Assembly (NCBI RefSeq): GCF_022919175.1
Contig: NZ_CP095043.1
Span: 1,178,001 to 1,242,000 of the forward strand
Direction: 5' to 3'
From: Leucobacter rhizosphaerae
Lineage (GTDB): Bacteria; Actinomycetota; Actinomycetes; Actinomycetales; Microbacteriaceae
DNA: 64,000 nucleotides
Positions 1 through 64,000 of this stretch are shown here, in pieces; the stretch's first letter is position 1, and every line of letters starts with the position of its first letter. The position numbers and the translations under genes were made by a program. Below the pieces are notes generated by a model. The model saw only the letters and a program-made list of their open reading frames with translations, had not been told where the DNA came from and ran no database searches.

Positions 1-567
1 GAGCATCTGCGGGTAGTCCCGCGACTTGAGACCCGCGAAGAGGTACCGGCCGAGGCCGAAGTCGGCCGTGTACGCCGCCAGCGTCGCGGTGGACACAACC
101 TGCAGCGTGGCCGCTCGGATGCCGCCGACGAGCACCGGGAGGGCCAGCGGGAGTTCGACGCGCAGCACGACCTGGCGGGGGCTGAACCCTACGGCCTTCG
201 CGGCCGCCGGGACCGACGGGTCGATGGCCTGCACTCCGGCGTAGGCGCCCGCGAGCAGCGACGGGATCGCGAGGATGATGAGGGCGAGCATCGGTGCGGT
301 GAGGCCGATGCCGAGGGCGAGCCCGAAGAGGGTCAGGAGCCCGAGCGTGGGCAGCGCACGGGCCGCCCCGCTCAGGCCGCCGACGAGGCCGGCGCCCCGG
401 CGGGTGTGCCCGATGAGCACGCCCGCGGGGAGCGCGATCACGCCGGCGATGAGCATCGTCGCCCCCGTGATCGCGAGGTGCTGCAGCAGCCGCGTCGGGA
501 TCCCGCCGGGCCCGGACCACTGCGCCGGATCGAGCAGCCAGGCGATGGCGTCGGCGAAGAGGTTCAT
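1..567 (-). CDS. Osmoprotectant ABC transporter permease (OpuBB/OpuCB type), 3' part cut by window edge
   Basis: Read leftward, an ATG at 567 opens 189 codons with no stop before base 1, so the C-terminal end lies outside the window. The visible protein is hydrophobic with several membrane segments. It carries the cytoplasmic coupling loop typical of binding-protein-dependent permeases (AAKAVGFSPRQ followed by ELPLALPVLVGG). It would form half of the membrane channel of a compatible-solute importer. Its ATG overlaps the stop of the preceding permease by 4 bases (564-567), indicating translational coupling. The family usually has about 210-240 residues, so only a short tail is missing. The substrate-binding protein of this system is not in the window and may lie further left. 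Confidence 0.85.
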   Translation of the reverse strand, partial: MNLFADAIAWLLDPAQWSGPGGIPTRLLQHLAITGATMLIAGVIALPAGVLIGHTRRGAGLVGGLSGAARALPTLGLLTLFGLALGIGLTAPMLALIILAIPSLLAGAYAGVQAIDPSVPAAAKAVGFSPRQVVLRVELPLALPVLVGGIRAATLQVVSTATLAAYTADFGLGRYLFAGLKSRDYPQML

Positions 568-1226
568 GCCGCGCCTCCCCTCGCGAGGGTCGACTGCCGC
601 CGGGTCCACGGAGTGAGCAGTCGCCCGATCCCGAGCACGAGCCCGTCGAGGATCACCGCGAGCAGCACGGTGGCGATCACGCCGGTCCATACCTCACCCG
701 CGATGCCGCGCTGGAAGCCGTCGGTCAGGAGCGAGCCGAGGCTCGGGACCCCGATCAGGGCGCCGATGGTGACGAGGCTGATCGTGGACACGGTGACCAC
801 ACGAACCCCCGAGATCAGCACCGGGATCGCGAGCGGGAGGTCGACGCGCCAGAAGAGGCCGGCTCGGGAGGTGCCCACCGCGATGGCCGCGTCGCGCAGC
901 GTCGGGTCCACGGACGCGAAGGCGTCGGCGGCCGTGCGCACGAGCAGGGCGACACCGTAGATGGTGAGCGCCGCCACCATGTTCTGCCAGGATCTCAGCG
1001 GGACGCCGATGAGTGCCGGGATGATGATGAGCAGCGGGAGCGCGGGGATGGCGTAGGCCAGCGTGGCGACCGACAGCAGGGGGCCGCCGAACCGCGGACG
1101 TCGGAACGCGAGCCGTCCGATCGGGACGGCGATCAGCAGCGCCAGCAGGATCGCGGGCAGGCTGAGCACCAGGTGGGCGACCGTGAGCTCCCACACCTGC
1201 TGCCAATTGCCGAGCAGCCACTTCAC
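564..1226 (-). CDS. Osmoprotectant ABC transporter permease (OpuBD/OpuCD type)
   Basis: A 220-residue integral membrane protein with about five hydrophobic segments. The permease coupling loop is visible near residues 115-140 (RDAAIAVGTSR, then VDLPLAIPVLISG). Together with the next permease and the upstream ATPase it should form a QAT-family importer for glycine betaine, choline or carnitine. Its start overlaps the ATPase stop by 4 bases and its stop overlaps the next ATG by 4 bases, so the three genes form a tightly coupled operon read leftward. The exact substrate cannot be told from the permease. Confidence 0.88.
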   Translation of the reverse strand: MKWLLGNWQQVWELTVAHLVLSLPAILLALLIAVPIGRLAFRRPRFGGPLLSVATLAYAIPALPLLIIIPALIGVPLRSWQNMVAALTIYGVALLVRTAADAFASVDPTLRDAAIAVGTSRAGLFWRVDLPLAIPVLISGVRVVTVSTISLVTIGALIGVPSLGSLLTDGFQRGIAGEVWTGVIATVLLAVILDGLVLGIGRLLTPWTRRQSTLARGGAA

Positions 1227-2047
1227 CGGTTCAGTACTCCCACCGGGCGGCCGTCGCCGTCGACCACGAGCTGCCGTCCCTCGACCTCGACGGTCTCGAG
1301 CGTCCGCTCCGCGCGATCGGCCCCGACGAAGTCGCGCACGAAGTCGTCCGCGGGATGCGCCAGGATGTCGGCCGGGGTACCGCGCTGCGCGATCCGGCCG
1401 CCCTCGCTCAGCACGATGACCTCGTCACCGAGCAGGAACGCCTCCTCGATGTCGTGCGTGACGAAGACGATCGTCTTGCCGAGCTCGGACTGCAACCGGA
1501 GGAGCTCCTGCTGCAGCTCGCGGCGCACGATGGGGTCGACGGCCCCGAACGGCTCGTCCATGAGCAGGATGTTGGGGTCGGCGGCGAGCGCGCGGGCAAC
1601 GCCGACTCGCTGCTGCTGCCCACCCGAGAGCTGCGACGGATACCGGTCGCCGAGTGCGGGATCGAGCCCCACACGCTCGAGGAGCTCCCGCGCGTCGGCT
1701 CGCGCCGCACCGCGCTGCGTGCCGCGGAGCACCGGCACCGTGGCGACGTTGTCGAGCACCGTGCGGTGCGGCAGGAGTCCGCCGTGCTGCAGGACGTAGC
1801 CGATCGACCGTCGCAGTTCGACGGGGTTCCGGTTGCGAATGTCCTCCCCGTCGATGCACACCCGTCCGTCGCTCGGATCGACCATCCGGTTGATCATGCG
1901 CAGCAGCGTCGTCTTCCCCGATCCCGAGGATCCGACGAGCACGACGGTGCGGTGGGACGGGATGACGCAGGAGAAGTCCCCCACGGCCTCTGCTCCGCCC
2001 GGGTACACCTTTGACACGTGTTCAAATTCGATCACGTTGACCCCCAA
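1223..2047 (-). CDS. Osmoprotectant ABC transporter ATP-binding protein (OpuCA-like)
   Basis: A 274-residue ATPase. Walker A is GSSGSGKTT at residues 39-47, the signature LSGGQ at about 140-144, Walker B ILLMDEP at about 160-166, and a switch histidine follows in VTHDIEEA. The distance from Walker A to the signature and the HGGLLPHRTVLDN segment match OpuCA/ProV ATPases that energise betaine-type importers. The C-terminal tail after about residue 235 is short and lacks the paired CBS osmosensor domains present in the ProV protein at 17.2 kb, so regulation of the two systems probably differs. It is the first gene of the leftward operon with the two permeases. Confidence 0.9.
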   Translation of the reverse strand: MGVNVIEFEHVSKVYPGGAEAVGDFSCVIPSHRTVVLVGSSGSGKTTLLRMINRMVDPSDGRVCIDGEDIRNRNPVELRRSIGYVLQHGGLLPHRTVLDNVATVPVLRGTQRGAARADARELLERVGLDPALGDRYPSQLSGGQQQRVGVARALAADPNILLMDEPFGAVDPIVRRELQQELLRLQSELGKTIVFVTHDIEEAFLLGDEVIVLSEGGRIAQRGTPADILAHPADDFVRDFVGADRAERTLETVEVEGRQLVVDGDGRPVGVLNR

Positions 2048-2149
2048 CGGGTTGCAGACGAGCGCTTCGGACGCTCGGCTCTCGTGCAGACCACCTTATC
2101 GGCGGCGCCCGAACCCGCTCCACCGCCTTGTGCGGGTCGGAAAAAATCG

Positions 2150-2749
2150 CTATGTCACGTGGGTCGCCGCTCGAGCGCGCACGGTCGCCGCTCGAGCGAG
2201 CACCGTCGCCTCGCGGACGAGCTGCGCGCGACGCGTCGTGTGCTCCGGATCGCTGAGCATCACGCCGACGAGGCTCGCGAGCGACCACCAACCGGTGACG
2301 AGGGTGACGATCGAGAGCAGGAGCTGCTCCGCGGCGCCCGGATCCACCCCGGGCAGCGCCGCACCGATCGCGGCGGCGCGGTCCCGGCAGATGTCGGTGC
2401 GGTGCGCGATCGAGACCGGATCCGGCAGTTCGAGGCTCTCCCAGGCGAGCAGCCGCGGGAGTTCCGGGTGCTCGACGTACCGGTCGAAGAGCGCACCCGC
2501 GTAGGCCCCGACCGCATCCGCGCCGGTGCCGCCGAGCTCGGCGTCCGCGAAGAGGGTGTCGAGCCGATCCGCGAGCACCGCGGCGTAGAAGCCGCGCTTG
2601 TCCCCGAAGTACTGGTAGACGCGCTCCTTGTTCACGCCCGCGTCGCGGCCGATCGCCTCCATGCGCGTGCCAGCGAAGCCGTGAGCCGCGAACTGGCGCG
2701 ACCCCGCATCGAGCAGTTTGCGCTTGGTCGCCTCGGTGTCCCATGCCAT
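2150..2749 (-). CDS. TetR/AcrR family transcriptional repressor
   Basis: A 199-residue protein with an N-terminal TetR helix-turn-helix (residues about 5-50: KRKLLDAGSRQFAAHGFAGT, then IGRDAGVNKERVYQYFGDKRG). A helical ligand-binding domain follows. The end is low-complexity Ala/Arg (repeats of VLARAATVRARAAT). It is transcribed divergently from the oxidoreductase gene starting at 2841. The 91 bp between them hold a promoter and two related palindromes, so it most likely represses both itself and the 2841-5606 gene pair. The ligand is unknown. Confidence 0.9.
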   Translation of the reverse strand: MAWDTEATKRKLLDAGSRQFAAHGFAGTRMEAIGRDAGVNKERVYQYFGDKRGFYAAVLADRLDTLFADAELGGTGADAVGAYAGALFDRYVEHPELPRLLAWESLELPDPVSIAHRTDICRDRAAAIGAALPGVDPGAAEQLLLSIVTLVTGWWSLASLVGVMLSDPEHTTRRAQLVREATVLARAATVRARAATHVT

Positions 2750-2769
2750 AGCGTCACTCTACCCCCGAC

Positions 2770-2832
2770 TCCAAACACCTGTTTGCATATGAACGCTGTG
2801 AAGGCTACGCTCATTTCCAAACAAACATTTGG
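2770..2832. promoter_or_regulatory. Paired TetR operator candidates
   Basis: Between the divergent TetR gene and the 2841 gene sit two related sites. The first, CAAACACCTGTTTG at 2772-2785, is a perfect inverted repeat with a 2-bp centre. The second, CCAAACAAACATTTGG at 2817-2832, has CCAAA/TTTGG arms. Both begin with the octamer TCCAAACA (2770-2777 and 2816-2823), 46 bp apart. The first covers the -35 hexamer and the second the start-point of the rightward promoter, which is the expected geometry for repression by the adjacent TetR protein. Confidence 0.6.
2783..2811 (+). promoter_or_regulatory. Promoter for the 2841 oxidoreductase gene
   Basis: TTGCAT (2783-2788), a 17-bp spacer and TACGCT (2806-2811) give a sigma-70-type promoter. 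The predicted start-point is near 2818, 23 bases before the ATG at 2841. It is bracketed by the two TetR operator candidates. Confidence 0.5.
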
Positions 2833-2840
2833 AGATTGGC

Positions 2841-3872
2841 ATGCCCGCACCCACCGCCCGCCCCGCCCCCCGCCGTCACCCCGCGCCGACCGCCCTCGTC
2901 CTCGGCGCGCGAGGCGCCGTCGGCCGCGCGACCGTCGCGGAACTCCGCCGACTCGGCGCCGAGGTCACCACCGCGGGCCGGTCGGCCCCAGAGCCCGACG
3001 GCCTCGCGCTCGACGTGCGCACCGCGGAGGGGCGCACCGCGCTCCGCGCCGCTGCGGAGAGCGTCGACGTGGTCATCAACGCGACCGGTATCGAGGATCC
3101 GCGGCTCGTCGACGCCACCGCGGGCACGATCCTCGTCGACATCTCGGCGACCGCCGCCGTCCTGGCCCGCATGGCGACGACGTTCGCGAGCACGGAGGCC
3201 GGGTCGCGGGGCCTCGTGCTCGGAGCGGGGATCGCCCCCGGCCTCACCACCCTCCTGGTCGATGCGCTCGATCCCGCTCCCGGCGACGAGATCGACGTCG
3301 CCATCATGCTCGGCGGCGGCGAGGTGCACGGACCCGCGGCGGTCGCGTGGACCGCGGAGCTCGCCGGGCGGCCCCTGCACGAACCGGGCGAGGCCGGCGA
3401 CGGCCCGAGCGGCGAGATCCTGAACTTCCGATCCTCGCTGCGCGTGCCGGAGCCGTTCGGCTCCCGGCGGTACGTGCGCGCGGACTTCCCCGACCACTTG
3501 CTCCTCGGCGCACCCCGCGGCGCGCTCGTGCGGAGCTGGCTCGCCACGGACAGCCGAGTCAGCACGGCCGCGCTCGGGGTCGTCGGCCGGTTCCCGGCGC
3601 TCCGGTCGCTGGTGGCGCGGGCGCCGCACCTCGGCACCTCCGCGTGGAGCATCACCGCGATCGATCGCGGCACCGGCCGCACGCTCCGCGCGCGGGGCGA
3701 GGGGCAATCGCGCACCACCGGGGTGCTCACGGCCCACGCGGCGCTCGCCGCAGCGGACCGGGGACTCCGCGACCTCGCAACCACGGCAGACCTCCTCCCC
3801 CTGGCCGCGGTCGATGGCCTGGCCGACCTCCGCCTCGAGACCCCCGACCCGGTCGCGACGCCCAGCACCTGA
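2841..3872 (+). CDS. NAD(P)-binding oxidoreductase (saccharopine-dehydrogenase-like Rossmann protein)
   Basis: A 343-residue protein whose N-terminal half begins with a Rossmann nucleotide-binding turn (ALVLGARGAVGRATVAELRR, residues about 17-36), then strand-helix repeats ending in VVINATGIEDPRLVD. This resembles the saccharopine dehydrogenase/homospermidine synthase-like NAD(P)-binding family. The C-terminal half is not recognised. The ATG at 2841 was chosen over an upstream in-frame TTG because GGAG at 2831-2834 lies 6 bases before it. It is followed 57 bases later by an FAD-dependent dehydrogenase, suggesting a two-gene redox operon under the TetR regulator. Substrate unknown. Confidence 0.75.
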   Translation: MPAPTARPAPRRHPAPTALVLGARGAVGRATVAELRRLGAEVTTAGRSAPEPDGLALDVRTAEGRTALRAAAESVDVVINATGIEDPRLVDATAGTILVDISATAAVLARMATTFASTEAGSRGLVLGAGIAPGLTTLLVDALDPAPGDEIDVAIMLGGGEVHGPAAVAWTAELAGRPLHEPGEAGDGPSGEILNFRSSLRVPEPFGSRRYVRADFPDHLLLGAPRGALVRSWLATDSRVSTAALGVVGRFPALRSLVARAPHLGTSAWSITAIDRGTGRTLRARGEGQSRTTGVLTAHAALAAADRGLRDLATTADLLPLAAVDGLADLRLETPDPVATPST

Positions 3873-3929
3873 GCCTGCCCTCAGCGCCTGCGCCTGGCCC
3901 TCCCGGAGCCGGCGGGGCACAATGGGGAC

Positions 3930-5606
3930 ATGGACGCCGACGTCATCATCGTGGGGGCCGGGCTCTCCGGCCTCGTCGCGGCTCGGGAGACGAGCCGCGC
4001 GGGATTGCGCACGATCATCATCGACCAGGAGGGTCCGCAGGATCTCGGCGGACAGGCCTGGTGGTCGTTCGGCGGACTGTTTCTCGTCGACTCGCCGGAG
4101 CAGCGCCGCTTCGGGGTGCGCGACAGCTTCGACCTCGCGTGGCAGGACTGGCGCGGGAGTGCCCAGTGGGATCGGCTGAGCGGGGAGCTCCCGGAGGACG
4201 CGTGGGGCGCACAGTGGGGGCGGGCCTACGTCGAGTTCGCCGCGGGCGAGAAGCGGGCCTGGATCCGGGAAGCCGGCATCGACCTCACCCCGGTCGTGGG
4301 CTGGGCCGAGCGCGGAGACCTCTCCGCGGGTGGACACGGCAACTCGGTGCCCCGCTTCCACGTGCCCTGGGGCACCGGAACGGGGGTCGTGCAGCCCTTC
4401 ATGGACGCGGCCCTCGCGGCGTCCGACACGGGGCGCACGGAACTGCGGCATCGGCACCGCTGCGACGGCCTCATCGTCGAGGGCGGCGCGGTCGTCGGGG
4501 TGCACGGAGCGATCCTCGAGCCCGATCCGACCCCGCGCGGCGTCTCGTCCTCCCGGCGCACGGTCGGTGACTTCGCGCTCCGGGCTCCCGCCGTGATCGT
4601 CGCGAGCGGCGGGATCGGCGGCAACCACGATCTGGTGCGCCGGCACTGGCCCGAGCGACTGGGAACACCACCCACTCGCATGATCACAGGCGTGCCCGCC
4701 TCGGTCGACGGCCGCATGATCGATCTCGCCGGCGAGGCCGGGGCCCGGCTCGTGAATCGCGACCGGATGTGGCACTACACCGAGGGGGTGCAGAACTGGA
4801 GCCCGGTGTGGCCGAGCCACGGGATCCGGATCCTGCCCGGCCCATCACCGCTGTGGCTCGACGCGCTCGGCCGTCGGCTCCCCGTGCCGGGGCTCCCCGG
4901 CCACGACACGCTGGGGACGCTCCGGATCCTGCGGACGACTCCCGAGCTCGCCGCCCACGACCACTCCTGGTTCATCGTGACGAGCCGAATGGCCGCGAAG
5001 GAGTTCGCGCTCTCGGGCTCCGAGCAGAATCCCGACCTCACCTACCGCGATCGCGGGCTGCTGCTGCGCACCCGGCTCGGCCGCGGGGCGCCCGGGCCCG
5101 TGCGGGCGTTCGTGGAGCGCGGCGCGGACTTCGTGGTCGCGGACACGCTGACCGCGCTCGTCGATCGTATGAACGGCCTCACCGCGCAGCCGCTGCTCGA
5201 CCCCGCGGCCGTCGCCCGGGTCGTCGCGGAGCGCGACGCCGAGGTGCGGAACCCGTTCTCCAAGGACGCCCAGATGATGAGCATCCGCAACTCCCGACGG
5301 TATCTTGGGGACCGCCTCACCCGCACGACCGCACCCCACCGGCTCCTCGATCCATCGGCGGGACCTCTGGTCGGGATTCGACTGCACACACTGACGCGGA
5401 AATCGCTCGGCGGGATCCAGACGGACCTCTCGTCACGGGCCCTCGGCGGGGACGGCGCACCCGTTCCGGGGCTCTACGCCGTCGGGGAGGCCGCCGGCTT
5501 CGGCGGCGGCGGAGCGCACGGCACGAGCGCCCTCGAAGGCACCTTCCTCGGCGGCTGCCTGTTCTCCGGGCGGGCGGCGGGCAGGGCGGTGGTGGAGGCG
5601 AGCTGA
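3930..5606 (+). CDS. FAD-binding dehydrogenase (flavoprotein, ketosteroid-dehydrogenase/fumarate-reductase superfamily)
   Basis: A 558-residue flavoprotein. The dinucleotide-binding motif GAGLSGLVAA lies at residues about 8-17, followed by an acidic strand end (IIIDQEG). The C-terminal FAD motif is visible as GLYAVGEAAGFGGGGAHG. This two-part layout matches the FAD_binding_2 superfamily (3-ketosteroid Delta1-dehydrogenase, fumarate reductase flavoprotein), and specifically the soluble FAD-binding dehydrogenases annotated in many actinobacteria. It would catalyse dehydrogenation or enone reduction of an unknown substrate. It is probably cotranscribed with the NAD(P)-binding protein upstream. 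Confidence 0.85.
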   Translation: MDADVIIVGAGLSGLVAARETSRAGLRTIIIDQEGPQDLGGQAWWSFGGLFLVDSPEQRRFGVRDSFDLAWQDWRGSAQWDRLSGELPEDAWGAQWGRAYVEFAAGEKRAWIREAGIDLTPVVGWAERGDLSAGGHGNSVPRFHVPWGTGTGVVQPFMDAALAASDTGRTELRHRHRCDGLIVEGGAVVGVHGAILEPDPTPRGVSSSRRTVGDFALRAPAVIVASGGIGGNHDLVRRHWPERLGTPPTRMITGVPASVDGRMIDLAGEAGARLVNRDRMWHYTEGVQNWSPVWPSHGIRILPGPSPLWLDALGRRLPVPGLPGHDTLGTLRILRTTPELAAHDHSWFIVTSRMAAKEFALSGSEQNPDLTYRDRGLLLRTRLGRGAPGPVRAFVERGADFVVADTLTALVDRMNGLTAQPLLDPAAVARVVAERDAEVRNPFSKDAQMMSIRNSRRYLGDRLTRTTAPHRLLDPSAGPLVGIRLHTLTRKSLGGIQTDLSSRALGGDGAPVPGLYAVGEAAGFGGGGAHGTSALEGTFLGGCLFSGRAAGRAVVEAS

Positions 5607-5645
5607 CCGACCATCGGCCGGGCAGCACCTCACCGTGCGCCGGCC

Positions 5646-6203
5646 TCAGCCTGGCAGAACTTCATAGACCAGCCGTGCGAACTGCCCGTGCGCGCGGGCC
5701 GACTCGAGTCGCAGCCGATCCGGGCCGATCCGGCGCGGCAGGAGGGGCGCCCCTCCGGGCAGCGCGGCCGGCGCCACCGAGAGCTCGATGCGATCGAGAG
5801 CTCCCGCGTCGAAGAACGCACCGGCGAGTTCGCCTCCGCCGACCAGCCAGATGTCGCCACCGGCGGCGGCCTCGCGGATCGCGGGCAGCACCGCGGCGAC
5901 GTCTCCAGAGACTAGCCGCACGTCGGCACCCTCCGGGATCGGCAGGTCCCGGGACGTGAAGACGAACGTCGGCTTGTCACCGAAGAGCTCGCTCCAGCGC
6001 TCGGGTGTCGCGAGCAGGTCTTCGTGTCGGAGTACCCACTCGTACGTCGTGGAGCCCTCCACGATCACGCGGGCATCGGCCGGGAACAGCCCCTCGTCGG
6101 GCTGCTCACCGCCCTCTACCGAGAAGAGCCAGTCGAGGGAGTGGTGCTCGTCGGCGATCCAACCGTTGAGCGTGGTGGCGGTGTCAAAGATGATGTGTCC
6201 CAT
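5646..6203 (-). CDS. Dihydrofolate reductase/RibD C-terminal family protein
   Basis: A 185-residue protein starting MGHIIFDTATTLNGWIADE and containing IWLVGGGELAGAFFDAGALD. These are hallmarks of the RibD_C/DHFR-like NADPH-dependent reductase fold (as in the YwjB/YyaP family). The ATG at 6203 was preferred to an upstream in-frame start at 6278 because the conserved fold begins exactly at GHIIFDTA. The family is usually 180-190 residues, which fits. It is convergent with the flavoprotein gene and is a stand-alone gene. The substrate is not known. Confidence 0.85.
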   Translation of the reverse strand: MGHIIFDTATTLNGWIADEHHSLDWLFSVEGGEQPDEGLFPADARVIVEGSTTYEWVLRHEDLLATPERWSELFGDKPTFVFTSRDLPIPEGADVRLVSGDVAAVLPAIREAAAGGDIWLVGGGELAGAFFDAGALDRIELSVAPAALPGGAPLLPRRIGPDRLRLESARAHGQFARLVYEVLPG

Positions 6204-6280
6204 GCCGCACAGGGTACGCGCAGCCTCCGACATCGGGCCCACATGAGATCTTCCCGAACGAAATCCTCCCGCACGCACGA

Positions 6281-6312
6281 CGCCCCGCCGAGCACTGAGG
6301 CTCGGCGGGGCG
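6281..6312. terminator. Hairpin terminator between csbD-like and reductase genes
   Basis: A 13-bp perfect stem (CGCCCCGCCGAGC at 6281-6293 pairing with 6300-6312) closes a six-base loop ACTGAG. It lies downstream of the csbD-like gene stop at 6337 and upstream of the 6203 gene, both read leftward. There is no long T-run, which is common for actinobacterial terminators. Confidence 0.6.
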
Positions 6313-6336
6313 GTTCGTCTGGGTCGGGAGGACGGC

Positions 6337-6507
6337 CTACTTGAAGGCGTCCTTCACCTTCTCGCCGGCCTGCTTGATATCGGCTGCGGCCTGATCCGCG
6401 CGGCCCTCGGCTTCCTTCTGCTCGTCACCCGTCACCTTGCCGACGGCTTCCTTCGCCTTGCCTGCGAGGTTCTGCGCCGTGTTCTTGATTTTGTCGTCGG
6501 TGCTCAT
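6337..6507 (-). CDS. CsbD family stress protein
   Basis: A 56-residue hydrophilic protein beginning MSTDDKIKNTAQNLAGKAKE with the repeated GKVTGDEQKEAEGRADQ pattern of CsbD (general-stress, predicted helical bundle). A strong Shine-Dalgarno (AAAGGAGC) sits just upstream of the ATG at 6507. The first 83 bases of this gene overlap, in another frame, the end of the AsnC-family regulator reading frame. A hairpin terminator follows. In other bacteria csbD genes answer to general stress; the exact molecular role of the protein is unknown. Confidence 0.88.
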   Translation of the reverse strand: MSTDDKIKNTAQNLAGKAKEAVGKVTGDEQKEAEGRADQAAADIKQAGEKVKDAFK

Positions 6508-7510
6508 CTTGTGCTCCTTTCGAGGTGGACACTTCGATCGTATGAGGAAGTGGCCGGGCCATGTTGACCCTTGAATTCTCAGCCGCGGATTGATACGCCA
6601 CAAGGCGATCCAGGCTCCACTCGTACCGCTCGAGCCACACGAACGCGTGGATCCAGGTCTCCACGAGGTGCACGCTCGGGTGCGCGCGGATCGTGCGGAC
6701 GATCTCGGTGTAGTCGGCCACCGACCGCGCTGCGATGGTCGCGATGAGCCCGTAGCGCCCGAGCGTACGGGCCGCGAACTCGATGGTCGGGATGCGCAGC
6801 AGCAGCTCTTCGGCCGACGCGAGGTCGTCGTCCTCACCGGTCAGCATGATCCCGACGCCCGACAGGACCGAGGTCGTGATGCTCAGGCGGCTGCGCACGG
6901 CGCCGATCCGCATCACCCGTGACTCGAGCAGTCGGAGCACGCGGGCCCGGCAGGCCGAGGCGGATCGTCCGGTGCGCCGCGCCAGCTCCCCGAACGTCAG
7001 CCGTCCGTCGGTCTGGAGCTGCGCCATGAGCGCCACGTCGAATTCATCGAAGACCAGGTCGGTGAGTTCGGGATCCTCACCGAGCCGAAGCCGCCGCAGC
7101 ACGCGGTCGTAGATCGCGAGCTGCACGTCGATCACCCCGGGGATGGCCTGGATCTCGCGCACCGTCCGCCCCACGTCCTCCAGGTTCGCGGCCCACACCT
7201 CGACGACCGCCTGCGATTGGCCGCTGATCTCCGACAGGAACACCACGTTCGGGAACTCCCGGAGGTGCTCGAACACCGGGGACGTCGGGCCGCTGATGCG
7301 CAACTGCAGGTTCACCTGGACCGGCAGCCCCACGGCCCGAGGGTGCACCGCCGCCATGATCCGGATCTCGCCGGAGGAGAGCAGCTCGTTGACGCGTTGG
7401 GCGACGAGCGTGCGATGCACACCGAGGTCCTCGGCGAGCGCGGAGAACTGCGCGCGGCCATCGAGCTGCAGCGCGCGAATGAGGTCCTCGTCAAAATCAT
7501 CCATCTCCAT
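6425..7510 (-). CDS. Lrp/AsnC family transcriptional regulator with duplicated domains
   Basis: A 361-residue protein with two winged-HTH/AsnC units in tandem. HTH 1 is near residues 5-50 (LIRALQLDGRAQFSALAEDL), followed by a ligand-type beta-alpha domain; HTH 2 begins at VALMAQLQTDGRLTFGELAR, followed by a second such domain. This double architecture occurs in actinobacterial AsnC regulators that sense amino acids or related acids. The start is uncertain (ATG at 7510 or 7504). The last ~28 residues are encoded inside the csbD-like gene in another frame and look unstructured (Arg/Gln-rich). It is divergent from the amidohydrolase operon, which it probably controls. Confidence 0.82.
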   Translation of the reverse strand: MEMDDFDEDLIRALQLDGRAQFSALAEDLGVHRTLVAQRVNELLSSGEIRIMAAVHPRAVGLPVQVNLQLRISGPTSPVFEHLREFPNVVFLSEISGQSQAVVEVWAANLEDVGRTVREIQAIPGVIDVQLAIYDRVLRRLRLGEDPELTDLVFDEFDVALMAQLQTDGRLTFGELARRTGRSASACRARVLRLLESRVMRIGAVRSRLSITTSVLSGVGIMLTGEDDDLASAEELLLRIPTIEFAARTLGRYGLIATIAARSVADYTEIVRTIRAHPSVHLVETWIHAFVWLERYEWSLDRLVAYQSAAENSRVNMARPLPHTIEVSTSKGAQDEHRRQNQEHGAEPRRQGEGSRRQGDG

Positions 7511-7520
7511 AGGATGCCAG

Positions 7521-7535
7521 ATCCCGCACCGGGAT
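7521..7535. promoter_or_regulatory. Palindrome at the AsnC regulator start, candidate operator
   Basis: ATCCCGCACCGGGAT is a perfect inverted repeat with 6-bp arms and a 3-bp centre, the usual 15-bp size of Lrp/AsnC sites. It lies 11 bases upstream of the regulator ATG. A second, looser pair (TTCTGC at 7585-7590 and GCAGAA at 7611-7616) lies in the same divergent gap. Confidence 0.35.
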
Positions 7536-7701
7536 GAACGACAGAATCGCGGCTGCAGGGCGGACATTCGCCGAAATCCCGCACTTCTGCTCCATCCATC
7601 CGACAGATTCGCAGAACGGTCGACTCCTGACGATATTTTGCCCAGCAGCGCGCTCGGTTTCTGCGTATTCTCGTAGCGATTCGAGACGAAGGAGTTCCCC
7701 C

Positions 7702-9372
7702 GTGCGCAAGCTCGCGTTCACCCAGGCCCCGGCCCTGTCGGCCCCGCAGATCATCACGGCCGCCCGTATCCGCACCCTCGACGAGACCGGGACGACCCCC
7801 GAGGCCTTCCTCGTGATCGGCGACCGGATCCGCCATGTGGGATCGATCGCCGAGTGCCGCGCCGCCGCCGAGGCCGTGAGCGCCCTCGATCCCGAACTCG
7901 TCGACCTCGGCGATCGCACGATCCTCCCCGGCTTCATCGACGCGCACGCCCACCCCCTCATGCTCGGACAGATGATGAGCTGGGTCGACTGCGGGCCCGG
8001 CAAGGCCGACTCGATCCCCGAGATCGTCGCGCTCCTCAGCGAGGCCGCGAAGACGCTGCCCGCGGGCCGCCCGATCCGCGGCTACGGCTACGAGCAGCGC
8101 AACCTGGCCGAGCGCCGCCACCCCACCCGCTTCGAGCTCGACGAGGTCGCCACCGACCGCGAGGTCTACCTCATGAACGCCTCCGGGCACGGCGGGGTCG
8201 TGAACAGTTACACCTTCGAGCTGCACGGCGTCACCCGCGACACCCCGAACCCGAAGGGCGGCGAGTTCTTCCGCGACGCCGACGGCGAGCTCACGGGTGA
8301 ACTGTCGGACGCCGCGTGCAACGTGCTCACCGGGCTCGAGGGCGTGAAGATCGGGCACCACGGGCCGAACTTCCACCTCGCCGACGAGCCGGACGAGCAC
8401 AAGCGCCAGCTCGCCGCCGCCCAGGAGAACTTCCTCGAGGGCGGTGTCACGACCATCGGCGACGCACAGGTGAGCCGCCGCGAGTTCGACATGTACCTCC
8501 GGCTTGCCGAATCGGGCGACCTCAAGGTGCGCGTCAGCATGTACCTGCTCTCCCACCTGCTCGACGAGGCCATCGAGATGGGCCTCCACGGCCAGTTCGG
8601 CAACGAGTACCTGAGCTTCGCCGGCATCAAGTTCTACTCCGACGGCACGTTGGGCGGCTGGACCGCGTACTTCCCCGACGGCTACGTCGGCGACCCGTGC
8701 CGCACCGGCCAGCTGTACCACGACCCGCGCGACTACACCGAGCTGATCGCGAAGGCGCACCGCGTCGGGCTGCAGACCGCGACTCACTCGCAGTCGCCCA
8801 CGGCCCTCGAGATGGTCATCGGCGCCATCGAGGCCGCGCTCGACGAGCGCCCCGACGCCGACGCTCGCCACCGGATCGAGCACTGCGGCCTGCCGACGCC
8901 CGCGCAGATCGAGCGCATGGCCGCCGCGGGGATCATGCCGGTCAACCAGCCGCAGCACCACTACAACTGGGGCGAGGGTGTGGAGCAGGCCGTCGGCACC
9001 CCCGGCGAGCGCTTCAACCCCCTCGGCGAGTTCGAGCGGGCCGGCGTGCCGGTGACGATCTCCTCGGACGCACCGGTGGCGGATCCGCGCCCCATGGAGG
9101 CCGTGCAGGCCGCCGTCTCCCGGATCACCCGGCGCGGCACGCAGCTCGGCTCCGACGACCTCGCCGTCTCGCTCGACACGGCGCTGCGCGCGCACACCAT
9201 CTCCGCGGCTCGCGCGCTCGGCCGCGAGGACGAGCTCGGCAGCCTCGAGACCGGCAAGCGCGCCGACTTCGCCGTGCTCGACCGCGACCCGTTCGACACC
9301 CCGACTCCGGAGCTCGCGCAGGTCGCGATCTCCGAGACGTGGGTCGGCGGCGAGCGCGTCTACGCGCGGTAA
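7702..9372 (+). CDS. YtcJ-like amidohydrolase (amidohydrolase family 3)
   Basis: A 556-residue predicted metal-dependent hydrolase. The metal-binding HxH pair appears in PGFIDAHAHPLML (about residue 80). Later conserved parts are QTATHSQSP, DARHRIEHCGL (third metal His region) and ISSDAPVADPRPM. This matches the PF07969/YtcJ group, which includes N-substituted formamide deformylase. A GTG at 7702 was chosen because AAGGAG at 7689-7694 precedes it by 7 bases; an upstream in-frame start (7534) would encode an implausible extension. It is the first gene of a four-gene operon with a transporter, a TPP enzyme and a 2-hydroxyacid dehydrogenase. Confidence 0.88.
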   Translation: MRKLAFTQAPALSAPQIITAARIRTLDETGTTPEAFLVIGDRIRHVGSIAECRAAAEAVSALDPELVDLGDRTILPGFIDAHAHPLMLGQMMSWVDCGPGKADSIPEIVALLSEAAKTLPAGRPIRGYGYEQRNLAERRHPTRFELDEVATDREVYLMNASGHGGVVNSYTFELHGVTRDTPNPKGGEFFRDADGELTGELSDAACNVLTGLEGVKIGHHGPNFHLADEPDEHKRQLAAAQENFLEGGVTTIGDAQVSRREFDMYLRLAESGDLKVRVSMYLLSHLLDEAIEMGLHGQFGNEYLSFAGIKFYSDGTLGGWTAYFPDGYVGDPCRTGQLYHDPRDYTELIAKAHRVGLQTATHSQSPTALEMVIGAIEAALDERPDADARHRIEHCGLPTPAQIERMAAAGIMPVNQPQHHYNWGEGVEQAVGTPGERFNPLGEFERAGVPVTISSDAPVADPRPMEAVQAAVSRITRRGTQLGSDDLAVSLDTALRAHTISAARALGREDELGSLETGKRADFAVLDRDPFDTPTPELAQVAISETWVGGERVYAR

Positions 9373-9440
9373 TCCGCACTCCCTCTCCAGTCCATCCCCG
9401 TTTCACCCCCATCCTGTTGGCATCCAGCAAAGGAGCTCTC

Positions 9441-10790
9441 ATGTCCGCCACAGCAACAGCTGCCCCGAACTCGCACAGACGTGCGTTGAAGGGCGGCATG
9501 GCCGCCCTCGTCGGCACGTCCATCGAGTGGTACGACTTCTACGTCTACGCCACCGCGGCGGCGATCATCTTCCCGCACGTGTTCTTCCCGGAGGCCGAGC
9601 CCGCCCTGGCGACGCTCGCGTCCTTCGGCACCTACGCGGTGGCATTCTTCATGCGTCCGATCGGCGGCATCGTCTTCGGGCACATCGGTGACAAGATCGG
9701 CCGCAAGCCCGCGCTCACCATCACCCTGGTGCTCATGGGCGTCGCCACGACCCTGGTCGGGGTGCTGCCGGGCTACGCCCAGATCGGCATCTGGGGCCCG
9801 ATCCTCCTCATCCTCTGCCGCATGGCGCAGGGGCTCGCCGTCGGCGGGGAGTGGGGCGGCGCGAGCCTGATGGCCGTGGAGAGCGCCCCGCAGAAGTGGA
9901 AGAACTTCTACGGCGGCTTCACGCAGCTCGGCAATCCGCTCGGTGCGCTCATGGCGACCGGTGCCTTCTGGGCGCTGTCGGCGCTCGGCCAGGATGCGCT
10001 CCTGAGCTGGGGCTGGCGCGTGCCGTTCCTGTTCAGCATCGTGCTGATCGGCGTCGGCTTCTGGGTCCGCTACCGCGTCGAGGAGACGCCGGTGTTCGCC
10101 GAAAAGGTTGAGGGCCAGCAGCAGTCCACCCCGCTCCTCTTCGCGCTGAAGAACAACTGGAGCCCGATCCTGCTCGGCTTCCTCATCATCGCGATGTCCT
10201 CGGGCGGCTACGTGATCGCCACCACGTTCGTGCAGAACTACGCGGACACCCCGGAGATCGGGCTCGACCCGACCATCATCCTGGGCGCGCTGACCATCGC
10301 GTCGCTCGTCGAGGCGATCGTCACCCTGCCGCTCGCGGCCATCGGCGACAAGATCGGTGCGAAGCGCGTGATGTACTTCGGCATCATCGGGTCCTTCCTC
10401 GTGATCATGCCGCTCGTGCTCTCGATCCAGGCGAAGAACGTCGCGCTGATCTGGCTCTTCGTGATCCTCATCCGCGTCACGCTCAGCGGCGCGTGGGCTC
10501 CGCTGTCGACCCTGATGGCGCAGATGTTCCGCCCGCAGTCGCGCTACACCTCGATGTCGCTCTCCTACGGCCTCGGCGCTGCGGTGTGGGGCGGCCTCTC
10601 CCCGGCGATCGCCTCGCTGCTCCTCGTCGTGACCGGCGGCAACTTCTGGTCGGTCGTCGGGTTCTTCGGCCTCCTCACGGTCGCCGCGTGGATCGGCGTG
10701 CGCTTCGCCCCGCAGCACTCGGATGCCGCGCCGGTGACGGCGTCCTTCACGGCGCGCACCGACACCACCGGGATCAGCACCGGGAAGTAA
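9441..10790 (+). CDS. MHS family (metabolite:H+ symporter) MFS transporter
   Basis: A 449-residue, 12-segment membrane protein. The N-terminal signature MAALVGTSIEWYDFYVYATAAA is the hallmark of the metabolite:H+ symporter branch of the MFS (ProP, ShiA, KgtP). The loop 2-3 motif GHIGDKIGRKPAL and RMAQGLAVGGEWGGA are also present. It should import an organic acid or zwitterion by proton symport. AAAGGAG at 9429-9435 sets the ATG at 9441. Its place between the amidohydrolase and the TPP enzyme suggests it brings in the substrate or a precursor for this operon. Confidence 0.9.
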   Translation: MSATATAAPNSHRRALKGGMAALVGTSIEWYDFYVYATAAAIIFPHVFFPEAEPALATLASFGTYAVAFFMRPIGGIVFGHIGDKIGRKPALTITLVLMGVATTLVGVLPGYAQIGIWGPILLILCRMAQGLAVGGEWGGASLMAVESAPQKWKNFYGGFTQLGNPLGALMATGAFWALSALGQDALLSWGWRVPFLFSIVLIGVGFWVRYRVEETPVFAEKVEGQQQSTPLLFALKNNWSPILLGFLIIAMSSGGYVIATTFVQNYADTPEIGLDPTIILGALTIASLVEAIVTLPLAAIGDKIGAKRVMYFGIIGSFLVIMPLVLSIQAKNVALIWLFVILIRVTLSGAWAPLSTLMAQMFRPQSRYTSMSLSYGLGAAVWGGLSPAIASLLLVVTGGNFWSVVGFFGLLTVAAWIGVRFAPQHSDAAPVTASFTARTDTTGISTGK

Positions 10791-10795
10791 CCCTC

Positions 10796-10872
10796 GGGCC
10801 GGGCGTCAGGCACGCCGCGCCCGGCCCCGGGCCACCCCCGTCTCCCCTCCCCTCGTCTCCCTCCCCCTTTTC
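10796..10872 (+). other. Intra-operon hairpin and pyrimidine tract
   Basis: A 10-bp stem (GGGCCGGGCG at 10796-10805 with CGCCCGGCCC at 10818-10827, 12-base loop) follows the transporter stop. It is followed by 10841-10872, 32 bases with a single purine (G10855). It lacks a classical U-run, so it may be a processing/stability element or a partial terminator separating the first two and last two genes of the operon. Confidence 0.4.
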
Positions 10873-10895
10873 ACCCCACGAACTCGAGGAACATC

Positions 10896-12527
10896 ATGGA
10901 CACCACTCCCAAGCGCACCACCGGCTGGGTCATCATGGAGACCCTTCGCGGCTACGGCATCGACACGGTCTTCGGGATCCCCGGCACCCACAACCTCGAG
11001 TTCTACCGTCCGCTCAGTGCGCTCGGGATCCGCCCCGTCACCACGCGGCACGAGCAGGGCGCGGGCTACGGCTCCGACGGCTGGTCGCTGCAGACCGGCT
11101 TGCCGGGCGTCGTCATCACCACGAGCGGACCCGGCCTCCTGAACGCCCTGTCGGCGGCCGGCACGGCGTACTGCGAGTCGCGACCCATGATCGTGCTCTC
11201 CCCCGGCCCCGCGATCGGCGCGGAGTTCGCCGACATCGGCACACTGCACGAGACGAAGGATCAGCTCGGCGCCGCCTCCGCGATCGTCGAGTGGGGCCGC
11301 CGCGTGCGGTCGGCCGAGGAGGCCGTCACTGCGATCCACGACGCCTTCGAGCTCTTCGCGACCACCCGCCCGCGCCCCGTCTACATCGAGGTGCCGCTCG
11401 ACGTGCTGGAGGAGACGACCGAGCTCGCCGCCGCCGAGACCGCGCCCCGCAGCTTCGCGGCACCCGCGGCACCCGACGCGGCCGACGTCGCCGAGGCCGC
11501 CCGACTGCTCGCCGGTGCCGAGCGCCCGGCGATCCTGGCCGGCGGCGGATCCCGCGGCGCCGCGGCCGAGCTGCGCGCGCTCGCCGAGCGGCTCGACGCC
11601 CCGGTCGTCACCACCCTCAACGCGAAGGGTGTGCTCGATGAGGCGCACCCGCTCGCCGTCGGCTCGTGCCTGCGGCTCGCCGCCGGTCGTCGGGTCGCGC
11701 AGGAGGCCGACGTGCTGCTCGTCGTCGGCTCGAAGCTCGGTGAGGCCGAGCTCTGGGTCTCGCGCCTGGAGGCCGAGGGCGCCGTGATCCGGATCGATCT
11801 GCTCGAGTCGCAGATCCAGAAGAACCAGCGCGCCGACGTGGGACTGGTCGGCGACGCCGCCGTCGCGCTTCGCGCGCTCGGTACGGAGCTGGGTGCGGGT
11901 GCTGCCGATCACGGAGCAGCTGACCGCGTGCGCGAGATCCGCGCCGCCGTGCGCGCCGAGTCGGCGGAGCTCTCGAGCGTCAACACGGAGCTGGCCGAAG
12001 CCATCGCCTCCGCGCTCCCCGCGAACGCGATCGTCGCGACCGATTCCTCGCAGATCGCCTACTGGGGCCTGCTGAACACCGTGCAGGTCGCCGAACCGAA
12101 CTCCACGCCGTACATGGCCACCTACGCGACGCTCGGCTACGGCCTGCCCGCCGCGCTCGGGGCGCGCATCGCCGCCCCGCACCGCCCCTCGGTGGTCGTG
12201 ACGGGCGACGGTGCGCTCATGTTCTCGATGAACGAGCTCATCACGGTCGTCGAGCAGCGCGAAGACGTCACCGTGATCGTCGTCGACAACGGCGGCTACG
12301 CCGAGATCAAGCAGAACGAGCTCGACGCCGGGATCGCACCCGTGGGCGTGGATCTCGTGCAGCCCGACTGGGCCGCCGTCGCGACGGCGTTCGGCGGCAC
12401 CGGTCGCCGCGCGGGCAGCGCCTCGGAGCTCGCCGCGGCCGTGAGCGACGCGGTGGCCGCGGGTGGTCTGCAGCTCATCCACATCGACCAGGCGACGTTC
12501 GACACGGCTCAGGAGCACGCAGCATGA
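10896..12527 (+). CDS. Thiamine pyrophosphate-dependent 2-oxoacid decarboxylase (AruI/5-guanidino-2-oxopentanoate decarboxylase-like)
   Basis: A 543-residue TPP enzyme with the usual three domains. The catalytic glutamate is E53 in TRHEQGAGY. The diphosphate/Mg motif starts with GDG at 437-439 (TGDGALMFSMNEL) and ends at VVDN about 30 residues later. The N-terminal pattern VFGIPGTHNLEFYR and LHETKDQLG closely resemble AruI-type 5-guanidino-2-oxopentanoate decarboxylases as I recall them, rather than acetolactate synthase. It should decarboxylate or ligate a 2-oxo acid. Its stop overlaps the ATG of the 2-hydroxyacid dehydrogenase by 4 bases, so the two are coupled. The true substrate is unknown. 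Confidence 0.85.
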   Translation: MDTTPKRTTGWVIMETLRGYGIDTVFGIPGTHNLEFYRPLSALGIRPVTTRHEQGAGYGSDGWSLQTGLPGVVITTSGPGLLNALSAAGTAYCESRPMIVLSPGPAIGAEFADIGTLHETKDQLGAASAIVEWGRRVRSAEEAVTAIHDAFELFATTRPRPVYIEVPLDVLEETTELAAAETAPRSFAAPAAPDAADVAEAARLLAGAERPAILAGGGSRGAAAELRALAERLDAPVVTTLNAKGVLDEAHPLAVGSCLRLAAGRRVAQEADVLLVVGSKLGEAELWVSRLEAEGAVIRIDLLESQIQKNQRADVGLVGDAAVALRALGTELGAGAADHGAADRVREIRAAVRAESAELSSVNTELAEAIASALPANAIVATDSSQIAYWGLLNTVQVAEPNSTPYMATYATLGYGLPAALGARIAAPHRPSVVVTGDGALMFSMNELITVVEQREDVTVIVVDNGGYAEIKQNELDAGIAPVGVDLVQPDWAAVATAFGGTGRRAGSASELAAAVSDAVAAGGLQLIHIDQATFDTAQEHAA

Positions 12528-13525
12528 CCACGACCACGACCACGACCGAACGTCCTCTCGCCGTCTACACCGACGTCGACGACACCGATCCCGCGCCCGG
12601 GATCCGGCTCCTCGAGGATCACGGCTTCGAGGTGCGTGTGCTCGGCACCCGCAATCCGCAGGAGATCGTCGCGGGAGCCCAGGGCGCGACCGTGCTGCTC
12701 CCCGGCTACGCCGCGGTGACCCGGGAGATGATCGAAGCACTGCCCGGTCTGAAGCTCATCTCGCTCATGTCCATGGGCTTCGATTACGTCGACGTGGAGG
12801 CCGCCACGGAGCACGGCGTGTGGGTGACGAACGTGCCCGGCGCCGCGACCGAGGAGGTGGCGACGCACGCCCTCGCGATCCTGCTGTCGAGCGTGCGCCA
12901 GCTCGGGTTCTACACGGCCTCGGCGGTACCGCCCACCTGGAACGACCGGGCGCCTTCGGCCCCGCCGCGGCTCAGCGAGACCACGCTCGGGATCATCGGC
13001 CTCGGCAAGATCGGCCGTGAGCTCGTGCGGCTCGCGCGCCCGCTCTTCGGCGAGGTCATCGGCTACGATCCGATGCTGCCCGACACCCCGGAAATGCGCG
13101 CCGAGCTCGCCGACCTCGGTGTGCGGCGCACGGACTTGGCCGAGGTGCGGGCGAGCGCTGATGTGCTGTCGCTCCACCTGCCGCTCATGCCCGAGACCGA
13201 GCGCATGGTCGACGCCGAGTTCCTCGCGGCGATGCCGCGTGGCGCGGTGCTCGTGAACGTGTCGCGAGGCGGGCTCGTGGATCACGCGGCCCTGGCTGCC
13301 TCCCTCGATGCGGGCCACCTCTCGGGTGCGGCCCTCGACGTGCTCGACCAGGAGCCGCCCGCCGCGGACCACCCCATGCTCGGACGGTCGGACGTGGTGC
13401 TCACGCCGCACATCGCCTACTTCTCCGCGCGGACCGAGATCGAGTACGTGCGCATCCAGGCGCAGAACGGCGCGAGCCTGCTCACCACGGGCGCACCCGA
13501 TTCGCCCGTCAACCGCCTGGGGTAG
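12524..13525 (+). CDS. D-2-hydroxyacid dehydrogenase family protein
   Basis: A 333-residue NAD(P)-dependent oxidoreductase. The nucleotide-binding motif GLGKIG lies at about residue 153, and the catalytic Arg, Glu and His are in NVSRGGLVD, LDQEPP and LTPHIAY. A run of seven Thr follows the start Met, encoded by repeated ACC/ACG/ACA-type codons. It would interconvert a 2-oxo acid and a D-2-hydroxy acid (or act on a phosphoglycerate-like compound). The 4-base overlap with the TPP enzyme ties it to the same pathway, perhaps supplying the 2-oxo acid that the TPP enzyme decarboxylates. Confidence 0.88.
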   Translation: MTTTTTTTERPLAVYTDVDDTDPAPGIRLLEDHGFEVRVLGTRNPQEIVAGAQGATVLLPGYAAVTREMIEALPGLKLISLMSMGFDYVDVEAATEHGVWVTNVPGAATEEVATHALAILLSSVRQLGFYTASAVPPTWNDRAPSAPPRLSETTLGIIGLGKIGRELVRLARPLFGEVIGYDPMLPDTPEMRAELADLGVRRTDLAEVRASADVLSLHLPLMPETERMVDAEFLAAMPRGAVLVNVSRGGLVDHAALAASLDAGHLSGAALDVLDQEPPAADHPMLGRSDVVLTPHIAYFSARTEIEYVRIQAQNGASLLTTGAPDSPVNRLG

Positions 13526-13629
13526 GTGGGGTTAGGGATCCGGCCGGTGCGTGCCTGCCCGGGTTCCCGGCCGCGGTTCTCGGCCGTGCTTTCCTGTCCC
13601 TGCGTGGCAGACTGGGCGCAGGAGGAGTC

Positions 13630-14817
13630 ATGAGCAACCCCGAGAGCCACCCAGCGGAGACGGTCTGCGCCGCCGGGCCCGCGCGCGTCGAGATCCTCGA
13701 GCCGCGGGACGTGCCGCTCGGCGGCCTGCGCGCCATGAATGTGCGGCGAACGCTGCCGCAGCGGGAGCGCTCGCTGATCGGCGCCTGGTGCTTCCTCGAT
13801 CACTACGGGCCCGATCGAGTCGCCGACAGCGGCGGGATGAACGTGCCCGCACACCCGCACACCGGGCTGCAAACAGTGAGCTGGCTGTTCTCGGGTGAGA
13901 TTGAGCACCGTGACAGCGCCGGCTTCCAGGCGATCGTGCGGCCCGGCGAGTTGAACCTCATGACGGCGGGCCGCGGGATCAGTCACTCGGAGCGCTCGAC
14001 GCCCGACACCACGGTGCTGCACGGAGCGCAGCTCTGGGTGGCGCTGCCGCACGGCGCTCGGGACACCCCGAAGACCTTCGAGCACTACGCTCCCCCCGTG
14101 GTGGCGGGTGAGGGATGGCGGGCGCAGGTGTTCTTGGGGACCCTGCTCGGCGAGACGTCGCCGATGACGACGCACACGGCGCTGGTCGGTGCTGAGATCG
14201 CGCTGGATCCCGGGTGCTCGATCCGGGTCGAGGTGGCGGCGGGTCACGAGCACGGGGTGCTCGTCGACGCGGGAGCGGTCACGGTGCGGGGGTGCGGCGG
14301 GGATGGGCGCAGTGGAGATGGGCGCGGCGGGGATGGGCGCGGCGCTGGGGCAGCGGTCACGGCCGGCACGGTCACGGCCGGCACGGTCACGGCCGGCACG
14401 GACGGAGCTGGCACGGACGGAGCTGGCACGGTCAAGGTCGGCACGAACGCGCTGGCCTACGTGCCCGCCGGATCCAGCGAGCTCCACATCACCGCGGGAG
14501 CCAACGGCGCTCGGGTCCTCCTCATCGGAGGTGAACCCTTCGGTGAGGAACTCGTGATGTGGTGGAACTTCGTCGGCCGCGACCACGATGAGATCATGCG
14601 CGCACGCGCCGATTGGCAGGCCGAACTCGCTGCGGCCGGCGTTGCTGATGTTGCTGAGACACCCGGCCGGCGGGAGGCGCCAGATGCTCCAGTCGCAACC
14701 AACGTTTCTCTCGATGCTCCGGCACCTGATCGCTTCGGGCTCCCCGATGGCGAACCGGAGCCTCCACTGAGCGCACCTCCCGCGCCAATCGCGCAACTGC
14801 TCCCTCGGCGACGCTAG
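13630..14817 (+). CDS. Pirin family protein with in-frame repeat insertion
   Basis: A 395-residue bicupin protein. The N-terminal cupin has the pirin metal motif HPHTGLQTVSWLFSGEIEH and the second motif GRGISHSERS. The C-terminal pirin domain ends GGEPFGEELVMWWNFVGR. Iron-binding pirins act as quercetinase-like dioxygenases or regulators. Between the two halves (residues about 224-272) is a Gly/Thr/Ala-rich insert made of 15-bp tandem repeats, followed by normal sequence. The last ~60 residues are Pro/Ala-rich and also atypical. Typical pirins have 230-330 residues, so both insert and tail are extra. Confidence 0.88.
   Translation: MSNPESHPAETVCAAGPARVEILEPRDVPLGGLRAMNVRRTLPQRERSLIGAWCFLDHYGPDRVADSGGMNVPAHPHTGLQTVSWLFSGEIEHRDSAGFQAIVRPGELNLMTAGRGISHSERSTPDTTVLHGAQLWVALPHGARDTPKTFEHYAPPVVAGEGWRAQVFLGTLLGETSPMTTHTALVGAEIALDPGCSIRVEVAAGHEHGVLVDAGAVTVRGCGGDGRSGDGRGGDGRGAGAAVTAGTVTAGTVTAGTDGAGTDGAGTVKVGTNALAYVPAGSSELHITAGANGARVLLIGGEPFGEELVMWWNFVGRDHDEIMRARADWQAELAAAGVADVAETPGRREAPDAPVATNVSLDAPAPDRFGLPDGEPEPPLSAPPAPIAQLLPRRR
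14299..14444 (+). repeat. Two adjacent 15-bp tandem arrays inside the pirin gene
   Basis: Three copies of a 15-mer of the GGGGATGGGCGCGGC type lie at 14299-14343 and encode GDGR[S/G] units. After an 11-bp gap, six copies of a second 15-mer (GGTCACGGCCGGCAC type, 14355-14444) encode VTAGT, VTAGT, VTAGT, DGAGT, DGAGT and VKVGT. Units are in frame, so copy-number change would lengthen or shorten a linker without a frameshift. Confidence 0.9.
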
Positions 14818-14888
14818 CGACGCTCACACGGACGGACGGACGCTGCGGATTCCGCTGCACGAGCCCGCGCTTCACGTTCCCCTCATAC

Positions 14889-16544
14889 TCAGAATGGTGG
14901 GGTGTGGTGCGATTCTGGAGGATCCGAAGCTCGTGATCCAGGTGGGTCGGTGCCTGGCGTTCTGCCCCGAACCCTCGGTTCATTCTGTCTCGTCGGCGCA
15001 TCCCGCCCCGTCGGCGCATCCCGCCCCGTCGGCGCATCCCGACCCGTCGGTGCATCCCGACCCTTCGGTTCACCCCGACCGCGCACGCGTCGGAATCTGA
15101 CCGCGCTGGGTGCTCGTTCGGGGTATGGGGTGCCGGCGGGGCTGGTCCAGGTGAGGGTGCCGTCTCGTGCCTGGGTCACGTTCCATCTGCTGTGGTGCTT
15201 CAGGGTGTGGTGTCTGCGGCAGAGGTGTGCGAGGTTGGTGCTGGTGGTGGGTCCGCCGTGTGCGGCGTCGAGGGTGTGGTCGATGTCGCAGCGTGCGGTG
15301 GGGGTGTGGCAGCCCGGGAAGCGGCAGTGCAGGTCTCGTGCCCGGAGGAACTGCCGGAGTTTTGTGTTGGGTCGGTAGGTGTCGACGGAGAGCACGGTGC
15401 CGGTGTCGGGGTCGACGGTGACTTCTTCCCAGTGGGTGGCGTTGCCGGCGAGATACCGTGCGGTGTCGGTGTCGATGGGTCCGTACCCGGCGAGAATGGC
15501 CGGTGAGACGTTGCTTGTTGCATTCGCGTCTAAGTCGTTGCCGTCGTCACTGAGCCGTTCCTTCGGCACGATGACTTGGACCCGTGCCTGGATGCCTGTA
15601 ATGCCGGTGAGGCCGCTGGTGGCGGCCTGGTTGGGGTCGCTGGCGAGGAGCATATCCGTGAATAAATCAGCGCGGATCTGGTCCATGGATCGGACCGTCG
15701 GGGCTGTGGCTGCTGATTCCCCTTCGGATTCCCCTGAAGGTGCGCCGCTGCCCGGTTCGGTACCCAAGCCAGAGACGTTATGGGCCTGATCATCGGCCCA
15801 GGCCTGTTCGTTCTGCTTCACCAACCGGGCCATCTGGTTCAGTCGGTCCTTGATGCCGGAGGCGTAGACCGCGGGGAGGGTGGCGGTGAGGTCGGCCATG
15901 CCGTCGTCGAGTTCGGTCACGCGCACCATGCGGCAGGCGCGGGCGTCCTGGTGTCGGTCGTCGAGGGTGCGGTCTGCGAATCGTTCCGCGAACTCACGAG
16001 CGACCGACCGCAACCGACCCACCGTCGTGGTCTCCGCGACCTCGAGCACCGCGGACGCGTATCCGGCACGGGACTGAGGATCGGTGAGGATGCTTCCGGC
16101 ATCAGTGATCACCGCCGCGTGGGCCTGTGAGATGCGCCCGGCTGTGAGTGCAGCCATGACCGTCGGATAGTGCTCGACGAGGGTGCGTGCCCGGCTGATC
16201 CGGCCCGCCATGGTCCGATCCGACTCGTGCACGGCGGCCGCGAACTCCGCCGCGACCGCACGATGCTCGAACTCCCCGTGATCCGTGTGCCCATCCCGCG
16301 CCGCAACCAGAGCAGCGAGCTCGTCACCCATGACGAGCAGCGCAGCCTCGGCCGCGTGGAGGGTGTTGATCTGGGCGCGGATCTTCACGAGCGACTCCGC
16401 CAAGATCGCATACGCCGGAGCCGCAAGATCAGCCATCAAACCAGCCGCAGAATTCGGAGCATCAGACTCACTCGACCCAGCACGACCGGGGCCTGGGCCC
16501 GCAGTGGTGCGGTCCGTGACGGGAGGCTCGGTGGTGATGCGCAT
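14889..16544 (-). CDS. DUF222 / HNH endonuclease signature protein
   Basis: About 551 residues (ATG at 16544; a GTG at 16577 would add 11). The N-terminal DUF222 region is helical (MADLAAPAYAILAESLVKIR onward). The C-terminal HNH nuclease is clear: CRFPGCHTPTARCDIDHTLD, then LAHLCRRHHTLKHH. Such DUF222-HNH proteins are abundant in actinobacteria, often in many copies, and are thought to be nucleases of unknown biological role, sometimes in mobile contexts. The C-terminal tail carries GRDAPT repeats and ends in a Pro/Ser-rich stretch. No inverted-repeat ends or transposase are visible nearby. Confidence 0.88.
   Translation of the reverse strand: MRITTEPPVTDRTTAGPGPGRAGSSESDAPNSAAGLMADLAAPAYAILAESLVKIRAQINTLHAAEAALLVMGDELAALVAARDGHTDHGEFEHRAVAAEFAAAVHESDRTMAGRISRARTLVEHYPTVMAALTAGRISQAHAAVITDAGSILTDPQSRAGYASAVLEVAETTTVGRLRSVAREFAERFADRTLDDRHQDARACRMVRVTELDDGMADLTATLPAVYASGIKDRLNQMARLVKQNEQAWADDQAHNVSGLGTEPGSGAPSGESEGESAATAPTVRSMDQIRADLFTDMLLASDPNQAATSGLTGITGIQARVQVIVPKERLSDDGNDLDANATSNVSPAILAGYGPIDTDTARYLAGNATHWEEVTVDPDTGTVLSVDTYRPNTKLRQFLRARDLHCRFPGCHTPTARCDIDHTLDAAHGGPTTSTNLAHLCRRHHTLKHHSRWNVTQARDGTLTWTSPAGTPYPERAPSAVRFRRVRGRGEPKGRDAPTGRDAPTGRDAPTGRDAPTRQNEPRVRGRTPGTDPPGSRASDPPESHHTPPF
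14991..15080 (-). repeat. 18-bp tandem repeat in the HNH protein tail
   Basis: Five consecutive 18-bp units, the first two identical (CGTCGGCGCATCCCGCCC at 14991-15008 and 15009-15026) and the last three diverging. On the coding strand they give GRDAPT hexapeptides and degenerate versions just after the HNH domain. Confidence 0.88.
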
Positions 16545-17153
16545 TCCCGCAGTCAACCAGTAACCACCGACATTCACGGCCTAGAAATCACCCGATTCGA
16601 GCGAGAACCCAGAAACATTCCCGAACCCGAATATGCGCTGGGAATCGACCGCGAGCTATTGGTCGCTCACACCCCGGTGTGCAGGGGCAAAGCTCTGCAG
16701 AAACCCTCCACAGTTCACAGCGGAAGTCGATCTCGGGGTCGCAAGCACCTACCGTCGAAGTACCGCTCGCACCTCATTCCATCGCCGCATCGCCCCCTGG
16801 CAAGCACCCCGAGGTAACGATGAGGCAACGATACAAATACCAGATCACAGGGAGGAAATCCATGCATCGACATCAATAAATCACTGTTCTCACTTTGCGA
16901 CCCCGTCGCGAGGTTGTTAGCGTCGTAGACACAGTGTTCAACATTTGAACGCCTAGTTCGCTGCCGAATTTCGAGGCTCACGCCCGGAGATCGACAGTTG
17001 AGTTCGCCGTGACAACGGGTGGTCCCGATGGCCACCCCGAAGCATTGAATGCCCGCCCGGAATGAGATGAGTCTCCGGGTGTGTGGCAGTCCCACACGGG
17101 AGAACTGTGAACTGCACGACACGTGCATTTGGCGTGCCCAAAAGGAGGCCACA
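16545..17153 (+). promoter_or_regulatory. Long non-coding leader/promoter region of the betaine operon
   Basis: About 600 bp with no convincing gene, visibly richer in A/T than its surroundings up to about 16950. It holds a promoter candidate (TTGCGA 16895-16900, 17-bp spacer, TAGCGT 16918-16923) and a palindrome at 16936-16950. It also has hairpins at 17017-17037 (GGGTGG/CCACCC) and 17081-17097 (GTGTGG/CCACAC), and a strong Shine-Dalgarno before a five-codon ORF (16862-16879, MHRHQ). If the promoter is right the transcript has a 5' leader of about 220 bases. Confidence 0.5.
16936..16950. promoter_or_regulatory. Palindromic operator candidate upstream of proV
   Basis: GTTCAACATTTGAAC has perfect 6-bp arms (GTTCAA/TTGAAC) around a 3-bp centre. 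It lies just downstream of the predicted start-point of the betaine operon promoter, a usual place for a repressor. No regulator gene is adjacent. Confidence 0.45.
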
Positions 17154-18596
17154 GTGAACCATGCGTCTGGAATGTCCGCACCGGACCGACGCACCGCCCA
17201 GGATCGGGAATCCGCACCGGATCAGCACCCCCTTCCCCCAATGACCGACACCCCGACGACACCCGACACCGCCATCGCGGTCTCGAACGTCTACAAGATC
17301 TTCGGTCGGCGCCAAAGGGAGGCCGTCAAGCGCCTCAAGAACGGCGCGTCCCGCGACGAGCTCACCGCATCGTTCGGCACGGCCGCGGTGATCGACGCGA
17401 GCTTCGAGGTCCGCAGGGGCGAGATCTTCGTGGTGATGGGCCTGAGCGGCTCGGGCAAATCGACGCTCATCCGCATGCTCAATGGCCTGAACCCGACCAC
17501 GGAGGGCTCCGTCTCGGTGTTCGGCACCGAGGTCGTCGGTCTCGGGGCAACCGAGCTCCGCGAACTCCGCCGCGATCGCATGTCGATGGTCTTCCAGCAC
17601 TTCGCGCTGCTCCCCCACCGCACCGTGCTGGATAACGTCGCCTACGGCCTGGAAATCCAGGGGGTGGCGCAGGCCGAGCGACAGGAGCGCGCCCGGCACT
17701 GGCTCGGTCGCGTGGGCCTCGAGGGCTGGGAGGACAGCTTCCCGGGCGAACTCTCCGGCGGCATGCAGCAGCGCGTCGGCCTCGCCCGCGCGTTCGCCGC
17801 CGACACCGACATCCTGCTCATGGACGAGGCCTTCTCGGCGCTCGACCCGCTGATCCGTCGCGAGATGCAGGAGCAGCTCGTCGAGCTGCAGCAGGAGCTC
17901 GGCAAGACGATCGTGTTCATCACGCACGACCTCAACGAGGCGATGTTCCTCGGCGACCGGATCGCCGTCATGCGGGACGGCCGCATCGTGCAACTCGGCA
18001 CCCCGAACGACATCCTCACTGATCCCGCGAACGACTACGTCGCCCAGTTCGTGCAGGACGTGGATCGGGCGCGTGTGCTCACCGCCGGTGACGTGATGGA
18101 GCCGCCGCGCGCGGTGATCCCGGCCTCAGCGGGCCCCCGTGCCGCACTCCGCACCATGCGCGATCTGCAGACCTCGGCCTGCTTCGTGACCACCAGCGGC
18201 CGCAAGCTCCTCGGCGTCGTCCGCGACAAGGACATGCTCCGGCAGGTCCGCGAGGGCGGCACCGACATCGCCGATCGGATCCGCCCCACACCGTCGATCG
18301 TGACGCCGGATCAGCTCATCGCTGATCTCTTCGAGCTCTCCGCCGAGAGCCCCCTCCCGGTCGCCGTCCTCGACGATCAGGATCGCCTCATCGGCGTCGT
18401 GCCGCGCGTCACCCTGCTCGCGTCGCTCGCGAACATCCCGACGGTGACGACCGAGATCCCGATCATCGAACCGACCCCCACGATCTCGAGCGACCTCATC
18501 ACCGCGACGCTTGCGGAAACGAGCCAGGCGGCGCCCAGTCAGGCAGTACCCAGCCAGCCCGGAGCGCCCAGCACGACCCAGGAGGCCACCGCATGA
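17154..18596 (+). CDS. proV: Glycine betaine/proline ABC transporter ATP-binding protein ProV
   Basis: A 480-residue ATPase with a GTG start at 17154 set by AAAGGAGG at 17141-17147. The ProV-type N-terminus (VSNVYKIFG, then residues 57-75) precedes Walker A GLSGSGKST at 96-104. LSGGMQQRVGLARAFA and ILLMDEAFSALDP follow. After the ATPase come two CBS domains (about residues 310-430), the ionic-strength sensor of ProV/OpuA systems. A Ser/Pro/Gln-rich tail (repeats of SQA[A/V]PSQ) ends the protein. It is the first gene of proV-proW-proX, with a 4-base overlap to proW. The first ~35 residues are weakly conserved, so a start at Met30 is possible. Confidence 0.92.
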   Translation: MNHASGMSAPDRRTAQDRESAPDQHPLPPMTDTPTTPDTAIAVSNVYKIFGRRQREAVKRLKNGASRDELTASFGTAAVIDASFEVRRGEIFVVMGLSGSGKSTLIRMLNGLNPTTEGSVSVFGTEVVGLGATELRELRRDRMSMVFQHFALLPHRTVLDNVAYGLEIQGVAQAERQERARHWLGRVGLEGWEDSFPGELSGGMQQRVGLARAFAADTDILLMDEAFSALDPLIRREMQEQLVELQQELGKTIVFITHDLNEAMFLGDRIAVMRDGRIVQLGTPNDILTDPANDYVAQFVQDVDRARVLTAGDVMEPPRAVIPASAGPRAALRTMRDLQTSACFVTTSGRKLLGVVRDKDMLRQVREGGTDIADRIRPTPSIVTPDQLIADLFELSAESPLPVAVLDDQDRLIGVVPRVTLLASLANIPTVTTEIPIIEPTPTISSDLITATLAETSQAAPSQAVPSQPGAPSTTQEATA

Positions 18597-19483
18597 ACGA
18601 CTTCCGGATCCCGCTCGGCAAGTGGGTCGACGTCTTCGTCGAGTGGCTGACCACGAGCTTCACGGGCTTCTTCGACGTGCTCCGCGGCATCATGCGCAGC
18701 ATGTACGACTCGCTCGACTTCGTACTCAGCGCACCCCCGTTCTGGGCGATCATCCTGGTGATCACCGCGATCGCGTGGTTCGCGAAGGGGTGGAAGCTCG
18801 CGCTCGGCACCGCGATCGGACTGCTCGCGATCGTCGGCGTTAACCAGTGGGACAACGCCATGGACAGCCTGGCGCTGGTGATCCTCGCCACCCTGGTCGC
18901 CCTGCTGATCGCGATCCCGCTCGGGATCCTCGCGGCCCGCAACGACACGGCATCCAAGATCATCCGGCCGGTCCTCGACTTCCTGCAGACCATGCCCGCC
19001 TTCGTCTACCTGATCCCGGCGCTCATGCTGTTCCGGGTCGGCGTCGTGCCCGGCATCGTCGCGACCGTCGTCTTCGCCCTCGCACCCGGCGTGCGCCTCA
19101 CCGAGCTCGGCATCCGCGGAGTCGACCGTGAGGTGGTCGAAGCCGGACACGCGTTCGGGGCCACCCCGCGCCGGATCCTGCGCCAGATCCAGTTGCCGCT
19201 CGCGATGCCCTCGATCATGGCCGGTGTCAACCAGGTCATCATGCTGTCGCTCTCGATGGTCGTCATCGCCGGCATGGTCGGTGCCGGCGGGCTCGGCGGC
19301 GACGTCGTCAAGAGCCTGAGCAGCATCGACGTCGGCCTGGGCGTCGAAGCCGGCCTGTCGGTCGTGATTCTCGCCATGATCCTCGACCGGGTCACGGGCG
19401 CCTTCGGCACCGGCAAGAAGCGCTCACCCGCCCGGACCAACCGCGCCGCGAAGCGCACCGCCTCACTCGGCAAGGCCGCGTGA
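18593..19483 (+). CDS. proW: Glycine betaine/proline ABC transporter permease ProW
   Basis: A 296-residue membrane protein with an N-terminal amphipathic stretch (IPLGKWVDVFVEWLTTSF) followed by about six or seven membrane segments. The permease coupling loop is VVEAGHAFGATPRRILRQIQ, followed by LPLAMPSIMAGVNQVIM, characteristic of ProW/OpuAB. It overlaps proV by 4 bases. Together with ProV and the lipoprotein ProX it imports glycine betaine or proline betaine under osmotic stress. Confidence 0.92.
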   Translation: MNDFRIPLGKWVDVFVEWLTTSFTGFFDVLRGIMRSMYDSLDFVLSAPPFWAIILVITAIAWFAKGWKLALGTAIGLLAIVGVNQWDNAMDSLALVILATLVALLIAIPLGILAARNDTASKIIRPVLDFLQTMPAFVYLIPALMLFRVGVVPGIVATVVFALAPGVRLTELGIRGVDREVVEAGHAFGATPRRILRQIQLPLAMPSIMAGVNQVIMLSLSMVVIAGMVGAGGLGGDVVKSLSSIDVGLGVEAGLSVVILAMILDRVTGAFGTGKKRSPARTNRAAKRTASLGKAA

Positions 19484-19542
19484 TCCCGAACCTCATCGAC
19501 GTCACCAATCACCCGCGAGTCTCGCGGAACGAAAGGAACACC

Positions 19543-20433
19543 ATGAAGAAACGACTGCTCACCTCTGCCCTCGCCATCGGCGCCGCAGGGATGCTCGCCC
19601 TCTCGGGCTGCGCCGCCGGCGACACTTCCGAGGCGTCCGGCGACTCGAAGGGCACCATCGACATCGGGCTCTTCAACTGGGATGAGGCGATCGCCGTCAG
19701 CAACCTCTGGAAGCATGTGCTCGAGGAGGAGGGCTACGAGGTCAACCTCACCGACGCCGATCCTGGCGCCGTGTTCCTCGGCCTCTCGGAGGGCGACTTC
19801 GACGTGGTGCTCGACGTCTGGCTGCCCCTCACCCACCAGGACTACCTGGAGGAGTACGGCGACAACATCGTCGAGCTCGGCGCCTGGAACGACGAGGCCG
19901 TGCTCACCATCGCGGTGAACGAGGACGCGCCCATCGACTCGCTCGAGGAGCTGGCGGACAACGCCGACCTGTTCAACAACCAGCTCGTCGGCATCGAGCC
20001 GGGCGCGGGTCTGACCACCGTCACCACCGACACCGTGATCCCGACCTACGGTCTCGAGGGCATGGAGTACACCACATCCTCGACCCCGGCCATGCTCTCC
20101 GAGCTGAAAGCCGCGACCGGGGCCGGCGAGAACATCGCCGTCACCCTGTGGCGTCCGCACTGGGCCTACGATGCGTTCCCGCTGAAGGACCTCGAGGATC
20201 CCGAGGGCACCCTGGGTGAGGCCGAGAGCCTCTACTCCTACGGCAGCCTGACGTTCGAGGACGACTTCCCCGAGGTCGCCGAGCGCCTCAAGGCCTTCCG
20301 CATGGACTCCGAGACGCTGCACTCGCTCGAGAACGCCATGTTCAACGAGAACGACGACCCCGCGAACTACGAGGCGATCATCACCGAGTGGCTCGCCGAC
20401 AACCCGGACTTCGCCGACTCGCTCACCGCGTAG
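19543..20433 (+). CDS. proX: Glycine betaine/proline ABC transporter substrate-binding lipoprotein ProX
   Basis: A 296-residue lipoprotein. The signal peptide MKKRLLTSALAIGAAGMLAL ends in the lipobox LSGC with the lipidated Cys at 23. The OpuAC domain is rich in conserved Trp/Tyr that form the betaine-binding aromatic cage (FNWDEAIAVSNLW, VWLPLTHQDYL, VTLWRPHWAYDAF). GAAAGGAAC at 19530-19538 sets the ATG. It is the last gene of the proVWX operon and is followed by a strong bidirectional hairpin. Confidence 0.92.
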   Translation: MKKRLLTSALAIGAAGMLALSGCAAGDTSEASGDSKGTIDIGLFNWDEAIAVSNLWKHVLEEEGYEVNLTDADPGAVFLGLSEGDFDVVLDVWLPLTHQDYLEEYGDNIVELGAWNDEAVLTIAVNEDAPIDSLEELADNADLFNNQLVGIEPGAGLTTVTTDTVIPTYGLEGMEYTTSSTPAMLSELKAATGAGENIAVTLWRPHWAYDAFPLKDLEDPEGTLGEAESLYSYGSLTFEDDFPEVAERLKAFRMDSETLHSLENAMFNENDDPANYEAIITEWLADNPDFADSLTA

Positions 20434-20447
20434 CACGGCCGGGACGA

Positions 20448-20491
20448 CGAAACGGCTCGGGATCACCAGCAGGTGGTCCCGAGCCGTTTCG
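20448..20491. terminator. Bidirectional terminator between proX and the convergent NAD(P)-binding protein gene
   Basis: A perfect 15-bp stem (CGAAACGGCTCGGGA, 20448-20462, with 20477-20491) extended by a partial inner stem, between two converging genes. The AAA/TTT edges give short T-runs in both directions. Confidence 0.8.
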
Positions 20492-20502
20492 CGTGTGCGG
20501 CG

Positions 20503-21153
20503 TCAGTCCGTCGCGCGGATGGCCTCGGCGATCGCGGTACTGCCGTCGTTGAAGCGGATGGTGCGGCGGATCGTCGAGTCGTCGACGAGGGTGGCGGCGA
20601 TCACCTGCGCGACGTTCTCGCGCGACACGCTCGTGCCCTCCTCGGCCGCGGCGTCGATGGTGCCGGTGCCCGGATCGAGCGTCAACGAGCTCGGCCCCAG
20701 CACCGTCCACTCGAGCGCGGAGGCGCGCAGTTGCTCGTCCGCCGCAGCCTTCGCCTCGGCGTACGCGAAGAACGAGTGATCCTCGGGGACGCCATGGTCG
20801 AGCGATGCCCCGAAGTACGACACCATGACGTAGCGCGAGACGCTGGCCCGCTCCGCCGCCGCCATCGACCGCATCGCCGCATCCCGGTCCACGGCCCAGG
20901 TGCGGGCCGGGTTGCCGCCGCCGGCACCCGCCGACCACACCACCGCGTCGTGCCCCGCGATGAGCTCGGCCAGGCCGGCCTCGTCGAGCTGCTCGATGTC
21001 CGCGACCACCGGGGTCGCACCCGTCGCGCTCACCTCCTCCGCGTGATCGGGGTTCCGGATCACCGCGGTGACCTCGTCCCCCCGTTCCGCGAGATGCCGC
21101 TCCGCGAGCAGAGCGATCTTGCCGTGTCCTCCGAAAATGATGATGCGTGCCAT
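20503..21153 (-). CDS. NAD(P)H-binding SDR-like protein (YwnB/HSCARG-type)
   Basis: A 216-residue protein with an atypical-SDR Rossmann start (MARIIIFGGHGKIALLAERHL). The pattern WSAGAGGG...TWAVDRDAAM and SRYVMVSYFGAS fits the NAD(P)H-binding PF13460 family. The ATG at 21153 was chosen because the conserved fold begins at MARIIIFGG; an upstream frame extension is not credible. The family includes redox sensors and biliverdin-reductase-like enzymes; the substrate is unknown. It is divergent from the DJ-1/PfpI gene. Confidence 0.85.
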   Translation of the reverse strand: MARIIIFGGHGKIALLAERHLAERGDEVTAVIRNPDHAEEVSATGATPVVADIEQLDEAGLAELIAGHDAVVWSAGAGGGNPARTWAVDRDAAMRSMAAAERASVSRYVMVSYFGASLDHGVPEDHSFFAYAEAKAAADEQLRASALEWTVLGPSSLTLDPGTGTIDAAAEEGTSVSRENVAQVIAATLVDDSTIRRTIRFNDGSTAIAEAIRATD

Positions 21154-21320
21154 GCTCCCCACCCTAGGGGCCGATCCCGAGCGCGCGTCCAGCGCGCACT
21201 CAGCGGGGATAGCCGCTGCGCGCCTCGTCCGCAACCCGGTGGCGCCACGCAGCGACCCACGATGGGATGGAGGGACACCGCAGGGCTCGCGGTGCACCCG
21301 AACCGAAGGAGGAACACCGC

Positions 21321-21869
21321 ATGACGCACTTGACCGGAACACGCGTGGCCGTCCTTGCAACGAACGGCTTCGAAGACTCGGAACTCACCTCGCCCATCGC
21401 CGCCGTCCAGGAGCACGGCGCAGAGGTGACGGTCGTCTCCACCGACGAGGGCTCCATCACCGGGAAGAACGGCGTGGAGACCCGGGTCGATCGGCGATCC
21501 TCGGAGGTGAGCGCGGACGACTTCGACGCGCTGATCCTGCCGGGCGGCGTCGCGAACGGCGACCAGATCCGCCTCGACGCCGACGCAGTGGCCCTCACCC
21601 GCGACTTCTTCGCGCAGCAGAAGCCGGTCGCCGCGATCTGCCACGGCGGCTGGATCCTCGCCGACGCCGACGTGCTGCGCGATCGCACCGTCACGTCCTA
21701 TCCCAGCCTCCGCACCGACCTGCAGAATGCCGGTGCCACGTGGGTCGACGAGGAGGTGGTGGTGGATCGCGGTCTCGTCACGAGCCGCACGCCCGACGAC
21801 CTGCCCGCGTTCAACGACGCGATCGTGGCGGCCATCGCCGACGGGAGCACGGCCTGGACGGATGCCTAG
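21321..21869 (+). CDS. DJ-1/PfpI family protein (type 1 glutamine amidotransferase-like)
   Basis: A 182-residue protein with the nucleophile elbow AAICHGGW (Cys107) and a conserved glutamate (E18 in TNGFEDSEL), the DJ-1/PfpI/YhbO signature. Members act as cysteine hydrolases or glyoxalase III/deglycases that handle methylglyoxal. GAAGGAGG about 6-8 bases upstream sets the ATG at 21321. It is a stand-alone gene followed by repeats and an inverted repeat. Confidence 0.9.
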   Translation: MTHLTGTRVAVLATNGFEDSELTSPIAAVQEHGAEVTVVSTDEGSITGKNGVETRVDRRSSEVSADDFDALILPGGVANGDQIRLDADAVALTRDFFAQQKPVAAICHGGWILADADVLRDRTVTSYPSLRTDLQNAGATWVDEEVVVDRGLVTSRTPDDLPAFNDAIVAAIADGSTAWTDA

Positions 21870-21885
21870 CGGTCGCAAGTGACTA

Positions 21886-21921
21886 CGAGATCGACCGCGA
21901 GATCGACCTCGAGATCGACCT
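21886..21921 (+). repeat. 12-bp direct repeat array
   Basis: Three tandem copies of CGAGATCGACC[G/T] at 21886-21897, 21898-21909 and 21910-21921 just after the DJ-1 gene stop. Confidence 0.85.
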
Positions 21922-21930
21922 CGAGAGCCT

Positions 21931-21990
21931 CTGATCTCGCCGAGATGCCACCTCGATCACGCTCGGATCATAGGCGCTCGGCGAGATCAG
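21931..21990. terminator. Long-armed inverted repeat downstream of the DJ-1/PfpI gene
   Basis: CTGATCTCGCCGAG (21931-21944) pairs perfectly with CTCGGCGAGATCAG (21977-21990) across a 32-base spacer. It lies between the DJ-1 gene and the MarR promoter. It could terminate transcription, but the long spacer is unusual for that. Confidence 0.45.
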
Positions 21991-22013
21991 GGGCATTCGG
22001 CGTGCATTTCAAG

Positions 22014-22045
22014 TAGTTGCCTCGGGCAACTAGTGGGCGTAGAGT
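22014..22045 (+). promoter_or_regulatory. MarR operator overlapping its own promoter
   Basis: TAGTTGCCTCGGGCAACTA (22014-22032) is a perfect inverted repeat with 8-bp arms. It covers the -35 hexamer of a promoter TTGCCT (22017-22022), 17-bp spacer, TAGAGT (22040-22045). The predicted start-point (about 22052) coincides with the MarR ATG at 22053, so the mRNA is probably leaderless. Confidence 0.6.
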
Positions 22046-22052
22046 CAGGGGT

Positions 22053-22541
22053 ATGCCGGGCACCGATTCCCCACCGCACGAAACCCTTCTCGCCTCGCTG
22101 ACCGGGCTCATGTCGCGCTGGTCCTCGCTGGAGCTGCAGCGCAGGATCACGGCGGAGTGCGGCCTCACACTCGACCCCGTCGCCGTGAGCGCCGTGTACA
22201 CCCTGGGGCTCCGGGGCGGAGACGTGCGACCGAGTACGATCGCCGACGCGCTGCACCTGAGCCGCCCCTCGGCGTCGAAGCTGATCGCACGGATGTCGGA
22301 GGCCGGCCTCGTCGTGCGATCTGCGGACGCGCGGGATCGACGCGCAGCGACCGTGGCGCTCACGGCGCAGGGGCAGCGCGTCTTCCGACTCCTGATCGAC
22401 GCCGGCGTGACCATGGTCGCCGACGCGACCTCACGCTGGAGCGCCGCGGATGTCGCCACGCTGAGCACCCTCATGCAGCGATTCCTCGACGACATCGGCG
22501 CCCAGTTCACCGCCTCAGATACCTCCCCGTCCACCCACTGA
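22053..22541 (+). CDS. MarR family transcriptional regulator
   Basis: A 162-residue winged-helix protein (STIADALHLSRPSASKLIARM recognition region, wing DARDRRAATVALT). The ATG at 22053 was chosen over an upstream TTG because it sits at the predicted transcription start and the operator would otherwise be inside the gene. It is followed 11 bases later by an SDR gene, so it probably controls that enzyme and itself in response to a small aromatic or phenolic ligand (family knowledge, ligand unknown). Confidence 0.88.
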   Translation: MPGTDSPPHETLLASLTGLMSRWSSLELQRRITAECGLTLDPVAVSAVYTLGLRGGDVRPSTIADALHLSRPSASKLIARMSEAGLVVRSADARDRRAATVALTAQGQRVFRLLIDAGVTMVADATSRWSAADVATLSTLMQRFLDDIGAQFTASDTSPSTH

Positions 22542-22552
22542 AAGGACCCACC

Positions 22553-23392
22553 ATGTCTCGCACGTTCGTCATCACCGGCGCCGGATCCGGCATCGGCAAG
22601 ACCACCGCCCAGATCCTCCGCGACCGCGGCGACACCGTGATCGGCGTCGACCTCCGCGGAGCCGACGTGGTCGGCGACCTGTCGACCGCTGACGGCCGAG
22701 TCGCGGCCGCGGCGGAGGCGACCCGACTCGCCGGCGGCACCGTGGACGCGGTCATCGCCTGCGCCGGTCTCGCGATCCCGAAGCGGATCACGGCGGCCGT
22801 CAACTACTTCGGCATGACCGAGTTCCTCGAGGCCATGCAGCCCGCCCTCACGGCCTCAGCCGCCCCGCGGGTCGCCCTCATCTCGTCGATGGCCTCCCTG
22901 CAGCCGGTCGCACCACCGCTCGTCGACGCGCTCCTCGCGGGCGACGAGGCCGCCGCGCTCGCCATCGCCGCAGAGCTCGAGGCCGACCCGCAGACGGGCA
23001 ACCTCATCTACTCCTCGTCGAAGCAGGCGATCTCGCGCTGGGTGCGCCGCGAAGCACCGGGCGCGCGCTGGGCCGGTGCCGGGATCCCGCTGAACGCGGT
23101 CGGCCCGGGCACCGTCATCACCCCGATGACCCAGGACCTGCTCGCCACCCCGGAGGGCACCGCGATGGTCGACGCCGTCGTGCCCATGCCCCTGAACTCG
23201 CACCAGAGCCCGGAGAGCATCGCGCACCTGCTCATCTGGCTGACCTCGGTCGAGAACTCGCACTGCTGCGGTCAGACGATCTACTGCGACGGCGGTGCCG
23301 ACGCGGTGCTGCGCGGCGACGACATCTGGTCGTGGAACGAGGCCGGGATCCGCGACACCTTCGCCGAGATCACCGCGCGACTCGCGGGCTAA
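22553..23392 (+). CDS. Short-chain dehydrogenase/reductase
   Basis: A 279-residue SDR. The cofactor motif TGAGSGIGK is at residues 8-16, the catalytic Tyr/Lys pair appears as YSSSK, and the Ser is in LISSMAS. The VDLRGADVVGDL pattern and C-terminal CGQTIYCDGGADAVLRG resemble 3-alpha-hydroxysteroid dehydrogenase/carbonyl reductase-type SDRs. AAAGGACCCACC precedes the ATG. It is cotranscribed with the MarR regulator. Confidence 0.88.
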   Translation: MSRTFVITGAGSGIGKTTAQILRDRGDTVIGVDLRGADVVGDLSTADGRVAAAAEATRLAGGTVDAVIACAGLAIPKRITAAVNYFGMTEFLEAMQPALTASAAPRVALISSMASLQPVAPPLVDALLAGDEAAALAIAAELEADPQTGNLIYSSSKQAISRWVRREAPGARWAGAGIPLNAVGPGTVITPMTQDLLATPEGTAMVDAVVPMPLNSHQSPESIAHLLIWLTSVENSHCCGQTIYCDGGADAVLRGDDIWSWNEAGIRDTFAEITARLAG

Positions 23393-23407
23393 CCTGCCAC
23401 CGGCGGG

Positions 23408-24709
23408 CTAGCCCGCGACCGGCACGCTCGCGCGCGATCGGGGACGCAGCGCCAGGGAGAGCACCACCGCGATCCCGCACAGTGCCGCGCCCCCGAACCA
23501 CGCGAGCGAGTACGATCCCGACTCATCGCGGATCCACCCGGCCAGGAGCGCCGCGATCCCGGCGCCGACCTGGTGCGAGGCGAAGACCCAGCCGAACACG
23601 ATGGTGCCGCGGTCTCCGAAGTACGTGCGGCAGAGCGCGACCGTCGGGGGCACGGTCGCCACCCAGTCCAGACCGTAGACCACGATGAAGACGATCATGC
23701 TCGGGTGCACGCTGTCGGCGAGCAGCCACGGCAGCACGAGCAGCCCGATGCCGCGGAACCCGTAATACACGCCGAGCAGGATCCGAGGGTCGAAACGATC
23801 GGTGAGGTACCCCGAGGCGATCGTACCGACCACGTCGAAGATGCCGACGACCGCGAGCAGTCCCGCCGCCGTGGTCGTGGCCATGCCGTGGTCGTGCGCC
23901 GACGGGATGAAGTGGATGCCGACGAGCCCGTTCGTCGTCGCGCCGCAGATCGCGAACGCGGCGGCGAGTGCCCAGAACGCCTTGCTGCGCGAGGCCTCCC
24001 GCAGGGCCCCGAGTGCGTTCCGCGCCGCGCCGCCCGTGCTGCGCGTCGGCGGCTGCCAGGACTCCGGCGCACCGTGGGGACGCACCCCGACCTGCTCCGG
24101 GGCATCGCGCATGACGAAGACGATGATGGGCACCACCGCGAGGGCCGCCAGGGAGACCACGAGCGAGGCCTCGCGCCAGCCGGCGGTCTCGGCGAAGTGC
24201 GCCACGATCGGCAGGAAGACGAGCTGACCGGTGGCGCTTCCGGCCGTGAGGATGCCCATCACGAGGCCGCGGCGCTCCACGAACCAGCGCTGCGCGATCG
24301 TCGCGGCGAAGACGAGCGCCATCGCCCCGGTGCCCGCTCCGATGAGCACACCCCAGGTGAGGAGCAGCTGCCACGATGCGGTCGCGAAGACGGTGAGACC
24401 GGATCCCGCGGCGACGAGCAGCAGGGCGATCGCGGCGATGCGCCGCACCCCCCAGCGATCCATGAGCGCGGCGGCGAACGGGGCGATGAGCCCGTAGAGC
24501 ACCAGGTTGATCGACACCGCGAGGCTCATCACGCTGATGGACCAGCCGAACTCCTCGTGCAGCGGGATCATGAGCGCACCCGGTGCGGCGCGGAACCCGG
24601 CGGCACCGATGAGCGCGATGAAGGCCGCCGCGGCGACGCCCCAGGCGAGGTGGGAGCGCCGGAAGGCGGGTGCGGCGGGCGAGCTGGCTTTCTCCTGCGA
24701 AGCGGGCAT
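23408..24709 (-). CDS. MFS transporter
   Basis: A 433-residue, 12-segment membrane protein with MFS motifs (MDRWGVRR in loop 2-3, QRWFVERRGLVMGI, YLTDRFDPR). The MISSING arginine-rich motif A of drug exporters and the general sequence resemble the MCT/OFA-like oxalate-formate or monocarboxylate MFS group. It is convergent with the SDR gene (15-bp gap) and divergent from an HxlR regulator, which is the likely controller. Substrate unknown. Confidence 0.85.
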   Translation of the reverse strand: MPASQEKASSPAAPAFRRSHLAWGVAAAAFIALIGAAGFRAAPGALMIPLHEEFGWSISVMSLAVSINLVLYGLIAPFAAALMDRWGVRRIAAIALLLVAAGSGLTVFATASWQLLLTWGVLIGAGTGAMALVFAATIAQRWFVERRGLVMGILTAGSATGQLVFLPIVAHFAETAGWREASLVVSLAALAVVPIIVFVMRDAPEQVGVRPHGAPESWQPPTRSTGGAARNALGALREASRSKAFWALAAAFAICGATTNGLVGIHFIPSAHDHGMATTTAAGLLAVVGIFDVVGTIASGYLTDRFDPRILLGVYYGFRGIGLLVLPWLLADSVHPSMIVFIVVYGLDWVATVPPTVALCRTYFGDRGTIVFGWVFASHQVGAGIAALLAGWIRDESGSYSLAWFGGAALCGIAVVLSLALRPRSRASVPVAG

Positions 24710-24714
24710 GGGGA

Positions 24715-24744
24715 TACTCTAGCCTGACTTTCGTCAAGAGAGTA
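24715..24744. promoter_or_regulatory. Nested palindrome between MFS and HxlR genes
   Basis: The 45-bp divergent gap contains TACTCT (24715-24720) and AGAGTA (24739-24744) as outer arms and TGAC (24725-24728)/GTCA (24733-24736) as inner arms. HxlR-type regulators bind such palindromes, so this is the likely shared operator. Confidence 0.45.
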
Positions 24745-24754
24745 GACTCGGCGC

Positions 24755-25252
24755 ATGGCATTGCGATCCGACTGGTCCGAGGAGCTGTGCCCCGTCCGCC
24801 GCGGACTCGACGTGCTCGGCGACCCGTGGGTGCTGCTCATCATTCGCGACGTGCTGCACGGTCGGCACCGCTTCACCGACATGCGCGCGAATCTCGGGAT
24901 CTCCGATGCCGTGCTCAGCCGGCGCCTCGACGAGATGGTCGCGGCCGGATTGCTCCGCCGCGAGCCGTACCAGGAGGGCGGCCGGAGCCGAGACGAGTAC
25001 CACGCGACCGAGGCGGGGGCGGACCTCCTGCCCATCCTCCAGATGCTGGCCCTGTGGGGCGAGAAGCACACCGCCATGCCCGCGGGCGGCGAGCACATGG
25101 CGATGATCCACGAGCGCTGCGGCGAAGAGACGCTCACGGGCGAGCGCTGCAGTGCGTGCGGGCTGCCCCTCACCCCCGACGACATGGTGTGGGTGAAGCC
25201 CTGGTTGCAGGCCGAGCACCACCTGGTCGGGCCGGGAACAACCGCCGCCTGA
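24755..25252 (+). CDS. HxlR family transcriptional regulator
   Basis: A 165-residue protein with the HxlR winged-helix signature CPVRRGLDVLGDPWVLLIIRD and RFTDMRANLGISDAVLSRRL. C-terminally it has a CxxC (CSACGLPL) preceded by another Cys (ERCGEE), which might bind metal or sense oxidants. It is divergent from the MFS transporter and probably regulates it. Confidence 0.9.
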   Translation: MALRSDWSEELCPVRRGLDVLGDPWVLLIIRDVLHGRHRFTDMRANLGISDAVLSRRLDEMVAAGLLRREPYQEGGRSRDEYHATEAGADLLPILQMLALWGEKHTAMPAGGEHMAMIHERCGEETLTGERCSACGLPLTPDDMVWVKPWLQAEHHLVGPGTTAA

Positions 25253-25267
25253 CGGCACCCGCGGAGA

Positions 25268-25693
25268 CTACTGAGCGCGCAGGATCACGTGCCGCTCGCG
25301 CAGCTCCCGCTGCAGGGGCTTCGTGAGGCTCGCGAACACCAGATCGTAGGATGCCTCCACGAGTTCTGAAACGTGATCGAGCGGGAGGCTGGAGACCCCG
25401 AGCCGCACCGAGTTCCAGTGCCGCTTGTTCATGTGGTAGCCCGGGATCACCTCGGGATACGTCTGCCGCAGCGCCTCATTCTCGAGCGGGTCTCCCTTCA
25501 GCGTGAGCAGCTGCTCCCCGGAGTTCTCGCTGAAGAGACCAAAGATCTTGCCCTCCACCGAGAGCACACAGACGTCCCACTCCGGCTTCACGCCCGCCTC
25601 GGCTCCGGGGAAGTCGCGCGCGAGCGCCGTCAACCAGTCCGCGGTGACCCGCGCACTGCTGCTCGCTCGAGCCGCCGGCTCGGAGCTGCTCAC
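25268..25693 (-). CDS. MmcQ/YjbR family protein
   Basis: A 141-residue protein matching the YjbR fold (EWDVCVLSVEGKIFGLFSE, GYHMNKRHWNSVRL, LVEASYDLVFASL). YjbR proteins have a CyaY-like fold and are proposed to bind DNA; the role is unclear. Its start overlaps the stop of the upstream 25690-26076 gene by 4 bases, so the two are coupled. Confidence 0.85.
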   Translation of the reverse strand: MSSSEPAARASSSARVTADWLTALARDFPGAEAGVKPEWDVCVLSVEGKIFGLFSENSGEQLLTLKGDPLENEALRQTYPEVIPGYHMNKRHWNSVRLGVSSLPLDHVSELVEASYDLVFASLTKPLQRELRERHVILRAQ

Positions 25694-26076
25694 TGGAACT
25701 GCCCACGCACGGGGCCCGGCGCGTCCGCGAGCGGCCGGAGGCCGTCGTCCGCGGGGAAGGCGAGGCGGTAGCGCGGCAGATCCGCGGCCACGTCACCGTA
25801 GTCGTCCTCCTTCACCGTCACCCCGTCGGTCGAGACCTCCACGATGCGCACGCGCGCCCAATCCTCCGCCGACACCCGGTAGGCGTAGATGTCGGCGAGG
25901 TAGCCGATGCCGAGCTCCTCGAGCACTTCCTCGGCCGCGACCCAGTCGACCGGCTCTGCGGAGCGCGGCCGACCGAGGAGGTCGATCGGCACGAACCCCT
26001 CCCCCTCGGGCACGATCCACCCGACGAGCTCGCCGTCCTCACGACGGTGCGGGATCCAGGCCTCGGGAACGCTCAT
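25690..26076 (-). CDS. Hypothetical protein coupled to YjbR family gene
   Basis: A 128-residue acidic soluble protein (MSVPEAWIPHRREDGELVGW start; no signal peptide or membrane segments). It is not recognised. The ATG at 26076 is preferred over an in-frame start at 26106. A small mixed alpha/beta pattern is suggested (WVAAEEVLEELGIGYL helix, VRIVEVSTDGVTV strands). It overlaps the YjbR gene by 4 bases, which suggests a shared function. Confidence 0.7.
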   Translation of the reverse strand: MSVPEAWIPHRREDGELVGWIVPEGEGFVPIDLLGRPRSAEPVDWVAAEEVLEELGIGYLADIYAYRVSAEDWARVRIVEVSTDGVTVKEDDYGDVAADLPRYRLAFPADDGLRPLADAPGPVRGQFQ

Positions 26077-26115
26077 GCAGTTCAGCGTAACAGCGACAGC
26101 CGACACCGCCTCCGG

Positions 26116-26655
26116 TCACCGCGCCGACGCGGGCAGCCCGAAGATGCGGTCGAACACCCAGGTGTAGAGCAGCGTGAAGACGAGGAAGAACACGAGCAGC
26201 CCCGCCTCGATCGCGAGGGCCTCGAGGAAGCCGACGCCGAGCATCAGCGCCACCAACGGGATCGTGACGAGCAGCACCCCGCCCTCGTAACCGATGGCGT
26301 GGAGGGCACGGGATCGCGCACCGCGTCCGGTCGCCCCGAAGCGCCGCTCGAGCGCCTCGAAGATGGTGTTCCAGACGTAGTTCCACGCGGTCGCCACGGT
26401 GGAGACGAGGATCGCGGTGACGGTGGACGCGCCGCCGCCGTGGCCGAGCAGCCCTCTCAGCACGACGACGGTGAACAGCACGCTGAGCGACTCGTACCCG
26501 AGCACGAACACCACGCGCCGGAGCACCGGCCGCGCCTGGAAGAACCGTTCGTCGGCGTCGGTGGGGCGCGTGTGCGCCGGGTGGCCCACGGCGATGCTGC
26601 CGGTGGCGATGGACAGGGGCGCAGTGAGCTGCGCAGTGTGGCCTGAGGTGGTCAC
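26116..26655 (-). CDS. PACE (proteobacterial antimicrobial compound efflux) family transporter
   Basis: A 179-residue membrane protein with four membrane segments arranged as two similar halves (RRVVFVLGYESLSVLFTV and HAIGYEGGVLLVTIPLVAL; each followed by a second segment ending in WNYVWNTIFEALE or YTWVFDRIFG). This duplicated pattern is the bacterial transmembrane pair domain of PACE exporters such as AceI (chlorhexidine/biocide efflux). A GTG at 26655 with AGGAG 8 bases upstream is preferred; an ORF start at 26739 would add a basic non-membrane stretch. PACE genes are best known in proteobacteria but also occur in actinobacteria. Confidence 0.85.
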   Translation of the reverse strand: MTTSGHTAQLTAPLSIATGSIAVGHPAHTRPTDADERFFQARPVLRRVVFVLGYESLSVLFTVVVLRGLLGHGGGASTVTAILVSTVATAWNYVWNTIFEALERRFGATGRGARSRALHAIGYEGGVLLVTIPLVALMLGVGFLEALAIEAGLLVFFLVFTLLYTWVFDRIFGLPASAR

Positions 26656-26734
26656 GGGTATCACTCCTGGTGACCGACGCCGCGGAGGGGCTGGAATCGC
26701 CGTCCTCAACACACGCGAAAGCGCCGGTGTTTCG

Positions 26735-26780
26735 AGCATACATCAACGCTTTCAGTTGTCAAGACGAACTTCTGCAACTG
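26735..26780 (-). promoter_or_regulatory. Promoter and operator of the PACE gene
   Basis: On the minus strand TTGACA (26762-26757), a 16-bp spacer and TATGCT (26740-26735) form the best sigma-70 promoter in the window. CAGTTG (26753-26758) and CAACTG (26775-26780) are inverted arms around the -35, a candidate operator. The region is locally A/T-rich. Confidence 0.7.
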
Positions 26781-26811
26781 ATTCCGCACTATTGCCGACG
26801 GGAGCGGCTCG

Positions 26812-28275
26812 TCATGTGCCGCAGAACGTGCGATGCGGAGGCGCCCCCTCCGGCGGCCCCGCCGCGTACCGTTCGAGGCCCGCCCGCTCCTCGAACGGCC
26901 GCGCGAGCACCCCGGCGAGCCGCTCCACCAGCGACAGGTCGCCGTCACTCGCCGCGTCGAGCGCCTCGTCCACCAGGTGGTTGCGCGGAATGTAGATCGG
27001 GTTCACCGCGTCCATCCGCTCCGCGTCCGGCGTCAGGTCGAGCCAGCGCGCGACCCACTCGTCGAGGCCCAGGTCGGCGGCGGAGTGCTCGCCGAACCGG
27101 GCCGCGCCGCCGCGAGCGATGCCCCCGAGCGCCCGGAAGCTGCTCGTGAAATCGAGCCGATGCCGCTGCAGCGCGCCGAGGAACTCCCCCGCGAGCTCCG
27201 CGACCTCGCCAGAGGCGTGCCCGGATCCATCGGCGCCGCTCAGCCCGAGCTTCGCCGCCATTCCCGCGATCCACGCCGCTTCATAGGCGGGAGCGAACCC
27301 CTCGAGCACTTCAGTCGCGAGTGCCGTGGCGGCCGACTCGTCCTCGCTCAGCAGCGGCAGCAGCATCTCGGCGAGGCGCGTGAGGTTCCACAGCGTGATC
27401 GCCGGCTGGGTGCCGAAGGCGTAGCGGCCGGCGTGATCGATCGAGCTGAAGACCGCGGCGGGATCGTAGGCGTCGATGAACGCGCAGGGCCCGTAGTCGA
27501 TCGTCTGCCCCGAGATCGTCACGTTGTCGGTATTCAGCACCCCGTGCACGAATCCCAGCAGCATCCACGACGCCACGAGGCGGGCCTGCGCCGCGACGAC
27601 GTGACGGAGGAGCGCAAGCGCGGGATCCGGCGCCTCGACGGCCTCCGGGACATGTCGCGCGACCGCGAAGTCGACGAGGCGCCGCAGCAGCTCGAGGTCC
27701 CCCGTCGAGCGGGCGTACTGGAAGGTTCCGACCCGCAGGTGACTGTCGGCGACCCGCACGAGCACGGCGCCGGGCAGGGCGTCGTCCCGGATCACCCGCC
27801 GTCCGGTCGCGATGACCGCGAGCGCCCGGGTGGTCGGCACCCCCAGGGCGTGCATGGCCTCACCCATGAGCGACTCGCGAAGCATCGGACCGACCGCCGC
27901 GCGCCCGTCGGCGCGCGCGAGCGGCGTCTTGCCGGAGCCCTTCAGGTGGAGATCTCGCAGCCGGCCGTCGGATCCCCGCCGCTCCCCGAGCAGCAGGGCC
28001 CGGCCGTCACCGAGGCGGGAGACGTAACTGCCGAACTGGTGGCCGGCGTACAGCTGCGCGACGGGATGCGCCGCGTCATCGAGCTCCGTTCCGAGGAGGA
28101 AGCGGATGCCGCGGTCGCTGCGCAGCGCCACGGGATCGAAGCCCAGATCGCGGGCGAGCGGTTCGGACAGCATCAGCAACTCCGGCTGCAGCGGCGCTTC
28201 GGCCTGCCACGGCACCGACAGCTCGGGGAGCAGCCGCGCGAAGTCGTCACTCAGCGGGTACACGGTCCTCCTCAC
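26812..28275 (-). CDS. selO: SelO/YdiU protein adenylyltransferase
   Basis: A 487-residue pseudokinase-fold enzyme that transfers AMP to Ser/Thr/Tyr of target proteins (family knowledge). Visible SelO motifs are QLYAGHQFGSYVSRLGDGRA, LHLKGSGKTPLARADGRAA, LRESLMGEAMHALGVPTTRA, GFVHGVLNTDN and DYGPCAFIDAYDP. The C-terminus ends FCGT, with a Cys at the place where eukaryotic SelO carries selenocysteine. Length is typical. Its first 29 bases overlap the end of the alpha/beta hydrolase gene, so the two are cotranscribed. SelO is linked to oxidative stress and redox control. Confidence 0.93.
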   Translation of the reverse strand: MRRTVYPLSDDFARLLPELSVPWQAEAPLQPELLMLSEPLARDLGFDPVALRSDRGIRFLLGTELDDAAHPVAQLYAGHQFGSYVSRLGDGRALLLGERRGSDGRLRDLHLKGSGKTPLARADGRAAVGPMLRESLMGEAMHALGVPTTRALAVIATGRRVIRDDALPGAVLVRVADSHLRVGTFQYARSTGDLELLRRLVDFAVARHVPEAVEAPDPALALLRHVVAAQARLVASWMLLGFVHGVLNTDNVTISGQTIDYGPCAFIDAYDPAAVFSSIDHAGRYAFGTQPAITLWNLTRLAEMLLPLLSEDESAATALATEVLEGFAPAYEAAWIAGMAAKLGLSGADGSGHASGEVAELAGEFLGALQRHRLDFTSSFRALGGIARGGAARFGEHSAADLGLDEWVARWLDLTPDAERMDAVNPIYIPRNHLVDEALDAASDGDLSLVERLAGVLARPFEERAGLERYAAGPPEGAPPHRTFCGT

Positions 28276-29164
28276 TCCGCACGGCCTCGCCGACCCGGGC
28301 CACGATCTCGGCCCGGGCGTCGCGCCCGATCGACGTCGGCAGCAGCGGATACACGTGCACCTGCCCCGCGCGCTCGTGGAGGGTCACGTCGACGCCCGCC
28401 GCCGCCGCTCGCTCGACGAGGACGTGCGCATCGGGGTTGAGCACGTCGCGCACGCCGGTGTAGACGTCGAGGGGCCCGAGATCCGAGAAGTCGCCGAAGA
28501 GCGGACTGACCGCGGGATCCGTGAGCGGCAGATCGCCGCGCCACGCATCGGCGAGCACCTTGCCCCCGGGCACCGCCAGCCACGGGTCGCTCGGCTGCAC
28601 GTCGGGGATCCGCGGGTTGCTCCAGGTCAGATCGAGAGCCGGCGAAATCACGATCGTGCGGGGTGAGACCACGCCGCGATCCCGCAGCTCGAACGCCGCG
28701 GACAGCACGATCTGCCCACCCGCGGAGTCGCCGGCCAGCACCACCGACCCGTGGTCGTGCGCCGCCTGCATCGCGAGCTCGACGACGCCGTCTCGGACCT
28801 CCAGCGCGGAGCCGAACGGGATCAGCGGGTAGATCGGCACGATGACGGTCGTGCGCGCATCGGCGGCGATGTCGGCGATCAGCCGCCAGTGCGGGCCGGC
28901 GATCTCGTTGACCCAGCCGCCGCCGTGCGCGTAGACGACGCTGCCGACCGGGGTCGCGGTGACGGGGGCGACGGTGTACACCGGCCAGCCGGTGCGCCGA
29001 TCGACCGACACCCGGACATCGGAGCGCAGCCGCGGCGGGGCGAAGGATCGCGGACGGATCTCCCGCTCCGCGATCCGCTGCTCCGCACCGGCGCTCGTGA
29101 CGAAGGCGCGGTTCGCGCGCATGACTTTCAGCAGTGCGGGCACGGCCCAATTCGGCAGGATCAC
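28247..29164 (-). CDS. Alpha/beta hydrolase (hormone-sensitive-lipase type esterase)
   Basis: A 305-residue esterase. The oxyanion motif HGGGW is near residue 80, the nucleophile elbow GDSAGG is near residue 145, and likely Asp and His of the triad are in DVLNPDAHV and GQVHVYPLLP. This fits the HSL/Est family. The gene overlaps the start of selO by 29 bases and is the first gene of that pair, divergent from the MMPL transporter. Confidence 0.88.
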   Translation of the reverse strand: MILPNWAVPALLKVMRANRAFVTSAGAEQRIAEREIRPRSFAPPRLRSDVRVSVDRRTGWPVYTVAPVTATPVGSVVYAHGGGWVNEIAGPHWRLIADIAADARTTVIVPIYPLIPFGSALEVRDGVVELAMQAAHDHGSVVLAGDSAGGQIVLSAAFELRDRGVVSPRTIVISPALDLTWSNPRIPDVQPSDPWLAVPGGKVLADAWRGDLPLTDPAVSPLFGDFSDLGPLDVYTGVRDVLNPDAHVLVERAAAAGVDVTLHERAGQVHVYPLLPTSIGRDARAEIVARVGEAVRSEEDRVPAE

Positions 29165-29375
29165 GCATCTCCCCCGTTCTCGCCGCTCCCCGCGGCGTCC
29201 CTTTCACTGTAGGCGCTGCGGTGATGCATCGGGTGGGAAGTGCGGGATCGGAGCCCGCCGCGCGGCTCTCGCAGTTCACGCGGTCGGATCCGGGCAGGTT
29301 CGGCCGCGTGACGCGCAGCATCCGCGTGACGGGCCCGACTCGGCGCTCATCCCGCTCGCAATCGAGATCGCTTCC

Positions 29376-29405
29376 TGCTACATTTAACTAGCTTATCTAG
29401 CTAAA
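29376..29405 (+). promoter_or_regulatory. Extended -10 promoter with palindromic operator before the MMPL gene
   Basis: TGC-TACATT (29376-29384) is an extended -10 element. It is overlapped by an inverted repeat at 29383-29405: arms TTTAACTAG and CTAGCTAAA match at 8 of 9 positions around a 5-bp centre. The A/T-rich palindrome is of the kind bound by MarR or TetR repressors and would block the promoter. Confidence 0.5.
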
Positions 29406-29430
29406 TCTCGGCACCGCGAAGGGGATGCAG

Positions 29431-31803
29431 ATGAACGAGCGCACCAGAGGCGATCGCAGGAACACAGGTTCCACGGCACCCGCGGATTCGGCACCCCGCG
29501 ATCCCGCGTCCGACGATCCCGCCTCCCACCCCGCGCACGCCGCACAGGCCCCGCGCACCGCGCCCGCACCGTCGGGCAGGACGGGGCCGCGGTGGCTCCG
29601 GATTCTCCTCCCCGCCGTGCTCATCATCGTGTGGGTGACCATCGCCGGCATGGGCGGTCCGCTCTTCGGCAAGATCGACGAGGTGTCGTCGAACGACCAG
29701 ACCTCGTACCTGCCGGAGTCCGCCGACGCCACCGCGGTGCAGGGCGCCCTCGGCGACTTCCTGGGCGACGATCAGATCCCCGCGATCGTCGTGTTCTCCT
29801 CCGACACGACGCTCGACGACCAGCAGCTGGAGTCGATCACCGCGGCGGTCGAGGACGCCTCCTCGATCCCCGGGATCGAGAGCGACGTCTCGCCCGTCAT
29901 CCCCTCCGAGGACGGGCTGGCGGCGCAGGTGTTCGTGCCGATCGACGCGGAGGCCGAGGTGGCCGACGCGGTGCGCGAGCTGGGCGACGAACTGCGCGAC
30001 ACCGCTCCGAGCGGCGTCGCCGTGCACGTCACGGGGCCCGCGGGATTCACCGCCGACCTCGTCGCCGGTTTCGCCGGCATCGACGGCATCCTGCTGCTCG
30101 TCGCCCTGCTGGCGGTCTTCGTGATCCTGATCTTCGTCTACCGCTCGCTGCTGCTCCCGGTGGTGGTGCTCGCGACGAGCCTCTTCGCGCTGTGCGTCGC
30201 ACTCTTCACGGTCTGGCACCTCGCCGACGCCGGGGTGCTGCTCCTCAGCGGGCAGACTCAGGGCATCCTCTTCATCCTGGTGATCGGCGCGGCCACCGAC
30301 TACTCCCTGCTGCTCGTCGCCCGGTTCCGCGAGGAGCTGCGCGTGACGCACGACAAGGGCGCCGCCGTGCTCGCCGCGATCAAGGGGTCGTTCGAACCCA
30401 TCCTCGCGTCGGGCGGCACCGTCATCGCGGGCCTCCTCTGCCTGCTCCTCAGCGACCTGAAGTCGAACAGCACGCTCGGCCCGGTCGCCTCGATCGGCAT
30501 CGTCTTCTCGATGCTGGCGGCACTGACCCTGCTGCCCGCGCTGCTCTTCGCGTTCGGTCGCGCCGCCTACTGGCCGCGCCGGCCGCACTACGAGCCCGAG
30601 CTCGTGGCGGAGGAGAACGGCATGCCCTCGAAGGGGCTGTGGCACTGGCTGGCCGGGGTGATCCGGAAGCGCCACCGCCCGATCTGGATCATCACCACGA
30701 TCGTGCTCGCGATCGGGGCCGTCGGCGTGACGCAGCTGAACGCGCAGGGCGTACCGCAGTCGGACCTCGTGATCGGGCAGTCCGAGGCGCGCGACGGCCA
30801 GGCCGTGCTGGGCGAGCACTTCCCCGGAGGCTCCGGCAGCCCGGCCTACGTGCTCGCCGACGAGGACTCGCTGCAGGAGACCGCGGACACGCTGCTCGAC
30901 CACGCGGGCATCGACAGTGTCTCGGTCACGAGCGAGGATTCGCCGAGCGGCAGCGCGCCGGTCACCGCGGACGGCGTGCAGCCCCTCGGGCCTCCCGGCA
31001 CGCCGGCGCCCGAGCCGACCGTCCGCGACGGCAAGGTGCTGCTGCAGGCCACCCTGTCGGACGCCGCGGACTCCGATGCCGCCGCCGAGACTGTGACGAG
31101 CCTGCGCTCCGAGCTCTCCGGCACCGGCGCCATCGTGGGCGGCGTGACGGCGACGTCGGTGGACACGAACCAGGCCTCGATCCACGATCGCAACCTGATC
31201 ATCCCGCTGATCCTCGTCGTGATCCTGCTCATCCTGATGCTGCTGCTGCGCTCGATCGTCGCCCCGGTGCTGCTGATCCTCACCACGGTGCTGTCCTTCG
31301 GCACCGCGCTCGGGGTCGCCGCCCTCGTCTTCAACGGGATCTTCCAGTTCCCGGGTGCGGATCCGGCGGTGCCGCTCTACAGCTTCGTGTTCCTGGTCGC
31401 GCTCGGGATCGACTACAACATCTTCCTCATGACCCGTGTGCGCGAGGAGTCGAAGCTCCACGGCACCCGCGAGGGGATCCTGCGCGGCCTCACGATCACC
31501 GGCGGCGTCATCACCTCGGCCGGCCTCGTGCTCGCGGCGACCTTCGCGGCGCTGTCGATCATCCCGATCCTGTTCCTCGTGCAGATCGCGTTCATCGTCG
31601 CGTTCGGTGTGCTGCTCGACACCTTCATCGTGCGCTCGCTCCTGGTCCCCGCGCTCACGACCGACATCGGCCGTGCGATCTGGTGGCCCTCGAAGCTGGG
31701 TCGGAAGGACGCGGAACCGGCCGCGCTGTCGGGCGGGCACCGCGCGCCCGCGCACGCCGACGCGAGCGGCGCTGCGAGCGGAGCAACACACACCGACGCG
31801 TGA
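29431..31803 (+). CDS. MMPL family RND transporter
   Basis: A 790-residue protein with the duplicated MMPL architecture: one N-terminal membrane segment, a ~150-residue outer loop domain, five or six segments, then the pattern again. The proton-relay Asp-Tyr pairs of MmpL transporters are visible in GAATDYSLLLVARF and LGIDYNIFLMTRV. A disordered Pro/Ser-rich N-terminus and an Ala/His-rich C-terminus flank the core. GAAGGGG about 7 bases upstream favours the ATG at 29431 over 29425. Family members export lipids, siderophores or drugs. Confidence 0.9.
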   Translation: MNERTRGDRRNTGSTAPADSAPRDPASDDPASHPAHAAQAPRTAPAPSGRTGPRWLRILLPAVLIIVWVTIAGMGGPLFGKIDEVSSNDQTSYLPESADATAVQGALGDFLGDDQIPAIVVFSSDTTLDDQQLESITAAVEDASSIPGIESDVSPVIPSEDGLAAQVFVPIDAEAEVADAVRELGDELRDTAPSGVAVHVTGPAGFTADLVAGFAGIDGILLLVALLAVFVILIFVYRSLLLPVVVLATSLFALCVALFTVWHLADAGVLLLSGQTQGILFILVIGAATDYSLLLVARFREELRVTHDKGAAVLAAIKGSFEPILASGGTVIAGLLCLLLSDLKSNSTLGPVASIGIVFSMLAALTLLPALLFAFGRAAYWPRRPHYEPELVAEENGMPSKGLWHWLAGVIRKRHRPIWIITTIVLAIGAVGVTQLNAQGVPQSDLVIGQSEARDGQAVLGEHFPGGSGSPAYVLADEDSLQETADTLLDHAGIDSVSVTSEDSPSGSAPVTADGVQPLGPPGTPAPEPTVRDGKVLLQATLSDAADSDAAAETVTSLRSELSGTGAIVGGVTATSVDTNQASIHDRNLIIPLILVVILLILMLLLRSIVAPVLLILTTVLSFGTALGVAALVFNGIFQFPGADPAVPLYSFVFLVALGIDYNIFLMTRVREESKLHGTREGILRGLTITGGVITSAGLVLAATFAALSIIPILFLVQIAFIVAFGVLLDTFIVRSLLVPALTTDIGRAIWWPSKLGRKDAEPAALSGGHRAPAHADASGAASGATHTDA

Positions 31804-31837
31804 GAGACTCGAGGCACCGAGAGAAGCGGAGCACAGC

Positions 31838-32743
31838 ATGACCGCAGCACACGTCGTGGTCGCCGGGGCCTCGGGCCTCATCGGCGGCGCGCTGACCTGG
31901 TCGCTCCGCGCGGACGGGGTGCGGGTCACCCGGCTCGTGCGGCGGCCCGCGCAGGCCCCGGACGAGGTGGAGTGGCTCACCGACGACGCGCCGCTGGACC
32001 CGGACGTGCTCGCCGGGGCCGATGCCGTGGTCGCGCTCAACGGCGCGAGCATCGGCCGACTGCCCTGGACCCCGGGGTACCGGGGCACCCTGCGCTCGTC
32101 TCGGCTCGCGCCCACACGCACGCTCGCCGCCGCACTCCGCGAACTCTGCACCGACGCCCCGGCGTTCCTGTCGGCCTCGGCGACGGGCTTCTACGGCGAT
32201 CGCCCCGGCGAGCGCCTCACCGAGGCGAGCACCCCCGGCGACACCTTCCTCGCGGAGCTCTGCGTCGAGTGGGAGCGCGCCGCGCGCGAGGCGGGCCCCG
32301 GCACTCGCGTTGTGCTGCTCCGCACGGCACCGCTCCTGCACCGGCAGGGGGTCCTGAAGCCCCTCGTCGCCCTCACGCAACTGGGGGTGAGCGGCCCGCT
32401 CGGGCGGGGCACGCAGGTGTGGCCCTGGATCTCGCTCGACGACGAGGTCCGCGCGATCCGGCACCTCATCGACCACCCGGTCTCGGGGCCGGTCAACCTG
32501 GCCGGTCCGACCCGGGCCACCGCCTCGGAGATCGGCCGCGCTCTCGCGTCGCAGATGCACCGCCCCTTCCTCCTCCCCGCGCCGGCCTGGGCACTCCGCC
32601 TCGGCCTCGGCCGCGACGCCGCCGACTCGCTGCTGCTCCCCGACGCCGATGCCGCGCCGACCGCGCTCGAGGCCTCGGGCTTCACCTTCCAGCACCCCAC
32701 GGCCGGTTCGGCGATCGCCGCGGCACTCGCCGAACCGCGGTAA
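31838..32743 (+). CDS. TIGR01777 family epimerase (SDR39U1-like)
   Basis: A 301-residue extended-SDR protein. It has the cofactor motif VVAGASGLIGGAL at residues 6-18, the LNGASI motif, SASATGFYGDRPGERLTEAS, and a C-terminal DUF1731-like segment (LPAPAWALRLGLGRDAADSLLL). This matches the TIGR01777/SDR39U1 nucleoside-diphosphate-sugar-epimerase-like family. The function is unknown; it follows the MMPL gene after 34 bases and may be cotranscribed. Confidence 0.9.
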   Translation: MTAAHVVVAGASGLIGGALTWSLRADGVRVTRLVRRPAQAPDEVEWLTDDAPLDPDVLAGADAVVALNGASIGRLPWTPGYRGTLRSSRLAPTRTLAAALRELCTDAPAFLSASATGFYGDRPGERLTEASTPGDTFLAELCVEWERAAREAGPGTRVVLLRTAPLLHRQGVLKPLVALTQLGVSGPLGRGTQVWPWISLDDEVRAIRHLIDHPVSGPVNLAGPTRATASEIGRALASQMHRPFLLPAPAWALRLGLGRDAADSLLLPDADAAPTALEASGFTFQHPTAGSAIAAALAEPR

Positions 32744-32835
32744 CGCGCGCGGCGCGCACCCGTCGCGCGCCGATCCGCGCCCGTGAGTAGGATGATCAAC
32801 GTTCGACATCGGAACTCACAGGGGAGACCACCGCT

Positions 32836-34356
32836 ATGTCCAAGAAAACGCTGGCCAATGCCACCGACACGGGACACATCCACGTCGGCAAGGGACTGAA
32901 CTCCGGCACGCTCGGCGTGGTGGGTTCGACGGTCATCGGTCTCGCCTCCACGGCGCCGCTGTACTCGCTCGCCGCCACCCTCGGCTACGTGATCGTCGCG
33001 GTCGGCGCCCAGGCCCCGCTCGTGTTCGTCGTCGCCTGCATCCCGATGGTCTTCGCGGCGTTCGCCTATCAGGAGCTCAACCGCGAGATGCCCGACTGCG
33101 GCACCACCTTCGTGTGGGGCGCGAAGGCCTTCGGTCCGGTGGTCGGCTGGATCGGCGGCTGGGCGGTCGCCGTCTCCGCGATCATGGTGCTCGCGAACGT
33201 GGGCGAGGTGACCGGCAAGTACTTCTGGTTGCTGCTCGGCAACGAGGAGTTCGCGTCGAACCGGGTCGTCGTCGTGGCCACCTCGGTGGTCTTCATGGCG
33301 ATCATGACCTTCGTCAGCACGGTCGGCGTCCAGATCGGCGAGCGCATGCAGATGATCCTGATGACGATCCAGATCGTCGCGATGGTGCTGTTCGGCGTGC
33401 TCGCCCTGTGGCACGCCCTCGACGGCAGCAACGCGGGATCGATCGCCTTCGACTGGCAGTGGTTCAACCCCGCCGAGCTCGGCTCGTGGTCGGGCTTCAT
33501 CGAGGCCGTGCTGCTCGCGCTCTTCATCTACTGGGGCTGGGACACCTGCCTGGCGCTGAACGAGGAGACGAAGAACCCGCGCACCACCCCGGGCCGCGCC
33601 GCGATCTCGACCATCGTCGTGCTCATCGTGCTCTACGTGGGCATCTCGGTCGCCGTGATGATGTTCGCCGGGTTCGGCGACACCGGCACGGGCCTCACCA
33701 ACGAGGCGAACCTCGACGACGTCTTCTCGGTGCTCGGCGGCGTGCTCTTCGGACCGTGGGGCTGGTTCCTGCTCCTCGGCGTCATGCTCTCGGCGGCGTC
33801 GTCGACGCAGACGACGATCCTGCCCACCGCACGCGGCACGCTGTCGATGGCCGTGTACCGGGCGCTGCCCGCCAAGTTCGCCGAGCTGCACCCCAAGTTC
33901 AAGACCCCCTGGTTCTCGACCACGGTCATGGGCGCCGCCGCCATCGTCTACTACGTCGCGATGTCCATCCTGTCGGAGGACATGCTCGCCGACTCCCTCA
34001 CCTCGATGGGCCTCGCCGTCGCGCTCTACTACGCGATCACCTCCTTCGCCTGCGTCTGGTACTTCCGCGACACCCTGCGCGACAGTGCGCGGAACCTCTG
34101 GATGCGAGGGATCCTCCCGGCACTCGGCGGCCTGATGCTCACGTACGCCTTCGTGCAGTCCGCGATCGACATGATCAGCGTGGACTACAGCTACACCGTG
34201 CTCTTCGGCATCGGCGGCGCGTTTGTGATCGGCGTCGGCGCGCTGCTCTTCGGCTTCGTGCTGATGGGGATCTGGTGGTTGCGCCCGAACTCGAAGGTCT
34301 ACTTCCGCGGCGAGAGCCTGAACCGCGACACCCCGGTGCTCGTCCCCGACGAGTGA
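32836..34356 (+). CDS. APC family amino acid permease
   Basis: A 506-residue, 12-segment amino acid/polyamine transporter. The first membrane helix has the unwound GSTVIGLASTAPLYSLAATLG segment, with later FAYQELNREMPDCGTTFVWGAKAFGP (amphipathic signature of APC). It should import an amino acid or amine by proton or cation symport; the substrate is unknown. GGGGAGACC precedes the ATG. A stem-loop follows the stop. Confidence 0.88.
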   Translation: MSKKTLANATDTGHIHVGKGLNSGTLGVVGSTVIGLASTAPLYSLAATLGYVIVAVGAQAPLVFVVACIPMVFAAFAYQELNREMPDCGTTFVWGAKAFGPVVGWIGGWAVAVSAIMVLANVGEVTGKYFWLLLGNEEFASNRVVVVATSVVFMAIMTFVSTVGVQIGERMQMILMTIQIVAMVLFGVLALWHALDGSNAGSIAFDWQWFNPAELGSWSGFIEAVLLALFIYWGWDTCLALNEETKNPRTTPGRAAISTIVVLIVLYVGISVAVMMFAGFGDTGTGLTNEANLDDVFSVLGGVLFGPWGWFLLLGVMLSAASSTQTTILPTARGTLSMAVYRALPAKFAELHPKFKTPWFSTTVMGAAAIVYYVAMSILSEDMLADSLTSMGLAVALYYAITSFACVWYFRDTLRDSARNLWMRGILPALGGLMLTYAFVQSAIDMISVDYSYTVLFGIGGAFVIGVGALLFGFVLMGIWWLRPNSKVYFRGESLNRDTPVLVPDE

Positions 34357-34417
34357 GGCGGCGCTGATCGGGCACTGAGTCGGCGCACCCGGCCCCGCCC
34401 GCGCAACCGAATCGTCA

Positions 34418-34457
34418 CGGCCCCGTTACACCGCGAGACCCGGGTGTAACGGGGCCG
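34418..34457 (+). terminator. Hairpin terminator after the APC permease
   Basis: A perfect 15-bp stem (CGGCCCCGTTACACC at 34418-34432 with 34443-34457) around a 10-base loop. It lies 62 bases after the permease stop and 27 bases before the next ATG. A regulatory hairpin of the following gene is the alternative. Confidence 0.65.
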
Positions 34458-34483
34458 ATACGTCGGTGGGGTGGAATGGGCCC

Positions 34484-34822
34484 ATGGCCACCCCCACTCC
34501 CCCGCCGCACCGGCCGGTCCGGTGGAAGCAGGCGTTCGCGATCTGGATCGGCATGTTCCCCGTGAACGTGACGACCACCTGGGTGATCACCATGCTGCCG
34601 TGGTGGGGCGACGTCGCACTGCCCGCCCGCTCGGCCATCGTCGTGTCGATCCTCGCGCCGCTCATGACCTTCATCATGATGCCGACGGTGACGCGGGTGC
34701 TGCGTCCGTGGTTGCAGTACCGGCGGGACCACGCCCGGCAGGAGCGGAGCCTGCACGCCGCACTCGACGCACGAGCTGCGGCGCTGCACGGGAATGGCGG
34801 GGGCCGCGGCGCGCTATCCTGA
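34484..34822 (+). CDS. Small two-segment membrane protein
   Basis: A 112-residue protein with a basic start and two hydrophobic segments (about residues 15-38 AFAIWIGMFPVNVTTTWVITML, and 46-70 SAIVVSILAPLMTFIMMPTVT). It resembles the membrane module found at the C-terminus of some antibiotic-biosynthesis-monooxygenase-like proteins, here as a free protein (inference from remembered pattern). The ATG at 34484 follows a weak site. It lies 82 bases upstream of the amine oxidase gene and may be cotranscribed. Confidence 0.6.
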   Translation: MATPTPPPHRPVRWKQAFAIWIGMFPVNVTTTWVITMLPWWGDVALPARSAIVVSILAPLMTFIMMPTVTRVLRPWLQYRRDHARQERSLHAALDARAAALHGNGGGRGALS

Positions 34823-34904
34823 GGTCGTGCAGCGGAACGGAGCGCCGCACCGATGCGCGCACCCGGTCGCTCCGCGGCACCCTCGAGGCCCCCAGGAGGA
34901 TCCC

Positions 34905-36251
34905 GTGACCCACGTCGACACCGTTGTCATCGGAGCGGGAGTCTCCGGCCTCACCGCCGCCCGGCTCCTCGCGCAGGCCGGCCAGCGCGTGATGGTGCTC
35001 GAGGCGCGGGATCGCGTCGGCGGTCGCACCTGGACCGACCGGAGCTCGGGCAGCGCCACCGACCGGGGCGCTTCCTGGATCCACGGCATCACCGACAGCC
35101 CGCTCGACGAGATCACCACCGCCCTCGGCATGCGCAAGATCGAGTTCACCGTGGGCGGGTACCAGCCCGACAGTCGCCCGATCGCGTACTACGGACCCGA
35201 CGGCGAACGGCTGAGCGACGCGGCGGCCGCCGCGTTCGCGGCCGACATCCACACCGTGGACGCGCGCCTCGCAGAGGTGATCGCGGCCTCCGCGCCCGGC
35301 AGCTCCTACGGCGACGTCGCGGAGACGGCGCTGGCCGACCAGCGCTGGGACGCCGAGCGCACCGAGCGGGTGCGCGAGTACCTCCGGCACCGCTCGGAGG
35401 AGCAGTACGGGGTGTGGATCGACGAGCTCGACGCCCACGGACTCGACGACGATTCGATCGAGGGTGACGAGGTGGTTTTCCCCGACGGTTACGACGTGCT
35501 CGCGACCCGCCTCGCCGAGGGGCTCGACGTGCGCCTGGAGCACGTCGTCTCGCGGGTCGAGTGGTCGGGCGACGGTGCGCAGTCCGGGGTGCGGGTCGCG
35601 CATTCCGTCGGGGAACTCACCGCGGACCGCGCCGTTGTGACCGTGCCCGTCGGCGTCCTGCAGTCGCCCGAATTCCGCATCGATCCGACGCTGCCGGAGC
35701 CCGTCGCGGGTGCGCTCGGTCGCCTCGCGATGAACCGCTTCGAGAAGGTGTTCCTCGAGTTCCCTGAGAGGTTCTGGGACGAGAACGTGTACGCGATCCG
35801 GCGGCAGGGCCCGGCGGCTCTGCGCTGGCACTCCTGGTACGACCTCTCTGCGCTGCACGGCACGCCCACCCTGCTCACCTTCGCGGCGGGGCCGACCGCG
35901 CTCGAGACCCGTGACTGGAGCGACGCGGAGGTCGCCGCGTCGGTGCTCGCGTCACTCCGGGAGCTCTACGGCGAGCGCGTGCCCGAGCCGGTCGCGATCC
36001 ACCGCACCGACTGGCAGGACGACCCGTTCGCCCGCGGCTCCTACGCGTACATGACGGTCGGCTCGGTCCCCGAGGACCACGACGTGCTGGCAACCCCGGT
36101 CGGCGGCGTGCTGCACCTCGCGGGCGAGGCGACCTGGACCGACGATCCGGCCACCGTGACGGCGGCGCTCATGTCGGGCCACCGCGCGGCCGAGCACGTG
36201 CTCGGCACGGAGGTCTCGCTCAGCGCGCTTCCGGATCGATTGCCGCGCTGA
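34905..36251 (+). CDS. FAD-dependent amine oxidase
   Basis: A 448-residue flavin amine oxidase (monoamine/polyamine oxidase family). The FAD motif is VVIGAGVSGLTAARLL, continued by VLEARDRVGGRTWT; the C-terminal FAD contact is LHLAGEATWTDDPATVTAALMSGHRAA. A GTG at 34905 with AGGAGGA just upstream is preferred over an ATG at 34794. It would oxidise an amine to aldehyde plus H2O2. The APC permease 500 bases upstream could supply the amine. Its last 32 bases overlap the end of the convergent MarR gene. Confidence 0.9.
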   Translation: MTHVDTVVIGAGVSGLTAARLLAQAGQRVMVLEARDRVGGRTWTDRSSGSATDRGASWIHGITDSPLDEITTALGMRKIEFTVGGYQPDSRPIAYYGPDGERLSDAAAAAFAADIHTVDARLAEVIAASAPGSSYGDVAETALADQRWDAERTERVREYLRHRSEEQYGVWIDELDAHGLDDDSIEGDEVVFPDGYDVLATRLAEGLDVRLEHVVSRVEWSGDGAQSGVRVAHSVGELTADRAVVTVPVGVLQSPEFRIDPTLPEPVAGALGRLAMNRFEKVFLEFPERFWDENVYAIRRQGPAALRWHSWYDLSALHGTPTLLTFAAGPTALETRDWSDAEVAASVLASLRELYGERVPEPVAIHRTDWQDDPFARGSYAYMTVGSVPEDHDVLATPVGGVLHLAGEATWTDDPATVTAALMSGHRAAEHVLGTEVSLSALPDRLPR

Positions 36252-36711
36252 CCGCCGCGAGCACCCGCACGGCGGCGTCGAGCTCCTCGTCGGAGAACTC
36301 CTCGAAGGCCCCGCGCATGGCCGTGAGCTGCGGGCCGAAGAGCCGGAAGAACGCACCGCGGGCGACATCGGTGAGTTCGATCACCCGGGCCCGCCGGTCC
36401 GTGGGGTGCGGGGCCCGGCGCACGTGACCCGAGTCGGCGAGGCGATCGACGAGCTTCGTCGTCGAGGCGGTCGAGATGCGCAGGTGGCTCGCGATCTCGC
36501 GCGGGCTGACCGGGCGGCCCTGCTCCTCGCGGATGATGATGAGGCGAAGTGCAGCGAGATCGGACGTGTTCATCCGCATGCCGTGCTTCATGCCGCCGCT
36601 CATGCGGTCGTGAGCGTCGCCGAAGCTGCGGATCTCGCGCAGCAGGCGCATGACAAGTGACGCGCGATCGGTGGCAGGCACGTCCGGGGCCGAGGATACA
36701 GCAGACTCCAC
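36220..36711 (-). CDS. MarR family transcriptional regulator
   Basis: A 163-residue winged-helix protein (SPREIASHLRISTASTTKLVDRL; wing HPTDRRARVIELT). A GTG at 36711 was chosen because GGGAG lies 6 bases upstream; an ORF extension to 36825 is unlikely to be coding. The gene overlaps the 3' end of the convergent amine oxidase gene by 32 bases. No target is obvious; the amine oxidase, the lipase, or the MMPL gene at 29.4 kb could be controlled. Confidence 0.85.
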   Translation of the reverse strand: MESAVSSAPDVPATDRASLVMRLLREIRSFGDAHDRMSGGMKHGMRMNTSDLAALRLIIIREEQGRPVSPREIASHLRISTASTTKLVDRLADSGHVRRAPHPTDRRARVIELTDVARGAFFRLFGPQLTAMRGAFEEFSDEELDAAVRVLAAVSAAIDPEAR

Positions 36712-36930
36712 GTCCTGCTCCCTTCTCGGCGATCCCGTGGGCGACCGGAGGCGGTCGCCACCCTCCATTATCCCGCGAATCGCCGGGGGCCGCCTGCGTC
36801 TCCCCGAATCCCGCCGTGGCCGCACCGGCGTGGCGTCACGGCATCGGCCGCCCGTGCCGCCTCGGACGTTTTATGATGGCTGCAGCGAGCCGCTTCGAGG
36901 TGCTCGAGCGACGGACCCCGGGGGGCGGCC

Positions 36931-38133
36931 ATGCGCACTGACGATCAGCGAACACAGCGACCGATGCTCCGGATCGCGGTGCTCGCCGTGGTCGCGATCC
37001 TCCTCGTCACCGTGGGGGCCGTGGTGGGGTTCCGCCTGCTCGGCGACGCCAATGAGCAACCGGGGCTCGCCGCCTTCTACGAGCAGCCGGAGAACGCGGC
37101 CGAGGGGGATCCCGGATCGATCATCAAGAGCGAACGACTCGAGGGCGTTCCGGTCGACACCGAGGCGTGGCGGATCATGTATCGCACCACGGATCTGAAC
37201 GGCGACCCCGCGGTCGCCACCGGCGTCGTGATCACCCCACTGGGTGCGCCACCGGCCGACGGTCGCACGGTGCTCGCGTGGGGGCACCCCACCACCGGCT
37301 CGGCGGTCGACTGCGCACCGTCACGCGGCTTCGATCCGTTCATCGGCATCGAGGGCATGCGTCCGATGCTGGATCGCGGCTACACCGTCGTCGCGACCGA
37401 CTACGTCGGCATGGGCACCGCGGGCACCGACTCCTACCTCGTCGGGATCACCGCGGGCAACAGCGTGCTCGACTCCGTGCGGGCGGCGCAGGCGATCCCC
37501 GAGGCGGCGGCGGGCAGCGACGTGGTGCTCTGGGGCCACTCGCAGGGCGGGCAGGCCGCGCTCTTCGCGGCCGAGCGGGCGTCGGAGTACGCCCCCGAGT
37601 TGACCGTGCGGGCGGTCGCTGTCGCGGCCCCGGCGGCCGACCTCTCGGCGCTCATGGAGACCCACCTCGACGACGTCTCGGGCGTCACGATCGGCTCGTA
37701 CGCCTTCCAGTCGTTCGCGGGCGTCTACGCCGACCAGGGTGCCGAGCTGTCGACGATCCTCACCCCCGAGGCGCAGCAGATCCTGCCCGAGATGAACAAG
37801 CTCTGCCTGCTCACCCACATCGATCAGCTGCACACGATCGCGACGCCCGTGATCGGGAAGTTCGTCTCGCAGGATCCCACGAAGGTCGAGCCCTGGGCGC
37901 GCCTGCTGCAGGAGAACTCGGCGGGCAGCGTGGCGTTCGACGCTCCGCTGCTCATCGCCCAGGGGCTCGACGACCAGCTGGTCCGACCGGCGGACACGGA
38001 GCGTCTCGTCGAGCGAACCGAGCAGCTCGGCATGGACGTGACGTACCACACCGTCGAGATCGCGGATCACAGCACGATCGCGTACCTCGCGATCCCCGCG
38101 GTGAACACCTGGCTGGACGAGCTCGGGCTCTAG
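36931..38133 (+). CDS. Secreted or membrane-anchored lipase family protein
   Basis: A 400-residue protein with an N-terminal membrane anchor/signal (LRIAVLAVVAILLVTVGAVV). It belongs to the secretory lipase/LIP alpha/beta hydrolases: VLAWGHPTTGSAVDCAPS, the nucleophile elbow GHSQGG, and probable triad Asp in AQGLDDQLV and His in EIADHSTIAY. The substrate could be an ester or acylglycerol outside the cell. Its stop overlaps the stop of the convergent DUF1801 gene by 4 bases. Confidence 0.88.
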   Translation: MRTDDQRTQRPMLRIAVLAVVAILLVTVGAVVGFRLLGDANEQPGLAAFYEQPENAAEGDPGSIIKSERLEGVPVDTEAWRIMYRTTDLNGDPAVATGVVITPLGAPPADGRTVLAWGHPTTGSAVDCAPSRGFDPFIGIEGMRPMLDRGYTVVATDYVGMGTAGTDSYLVGITAGNSVLDSVRAAQAIPEAAAGSDVVLWGHSQGGQAALFAAERASEYAPELTVRAVAVAAPAADLSALMETHLDDVSGVTIGSYAFQSFAGVYADQGAELSTILTPEAQQILPEMNKLCLLTHIDQLHTIATPVIGKFVSQDPTKVEPWARLLQENSAGSVAFDAPLLIAQGLDDQLVRPADTERLVERTEQLGMDVTYHTVEIADHSTIAYLAIPAVNTWLDELGL

Positions 38134-38591
38134 CTCATCGCCTGCGTCACGAGCTCGATGATCCGCGCCTCGGCCGTGGGGGTGATCTCCGTGAGCGCGT
38201 ACGAGGTCGGCCAGAGACCGCTCGCGTCGTCGAGGGCGGCGTTCGACGAGAAGCCGAGTGTGGAGTACCGCTCCTTGTCGCCGATCCCGCTGCGGAAGAA
38301 GCACACGACCTTGCCGTCGCGCGCGTAGGCGGGCTGTCCGTACCAGACCTTCGGCCGGAGATCGGGCGCGTGCGTGGTCACGAGCGCGTGGACCCGCTCG
38401 GCCAGCTCACGGTCTCCGTCCGCCATCGCGGCGATCTTCTCGAGCGCGTCGAGCTCCTCGGCGGCCTGTTTTTTGGCGCTGCCCTTGGCCCGCGAGCTCT
38501 CGGCGCGCAGCTCCGCCGCGCGGTCGCGCATCGCCTGCCGCTCCTCCTCCGAGAACCCTCCGCCGGTCGTGTCGGTCGTTGCTGCGCTCAT
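38130..38591 (-). CDS. DUF1801 / YdhG-like (iron-chaperone-type) family protein
   Basis: A 153-residue protein with a Lys/Ala-rich N-terminal helix and a C-terminal DUF1801-like fold (PKVWYGQPAYARDGKVVCFF, then STLGFSSNAALDD). The family is sometimes called iron chaperone (frataxin-like fold), though function is not proven. The second of two adjacent ATGs (38591) has the better AAGGAG spacing. Confidence 0.78.
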   Translation of the reverse strand: MSAATTDTTGGGFSEEERQAMRDRAAELRAESSRAKGSAKKQAAEELDALEKIAAMADGDRELAERVHALVTTHAPDLRPKVWYGQPAYARDGKVVCFFRSGIGDKERYSTLGFSSNAALDDASGLWPTSYALTEITPTAEARIIELVTQAMS

Positions 38592-38853
38592 CATGCTCCT
38601 TCGGATATCGATCGGGTGGGATCGGGCGGGCCGCACGGTGCCGTGCTGAGCCATACGCTACCGGCGGGCACCCGGGGGCACTTCTCGAAACCTGATCGAT
38701 GCGGGTGCGCTTCCCATATCGGGATCTTCCGACGATCTCCACCCCCTGCAGCGGCCGGCCGGTCCCTGTTACCGTCGAACCAACACCGCGAGCCGGCGTG
38801 ACCGCACGCCCCGTCAGCATCCCGACGGCTCCGCGGACGCCGAAGGAGGGACC

Positions 38854-39429
38854 GTGCACATCCATCGCCCGGACGAGACCGTCGAGATCGACCACACCCC
38901 CGTCGCCCCGCTGTCTGTCGGCCGGCAGGTCGCGGTCGCCGCGCTCTGCCTCGTGCTCGTCGCGGCGATCGCGGTGGGCGGATCACTGGCCTCGGCCTCG
39001 AACACCGAGGGCTGGTACCTCGAAGTCGAGAAGGTGCCGTGGAACCCGCCGAACGAGGTCTTCGGGCCCGCCTGGACCGTGCTCTACGTGCTGATCGCCC
39101 TCGTCGGGTTCCTGATCTGGCGCGCCGGGTACGTCGGCGGCGGCCGTCCGAACGCGGCACGACGCACCCTTCGTATCTACGCGTTCCAGCTCGTGCTCAA
39201 CGCCGCGTGGACGCCGATCTTCTTCGCGGGCTACCCGGTCTTCGGGCAGCCCGCCTGGTGGGTGGCCATGGGCGTGATCCTCGCGCTCGTCGCCACCGTG
39301 ATCTGGCTGATGGCCTCCGCCGCGAAGTGGTCGCGCGTCGCGACTCTGCTGCTGATCCCCTACCTGCTGTGGCTGCTCTTCGCGTCGAGCCTGAACGCCG
39401 GGATCATCGTGCTGAACTCGACGGTGTAG
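38854..39429 (+). CDS. TspO/MBR family protein
   Basis: A 191-residue protein with five membrane segments. The Trp/Pro-rich TspO core is visible (WYLEVEKVPWNPPNEVFGPAWTVLY, YAFQLVLNAAWTPIFF). TspO proteins bind porphyrins and are tied to stress signalling. A GTG at 38854 is preceded by GAAGGAGG. The N-terminal extension of about 25 residues is longer than usual. Confidence 0.92.
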   Translation: MHIHRPDETVEIDHTPVAPLSVGRQVAVAALCLVLVAAIAVGGSLASASNTEGWYLEVEKVPWNPPNEVFGPAWTVLYVLIALVGFLIWRAGYVGGGRPNAARRTLRIYAFQLVLNAAWTPIFFAGYPVFGQPAWWVAMGVILALVATVIWLMASAAKWSRVATLLLIPYLLWLLFASSLNAGIIVLNSTV

Positions 39430-39461
39430 GCGCGCGGCGCGGGATCAGCCACACCTCCGAA

Positions 39462-40943
39462 TCAGCCCTGGCGACTGCCACGTGACGCGAGCAGCGCCGT
39501 GCCGATCCCGAGCACGGCGAGCACTCCGATCCCGATCGACATCGCCTGCGCGGACCCCAGCGCGGATGGGCCTCCCGCAGCGACGAGGATGCCGACGATC
39601 GCCGAGGACACGCTGTTCGCGATGAGCTGCGTCGTGCTGACGCCGGCGGCAGCCTGCCGGCCCTCCGCGGGGTCGAGGGAGCTCCGCATGGCCGCCACGC
39701 TCAGGTGCGGGAAGGCCATGCCGATGCCGGCGCCCGCGGCGAAGAGCGCTGCAGCCCAGGCCGCGACCCGGACGAGTGCGGCGCCCTCGGTGACGAGCGC
39801 CGCATACGCGAAGAGTCCGAGTGCCAGGAACGCCGGTCCCGCGAGCATCACGAGGCGTCGACCCGGCGGACGCTCGATGGTGACGCTCACGAGTTGCGCC
39901 GCGGTCCACCCGACGGAGAGTGACGCGCCCAGGAATCCAGCCGCGAGCGGCGGCAAGCCCGCGAGCTCCTGCCCGAAGAGCGGCACGAACGCCTCCGCCA
40001 TCGCCCCGGCACTCAGCAGCCCGAGCGTGAGATAGATCCACTTCAGCGGGTTGCCGCGACGGTACGTGGCGCGCGGCAGTACCGTGGCCCGCGCCACGCG
40101 CTCCCGCAGCACGAACCCCAGCAGCAGTCCGACGGCCGCGGCCAAGCCCACCACCGTGGGGATCCCACGCGGCACGACGCTCGTGACGCTGAAGGCCGCG
40201 GCGGCCGCGCTCAGCAGCACGAGGGAGAGCACCGGGATCGGCGGCAGGTGTCCCGCCTCCGCGGTGCTCCCGGGGACCGCGCGCCGCGACACCCAGGCGA
40301 GCAGCAGCGCGACGACCGCGAGCAGGGCGAAGGCCCCGCGCCAGATCCCCCACTGCGCGAACAGTCCGCCGAGGGTGGGGCCGACGAGGTTGCCCACACC
40401 CCACATCGCCGAGACGAGGCCCGCCGCGCGCGTCCACAGCCGCTCGGGAAGCGCGCTCCGGATCACGGCGTAACCGAGCCCCGCCAGCAGCCCGCCGCCG
40501 AGCCCCTGGATCGCACGCCCGACCAGCAGCACCTCCATGCTCGGCGCCACCGTGTTGCCGAGGGTCCCGAGGGCGAACAGGAGGAACGCACCCGTGTACG
40601 CCCGTGCCGCGCCGAATCTCGCGAGCACACGCGTCACCAGCATCGAGGAGACGACCGATGCCGTGAGGAACGCCGTCGCGACCCACGCGAAGTACTGCGC
40701 GCCGCCGATCTCGGTGATCGCCGAGGGCAGGAGGGCCGCCGTCACATAGACGTTGGTCGCGTACATCGCCACGCCGCCGGCCAGCACCAGTGCGGCGGGA
40801 AGGTGGTCGGGGCTGAGCAGCTCGCCCCAGCTCCCGGGTGTCGGGGGCATCGGGGTGCGACGCCCCCGCCGGCGCGAGGCGGGTTGCGGATCGAGCGCGG
40901 ACTGCTCTCGCGGGAGCGGGATCTCGGCGGTGTGCGGGGTCAT
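39462..40943 (-). CDS. MFS transporter, SoxR-controlled exporter (DHA-type)
   Basis: A 493-residue membrane protein with about 14 segments (LLPSAITEIGGAQYFAWVATAFL, RAIQGLGGGLLAGLGYAVI, GNLVGPTLGGLFAQWGIWR), the pattern of DHA2-like drug exporters. It is divergent from soxR and its promoter carries a SoxR box with the 19-bp spacer typical of MerR-type activation. That suggests it exports redox-active metabolites or antibiotics. The predicted transcription start coincides with its ATG, so the mRNA may be leaderless. Confidence 0.9.
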   Translation of the reverse strand: MTPHTAEIPLPREQSALDPQPASRRRGRRTPMPPTPGSWGELLSPDHLPAALVLAGGVAMYATNVYVTAALLPSAITEIGGAQYFAWVATAFLTASVVSSMLVTRVLARFGAARAYTGAFLLFALGTLGNTVAPSMEVLLVGRAIQGLGGGLLAGLGYAVIRSALPERLWTRAAGLVSAMWGVGNLVGPTLGGLFAQWGIWRGAFALLAVVALLLAWVSRRAVPGSTAEAGHLPPIPVLSLVLLSAAAAAFSVTSVVPRGIPTVVGLAAAVGLLLGFVLRERVARATVLPRATYRRGNPLKWIYLTLGLLSAGAMAEAFVPLFGQELAGLPPLAAGFLGASLSVGWTAAQLVSVTIERPPGRRLVMLAGPAFLALGLFAYAALVTEGAALVRVAAWAAALFAAGAGIGMAFPHLSVAAMRSSLDPAEGRQAAAGVSTTQLIANSVSSAIVGILVAAGGPSALGSAQAMSIGIGVLAVLGIGTALLASRGSRQG

Positions 40944-40949
40944 GCCTCC

Positions 40950-40981
40950 ACGCTAAAACCTCAAGTAAACTTGAGGTCAAG
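40950..40981 (-). promoter_or_regulatory. SoxR box and promoter
   Basis: CCTCAAGTAAACTTGAGG (40959-40976) differs by one base from the classical SoxR box of the enterobacterial soxS promoter. On the minus strand it lies between TTGACC (40981-40976) and TAGCGT (40955-40950), separated by 19 bp, the overlong spacing that MerR-family activators correct. Confidence 0.85.
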
Positions 40982-41011
40982 TTCCCGTCCCACGACCGAA
41001 GGCGAGCTCGC

Positions 41012-41473
41012 ATGCCCGGCCCGGCCCCCACCGACCTCCTCACCGCGGGTGAGGTCGCCCGCCGCACCGGCGTCGCGATCTCGGCGCTGCACTTCTACGA
41101 GCGCGAGGGACTGATCTCGGCCAGTCGCACCGCCGGCAATCAGCGCCGCTACGCGCGCCACGTGCTCCGCCGCGTCTCCATCATCCAGGTCGCCAAGCGC
41201 ATGGGGATCCCCCTCACCGAGGTCGCCGACGAGTTCGCCCGATTGCCCGCCGACCGCATGCCGAGCACCCGGGACTGGGAGCGGATCAGCCGCCACTGGC
41301 GCGGCCGACTCGAAGCACGTCGGCGGGAGCTGGAGCGCATGGAGCGGGAACTCACCGGGTGCATCGGCTGCGGCTGCCTCTCGCTCAGCACCTGCCGGGT
41401 CTTCAACCCCGGCGACGCCCTCGCGGCCGACGGCCCGGGGCCGCGGCGCCTGCCGGAGATCTCAGCCGACTGA
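41012..41473 (+). CDS. soxR: Redox-sensitive transcriptional activator SoxR
   Basis: A 153-residue MerR-family activator. The HTH (TAGEVARRTGVAISALHFYEREGL) is followed by a dimerisation helix and the [2Fe-2S] cluster motif CIGCGCLSLSTC with Cys at 117, 120, 122 and 128, the exact SoxR spacing. Oxidation or nitrosylation of the cluster by redox-cycling compounds activates the protein. Actinobacterial SoxR usually controls a few exporters and oxidoreductases rather than soxS. It is divergent from the MFS exporter, with a SoxR box between them. Confidence 0.95.
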   Translation: MPGPAPTDLLTAGEVARRTGVAISALHFYEREGLISASRTAGNQRRYARHVLRRVSIIQVAKRMGIPLTEVADEFARLPADRMPSTRDWERISRHWRGRLEARRRELERMERELTGCIGCGCLSLSTCRVFNPGDALAADGPGPRRLPEISAD

Positions 41474-41509
41474 CGGGGTGCGCGCTCGCGCCTGCCGTCG
41501 GCGGTCCAC

Positions 41510-43258
41510 CTACCCTCGGCGGCCGCCGAACAGCGCGTGCAGCAGCGGCAGCCCCGAGCCCACGAGCAGCACGGTGCCGAGCACCGGGTCGTCCGGGCGA
41601 ACGATGGCGCCCGCCACGAGCAGCCCGCCGAACAGCACCGCCGAGATGAGCCGCCGCGCGGTGCGTTCGAGGCGCGCCACCCGCCGCTCGAGCCGGGGCG
41701 AGGAGACGGCCACCGACCCGTCCTCCAGCCGCGACACCATCGCGTCGAGGCGCTTCGGCAGCCGGAGCGCCACCCCGGCGATCTCGAGAGCCTCCGTCGC
41801 GAAGTCCCGCACCACGTTGCCGCGCTCGTCCGCGATGAGCTGGGCGGCGTAGGGTTCCACCGAGTCCCACAGGTTGAACTCGGGATCCAGCGCGCTGCAG
41901 ACCCCGGAGGTCAGCGACATCGCGCGGATCACGAGCAGGAAGTTCTCGGGCAGTTGGAAGGGGAGCGAGCGGATCACATCCCCGAACTGCACCGCGAACT
42001 CCTGGAACTCGCGGGGGTCGACATCGCGCAGCTCCGCGAAGCCCATGCCGCCGAAGCGGGCGAAGAGCTGGGTCATGGCACGCTCGAGCTCGGTCGTCTC
42101 GGCGGACGGGAGCAGCACCCCCACGTCCTGGATCGCGTCGACGAGTCCCCGGCCGTCGCGCGAGGCCGCGGCGATGAGCAGCTTGCGCAGGCCCGAGCGG
42201 GTCGACGCCGGCACCTCCCCCATCATGCCGAAGTCGATGAAGGTGAGCCTCCAGGGAGGCGGCTCCTCGGTGGCGGTCTCAGCGGGCACCGACGGCAGTG
42301 CCCCGGTCGGCGTCACGAAGATATTGCCGGGGTGGGGATCCGCGTGGAAGAACCCGTGGGTGAAGAGCTGATCGAACATGACCGCCGCGAAGACCGGGGC
42401 CACGCGCGCGGGATCGATGCCGGCCGCTCGGAGCGCCGGGCCGTCCGTGATCTTGATCGCGGTCACGTCCTCCAGTGTGAGCACGCGTCGGGTCGTGCGC
42501 TCCCAGACGACCGCCGGCACGGCGACCCGCGGATCCCCCGCGAAGTCGGCGCTGAACCGCTCCGAGTTCGCGGCCTCGTGCAGGTAGTCGATCTCCTCGA
42601 GGCTCGTCTGCGCGAACTCCTCGACGAGCGCGGGCATGTCGACGCGCCGGGAGACGATCCGGACGCGGCTCAGCCACCCGCCCACCCGCCGCAGCGCGGC
42701 GAGATCGATCTCCACGACGGTGTCGATATTGGGTCGCTGCACCTTGAGCACCACCGCGTCGAGGCCCGTCTCCTCCGCATCACGCGGTGCGAGGTGCGCG
42801 CGGTGCGCCTGTCCGAGCGACGCGGCGGCGATGGGTTCGGGATCCACCCACGCGAAGGCGCGCTCGAGCGGCATGCCGAGCTCGGACTCAGCGCGGGCCC
42901 GGATCGCGTCAAACGGCTCGGCCGGCACCTCATCCTGGAGTCCCTCGAGCTCCTTCGTGATCTCGGGCGGCAGCACGTCGAGTCGCGACGACATGAACTG
43001 ACCGACCTTGATCATCAGCCCGCCGAGGTCGACCGCGAGCACGTGGAAGCGCCGCGCGAAGCGCTGCATACGCCGGGCGCGGGTGCGCTCCGCGACCGCG
43101 GCGAGGCCGAGGCGCGGCAGGAGCAGCTCGAACCACCAGGTGACGGCGAGGTTCCAGCTCGCGAACCGGAGGATTCGACGGTAGCGCGCCCGGGACTCAC
43201 GGCTTCCAGCGTTTTCGCTCGGCGCCGGTCGGTTCGGCTCAGGATCGACGGGCGGCAC
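41510..43258 (-). CDS. ABC1/AarF (UbiB) family atypical kinase
   Basis: A 582-residue protein with the UbiB kinase-like core: KxGQ helix GGLMIKVGQFMSSRLDVLP, Ala-rich loop AAASLGQAHRAHL, catalytic HADPHPGN and metal DFGMMGE. Two membrane segments close the C-terminus (SAVLFGGLLVAGAIVR, VLLVGSGLPLLHALFG). These proteins are ATPases/kinases that help make or move quinones and other lipids. It starts 5 bases after the stop of the PadR regulator gene, so the two form an operon. Confidence 0.92.
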   Translation of the reverse strand: MPPVDPEPNRPAPSENAGSRESRARYRRILRFASWNLAVTWWFELLLPRLGLAAVAERTRARRMQRFARRFHVLAVDLGGLMIKVGQFMSSRLDVLPPEITKELEGLQDEVPAEPFDAIRARAESELGMPLERAFAWVDPEPIAAASLGQAHRAHLAPRDAEETGLDAVVLKVQRPNIDTVVEIDLAALRRVGGWLSRVRIVSRRVDMPALVEEFAQTSLEEIDYLHEAANSERFSADFAGDPRVAVPAVVWERTTRRVLTLEDVTAIKITDGPALRAAGIDPARVAPVFAAVMFDQLFTHGFFHADPHPGNIFVTPTGALPSVPAETATEEPPPWRLTFIDFGMMGEVPASTRSGLRKLLIAAASRDGRGLVDAIQDVGVLLPSAETTELERAMTQLFARFGGMGFAELRDVDPREFQEFAVQFGDVIRSLPFQLPENFLLVIRAMSLTSGVCSALDPEFNLWDSVEPYAAQLIADERGNVVRDFATEALEIAGVALRLPKRLDAMVSRLEDGSVAVSSPRLERRVARLERTARRLISAVLFGGLLVAGAIVRPDDPVLGTVLLVGSGLPLLHALFGGRRG

Positions 43259-43263
43259 TCGCG

Positions 43264-43839
43264 TCAGTCCTGCGCGAGGATCGCGTGGAGCCGCTTGCGC
43301 GCCTCGTCGATCACCGTGATGGCCTGCTGCACCTGCTCCGGCGAGCCCGAGCGGTGCACTTGGGCGGCGGCCTGCGCGAACTCGACGCCGGCCTTCGGGA
43401 GCGCTCCGAACCCGAGATCCTCACCGTCGCCGCCGGTCGCACGCGCGCCGGACCCGGCGGCCGTCGCACCCCACGGCAGATCGGCGGAGTCCTCGGCGGC
43501 GACTTCGCGCCCCGCCTCGGTGAGCACGTAGGTCTTGCGGCCGTGCTCCTCCTCGGCCTCGATGAGGCCCTCGTCCGCGAGGAGCTGGAGGGTCGGGTAC
43601 ACCGATCCCGCGCTCGGCTTCCAGCTGCCGCCGCTGCGCTCCTCGATCTCCCGGATGATCTGGTAGCCGTGCATCGGGCGCTCCGCGAGGAGTGCGAGCA
43701 CGGCGATGCGGACGTCGCCGCGGCCGACGCGCGAGCCCGCGCGCTTCTCGAACTTCGAGCGCAGGTGGTCGAGCGCCTGCCAGACGGTGTCGGTGTGGGC
43801 GCCGGATCCGAAGCCGCCGGCGGGGAATGCACTGCTCAT
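43264..43839 (-). CDS. PadR family transcriptional regulator
   Basis: A 191-residue PadR winged-helix protein (VLALLAERPMHGYQIIREIEERSGGSWKPSAGSVYPTLQ). A Gly/Ala-rich N-terminus and a C-terminal helix (residues about 145-190) complete it. AGGAGG 5 bases upstream sets the ATG at 43839. It is followed at once by the UbiB-family kinase gene. A perfect palindrome upstream suggests autoregulation. Confidence 0.92.
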   Translation of the reverse strand: MSSAFPAGGFGSGAHTDTVWQALDHLRSKFEKRAGSRVGRGDVRIAVLALLAERPMHGYQIIREIEERSGGSWKPSAGSVYPTLQLLADEGLIEAEEEHGRKTYVLTEAGREVAAEDSADLPWGATAAGSGARATGGDGEDLGFGALPKAGVEFAQAAAQVHRSGSPEQVQQAITVIDEARKRLHAILAQD

Positions 43840-43857
43840 GATGTCCTCCTCGAACCC

Positions 43858-43887
43858 CTCAACGATAGTTAACGATATATCGTTGAG
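43858..43887. promoter_or_regulatory. PadR operator
   Basis: CTCAACGATA (43858-43867) and TATCGTTGAG (43878-43887) are perfect inverted arms, and within them AACGATATATCGTT (43871-43884) is itself a perfect 14-bp palindrome. AACGATA occurs twice as a direct repeat. The site lies 19-48 bases before the PadR ATG. Confidence 0.7.
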
Positions 43888-43955
43888 TGCGCGAGCGATA
43901 GGGATCCAGCTGTGAGTGAGCCGGGACTTCCGCGAGGCCGTCGCCGTGCGTCGCC

Positions 43956-44984
43956 CTAGCCCTCCTGGCCCTGATCCCGCAGCCGCACGAGCCGCTCGTG
44001 ACCGGTCTCCTCCAACTCGGCGACGTCGGAGCGGGACTTCAGGAAGTCGGAGAAGGACCGGAAGCCGAGCGCCTTCTCGCTGAAGGACGGGTCCATGCGC
44101 CGCATCTGCTGCTTCACGGCCGAGCTGTGGAGCCACCCCGAGTCGTCCTTCTCCTGCCCGAGCCAGAGCGCCCGGATCAGCAGCCCCGTCACGGCGATCT
44201 CGGGATCGTCGTGCGTCTCCTCGTCGTCGCCGACGTGCGCGTCGTCCGGGCCCTCGAGATCGAAGGGCGCGAGGTCGCCGGTCCCCCGGAAGTCCGCGAG
44301 GTCGGTGAGATCCGCGAGGCCCGACGGTGCGAGATCCTCGACCGGCTTCAGCGTCACCTTCTCGCGCGATGCCGCCTTCTCGCGCTTCTGCTGCTTCGCG
44401 GGCTGCTCGCGCTTCGGCAGCTCCACGCCGGGGAGCGAGTCGTAGGAGGCGAACTCGTCGCACGCCGCGGTCAGCGCCTTGGCGGTGGATCCGGCCACGC
44501 CGATCCCGACCACGTACCGCCCGAGGCGCTTGCAGCGCTGCGCCAGCGGCACGTAGTCGGAGTCCCCCGCGACGATGACGACATGGGTCAGATCGGAGAG
44601 CCGGAACATGTCCTCGACCGTGTCGACCGCGAGGCGGATGTCGGCCCCGTTCTTGGCGTAGGCCGCCGCGGGGAAGAGCTGCACGAGATCGACCGCGCGG
44701 GCGACGAGCTGCGAGCGGTAGTCGGCGTTGACCGGAGCGGACCAGTCGGCGTACGCGCGCGTGAGCACGAGGGTGCCGAAGGAGGAGGCGTAGTCGATGA
44801 TCGCGCCGACGTCGACGCGCGCGGCGGCGAGCCGGGCGGCGGTCTCGGGGTGCGTCGGGTCCTCGGCGATGCGCTGCCGGTCGCGCGCGTAGGAGTTTCG
44901 ACCGTGCACCCGGTCATACCAGGAGAGCACGATGTTGTCGAAGTCGAGATAGACGGCGACGCGGCCGTTCTGAGTGTCAGTCAC
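43956..44984 (-). CDS. NYN domain RNase-like protein with C-terminal OST-HTH/LOTUS-type domain
   Basis: A 342-residue protein. The N-terminal NYN (PIN-like nuclease) domain has the catalytic acids in VAVYLDFDNIVLS, DIRLAVDTVEDM and VVIVAGDSDYVPLAQR. A Lys/Arg/Gln-rich linker (about residues 190-220) and an acidic linker follow. The C-terminus (GWLHSSAVKQQMRRMDPSF, ALGFRSFSDFLKS) matches the OST-HTH/LOTUS RNA-binding domain. It probably binds and cleaves RNA. It is the second gene after YaeQ on the same strand. Confidence 0.9.
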   Translation of the reverse strand: MTDTQNGRVAVYLDFDNIVLSWYDRVHGRNSYARDRQRIAEDPTHPETAARLAAARVDVGAIIDYASSFGTLVLTRAYADWSAPVNADYRSQLVARAVDLVQLFPAAAYAKNGADIRLAVDTVEDMFRLSDLTHVVIVAGDSDYVPLAQRCKRLGRYVVGIGVAGSTAKALTAACDEFASYDSLPGVELPKREQPAKQQKREKAASREKVTLKPVEDLAPSGLADLTDLADFRGTGDLAPFDLEGPDDAHVGDDEETHDDPEIAVTGLLIRALWLGQEKDDSGWLHSSAVKQQMRRMDPSFSEKALGFRSFSDFLKSRSDVAELEETGHERLVRLRDQGQEG

Positions 44985-45054
44985 CCCTCCAGTGTGGCAG
45001 GGTTGGCGCCGACTGTCAGTGGGCGAACGCCCAGCGAATGGTGCGGCCGGCGCG

Positions 45055-45594
45055 TTACTGGATCGGCTGCGTGTGCACCGCCGTGGTGAGGTTCGCGCCG
45101 TTGATCTCCAGGTAGAGCTGCTGCTCGGTCACGGAGACCGAGCAGGTGCTGCGGCGCTCGAGCCGCGCGGCGGCGTCCTCGATGAAGCGCGGATCGAAGC
45201 TCTGCAGCGTGATCGCGTCGGCGTTGTGGATCGTTTTGCCCCGCCAGAGCCCGAGCACTCGCTCCGGATCGCGGTGGGTGTACACGGTGGTGCGCTCGGC
45301 GTGTTTGCTCGCGGAGTGGAGTCGCGCCGCGTCGGGCGCGCCGATCTCGATCCAGGTGGTGATGGCGCCCGTGAGATCCCTCACGAGCACGGCGGGCTCA
45401 TCGGTCGTGGAGACGCCGCCGCCAAACTCGATCCCCTCTTGGTACTCCAGGCAGTAGGCGAGCAGGCGCGTCACCATGTAGAGGTCGGTCTCGGAGGGGT
45501 GCCGGGCGACCCGCAGCGTGAGATCCTCGTAGACTCCCCGATCCACATCTGCCAGTTGTACCGCGAACGTGTGGATCGTCGAGCCAATAGCCAT
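45055..45594 (-). CDS. YaeQ family protein
   Basis: A 179-residue protein matching YaeQ (MAIGSTIHTFAVQLADVDRG start, RHPSETDLYMVTRLLAYCLEYQEG, IWIEIG-like TTWIEIGAPD). YaeQ has a PD-(D/E)XK nuclease-like fold, and the acids and Lys expected there are visible (E35, D37, E79-type residues). The function is unclear. ATG at 45594. It overlaps nothing and precedes the NYN gene. Confidence 0.9.
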   Translation of the reverse strand: MAIGSTIHTFAVQLADVDRGVYEDLTLRVARHPSETDLYMVTRLLAYCLEYQEGIEFGGGVSTTDEPAVLVRDLTGAITTWIEIGAPDAARLHSASKHAERTTVYTHRDPERVLGLWRGKTIHNADAITLQSFDPRFIEDAAARLERRSTCSVSVTEQQLYLEINGANLTTAVHTQPIQ

Positions 45595-45605
45595 AGTGCT
45601 CGATC

Positions 45606-46283
45606 CTACGCGGTGTGACCCGGGTGCTGCGGCGGTGCGACCTGCTGGGGCGGCTGGTACTGCGGCTGGGGTGCATATTGCGGCTGCGGCGCGTACTGCT
45701 GCTGGGCGACCTGCGGTTGCGGAGCGAACTGCTGCTGCTGACCGACCGGCTGCGGATACGCTCCCTCCGGCGCGGCGGGCCGGCCACTCGCCGAGCGGTG
45801 GATCAGCGCGGCGACGAGCGCGACGATCCAGCCCCACATGAGCGCCCAGGTGGCGGCGACGAAGCTGAACTGCTGGAACTGCGCCAGGTACAGCTCGGTG
45901 TTGTCGGAGGGAATGCGGAGCGTCGCCATCATGACGACCGCCCGCACGATCCCCGCGACCATGGCGGCAACAATCAGCGCACCCCAGGTGCCGAAGAACA
46001 CCGCCGCGCCGCGCCCCGGGAGCGCCGCCCTCACGACGAGCCGCACGAAGAGCCAGGTCAACCCGACCAGCAGCACGAGCACGAGGAGCATGCCGAGGAC
46101 CGCGAGGGGCGGGACCCCGGGGCGGAGCGCCCAGCCGAGCGGATCCTGCACCACGAGCGATCGCGGGAGCGCCGAGACTCCCCAGAGCACGGCGAGATGC
46201 GAGGCGAAGCTGCAGAGCAGCGCGCCGATCCCGACGAGGATCGCGACGACCAGGGACACGAGAGTGGCTCGGTTCCGATTCAT
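45606..46283 (-). CDS. Membrane protein with Gln/Pro-rich tail
   Basis: A 225-residue protein with four hydrophobic segments (LVSLVVAILVGIGALLCSF, PLAVLGMLLVLVLLVGLTWLF, GALIVAAMVAGIVRAVVMM, WALMWGWIVALVAALIH). The cytoplasmic-type tail from about residue 175 has imperfect repeats of QPQYAPQPQ and PPQQ. It is not recognised. Proline/glutamine tails of this sort often mediate protein contacts. It is on the same strand as, and 11 bases upstream of, the YaeQ gene. Confidence 0.75.
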   Translation of the reverse strand: MNRNRATLVSLVVAILVGIGALLCSFASHLAVLWGVSALPRSLVVQDPLGWALRPGVPPLAVLGMLLVLVLLVGLTWLFVRLVVRAALPGRGAAVFFGTWGALIVAAMVAGIVRAVVMMATLRIPSDNTELYLAQFQQFSFVAATWALMWGWIVALVAALIHRSASGRPAAPEGAYPQPVGQQQQFAPQPQVAQQQYAPQPQYAPQPQYQPPQQVAPPQHPGHTA

Positions 46284-46329
46284 GCGGTCAGGCTAGCACG
46301 CGGCCTGCGGGCTCCGCCCCGCCTCCGGA

Positions 46330-46917
46330 TCAGGCCGCGGCGCGCTCCTCAGCAGCGCCGCCGCCGCGCACCTCGATGAGCGCCTCGGACCAGGCCTCGA
46401 CCTGATCGAAGAGCGCGGTGACCGACGGGCCGTGGTACTCGGCCGGCTGGAAGCTGCTCATGTTCTCGAAGTCGGTCATGAGGTTGAACGTCGCCGCGGC
46501 GCTCACGGTCGCGACCTGCAGCTGCGACAGCACGAGCCGCAGGTGCTCGATCGCCCGCACGCCCCCGTAGACGCCGTATCCGACGAAGCCGGCGGCCTTG
46601 TTATGCCACTCGGAACCGAGGAAGTCGATCGCGTCCTTCAGAGCACCGGAGGTGGAGTGGTTGTACTCGGGCGTCACGAAGATGAAGCCGTCGAAGCGCG
46701 CGACCGTCTCGGCCCAGCGCTGGGTGTGCGCGTGCTCGTACTGGCCCATGGCCGACGGCAGGGCCTCGTCGAGGTGCGGCAGGCCGAAGTCGGCGAGGTC
46801 GATGAGCTCGTACTCCGCGGAGTCGCGCTGCTGCGCGCGCTCGGCGATCCACTGGGCGACGGCGGCGCCGTTGCGTCCGGGACGGGTGCTGCCGATGATG
46901 ATGCCGATACGTGCCAT
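46330..46917 (-). CDS. NADPH-dependent FMN reductase
   Basis: A 195-residue flavodoxin-like reductase. The FMN phosphate loop is GSTRPGRNGAAVAQW and the second FMN contact is TPEYNHSTSGALKDAIDF. Members reduce FMN, quinones, azo dyes or chromate with NAD(P)H. The ATG at 46917 is clear. It follows the siderophore-interacting protein gene on the same strand and could aid reductive iron release, though this is inference. Confidence 0.9.
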   Translation of the reverse strand: MARIGIIIGSTRPGRNGAAVAQWIAERAQQRDSAEYELIDLADFGLPHLDEALPSAMGQYEHAHTQRWAETVARFDGFIFVTPEYNHSTSGALKDAIDFLGSEWHNKAAGFVGYGVYGGVRAIEHLRLVLSQLQVATVSAAATFNLMTDFENMSSFQPAEYHGPSVTALFDQVEAWSEALIEVRGGGAAEERAAA

Positions 46918-47020
46918 GTCCAGTGCGTGCCTTTCGTGATGCGAATGCGGGAGGATGCTCCCTGCACAGCCCAACATGCTTGTAGCTGCAACTATTCCGA
47001 CGAGTTTCGCGGCGCGCCGA

Positions 47021-47911
47021 TCACAGCCCGAGCTGATCAAGCCGCGATTCGAAGCGCACCTGGACGTCCTCGGGTTCGGCACCGTCACTCTCGGACCAGA
47101 TCGCGTCGAGTTCCCGCTGCACGGACGCGGGCAGCGCCGCGTACTTCGACTCCCAGTCGACGATCGGGGTCCAGTACCCGACGACCTTGAAGTGGGTCGC
47201 GGGCAAGCCGAGCTCCCGACGCACGTACTTGCGCACATCGCGGAGCGCGACGGTCTCCCCCGCGACCCAGATGTAGCCCTCGTCCAGCGGCAGTCGCGCG
47301 TCCACAATGGTGCGCACGATCTGGCCGAGCGTGCTCGGGCCGTGGCCGTTGCCGCCGATCACCCACGTCACGTCAACGTCCGCTCCGAACTCGAGCGGAA
47401 CGCGATCCGCCTCCGTCGCGACCTCAAGCACCACCCGTGTCAGCACCCCGGGCGGCACTGCGGCAGCGATGCGCGCCGCGGCCGGCAACCCGGTGAGATC
47501 GGCCACGAGCACTTGCCAGGTCGTGCCCGGCGGTGGATCGTAGAGGCCCGTCGGCGAGTTGAGGCCGAGCACGTGCCCCGGAGCGGCCCGCGCGGCCCAG
47601 GGACCAGCGACCCCGGCGTCGTGGAGCACGAAGTCGATGTCGATCTCCCCCGCTGCCGGGCGCGCCTCCCGGATCGTGTACGTGCGCATCGGAGCGTCCG
47701 GTGCACCCTCGGGCGTCGCCCACCAGTCACCGTCCGGGACCGGCAACGAGACGTCGGTGGGGTCGTCGCCGTGCGGGAAGAAGACGCGCACGTACTCGTC
47801 GCCGATGCCCGTGCTCAGGAAGTCGGCGATGCCGTCACCCCCCAGGGTGACCCGGGTGAGCGTGGCGGTGAGCGGGGTGACGCGGGTGACAGTGCCGCGG
47901 TGGATCTTCAC
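47021..47911 (-). CDS. Siderophore-interacting protein (SIP/FAD-dependent ferric reductase)
   Basis: A 296-residue flavoprotein of the SIP family. The FAD-binding part has RTYTIREARPAAGEIDIDFVLHD and GPWAARAAPGHVLG; the C-terminal NAD(P) part has ADLTGLPAAARIA, IWVAGETVALRDVRKYVRRELG and YWTPIVDWES. The enzyme reduces Fe(III)-siderophores in the cytoplasm to free the iron. A GTG at 47911 with GGAG 7 bases upstream overlaps the stop of the ABC half-transporter gene by 4 bases (GTGA), so it is the last gene of the siderophore operon. In mycobacteria this domain is fused to IrtA. Confidence 0.92.
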   Translation of the reverse strand: MKIHRGTVTRVTPLTATLTRVTLGGDGIADFLSTGIGDEYVRVFFPHGDDPTDVSLPVPDGDWWATPEGAPDAPMRTYTIREARPAAGEIDIDFVLHDAGVAGPWAARAAPGHVLGLNSPTGLYDPPPGTTWQVLVADLTGLPAAARIAAAVPPGVLTRVVLEVATEADRVPLEFGADVDVTWVIGGNGHGPSTLGQIVRTIVDARLPLDEGYIWVAGETVALRDVRKYVRRELGLPATHFKVVGYWTPIVDWESKYAALPASVQRELDAIWSESDGAEPEDVQVRFESRLDQLGL

Positions 47912-49788
47912 GGGGTCTCCGTTTCGGGGTCTGGGCACGGACCGGAGACCCGGTCGGAGTGCGGTTCGGGGGAATGGTCGGAGTGCGGTTCGTGGCGCGG
48001 ATCTGGATCTGGGTCGGCACCGGGGCTCAGTGCAGGATCCGGCGGGTGCGGCGCGGAGGCCGAGTGCGCGTCCCAGAATTCTCGGTAGGCCCCGGCGCGG
48101 GCGCGCAGCCCGTCATGCGTCCCTTGCTGCACGATCTCGCCGCCCTGGAGCACGAAGATCCGGTCGGCGTTCGACACCGACTGGAGCCGATGCGCGATGA
48201 GGATCGTGGTCCGGTCGCGACGGAGCACCTCGATCGCCCGTTCGACGGCGTCGCGGTGCTGGAGCCCGACATCGGCGGTCGCCTCGTCGAGGATCACGAC
48301 GGGGGCGTCCGCGAGCAGCGCACGCGCGATCGCGAGCTGCTGGATTCGGCCCTCGTCGAGCGAGTGCTCGGGACTGGATGCGGCGGTGAGATCGGCGGCG
48401 GGATCGGCGGCGTCCCCCGCGAGCGCCCAGTCGGCGCCGACGGCCCGCAGCACCTCTGCGAGATCCCGGTCGCTCGCCCCGGGCGCCGCGAGTCGCAGAT
48501 TCTCGGCGATCCCCCCGCGGAACTGATGCAGTTCCTGCGAGATGTAATACGGCGCTGTGTCGTGATCGAGACGCACTGTGCCGGTGTCGGGCGGATGGTG
48601 CCCGGCGATCACTCGCGCGAGCGTACTCTTGCCCGATCCCGAGCTCCCGACGAAGGCCACTGTGGTGCCGTGATCAACGCGCAGCGAGATGCCGGACAGG
48701 CCCCGGCCGGTCGTCGCGTAGCGGAAGGCGACGTCGTCGACCGTGACGCCGACGGGCGCACCGGCCGCGGGCACGTCCGCAGGGGGGCGGGACGGCGCCA
48801 GTTCGATGACCCCGACGAGTCGCGCGAGCCCGATCGTGGCCCGCTGGATGTCGTCGAGCCCGAAGATCAGTTGCCCGATGGGGTCGAAGAGCCGATGGAA
48901 CACGAGTGCGGCCGCGGTCGCCATCCCGACGGAGATCGCCTCGGATGACACCAGGACGAATCCCGTGGCGAGCAGGGCGATCAGTCCGACCGCCTCCCCG
49001 CCGTTGATCCAGCGGAACAGGCGATTGCGCACGCGCACGGCGTCGATCTGGATCCGGATCGATGCCGCGGCGCGATCCTCGACCCTGCGCAGCGCGTGGC
49101 TCTGCTCGTTCAGTGCGGTCAGGGTGTCGCGACCCGACACCGCCTCCATGACCGCCTGGCTCCGCGATGCCTCGCGAGCGCGCATCTCGCGGAACACGAC
49201 GCGCGAGCGGCGGAGGAACGCCCGGGTGCCGAGCACGTAGAAGGGCAGGCAGGCCACCCCGGCGAGGGCGAGCCAGGGGTTCAGCGCCGTGAGCGCCCCG
49301 AGCGACACGACCACGGCGAACCCGGCGGAGAGCAGGGTCGGCACGACCGAACCACCGGCTTCGGCGACCGCATCGACGTCGCCGGTGACGCGCGAGAGCA
49401 GGTCGGCGCTCTCGCCGTCGTCGATCGTGCTCACCGGGAGTCGCATCGCTGCGGAGAAGACGTCCTCGCGCAATCCCGCGAGCACGTCCTGCACCAGCCC
49501 CGCGAGCATCCGCGCACCCCAGAGCGCGACGAGCGCGGCGCTGATGGCACCGAGCGCCACCCCGCCGACCCAGGCCGCCATGGTCGGCGTGCCCGCCCCG
49601 GTCGACACCGCATCGACGATGCGGCCCAGGCAGAGCGGGAGCACGAGGCCGAGCCCGGATGCTCCGAGGAAGAGCACCGCCACGAGTGCGGTCCGCGCGC
49701 GATGCCGGCGCAGCAGGCGCGCCAGGGTTCGCCGCACCTCGGATGCGCTGGCGATGGGCAGGGTGGTGCCGGCGATCGGGTCAGTCAT
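47908..49788 (-). CDS. ABC exporter-fold half-transporter B (IrtB-like), intact Walker A, lost signature
   Basis: A 626-residue half-transporter: six membrane segments (residues about 30-310), then an ATPase. Walker A GSSGSGKST is at 381-389, Q-loop Gln at 418, Walker B VVILDE at 497-502, switch His at 533. The signature is SLDEG (476-480) instead of LSGGQ. The D-loop is ADVG. The tail from about 575 is rich in His, Pro and Asp (repeats of [E/D]PHSD), which could bind metal. Its ATG at 49788 overlaps the stop of the partner subunit by 8 bases, and its stop overlaps the SIP start by 4. It is likely a heterodimer partner of the 49781-51481 protein. Confidence 0.9.
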   Translation of the reverse strand: MTDPIAGTTLPIASASEVRRTLARLLRRHRARTALVAVLFLGASGLGLVLPLCLGRIVDAVSTGAGTPTMAAWVGGVALGAISAALVALWGARMLAGLVQDVLAGLREDVFSAAMRLPVSTIDDGESADLLSRVTGDVDAVAEAGGSVVPTLLSAGFAVVVSLGALTALNPWLALAGVACLPFYVLGTRAFLRRSRVVFREMRAREASRSQAVMEAVSGRDTLTALNEQSHALRRVEDRAAASIRIQIDAVRVRNRLFRWINGGEAVGLIALLATGFVLVSSEAISVGMATAAALVFHRLFDPIGQLIFGLDDIQRATIGLARLVGVIELAPSRPPADVPAAGAPVGVTVDDVAFRYATTGRGLSGISLRVDHGTTVAFVGSSGSGKSTLARVIAGHHPPDTGTVRLDHDTAPYYISQELHQFRGGIAENLRLAAPGASDRDLAEVLRAVGADWALAGDAADPAADLTAASSPEHSLDEGRIQQLAIARALLADAPVVILDEATADVGLQHRDAVERAIEVLRRDRTTILIAHRLQSVSNADRIFVLQGGEIVQQGTHDGLRARAGAYREFWDAHSASAPHPPDPALSPGADPDPDPRHEPHSDHSPEPHSDRVSGPCPDPETETP

Positions 49789-51481
49789 GCCCGGACTCCG
49801 CCCTGGCCGCCGCCCCGACCTCCGCCCCGGCCGACCGCAGGTCGACGACGCGGTCGCAGGCCGCGAGCAGCACCGGTGACGACGTGATGACCACCACGGT
49901 GCCGTCGTGCTCCGCGAGACCCGCGGCGACACGGGCCTCGGTGATCGCGTCGACGGCCGAGGTCGGCTCGTCGAGCACGAGCACCTCCGCACCCGCGTGC
50001 AGTCCTCGCGCGAGCCCGATCCGCTGGCGCTGCCCGCCCGAGAGCCGGCGCCCGGCCTCCCCCACCTCGGCATCCCAGCCGCCGATCTCATCGACCGTGT
50101 CGTGGAGGGCCGCGGCACGCACGGCGGTCGTGTCGATGCCGTCGGGGTCCGTCCGATCCTCGGGCCTCCCCGGGTGCCGGTCCCGCTGCGGGCCCCCGAT
50201 CGCATCGCGGAGCGTGCCGCTCATCATGGTGTGGTGGTGTGGCATCGCGACCACCCGGGCGCGCACGGCACTCGGATCGAGCTCTCGGACGTCGCGGTGC
50301 ACACCGTCGACCTCGAGCGATACGGCGCCGGGGTCGACGGGGATCCGCAACCCGAGTCGGTCGGACAGGGCGCGGGCGGCGTCGCGGTCGGTGGGCCGGA
50401 TTCCCACGAGTTCGCCCCGTCGTACGTCGATGCGGTCGCCCGCCCCGACCTGGAACGACAGCACGCCCGAGCGCTCCCGGTCGCTCGCAGGCCCCGGGGT
50501 CGGCGCGGTCGGAGCCTCGATCAGATCTCCCGCGTTGATGACCTCGGCGAGCCGCTTCGCCGAGGCCAGCTTGTGGATCCAGTTCGACGGGAACGAGCCC
50601 GCGAACGCGAGCGAGCCGCTCACGAACTGGGCGAGCCCGAGCACCGTCACGAGCTCGCCGATGCCGATCTGGCCGTCCGCGGCGAACCAGGCGGAGACCC
50701 CCGCGAGCCCGGTGATGGTCACCGCCGCGAGGATCGCGCTCACCGCTTCGTACCCGGCGAGTGTGCGGGCGGCCGCGGTTGCGGCGATGCGCGACCGATC
50801 ACTCGCGGTCTCGTATCGCCGCACCGCCTCGCGGCGCGCGCCGATTCCGACGAGCACGCGGAACCCGGTCATGAAGTCGGCCGCGACGGCGCCAGCCTCG
50901 GTCGCGGCTCGCTGCTCGACGAGGCCTCGCCGTTCGAGCGGCCGCGAGACCGCGCGCATCACCGCCATCATGGCGATGGTCGCTCCGAAGACCACGGCGG
51001 TCGCGACGGGCGAGATAACGAGCATCGCCAGCCCCGATCCGAGGATCGCCGCGAGCGTCGCGCACTGCTGCGCCACCGACCAGGCGACCCCCGCAACCCG
51101 GTACGTGTCGGAGGTCGCGTAGGTGAGCGCCTCACCCGCCGAGAGCGGCAGCCGGGAGAGCCGCGGTCGCAGCATACGCGACAACGTGAGGTGCCGCAGC
51201 GCCTGCTCCCCGTGACCGTAGACCGACACCATGAGCCGCGACGCGGTCTGGTACGAGGTCGTGAGCACGAGGAAGACCCCGAGCAGCAATCCCAGCCACA
51301 GCACGAGATCGGCGGGGTCGCGGGGCAGCACGGCGCGGTCGATGGTGAGACCGATCATCACCGGGATCGCGGCCTCGGAGAGGGCGTGCAGGACGAGCAG
51401 CAGCGTCGCCGCGGCGAGCGCCGTCCCCCGACGCTCCCCCGCGAGTGCGATGCGGAACAGGGTGCCAGGGGTGACGGTCAC
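49781..51481 (-). CDS. ABC exporter-fold half-transporter A (IrtA-like), Walker A lost, signature intact
   Basis: A 566-residue half-transporter: six membrane segments (about 20-300), then an ATPase domain. The place of Walker A reads LVGIRPTDRDA (358-368) with no GxxGxGK[S/T], the Q-loop Gln is replaced (AMPHHH, about 413), and the switch His is Ser (VITSSP, 534). The signature LSGGQRQR (480-487) and Walker B LVLDEP (501-506) are intact. It cannot bind ATP normally by itself but would complete the consensus site of its partner. GTG at 51481 overlaps the ATPase pseudogene stop by 4 bases. Confidence 0.9.
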   Translation of the reverse strand: MTVTPGTLFRIALAGERRGTALAAATLLLVLHALSEAAIPVMIGLTIDRAVLPRDPADLVLWLGLLLGVFLVLTTSYQTASRLMVSVYGHGEQALRHLTLSRMLRPRLSRLPLSAGEALTYATSDTYRVAGVAWSVAQQCATLAAILGSGLAMLVISPVATAVVFGATIAMMAVMRAVSRPLERRGLVEQRAATEAGAVAADFMTGFRVLVGIGARREAVRRYETASDRSRIAATAAARTLAGYEAVSAILAAVTITGLAGVSAWFAADGQIGIGELVTVLGLAQFVSGSLAFAGSFPSNWIHKLASAKRLAEVINAGDLIEAPTAPTPGPASDRERSGVLSFQVGAGDRIDVRRGELVGIRPTDRDAARALSDRLGLRIPVDPGAVSLEVDGVHRDVRELDPSAVRARVVAMPHHHTMMSGTLRDAIGGPQRDRHPGRPEDRTDPDGIDTTAVRAAALHDTVDEIGGWDAEVGEAGRRLSGGQRQRIGLARGLHAGAEVLVLDEPTSAVDAITEARVAAGLAEHDGTVVVITSSPVLLAACDRVVDLRSAGAEVGAAARAESGHD

Positions 51482-52266
51482 GGGGTCCTCCGCCCGAGCG
51501 GCAGCACCAGCGGGGTCCCGGAGACGGGATCCGTGATGACCCGGCACGGCAGATCGTAGACGGCCTCGACCAGTTCCTCGGTGATGACCTCTCGGGGGTC
51601 GCCCTGCGCAACGATCGCGCCGTCGCGCATCGCGACGAGGTGCGTGGCGTAGCGAGCGGCATGGTTCAGGTCGTGGAGCACGGCGACCAGGGTGGTGCCG
51701 CTGCGGTGGAGGTCGGCGAAGAGCTCGAGCAGGTCGATCTGGTGCGCGATGTCGAGGAACGTGGTCGGTTCGTCGAGCAGCAGGTGGCCGGTCTGCTGCG
51801 CCAGAGCCATCGCCACCCAGACGCGCTGGCGCTGGCCGCCCGAGAGTTCGTCGACCAGGCGCGCGGCGAGATCGGTGATCGACGTCGCCGCCATCGCCTC
51901 CGCAACCGCGTGCTCGTCTTCGCGACTCCAGGTGCGCATCGCATTCTGGTGGGGAAAGCGCCCGCGCCCGACGAGGTCGGCGACCGTGATGCCGTCCGGC
52001 GCGATGGAGCTCTGCGGCAGCAGCCCGAGCTTCCGGGCCACTTCCTTCGGCTTCCGGCGATGCAGCTCCTCGCCATCGAGCAGGACCGCTCCCGAACTCG
52101 GGCGGAGCAGCCGGGCGAAGCCGCGCAGCAGGGTCTACTTGCCGCAGGCGTTCGGGCCGATGATGATCGTAAATGAGCGATCCGGCACCTCGAGGGTGAG
52201 ATCGGAGATGATGCGGGTGTCCCCGTAGCTCAGTGTGATGTCGCGTGCGACGAGCGATGCGGTCAT
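51478..52266 (-). pseudogene. FecE-type iron-siderophore ABC ATPase disrupted by a stop codon in Walker A
   Basis: From the ATG at 52266 (AAAGGAAC upstream) the frame codes for a normal 262-residue siderophore-importer ATPase: LVARDITLSYGDTRIISDL, then GPNACGK. Codon 44 (52135-52137) is TAG where the family has the Ser of GK[S/T]T; TCG to TAG is a single base change. The same frame continues without other lesions to the stop at 51478, with TLLRGFARLLRP, ELSGGQRQRVW, LLLDEPTTFLDIAHQ and VLHDLNHA all intact. Ribosomes could restart at a GTG (52041), but that product lacks Walker A. Sequencing error or amber read-through are the alternatives. Confidence 0.88.
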
Positions 52267-52277
52267 GCGGGTTCCTT

Positions 52278-53312
52278 TCATGAGCGACGTCCGTACTGGG
52301 CCGCGAGCAGCCACGCCAGGTAGAGCCCGCCGATCGACACCGTGACGACCCCGACAGGCACCAGGAGCAGCTGGGCGACACCGTCGGAGGCGACGACCAG
52401 CGCGGCCCCGGTGAGCATGACCGGAACGAGACCCATGGGGGTGTTCGAGCGCGTGAGCCGCTGGGAGATCTGCGGCGCAGCGAGCGCGATGAACGACATG
52501 GGGCCCGCCGCCGCGGTCACGAGCGCGACGAGCGCGACCCCGATCACCATGGCGGAGAGGCTGGTGCGCGCCGGACTCACGCCGAGCGCCGTCGCCGCGT
52601 CGTCGCCCATCTCGAGTACCGGGAGGGTGCGGTGCAGCGGCACGGCGAAGAGCACCACGAGCGCGAACACGGCGGCCGCGGGCAGGAGCTGATCGAAGCC
52701 GAGCGACGCGAGGGATCCCGCGCCCCAGGTCGCGGCCATCATCGCCTTCTCGACGCTGACGGAGATGAGGATCCAGGACGTCAGCGAGCCGAGGCCGGCC
52801 GAAACGCCGATGCCGACGATGATGAGGCGGAACGACGACATCGTGTGCTTCATCGCCAGGAAGTACACGACCAGTGCGGTGATGAGCCCGCCGACGAGCG
52901 CGCCCGCCGCCTTGAACAGGTACGTGTTCAGCTCCAGCACGATCATGGTGAGGGTGACGCCGAACTGGGCGCCGATGCCGAACCCGATGATGTCGGGCGA
53001 CCCGAGCGGGTTGCGAGTGAGCGACTGGAAGATGCCGCCCGACAGCGCCAGCGCCGCGCCGCAGAGCATTGCGAAGAGCACCCGCGGCAGGCGCCATTCG
53101 AAGACGACCTGGCGGGTGTCGATGTCGGTGCTCGGGTCGACGAGCGCGCGGAGCACCTCGACGACGCTCACGTCGTAGGCCCCGATCGTCATCGTCGCGG
53201 CCCCGGCGGCGATGATCACCCCCGCGAGCACGAGTGAGACGACCACCGAGCGTACCGGGATGCGGCCGGAGACCCAGGGGGTGTCGATTCGGAGGGTGCG
53301 GCGAGCGTTCAC
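52278..53312 (-). CDS. Iron-siderophore ABC transporter permease (FecD type)
   Basis: A 344-residue FecCD permease with about ten membrane segments. Family motifs are WRLPRVLFAMLCGAALALSG, FQSLTRNPLGSPDIIGFGIGA and the coupling region AGPMSFIALAAPQISQRLT. With the second permease it forms the channel of a type II siderophore importer. The GTG at 53312 overlaps the stop of the upstream permease by 4 bases. The ATPase that should drive it is broken in this sequence. Confidence 0.92.
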   Translation of the reverse strand: MNARRTLRIDTPWVSGRIPVRSVVVSLVLAGVIIAAGAATMTIGAYDVSVVEVLRALVDPSTDIDTRQVVFEWRLPRVLFAMLCGAALALSGGIFQSLTRNPLGSPDIIGFGIGAQFGVTLTMIVLELNTYLFKAAGALVGGLITALVVYFLAMKHTMSSFRLIIVGIGVSAGLGSLTSWILISVSVEKAMMAATWGAGSLASLGFDQLLPAAAVFALVVLFAVPLHRTLPVLEMGDDAATALGVSPARTSLSAMVIGVALVALVTAAAGPMSFIALAAPQISQRLTRSNTPMGLVPVMLTGAALVVASDGVAQLLLVPVGVVTVSIGGLYLAWLLAAQYGRRS

Positions 53313-54409
53313 AGACCGCTCACCTGCCGACGCCGCACGAGCGCGATGAGCACGGGTGCGCCGAGGATGCCCGTGACGATCCCGACCCGCAGTTCACCGT
53401 TCGGGAGCACCACGCGTCCAAGGACGTCGGCGAGGAGGAGGAAGACGGGCCCGATGACCATCGAGTACGCGAGCACCCAGCGCTGGTCGGGCCCCGTGAA
53501 CCAGCGCACCATGTGCGGGATCATGATGCCGACGAACGCGATCGGACCGGCCGCCGCGACGCACGTGCCCGCCAGCAGCGTCACGGCGACGATCACGAGG
53601 ATACGGGTGATGCGGATGCGAGCGCCGAGCGCCTGCGCGAGGTCGTCACCGAGCGCGAGGGCGTTCAGGGAGCGCGCGCAGCCGAGCCCGATGAGCAGTC
53701 CCGCGGCGATGAGCGGAAGGGCCCACTGGAGCTGATCGAGCGTGCGGCCTCCGACCGATCCGACACCCCAGAAACGCATGACCTGCAGGGTGCTGTGATT
53801 CTGCAGCACGATGGCCGTGGTGAACCCGGTGAACGCGGCCCCGAGGGCGACCCCCGCGAGGGTCAACTTCATGGGCGTTGCGCCGGACGACCCGAAGGAT
53901 CCGAGGGCGTAGACGAGCACGGTGAGCACGAACGCCCCGGCTAGGGCGAAGGGCACGTAGCCCCCCGGCGTCGTGAGCCCGAGCACCCCCACGGCGAAGG
54001 TGACGGCGAACGAGGCCCCCGCGTTCACTCCGAGGATTCCGGGGTCGGCGAGCGGGTTGCGTGTGAAGGCTTGGATGAGCGCGCCGCACACCGCGAGCGC
54101 GGCGCCGACCAGGATCCCGAGGACCGTGCGCGGCACGCGCAGCTCGAGCACCAGGAGGTGCAGGGGGTTCGCGTCGTCCGTGGCGGTGATCGCGGTGATC
54201 ACCGTCGCCGGGTCGATCGCGCGGCTCCCGACCGCGAGGGAGGCGATCGTGGCCAGCACCAGGCAGGCGCCCGCGACGAGCAATCCGATGGTGCGAGCAC
54301 CGTGCCGGGTCGTGCCCGGCCCGCCGCTCCGGAGCACGCCGCGACCGCGCGGGAGGATCGCCCGGGCGGGGCGTCCTCCCCAGTCGGTGCGCGGCGCGGG
54401 TTCGGTCAC
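53309..54409 (-). CDS. Iron-siderophore ABC transporter permease (FecC type)
   Basis: A 366-residue FecCD permease. The motifs LRVPRTVLGILVGAALAVCGAL, IQAFTRNPLADPGILGVNAGA and AAGPIAFVGIMIPHMVRW are visible over about ten membrane segments. The N-terminal 35 residues are basic and Gly/Arg-rich. GTG at 54409 is its likely start, overlapping the final base of the substrate-binding protein stop. It pairs with the next permease. Confidence 0.92.
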   Translation of the reverse strand: MTEPAPRTDWGGRPARAILPRGRGVLRSGGPGTTRHGARTIGLLVAGACLVLATIASLAVGSRAIDPATVITAITATDDANPLHLLVLELRVPRTVLGILVGAALAVCGALIQAFTRNPLADPGILGVNAGASFAVTFAVGVLGLTTPGGYVPFALAGAFVLTVLVYALGSFGSSGATPMKLTLAGVALGAAFTGFTTAIVLQNHSTLQVMRFWGVGSVGGRTLDQLQWALPLIAAGLLIGLGCARSLNALALGDDLAQALGARIRITRILVIVAVTLLAGTCVAAAGPIAFVGIMIPHMVRWFTGPDQRWVLAYSMVIGPVFLLLADVLGRVVLPNGELRVGIVTGILGAPVLIALVRRRQVSGL

Positions 54410-55464
54410 TATCCGGCGATGGTCGGTTCGCCGGCGAGCGCCGCGGCGAGATCCTCGACGTACGTCGGCAGGATGTACTGCAGCGACAGCACGGTCGGCG
54501 CGCTGATCGCCGAGGCCTCGGCGTCGTTCGCGTAGATCACGTACGAGCCCGCCTCGATCGGCTGCCAGCGCGAGACCACCTTGTTCTGCACCGTGTACTC
54601 GCCCTCGGCGACGCTGGCGCCCCAGGCGGCGAACAGCTCGGCGTCGACGTCGTACAGGTTCTCCAGGCTGACGCCGGTGTACCAGTTGTCGCCTTCCGCG
54701 GTCGCGAGGAAGCTGTCCATGGCGGAGGTGGACTCGAACCCGAGCGACTCGGTGATCCGCACGCGCGGGTCGTACTCGAGGTAGACCCCGAGATCGGTGC
54801 CGCCCTCGTTCAGCGTCAGGCCCCAGACGAAACTCTTGCCGTCGAATTCGGGGTGGGCGTCCGCGAGGGAGGTCACGAGCTCCTCGGTTTCCGAGACCAG
54901 CTCCTCGGCCTTCTCGTTCTCCCACATGGCCGCGCCGACCGTGCGGGTCATGTCCTCCCAGGTGCTCGGATCCCAGGGGGCCTCGATGTAGGGCACGGTC
55001 GGGGCGATCTCGCTCAGGCGCTCGTACTCGATGTCGGAGATGCCCGTGTAGAGGCCGAGGATCAGATCCGGCTCGAGCTCCTTGATCGCCTCGTAGTTCG
55101 GGCCTTCCTCGGCGTACGGGATGATCTCGGGGGTCTCGCCGTACTCGGCAGTGACGAACTCCTCGAACCACGGCTGGTAGCCGCTCTCGCCCGCACCCCA
55201 GACCTCTTCGATACCGACCGGGTTTTCGCCGAGGGCGGCGACGATGTCGGGGGTCATCCAGCCGAGCGCGACGATCCGCTTCGGCTTCTCGGTGATGGTG
55301 GTGGAACCGTGGCCGTGCTCGATGACGACCCCGTCCGCGGCGGCGGCGCTCTCGGCGTCCAGGCCGGATGCGCCGCAGCCCGTCAGCACGAGGGCGGTGG
55401 CGGCGAGCAGGGCGGCGAGCCCGGACACGCGTCGCGCCCGAGGGCGCACAGAGGTCTGCGACAT
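54409..55464 (-). CDS. Iron-siderophore substrate-binding lipoprotein (FecB/FepB type)
   Basis: A 351-residue periplasmic-binding-type lipoprotein. The signal ends in a lipobox (VLTGCGAS, lipidated Cys near 30). The mature part starts with IEHGHGSTTITEKPKRIVALGWMTPDIVAALG, followed by IKELEPDLILGLYTGISD, typical of cluster-A siderophore-binding proteins. The ATG at 55464 has GGAG upstream; an in-frame extension to 55512 would bury the signal peptide. It is the first gene of the leftward iron operon, downstream of an iron box. Confidence 0.92.
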   Translation of the reverse strand: MSQTSVRPRARRVSGLAALLAATALVLTGCGASGLDAESAAAADGVVIEHGHGSTTITEKPKRIVALGWMTPDIVAALGENPVGIEEVWGAGESGYQPWFEEFVTAEYGETPEIIPYAEEGPNYEAIKELEPDLILGLYTGISDIEYERLSEIAPTVPYIEAPWDPSTWEDMTRTVGAAMWENEKAEELVSETEELVTSLADAHPEFDGKSFVWGLTLNEGGTDLGVYLEYDPRVRITESLGFESTSAMDSFLATAEGDNWYTGVSLENLYDVDAELFAAWGASVAEGEYTVQNKVVSRWQPIEAGSYVIYANDAEASAISAPTVLSLQYILPTYVEDLAAALAGEPTIAG

Positions 55465-55516
55465 GGTTCTCCGATCGAGAAGAGTGGGAATGGGGCCGCG
55501 ACGACACGGCATGCGA

Positions 55517-55535
55517 TTAGGGAAGCCTCACCTAA
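55517..55535. promoter_or_regulatory. Iron box (DtxR/IdeR-type operator)
   Basis: TTAGGGAAGCCTCACCTAA lies 53-71 bases upstream of the substrate-binding protein ATG. It has the TTAGG/CCTAA arms of the actinobacterial iron box and matches the remembered 19-bp consensus at 15 positions. Iron-loaded DtxR/IdeR would repress the operon here. Confidence 0.8.
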
Positions 55536-55616
55536 CAGAACGATGCTAGGACGAGAACCGGCCCGTATGTGTCGTCAAAGGGACGACTTTTGCCGAGATC
55601 CCGACATTCATCTGAC

Positions 55617-56462
55617 CTATCGCCAGTAGTCGTCGCGAGCGTGGTCGGCCTGCGCGCGGGCCACGTATCGGCGAGGCGTCATGCCGAAGCGCTCCTTGAA
55701 GGCCGCCGAGAACGCGCTCGTCGAGGCATATCCGCATTTGCTGCCCGCGGCCCCGATGGGGGTGCCGTCCACCATCATCCGGGCCGCGACCGTCATGCGC
55801 ACGCCGGTGCGCCACTGTCCGAAGCTCATGCCGATGTCGTTGCTGAAGACGCGCAGCACACTCCGCTCGTGGAGGCCGTGCGCGGCGAACAGCTCGCGAG
55901 CGGTGCGGGGGTCGCCGGGCTCGTCGAGGACCGCCTGTACGAGCCCGCTCACCCGCTCGTCGCCGGGCAGCGGCACCTCGGCGCGGTCCTCCACCGGATC
56001 GGGCACGGTCTGCTGCAGCATCTCGATCAGGACCGCCTGGATCCGGATCCTCAGCCCGTCCTCCATGTCATTGACGCCGAGGTGCAGCATCATCTCCTGC
56101 ACCGCTCGAGGCACGAGCACGCGGGTGACCTCGTCGATCGAGGTCGCGAGCGAGGCGTCGGGTACGTAGGTGTAGCACCCCGTCGAGTCGCGTTCGTGAA
56201 GCGCGGTGTGCGGGGTGCCGGCCGGGATCCAGATCCCCTGGCCCGGCGCGAGCCGCCACATCGCATCCTGCAGATACACCCACACGGTGCCGCGGTAGCA
56301 CCACGCGAGCATGGGATCGGGGTGGCTGTGGGGCGGCGACAGCGGGCGGGTGGGGTGAGAATCATTACTCGCGACGACCCCGGTCCCCATGAGGTAGGGG
56401 GCGACCACCGAAGAGGGGTGCACCCCGCTGGCCTCCCAATCCACCTGCCGATACGAATTCAT
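55617..56462 (-). CDS. AraC family transcriptional regulator with cupin sensor
   Basis: A 281-residue regulator. The N-terminal cupin has HSHPDPMLAWCYRGTVWVYLQ and PAGTPHTA. The C-terminal double HTH is visible as ARELFAAHGLHERSVLRVF and IGAAGSKCGYASTSAFSAAFKERFGMTPRRYV. It ends 152 bases upstream of the iron operon start, on the same strand, and might activate it in response to a siderophore. The link is inference. Confidence 0.9.
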   Translation of the reverse strand: MNSYRQVDWEASGVHPSSVVAPYLMGTGVVASNDSHPTRPLSPPHSHPDPMLAWCYRGTVWVYLQDAMWRLAPGQGIWIPAGTPHTALHERDSTGCYTYVPDASLATSIDEVTRVLVPRAVQEMMLHLGVNDMEDGLRIRIQAVLIEMLQQTVPDPVEDRAEVPLPGDERVSGLVQAVLDEPGDPRTARELFAAHGLHERSVLRVFSNDIGMSFGQWRTGVRMTVAARMMVDGTPIGAAGSKCGYASTSAFSAAFKERFGMTPRRYVARAQADHARDDYWR

Positions 56463-56519
56463 CAGATGAATAGCGTACCAGGGGGTGCGCTCCGATCCCG
56501 GACCGCGGGGCGCGAGGCA

Positions 56520-57566
56520 CTATACCGCGGCGGTGCCGGGCTGGGCCGTTGAGGAGAAGAGGTTCAGGCCGAGCATGTGCGAGAGGTGGCGGGTGGCCCG
56601 GATCCCGCGCACGCTGTTCCCGGCCGCGTCGAGCGGCGGCGAGAACGTGGCGAGACTGCCCTTGCCCGGCGCGATCGTGACGATCCCGCCCGCCACCCCG
56701 CTCTTCCCGGGCATGCCGACCTCGAACAGCCAATCCCCGCTCGCCTCGTACATCCCGGTCGTCGCCATGACCGCGAGCACGTCGCGGCTCACCGCCGGGC
56801 TCACGACCTCCGCCCCCGTCACGGGGTTCGTGCCGCCGTCGGCGAGGGTGGCGCCCATGCGCGCGAGGTCCTCCGTCGTCACGCGCAGCGAGCACTGCCG
56901 GGTGTAGAGCTCCGTGACCCGCATCGGGTCGATCGAGATGTGCCCGTAGCTCTGCAGCAGCCGGGCGATGCCCATGTTGCGCAGGTTCGTCTCCATCTCC
57001 GAGGCGAAGACCTCCTCGTCGAGCTCCAGGTCACGGCCGGCGAACGCCGAGAGTCCGCGGTGGATGTAGTCCCACTTCTCCTCCCAGGAGTCGCCCGGCA
57101 CGAGCCCGGTGGTGGCGAGCGCTCCGGCATTCACCATCGGGTTCATCGTGTGGCCGCCGTTGAGCTCGATCGCCATCACCGAGTTGAACGGCAGCCCCGT
57201 GTTGTTCACGCCGATCCGCTCGCGCATCAGGTCGTGACCCAGGCTCTCGCAGACGAGCGCGTACACGAAGGCTTTCGAGATCGACTGGATCGAGAACTCC
57301 TGCTGCGCGTCGCCGACGCTGAAGGATCGGCCCGTCGCCGACGCCAGGCTGATGCCGAACCAGTCGGGATCCGCCTCCGCCAGCTTCGGGATGTAATCGG
57401 CGACCGCGCCGTCCGTGAGCCCGGCGTAGCGGGCATGCGTCTCACGCATGATCTCGCGGACGAACTCCGCGCTCGGCAGGTGCCCCGTCGAGACGACACT
57501 CTCGTCGGGGTGCCCCAGCTCGGGCTCGTGCGAGGAGGGAACCGGATTCTCGGGGTGCGCCGTCAT
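56520..57566 (-). CDS. glsA: Glutaminase
   Basis: A 348-residue glutaminase A. The catalytic serine-lysine pair is in FSIQSISKAFVYALV (Ser-x-x-Lys). Other family motifs are LPFNSVMAIELNGGHTMNPMVNAGA and GMPGKSGVAGGIVTIAPGKG. It hydrolyses glutamine to glutamate and ammonia. It begins 23 bases after the stop of the BCCT carrier gene on the same strand, so the two may be coexpressed; glutamate is itself an osmolyte. Confidence 0.95.
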   Translation of the reverse strand: MTAHPENPVPSSHEPELGHPDESVVSTGHLPSAEFVREIMRETHARYAGLTDGAVADYIPKLAEADPDWFGISLASATGRSFSVGDAQQEFSIQSISKAFVYALVCESLGHDLMRERIGVNNTGLPFNSVMAIELNGGHTMNPMVNAGALATTGLVPGDSWEEKWDYIHRGLSAFAGRDLELDEEVFASEMETNLRNMGIARLLQSYGHISIDPMRVTELYTRQCSLRVTTEDLARMGATLADGGTNPVTGAEVVSPAVSRDVLAVMATTGMYEASGDWLFEVGMPGKSGVAGGIVTIAPGKGSLATFSPPLDAAGNSVRGIRATRHLSHMLGLNLFSSTAQPGTAAV

Positions 57567-57589
57567 GCCCTCAGCGTAGTCAGTGCGGG

Positions 57590-59569
57590 TCAGCGGTGGG
57601 GAGTCTCCTCACCACGCTCGTCCGCGATCGCCTCGTCGACGTCGGCGAACGCCTCCGCCTCCTCCGTCGCTTCCTCGGCACCGGGCGCCGTGCCGTCCTG
57701 GTGCTCGTCGATCGTCGGCAGGGCCGCGGTCTCGAACACCTCGACGAAGGTCTCGTCCGTCGGCTCGTCGATCCACGGGTGATCGTCGCGCGAGTGGTCG
57801 TACTCGGTCGGGATCAGCGCGAAGTCGTCGCCGTACTCCTCGAGCCCGGTGCGCACGCTGTGCCGGATCGCCTGCCGGGCGTACTGGTCGCGCAAGATGA
57901 GGGGGTCGCGGCGCAGGTCCTTCATTAGCGCGACCATCATGAGCACCAGGATCACCGCGAACGGCAGCGCGGCGATGATCGTCACGTTCTGCAACGCTCG
58001 CAGCCCGCTCCCCTCCTCCCCGGAGACGAGCAGCACCGCGGCGATGAACCCGACGAGCGTACCCCAGATGATCGTGACCCAGCGCTGCGGAGTCGGTCGC
58101 CCCTGCTGCGACATCGTGCCCATCACGAGCGACGCGGAGTCGGCGCCGGTGACGAAGAAGATCGCGATCAGGAGCATCAGCACGATGTTCGTGATCTCAG
58201 TGAGCGGCAGATTGCCGAGCACCCCGAAGAGCACGTTCTCGGGAGGCGACGTCGGCAGATCGGCCCCGCGCATCTGCTGGTCGATCGCCGTCGTGCCGTA
58301 GATCGCGAACCACACGAGGGAGATGAGCGAGGGCACGAGGATCACCACGAGCACGAACTGGCGGATCGTGCGGCCGCGCGAGATCTTCGCGATGAACATG
58401 CCGACGAACGGCGACCACGAGATCCACCAGGCCCAGTAGAAGATGGTCCAGCTCGCGAGGAACTGCTCGGTCGCCTCGCCCTGCGCACTCGATCGGCCCA
58501 TCATCTGCGGCAGGTCGTTGATGAACTCGAACGCGATGGTCGGGATCATGTTCATGATCAGCAGGGTCGGGCCGACGAAGAAGACGAAGAGGGAGAGCAC
58601 GATCGCCGCGACCGAGTTGATGTTCGACAGCGCCTGGATCCCCTTCGATACCCCCGACGCGGCCGACGCGATGAAGCACGCCGTGAGCACCGCGATCACC
58701 GCGATGAGCACCCCGTTGCCGACCTGGCCGATACCGGCGACGATCTCGACGCCGTGCCCGATCTGCAGTGCGCCGAGGCCGAGTGACGCCGCGGTACCGA
58801 ACAGGGTGACCAGGATTGAGAAGATGTCGATCGTCTTGCCGAGCGGTCCGGTCGTCTTGCGCTCCCCCAGCAGCGGTGCGAAGACCGAGGAGATGAGCGG
58901 GGTGCGCCCGCGGCGGAAGGAGCCGTACGCGATTGCGACCCCGACGAGCGCGTAGAACGACCAGGCCTGCGGGCCCCAGTGGTAGAGCACCTGGGCCTGC
59001 GCGGTCTGCATCGCCTCGAGGGTGCCGCCCTCGACCGTGCCCGGGGGCGGGGACTCGAAGAACGTCAGGGGCTCGGCGGCGCCCCAGAACACGAGGCCGA
59101 TCCCCATGCCGGCGGCGAACAGCATGGAGATCCAGGAGAACATCGAGAACTCCGGCTCCTCGTCGTCGCGACCGAGGCGGATCCTGCCGTACTTACTCAC
59201 CCCGAGGAAGAGCATGAACAGCAGGATCGCCGTCGCCACTGAGGTGAAGAACACCCCCGTGTACTCGATGATCCAGTTCAGCGTCGACTGCGCGGTGGTC
59301 GAGAGGCTGTCGCCGTCGATCACCCCCCAGCCGATGAACACCACGGTGAACGCCGCGGCGACCCCGAAGACCAGCCAGTCGGTGCGGTAGGTGCGCCGCG
59401 TCTGCTCGACGCCCACGCCGGGGATCAACGCCGGGTGCACTCCGGAGGGCGCGATCCCTTTGATCCCGCGCGCGATGTGCCGGGCGACATCGGCGGCCCG
59501 GCCCCCGGGACGGGCGGCGCTCGGGGGCGTGCGGGTGGGCTCGGTTCCGGATCCCTCTTGACTGTTCAC
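57590..59569 (-). CDS. BCCT family (betaine/choline/carnitine) transporter
   Basis: A 659-residue carrier with 12 membrane segments. Typical BCCT motifs are SMLFAAGMGIGLVFWGAAEPL and FYWAWWISWSPFVGMFIAKISRGRT (aromatic binding site). A basic N-terminus of about 60 residues and an acidic C-terminus of about 90 residues rich in Glu/Asp flank the core; such tails tune osmotic activation in BetP. The start is a GTG at 59569. Together with OpuC and ProVWX it is the third compatible-solute system in the window. Confidence 0.93.
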   Translation of the reverse strand: MNSQEGSGTEPTRTPPSAARPGGRAADVARHIARGIKGIAPSGVHPALIPGVGVEQTRRTYRTDWLVFGVAAAFTVVFIGWGVIDGDSLSTTAQSTLNWIIEYTGVFFTSVATAILLFMLFLGVSKYGRIRLGRDDEEPEFSMFSWISMLFAAGMGIGLVFWGAAEPLTFFESPPPGTVEGGTLEAMQTAQAQVLYHWGPQAWSFYALVGVAIAYGSFRRGRTPLISSVFAPLLGERKTTGPLGKTIDIFSILVTLFGTAASLGLGALQIGHGVEIVAGIGQVGNGVLIAVIAVLTACFIASAASGVSKGIQALSNINSVAAIVLSLFVFFVGPTLLIMNMIPTIAFEFINDLPQMMGRSSAQGEATEQFLASWTIFYWAWWISWSPFVGMFIAKISRGRTIRQFVLVVILVPSLISLVWFAIYGTTAIDQQMRGADLPTSPPENVLFGVLGNLPLTEITNIVLMLLIAIFFVTGADSASLVMGTMSQQGRPTPQRWVTIIWGTLVGFIAAVLLVSGEEGSGLRALQNVTIIAALPFAVILVLMMVALMKDLRRDPLILRDQYARQAIRHSVRTGLEEYGDDFALIPTEYDHSRDDHPWIDEPTDETFVEVFETAALPTIDEHQDGTAPGAEEATEEAEAFADVDEAIADERGEETPHR

Positions 59570-59700
59570 GCGTTCCAGTGTGACAGGGTGCGAGCGGAAC
59601 AGGGATCTTCCCGGTCGGAACCGGGGCTGTCAAGGCGCTGCCCAGTGCCTCCCGAGCACGTCAGACTGGAGGCCAGTACGAGTGAACAGGAGAAGCACCC

Positions 59701-59898
59701 ATGCCGGAGATCCATGAGTGGTGGCCGCACCTGACCATCGACGCCAAGCATGCGCTGGAGGCCTCTCGCGACGGCAGCATTCCGGCTGCCGTCGCGGAGG
59801 AGATCCGCCAGCTGACGGGCGAGCCCGTCGACCCCGACACCCGGTTGACGCCCGAGGATCGGGAGTTCATTCGCACGCAGGGAGAAGCGGTCGACTGA
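59701..59898 (+). CDS. Small hypothetical protein
   Basis: A 65-residue acidic soluble protein (MPEIHEWWPHLTIDAKHALE start; ends TRLTPEDREFIRTQGEAVD). AGGAG 9 bases before the ATG. It looks mostly helical. I do not recognise it by function, but the good start site and codon use argue that it is real. It is divergent from the BCCT gene. Confidence 0.7.
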   Translation: MPEIHEWWPHLTIDAKHALEASRDGSIPAAVAEEIRQLTGEPVDPDTRLTPEDREFIRTQGEAVD

Positions 59899-59916
59899 CT
59901 TCCCGTCAGCGACCCG

Positions 59917-61644
<1,728 letters not shown>

Positions 61645-61677
61645 ACGAGTCCTTCATGACACTGCACCGCGGCGCGT

Positions 61678-61693
61678 CGAGGCAGGTGCCTCG
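61678..61693 (-). other. Hairpin in the ABC-F leader
   Basis: CGAGGCAGGTGCCTCG is a perfect self-complementary stretch just upstream of the ABC-F translation start region. It could form a stem-loop near the ribosome binding site in the leader mRNA. Confidence 0.4.
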
Positions 61694-61804
61694 CACACCC
61701 GGTGGCATACCGAACGGCGATCCCGGAGGGACCTGGAGCAGGCGGCCGCCGCCGACTCGGACGCGCACAGGGGCGTCGACGAGCGCGGAAGGCCTGCTCG
61801 GCCG

Positions 61805-61828
61805 TTAGAGGTAGGTCAGTTGTTGCAC
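61805..61828 (-). CDS. Leader peptide (uORF) of the ABC-F gene
   Basis: A seven-residue ORF, (M/V)QQLTYL then TAA, starting with GTG at 61828. It ends 160 bases before the ABC-F ATG. The GTG sits about 7 bases downstream of a -10 element, so it would be at the 5' end of the mRNA and translated leaderless. Short uORFs upstream of antibiotic-resistance ABC-F genes are known to control them by drug-induced ribosome stalling and attenuation. Confidence 0.5.
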   Translation of the reverse strand: MQQLTYL

Positions 61829-61834
61829 GTCACC

Positions 61835-61863
61835 AGCGTACGTGCGCCCGGGCGGGGCCGCAA
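61835..61863 (-). promoter_or_regulatory. Promoter of the ABC-F leader transcript
   Basis: On the minus strand TTGCGG (61863-61858), a 17-bp spacer and TACGCT (61840-61835) form a sigma-70-type promoter. The expected start-point is at or next to the GTG of the leader ORF at 61828. Confidence 0.55.
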
Positions 61864-61918
61864 GGGCGGTGCGGGCCGCGGGGCGCGGGCGCGGCGGGAT
61901 CGAGGCAGCGCGAGCCCC

Positions 61919-63397
61919 TCAGCGCACCCCGGGGGCCACGTGCGTGAGGTGACCGCCGACGAGTGTCGCAGCGACCTCGACCGCGGTGAGCGCCGCGGGC
62001 TCGACCCGCAGCGGATCCTGATCGAGCAGGATCAGATCCGCCGGGGCGCCGACTGCCGGTCGCACCGACCCCCGCATGCTCGAGCGCAGCGCCTCCTCGA
62101 CACCGATCCGCTCCGCGGGCACCCACGCGGCCTCGCCGGGCAGCGACCGGTGCACAGCGGCGGCGATCCCGCGCCAGGGATCGAGCGGCGCGACCGGCGC
62201 GTCGGAGCCGAAGCGGAGCCGGGCGCCGCTGCGCAAGAGGGACGCGAACGGGAACGTCCGCTCGGCTCGGCCCGGCCACAGCCGGGCGACGGCCTCACGA
62301 TCGTCGAGGAGGTGCTCCGGCTGCACACTCGCCTCGACGCCGAGCCGGGCGAACCGGGCGAGGTCCGCAGTGCGGAGCAACTGCGCGTGCTCGATCCGCC
62401 CGCCGACACCGACGGCGTCGAAGGCGTCGAGCGCGGCGGCTCCCGCCCGATCGCCGATCGCGTGCACGGCCGCGGAGAAACCGGCGTCGCGCGCCCGCCC
62501 GAGCAGGGCGATGAGATCGTCCGGCCCGACGAGCGAGCGGCCGTGGTCACCGTCGGGGTACGGGTCGCAGCACCAGGCGGTGTGCGTGCCGAGCGACCCG
62601 TCGGTGATGATCTTCAGCGGTCCGACGCGCAGCCGACCGCCCGTTCCGAGGGCGTCGCCGGTGCGCAGGCCCTCGGCGATCGCCCGGTCGAGGTGCTGCG
62701 GATAGACCGCGGTCTCGACGCGGAGCGTGTCGAACCCCGAGCGCTCGCGGCGCACCCAGTCCTCGATGCCCCAGCGCATTTCGAAGTCGACGATCCCCAC
62801 GACCCCTCGCGCGGCCGCGGCCGCCGCGGCGTCGGCAACGCGGACATCGAGTTCTGCGTCGGAGATGCGATCGAGTTCGCGCACGAGCGCGAAGCAGTCG
62901 TCCTCGACGACGTGCGACGATCCGGCCGGGTCGTGACCGTACCGGCGCAATGCGGCGGTGTTCAGCCAGGCGCCGTGCAGATCGATCCCGATCAGCACCA
63001 CGGGCACCGCGCCGCCTGCGGCATCGAGCCGTTCGCGGGTGAGCGACCGTCCCCAGGCGCTGCCCCGCACGCGCACGGCGATCACCTCGGTCGCGCCGTC
63101 GACGCACGCGCTCCGAACCCGCTCGAGCACGGCGTCGGGGTCCGTCAAGTCGCCGCAGTCGAGCCGTGAGGCCTGCTGCGCCCACTGCCCGAAGTGCACG
63201 TGCTCGTCCCACAGGCCGGACGTCACGATCCGTCCGGCGGCGTCGATGGTGTCGGCAGCATGAAGCTCACCGGATACACCGACCGCACCGGCCCCGCCCT
63301 CGACAGTGACCTCGGCGATCGTTCCATCTTCGGCAATGACAATGGAAACCAGCGCGTTTGACCCGAGGCACCGCGCGTGCTCGATCCTCCGGATCAT
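61919..63397 (-). CDS. YtcJ-like amidohydrolase (amidohydrolase family 3)
   Basis: A 492-residue predicted metal-dependent hydrolase. The HxH metal pair is in LWDEHVHFGQW (about residue 65). Later parts are VGPLKIITDGSLGTHTAW, AVHAIGDRAGAAALDAFDAV, GRIEHAQLLR and RFGSDAPVAPLDPWRGI. This is the PF07969/YtcJ pattern, as in the 7.7 kb gene but only distantly similar. The ATG at 63397 overlaps the stop of the next amidohydrolase gene by 4 bases. The substrate is unknown. Confidence 0.88.
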   Translation of the reverse strand: MIRRIEHARCLGSNALVSIVIAEDGTIAEVTVEGGAGAVGVSGELHAADTIDAAGRIVTSGLWDEHVHFGQWAQQASRLDCGDLTDPDAVLERVRSACVDGATEVIAVRVRGSAWGRSLTRERLDAAGGAVPVVLIGIDLHGAWLNTAALRRYGHDPAGSSHVVEDDCFALVRELDRISDAELDVRVADAAAAAAARGVVGIVDFEMRWGIEDWVRRERSGFDTLRVETAVYPQHLDRAIAEGLRTGDALGTGGRLRVGPLKIITDGSLGTHTAWCCDPYPDGDHGRSLVGPDDLIALLGRARDAGFSAAVHAIGDRAGAAALDAFDAVGVGGRIEHAQLLRTADLARFARLGVEASVQPEHLLDDREAVARLWPGRAERTFPFASLLRSGARLRFGSDAPVAPLDPWRGIAAAVHRSLPGEAAWVPAERIGVEEALRSSMRGSVRPAVGAPADLILLDQDPLRVEPAALTAVEVAATLVGGHLTHVAPGVR

Positions 63398-64000
63398 GCG
63401 CGGTGGGCGACGCGCCCGTTCACCACGGTGAGCAGCACGGCGGTGTCGGCGAAGCGGTCGGGGTCGCTCGTCACCGGGTCGTCGGCGAAGACGGCGAGGT
63501 CGGCGAGCGCCCCCACGGCGACCATCCCCTCCCCCGGGCGATCGATCGCGTCCCAGCAATTACGGGTGAGCGCTGCGAGGGTGCGCTCCGGCGGGAGGGC
63601 CTGGTGCGGGTCGACGGCCGGGGCCGCACTGCCGTGCCGTCGCCGGGTGACGTTTGCGGCGAACACGTGCCGCGCATCGAACTCCTCGACGGGCCAGTCC
63701 GAGCCGAGCGCCACGCAGGCGCCCGCGGCATCGAGGTCGGCGATGCGCCAGCCGTGCCGCGCACGCTCGGAGTCGCGCCCGAGGAGCGTCGTCCACATGT
63801 CGCGCCCGTCGGGCCGCTGCGCGAACGCGTGGATCGGCTGCATGCTCGCGGGCACCCCGAGCTCCGCGAAGCGAGGGATCAGGTGATCCGGGATCGTCTC
63901 GATGTGCTCGATGCGGTGCGTCACCCGGCTGGCCCGGGCTGCATGCGGTGCTCGATTCGGGATCGACGCCACGGTGTCGAGCACGAACTCGACCGCGCGG
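63394..64000 (-). CDS. YtcJ-like amidohydrolase, 5' part cut by window edge
   Basis: The C-terminal 201 codons of a second YtcJ-like amidohydrolase, open to base 64000. Visible motifs are HRIEHIETIPDHLIPRFAELG, ASMQPIHA and VALGSDWPVEEFDARHVFAA, then GMVAVGALADLAVFADDPV, the usual end of the fold. It overlaps the 61919-63397 gene by 4 bases, so the two enzymes form a coupled pair with probably related substrates. Confidence 0.88.
   Translation of the reverse strand, partial: RAVEFVLDTVASIPNRAPHAARASRVTHRIEHIETIPDHLIPRFAELGVPASMQPIHAFAQRPDGRDMWTTLLGRDSERARHGWRIADLDAAGACVALGSDWPVEEFDARHVFAANVTRRRHGSAAPAVDPHQALPPERTLAALTRNCWDAIDRPGEGMVAVGALADLAVFADDPVTSDPDRFADTAVLLTVVNGRVAHRA

Follow-up and report, generated by a model that had tools for sequence, protein, structure and literature searches.

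A probable recent null allele of a siderophore-importer ATPase gene in Leucobacter rhizosphaerae, with an amber codon at the Walker A serine

By sequence, the best solved relative of the intact orthologue P0003 is FhuC, the iron(3+)-hydroxamate import ATPase (PDB 7lb8), with an alignment over residues 8-253 (E 1.6e-57). FhuC has the same motifs as the ATPase family considered here, of which the copy in the window, the whole 64,000-nucleotide stretch of the Leucobacter rhizosphaerae chromosome that was analysed, is cut at codon 44. In the excerpted text of one account (PMC10147376), the FhuC of S. aureus is described as the housekeeping ATPase for the Hts, Sir and Isd permeases, and operons for iron-compound permeases can be without an ATPase gene of their own, a likeness to loci compared in this analysis. 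As given in that excerpt, the sharing of the S. aureus ATPase was demonstrated experimentally, whereas for the system in the window sharing is a possibility (PMC10147376). Interrupted genes of this kind can also be set beside the in-frame stops described as short-lived population polymorphisms in the available portion of Belinky et al. 2021 (PMC7918605), and the window likewise holds a nonsense change within a gene under purifying selection. The large-scale set in that portion of the source consists of stops common to at least two species, whereas the stop in the window occurs in no relative compared.

The interrupted gene is part of a same-strand row that comprises an AraC regulator, a binding protein, two FecCD permeases, the ATPase, two half-exporters and a siderophore-interacting protein (Table 1). 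With FecCD permeases and a binding protein beside it, the ATPase gene has the context expected of the FecE/FhuC type, and a Shine-Dalgarno-like AAAGGA precedes its ATG. The closest named relatives of permease 2 are from Leucobacter and other Microbacteriaceae, and the remaining genes of the operon contain no internal stops.

Table 1. Features of the importer operon and of its interrupted ATPase gene, in window positions.
Feature	Position	Strand	Remarks
In-frame TAG	52135..52137	-	Codon 44, Walker A Ser position; Ser in 76/76 other aligned loci
FecE/FhuC-type ATPase gene	51478..52266	-	262 codons and stop; interrupted at codon 44
Piece before the TAG	52138..52266	-	43 codons; last residue is the Walker A Lys
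First start-codon-led open frame after the TAG	51478..52041	-	GTG, 187 aa; without Walker A
FecCD permease 2	52278..53312	-	GTG start overlaps permease 1 stop
FecCD permease 1	53309..54409	-	GTG start (inferred) overlaps stop of binding-protein gene
Substrate-binding protein (Peripla_BP_2)	54409..55512	-	Terminator TAG
AraC-type regulator	55617..56462	-	Terminator TAG
ABC half-exporter 1	49781..51481	-	GTG overlaps TGA of ATPase gene
ABC half-exporter 2	47908..49788	-	
Siderophore-interacting protein (FAD-binding reductase family)	47021..47938	-	

A preliminary description of this DNA had reported a TAG in place of the Walker A serine of a FecE-type ATPase, at codon 44 of 262, and the codon was found at exactly 52135-52137 of the minus strand. 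Translation of that strand over the motif reads GPNACGK*TLLRG, which leaves Walker A incomplete, with GK followed by TAG instead of Ser or Thr. The same description had called the frame intact on both sides with its downstream motifs conserved, and translation bears this out: from the ATG at 52266 to the TGA at 51478 on the minus strand there is no internal stop other than the TAG, and what we take to be the Q-loop, LSGGQ, Walker B (LLLDEP) and H-loop (VLHD) are legible in that order 3' of it. Taken alone, the 187-residue piece after the TAG matches Pfam ABC_tran at profile positions 59-137, while the 43-residue piece before it has no Pfam match at E 0.001.

Comparison of the locus in close relatives, which had been proposed as a check, revealed the stop in none of them, and the position of the TAG holds Ser in all 76 other loci that could be aligned there. 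This alignment was drawn from 82 loci, of which 77 were aligned (the 77th row is that of the window itself, and at least four genomes are represented twice) and five were dropped as having no alignable copy. The dropped loci (L023, L027, L041, L042 and L052) have no close ATPase in the stretch examined, and permease identity in the last three is only 41-45%. For the loci with at least 75% identity (n = 39), the Ser codon is one substitution from TAG in 33 and two substitutions away in six. A search of the genus for FecE-type genes (cut-off E 1e-70, with scores for 48 candidates in each genome) produced 127 matches in 44 of 54 genomes, and the window copy is the single match with a stop inside. 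Ser is likewise present in all of the best 120 of 8000 database proteins (119 through pattern matching and one on visual inspection), though the database consists of predicted proteins, where broken copies cannot appear. Within the set of copies compared, this assembly alone carries the stop. Two features expected of a recent pseudogene are present, namely intact orthologues in relatives and a TAG that cuts an essential domain. Four rows among other ABC matches also show at least one internal stop; the two of these that were examined, L058 and L062, were rejected as the matches overrun the true end of the gene.

A database copy, P0001 (262 aa, on a contig of 14,803 bases), matches the window protein at each of the other 261 residues and carries Ser at codon 44; it comes from a collection of predicted proteins, and its source may even be this very isolate, assembled separately. 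The binding protein P0241 (351 aa) is 100% identical and occurs on two contigs, the longer of which has 3,337,834 bases like this chromosome, so that a second assembly carrying an identical binding protein exists, and the second contig is likely the 14,803-base contig of P0001. A sister copy of half-exporter 1, on a contig of 2,457 bases, differs at two of 566 residues. Between the window copy and the nearest genome compared (G044), pN/pS is 0.13 before the TAG and 0.07 after it. Four other loci give 0.14-0.20 before and 0.14-0.18 after the TAG, compared with 0.10-0.16 for the intact copy of G044; as synonymous sites are close to saturation in these interspecies comparisons (pS 0.40-0.65), the low ratios exclude only an old loss. 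An old pseudogene under relaxed selection is ruled out by the low pN/pS combined with the otherwise identical intact copy. The proposal that a single change explains the stop is supported, as one recent event in a gene that is otherwise intact and conserved.

The explanation that we consider probable is that a genuine importer ATPase gene carries a recent null allele, private to the assembly. The gene codes for the ATPase component of a FecCD-type importer of siderophores; the base would be real, and a single nonsense change in the Walker A Ser codon would have inactivated the ATPase very recently in this strain. Translation would end after 43 residues, ahead of most of the nucleotide-binding domain, and a restart at the next start codon would yield a product without Walker A, so that, judging from the domain, no working ATPase would be expected from this copy. 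The importer would then be idle in this strain or powered by another FecE-type ATPase of the cell. As the start of half-exporter 1 overlaps the stop of the ATPase gene, translation of the half-exporters downstream could also be lowered by the TAG at codon 44.

Recent loss, a sequencing error and amber read-through had all been offered as origins of the stop, and while the first two are live, the third is unsupported. A consensus base error in the assembly, with an intact ATPase in the strain itself, is possible, though less likely than a private, very recent nonsense allele. Such an error would fit a stop that is private to the assembly, an intact copy identical at all other residues and pN/pS values in which older decay is not evident. 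Against it stands the quality of the genome, a single contig of 3,337,834 bases (99.62% complete, 0.36% contamination), along with the apparent rarity of errors in a 464-kb sample that combined the window with 20 further stretches (20 kb each), four placed on paralogue loci and the others approximately evenly spaced. A scan of this sample for stops that have coding-like sequence in the same frame on either side, using a coding score trained on the same 464 kb, flagged 11. In ten of them a possible start follows after 2-9 codons, and these resemble ordinary gene borders, while the TAG in the window has no possible start for 32 codons downstream and is the sole internal stop found in the 464 kb. 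Only three frameshift-like breaks were flagged in the sample, and with so few breaks and a single internal stop the assembly seems clean, a point in favour of a real mutation but no proof of one. Genome-wide decay or a poor assembly is unsupported in the same 464 kb. The three flagged breaks are at L132:4388, L132:6028 and L141:271, where the coding-like frame switches with no stop close by; these may be frameshifts or overlapping genes.

Read-through, in which an amino acid would be inserted at the TAG and the whole ATPase made, is very unlikely at codon 44. The frame is conserved on both sides of the TAG, as read-through would have it, and many bacterial in-frame stops are argued to be compatible with purifying selection in the available portion of Belinky et al. 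2021 (PMC7918605). Nevertheless, a CUA anticodon is absent from the 46 decoded of 47 tRNA hits across the genome, prfA (RF1) is present, and the stop is absent from the relatives compared. Neither is TAG avoided as a terminator, as it ends two genes of this operon and, by a mechanical count, 112 of 258 coding-like frames in the 464-kb sample. With no Rfam family at gathering score within the window, a known RNA element was rejected together with a suppressor tRNA and the loss of RF1. The 47th tRNA hit, a weak one (G000:C1:2294324-2294395, 31.4 bits), has CAU at the anticodon place of a 7-base loop; as a cut-out stretch it was accepted neither by ARAGORN nor by Rfam at gathering score, and it is perhaps a tRNA relic. 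Ser or Thr, one of which Walker A requires for Mg binding, is rarely the residue inserted by near-cognate suppression of TAG, so that even a read-through product would probably still be a dead ATPase.

Searches of 398 evenly drawn genomes of the family (cut-offs E 1e-130 for the permease of this importer and E 1e-122 for the ATPase) identified the permease in 16, this genome among them, and all 16 have an adjacent ATPase of the same type, intact in 15. The constant pairing speaks for the adjacent ATPase as the normal motor of the permeases, one that is normally kept. Within the genus, the permease occurs in 14 of 54 genomes, with an intact adjacent ATPase in 11 and the interrupted copy in this genome; G042, taken as the genome of L023, is without the ATPase, and in G038 the contig ends beside the permease. 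The ATPase gene is present in 28 of the 30 close loci L001-L030 (cut by a contig end in L001) and absent from L023 and L027. The L023 locus (Leucobacter sp. UT-8R-CII-1-4) has both permeases and no adjacent ATPase gene; from L023:7029 onward, the order of binding protein and two FecCD genes stops after permease 2 and unrelated genes come next, with the exporters not found. In L027 (Sanguibacter inulinus) the ATPase is cleanly absent, and the stop of permease 2 and the start of the half-exporter overlap as ATGA (6981-7005).

The preliminary description had concluded that the loss leaves the permeases without a motor. Their own ATPase gene carries the stop, but "no motor" is overstated, considering an intact paralogue, the ATPase-less sister operons and the example of S. 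aureus FhuC. In what would be a tolerated loss, compatible with the null allele, the importer may use another FecE-type ATPase, and the stop would be nearly neutral. We regard this as doubtful, though several observations point towards it. The chromosome has an intact paralogue, 62% identical, in a second operon of binding protein, two FecCD permeases and FecE (G000:C1:501507-502274), and the retained permease pairs of L023 and L027 have no ATPase gene beside them. A G[D/E]DxAxxLG-like motif, presumably of the coupling-helix region, is common to all 14 permeases compared from five genomes. The excerpted S. aureus account, in which FhuC powers several permeases, provides the precedent (PMC10147376). 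What weighs against a shared motor is the adjacent ATPase type in every permease-bearing genome of the family sample, as well as the distance of the paralogue here compared to the two ATPase-less genomes, where FecE-type genes beside other FecCD pairs are 71% (L023) and 69% (L027) identical to that of the window. A broader scenario is unlikely: that the ATPase was lost three separate times, by the TAG here and by the absences in UT-8R-CII-1-4 and Sanguibacter inulinus, with the permeases left intact because the FecE-type ATPase of another operon powers them. Should this be true, an importer's own ATPase would be conditionally dispensable, and the shared-motor arrangement of S. aureus FhuC would extend to Leucobacter and Sanguibacter.

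As a recent null allele, the change would be an ordinary event in a known kind of gene and would carry little weight beyond correct annotation: within the comparison made, the entry would be a broken FecE peculiar to this assembly and not a recoded gene. Of slightly more weight are the sister operons that have intact permeases but lack an ATPase gene, a direct test case for whether one ATPase serves several siderophore importers in these actinobacteria. In the examined stretches of L006, L017, L022, L024 and L030, the exporter was not found (45% identity, E 1e-30). In many Microbacteriaceae loci, the two half-exporters and the siderophore-interacting protein (47021-51481 in the window) trail the importer genes.
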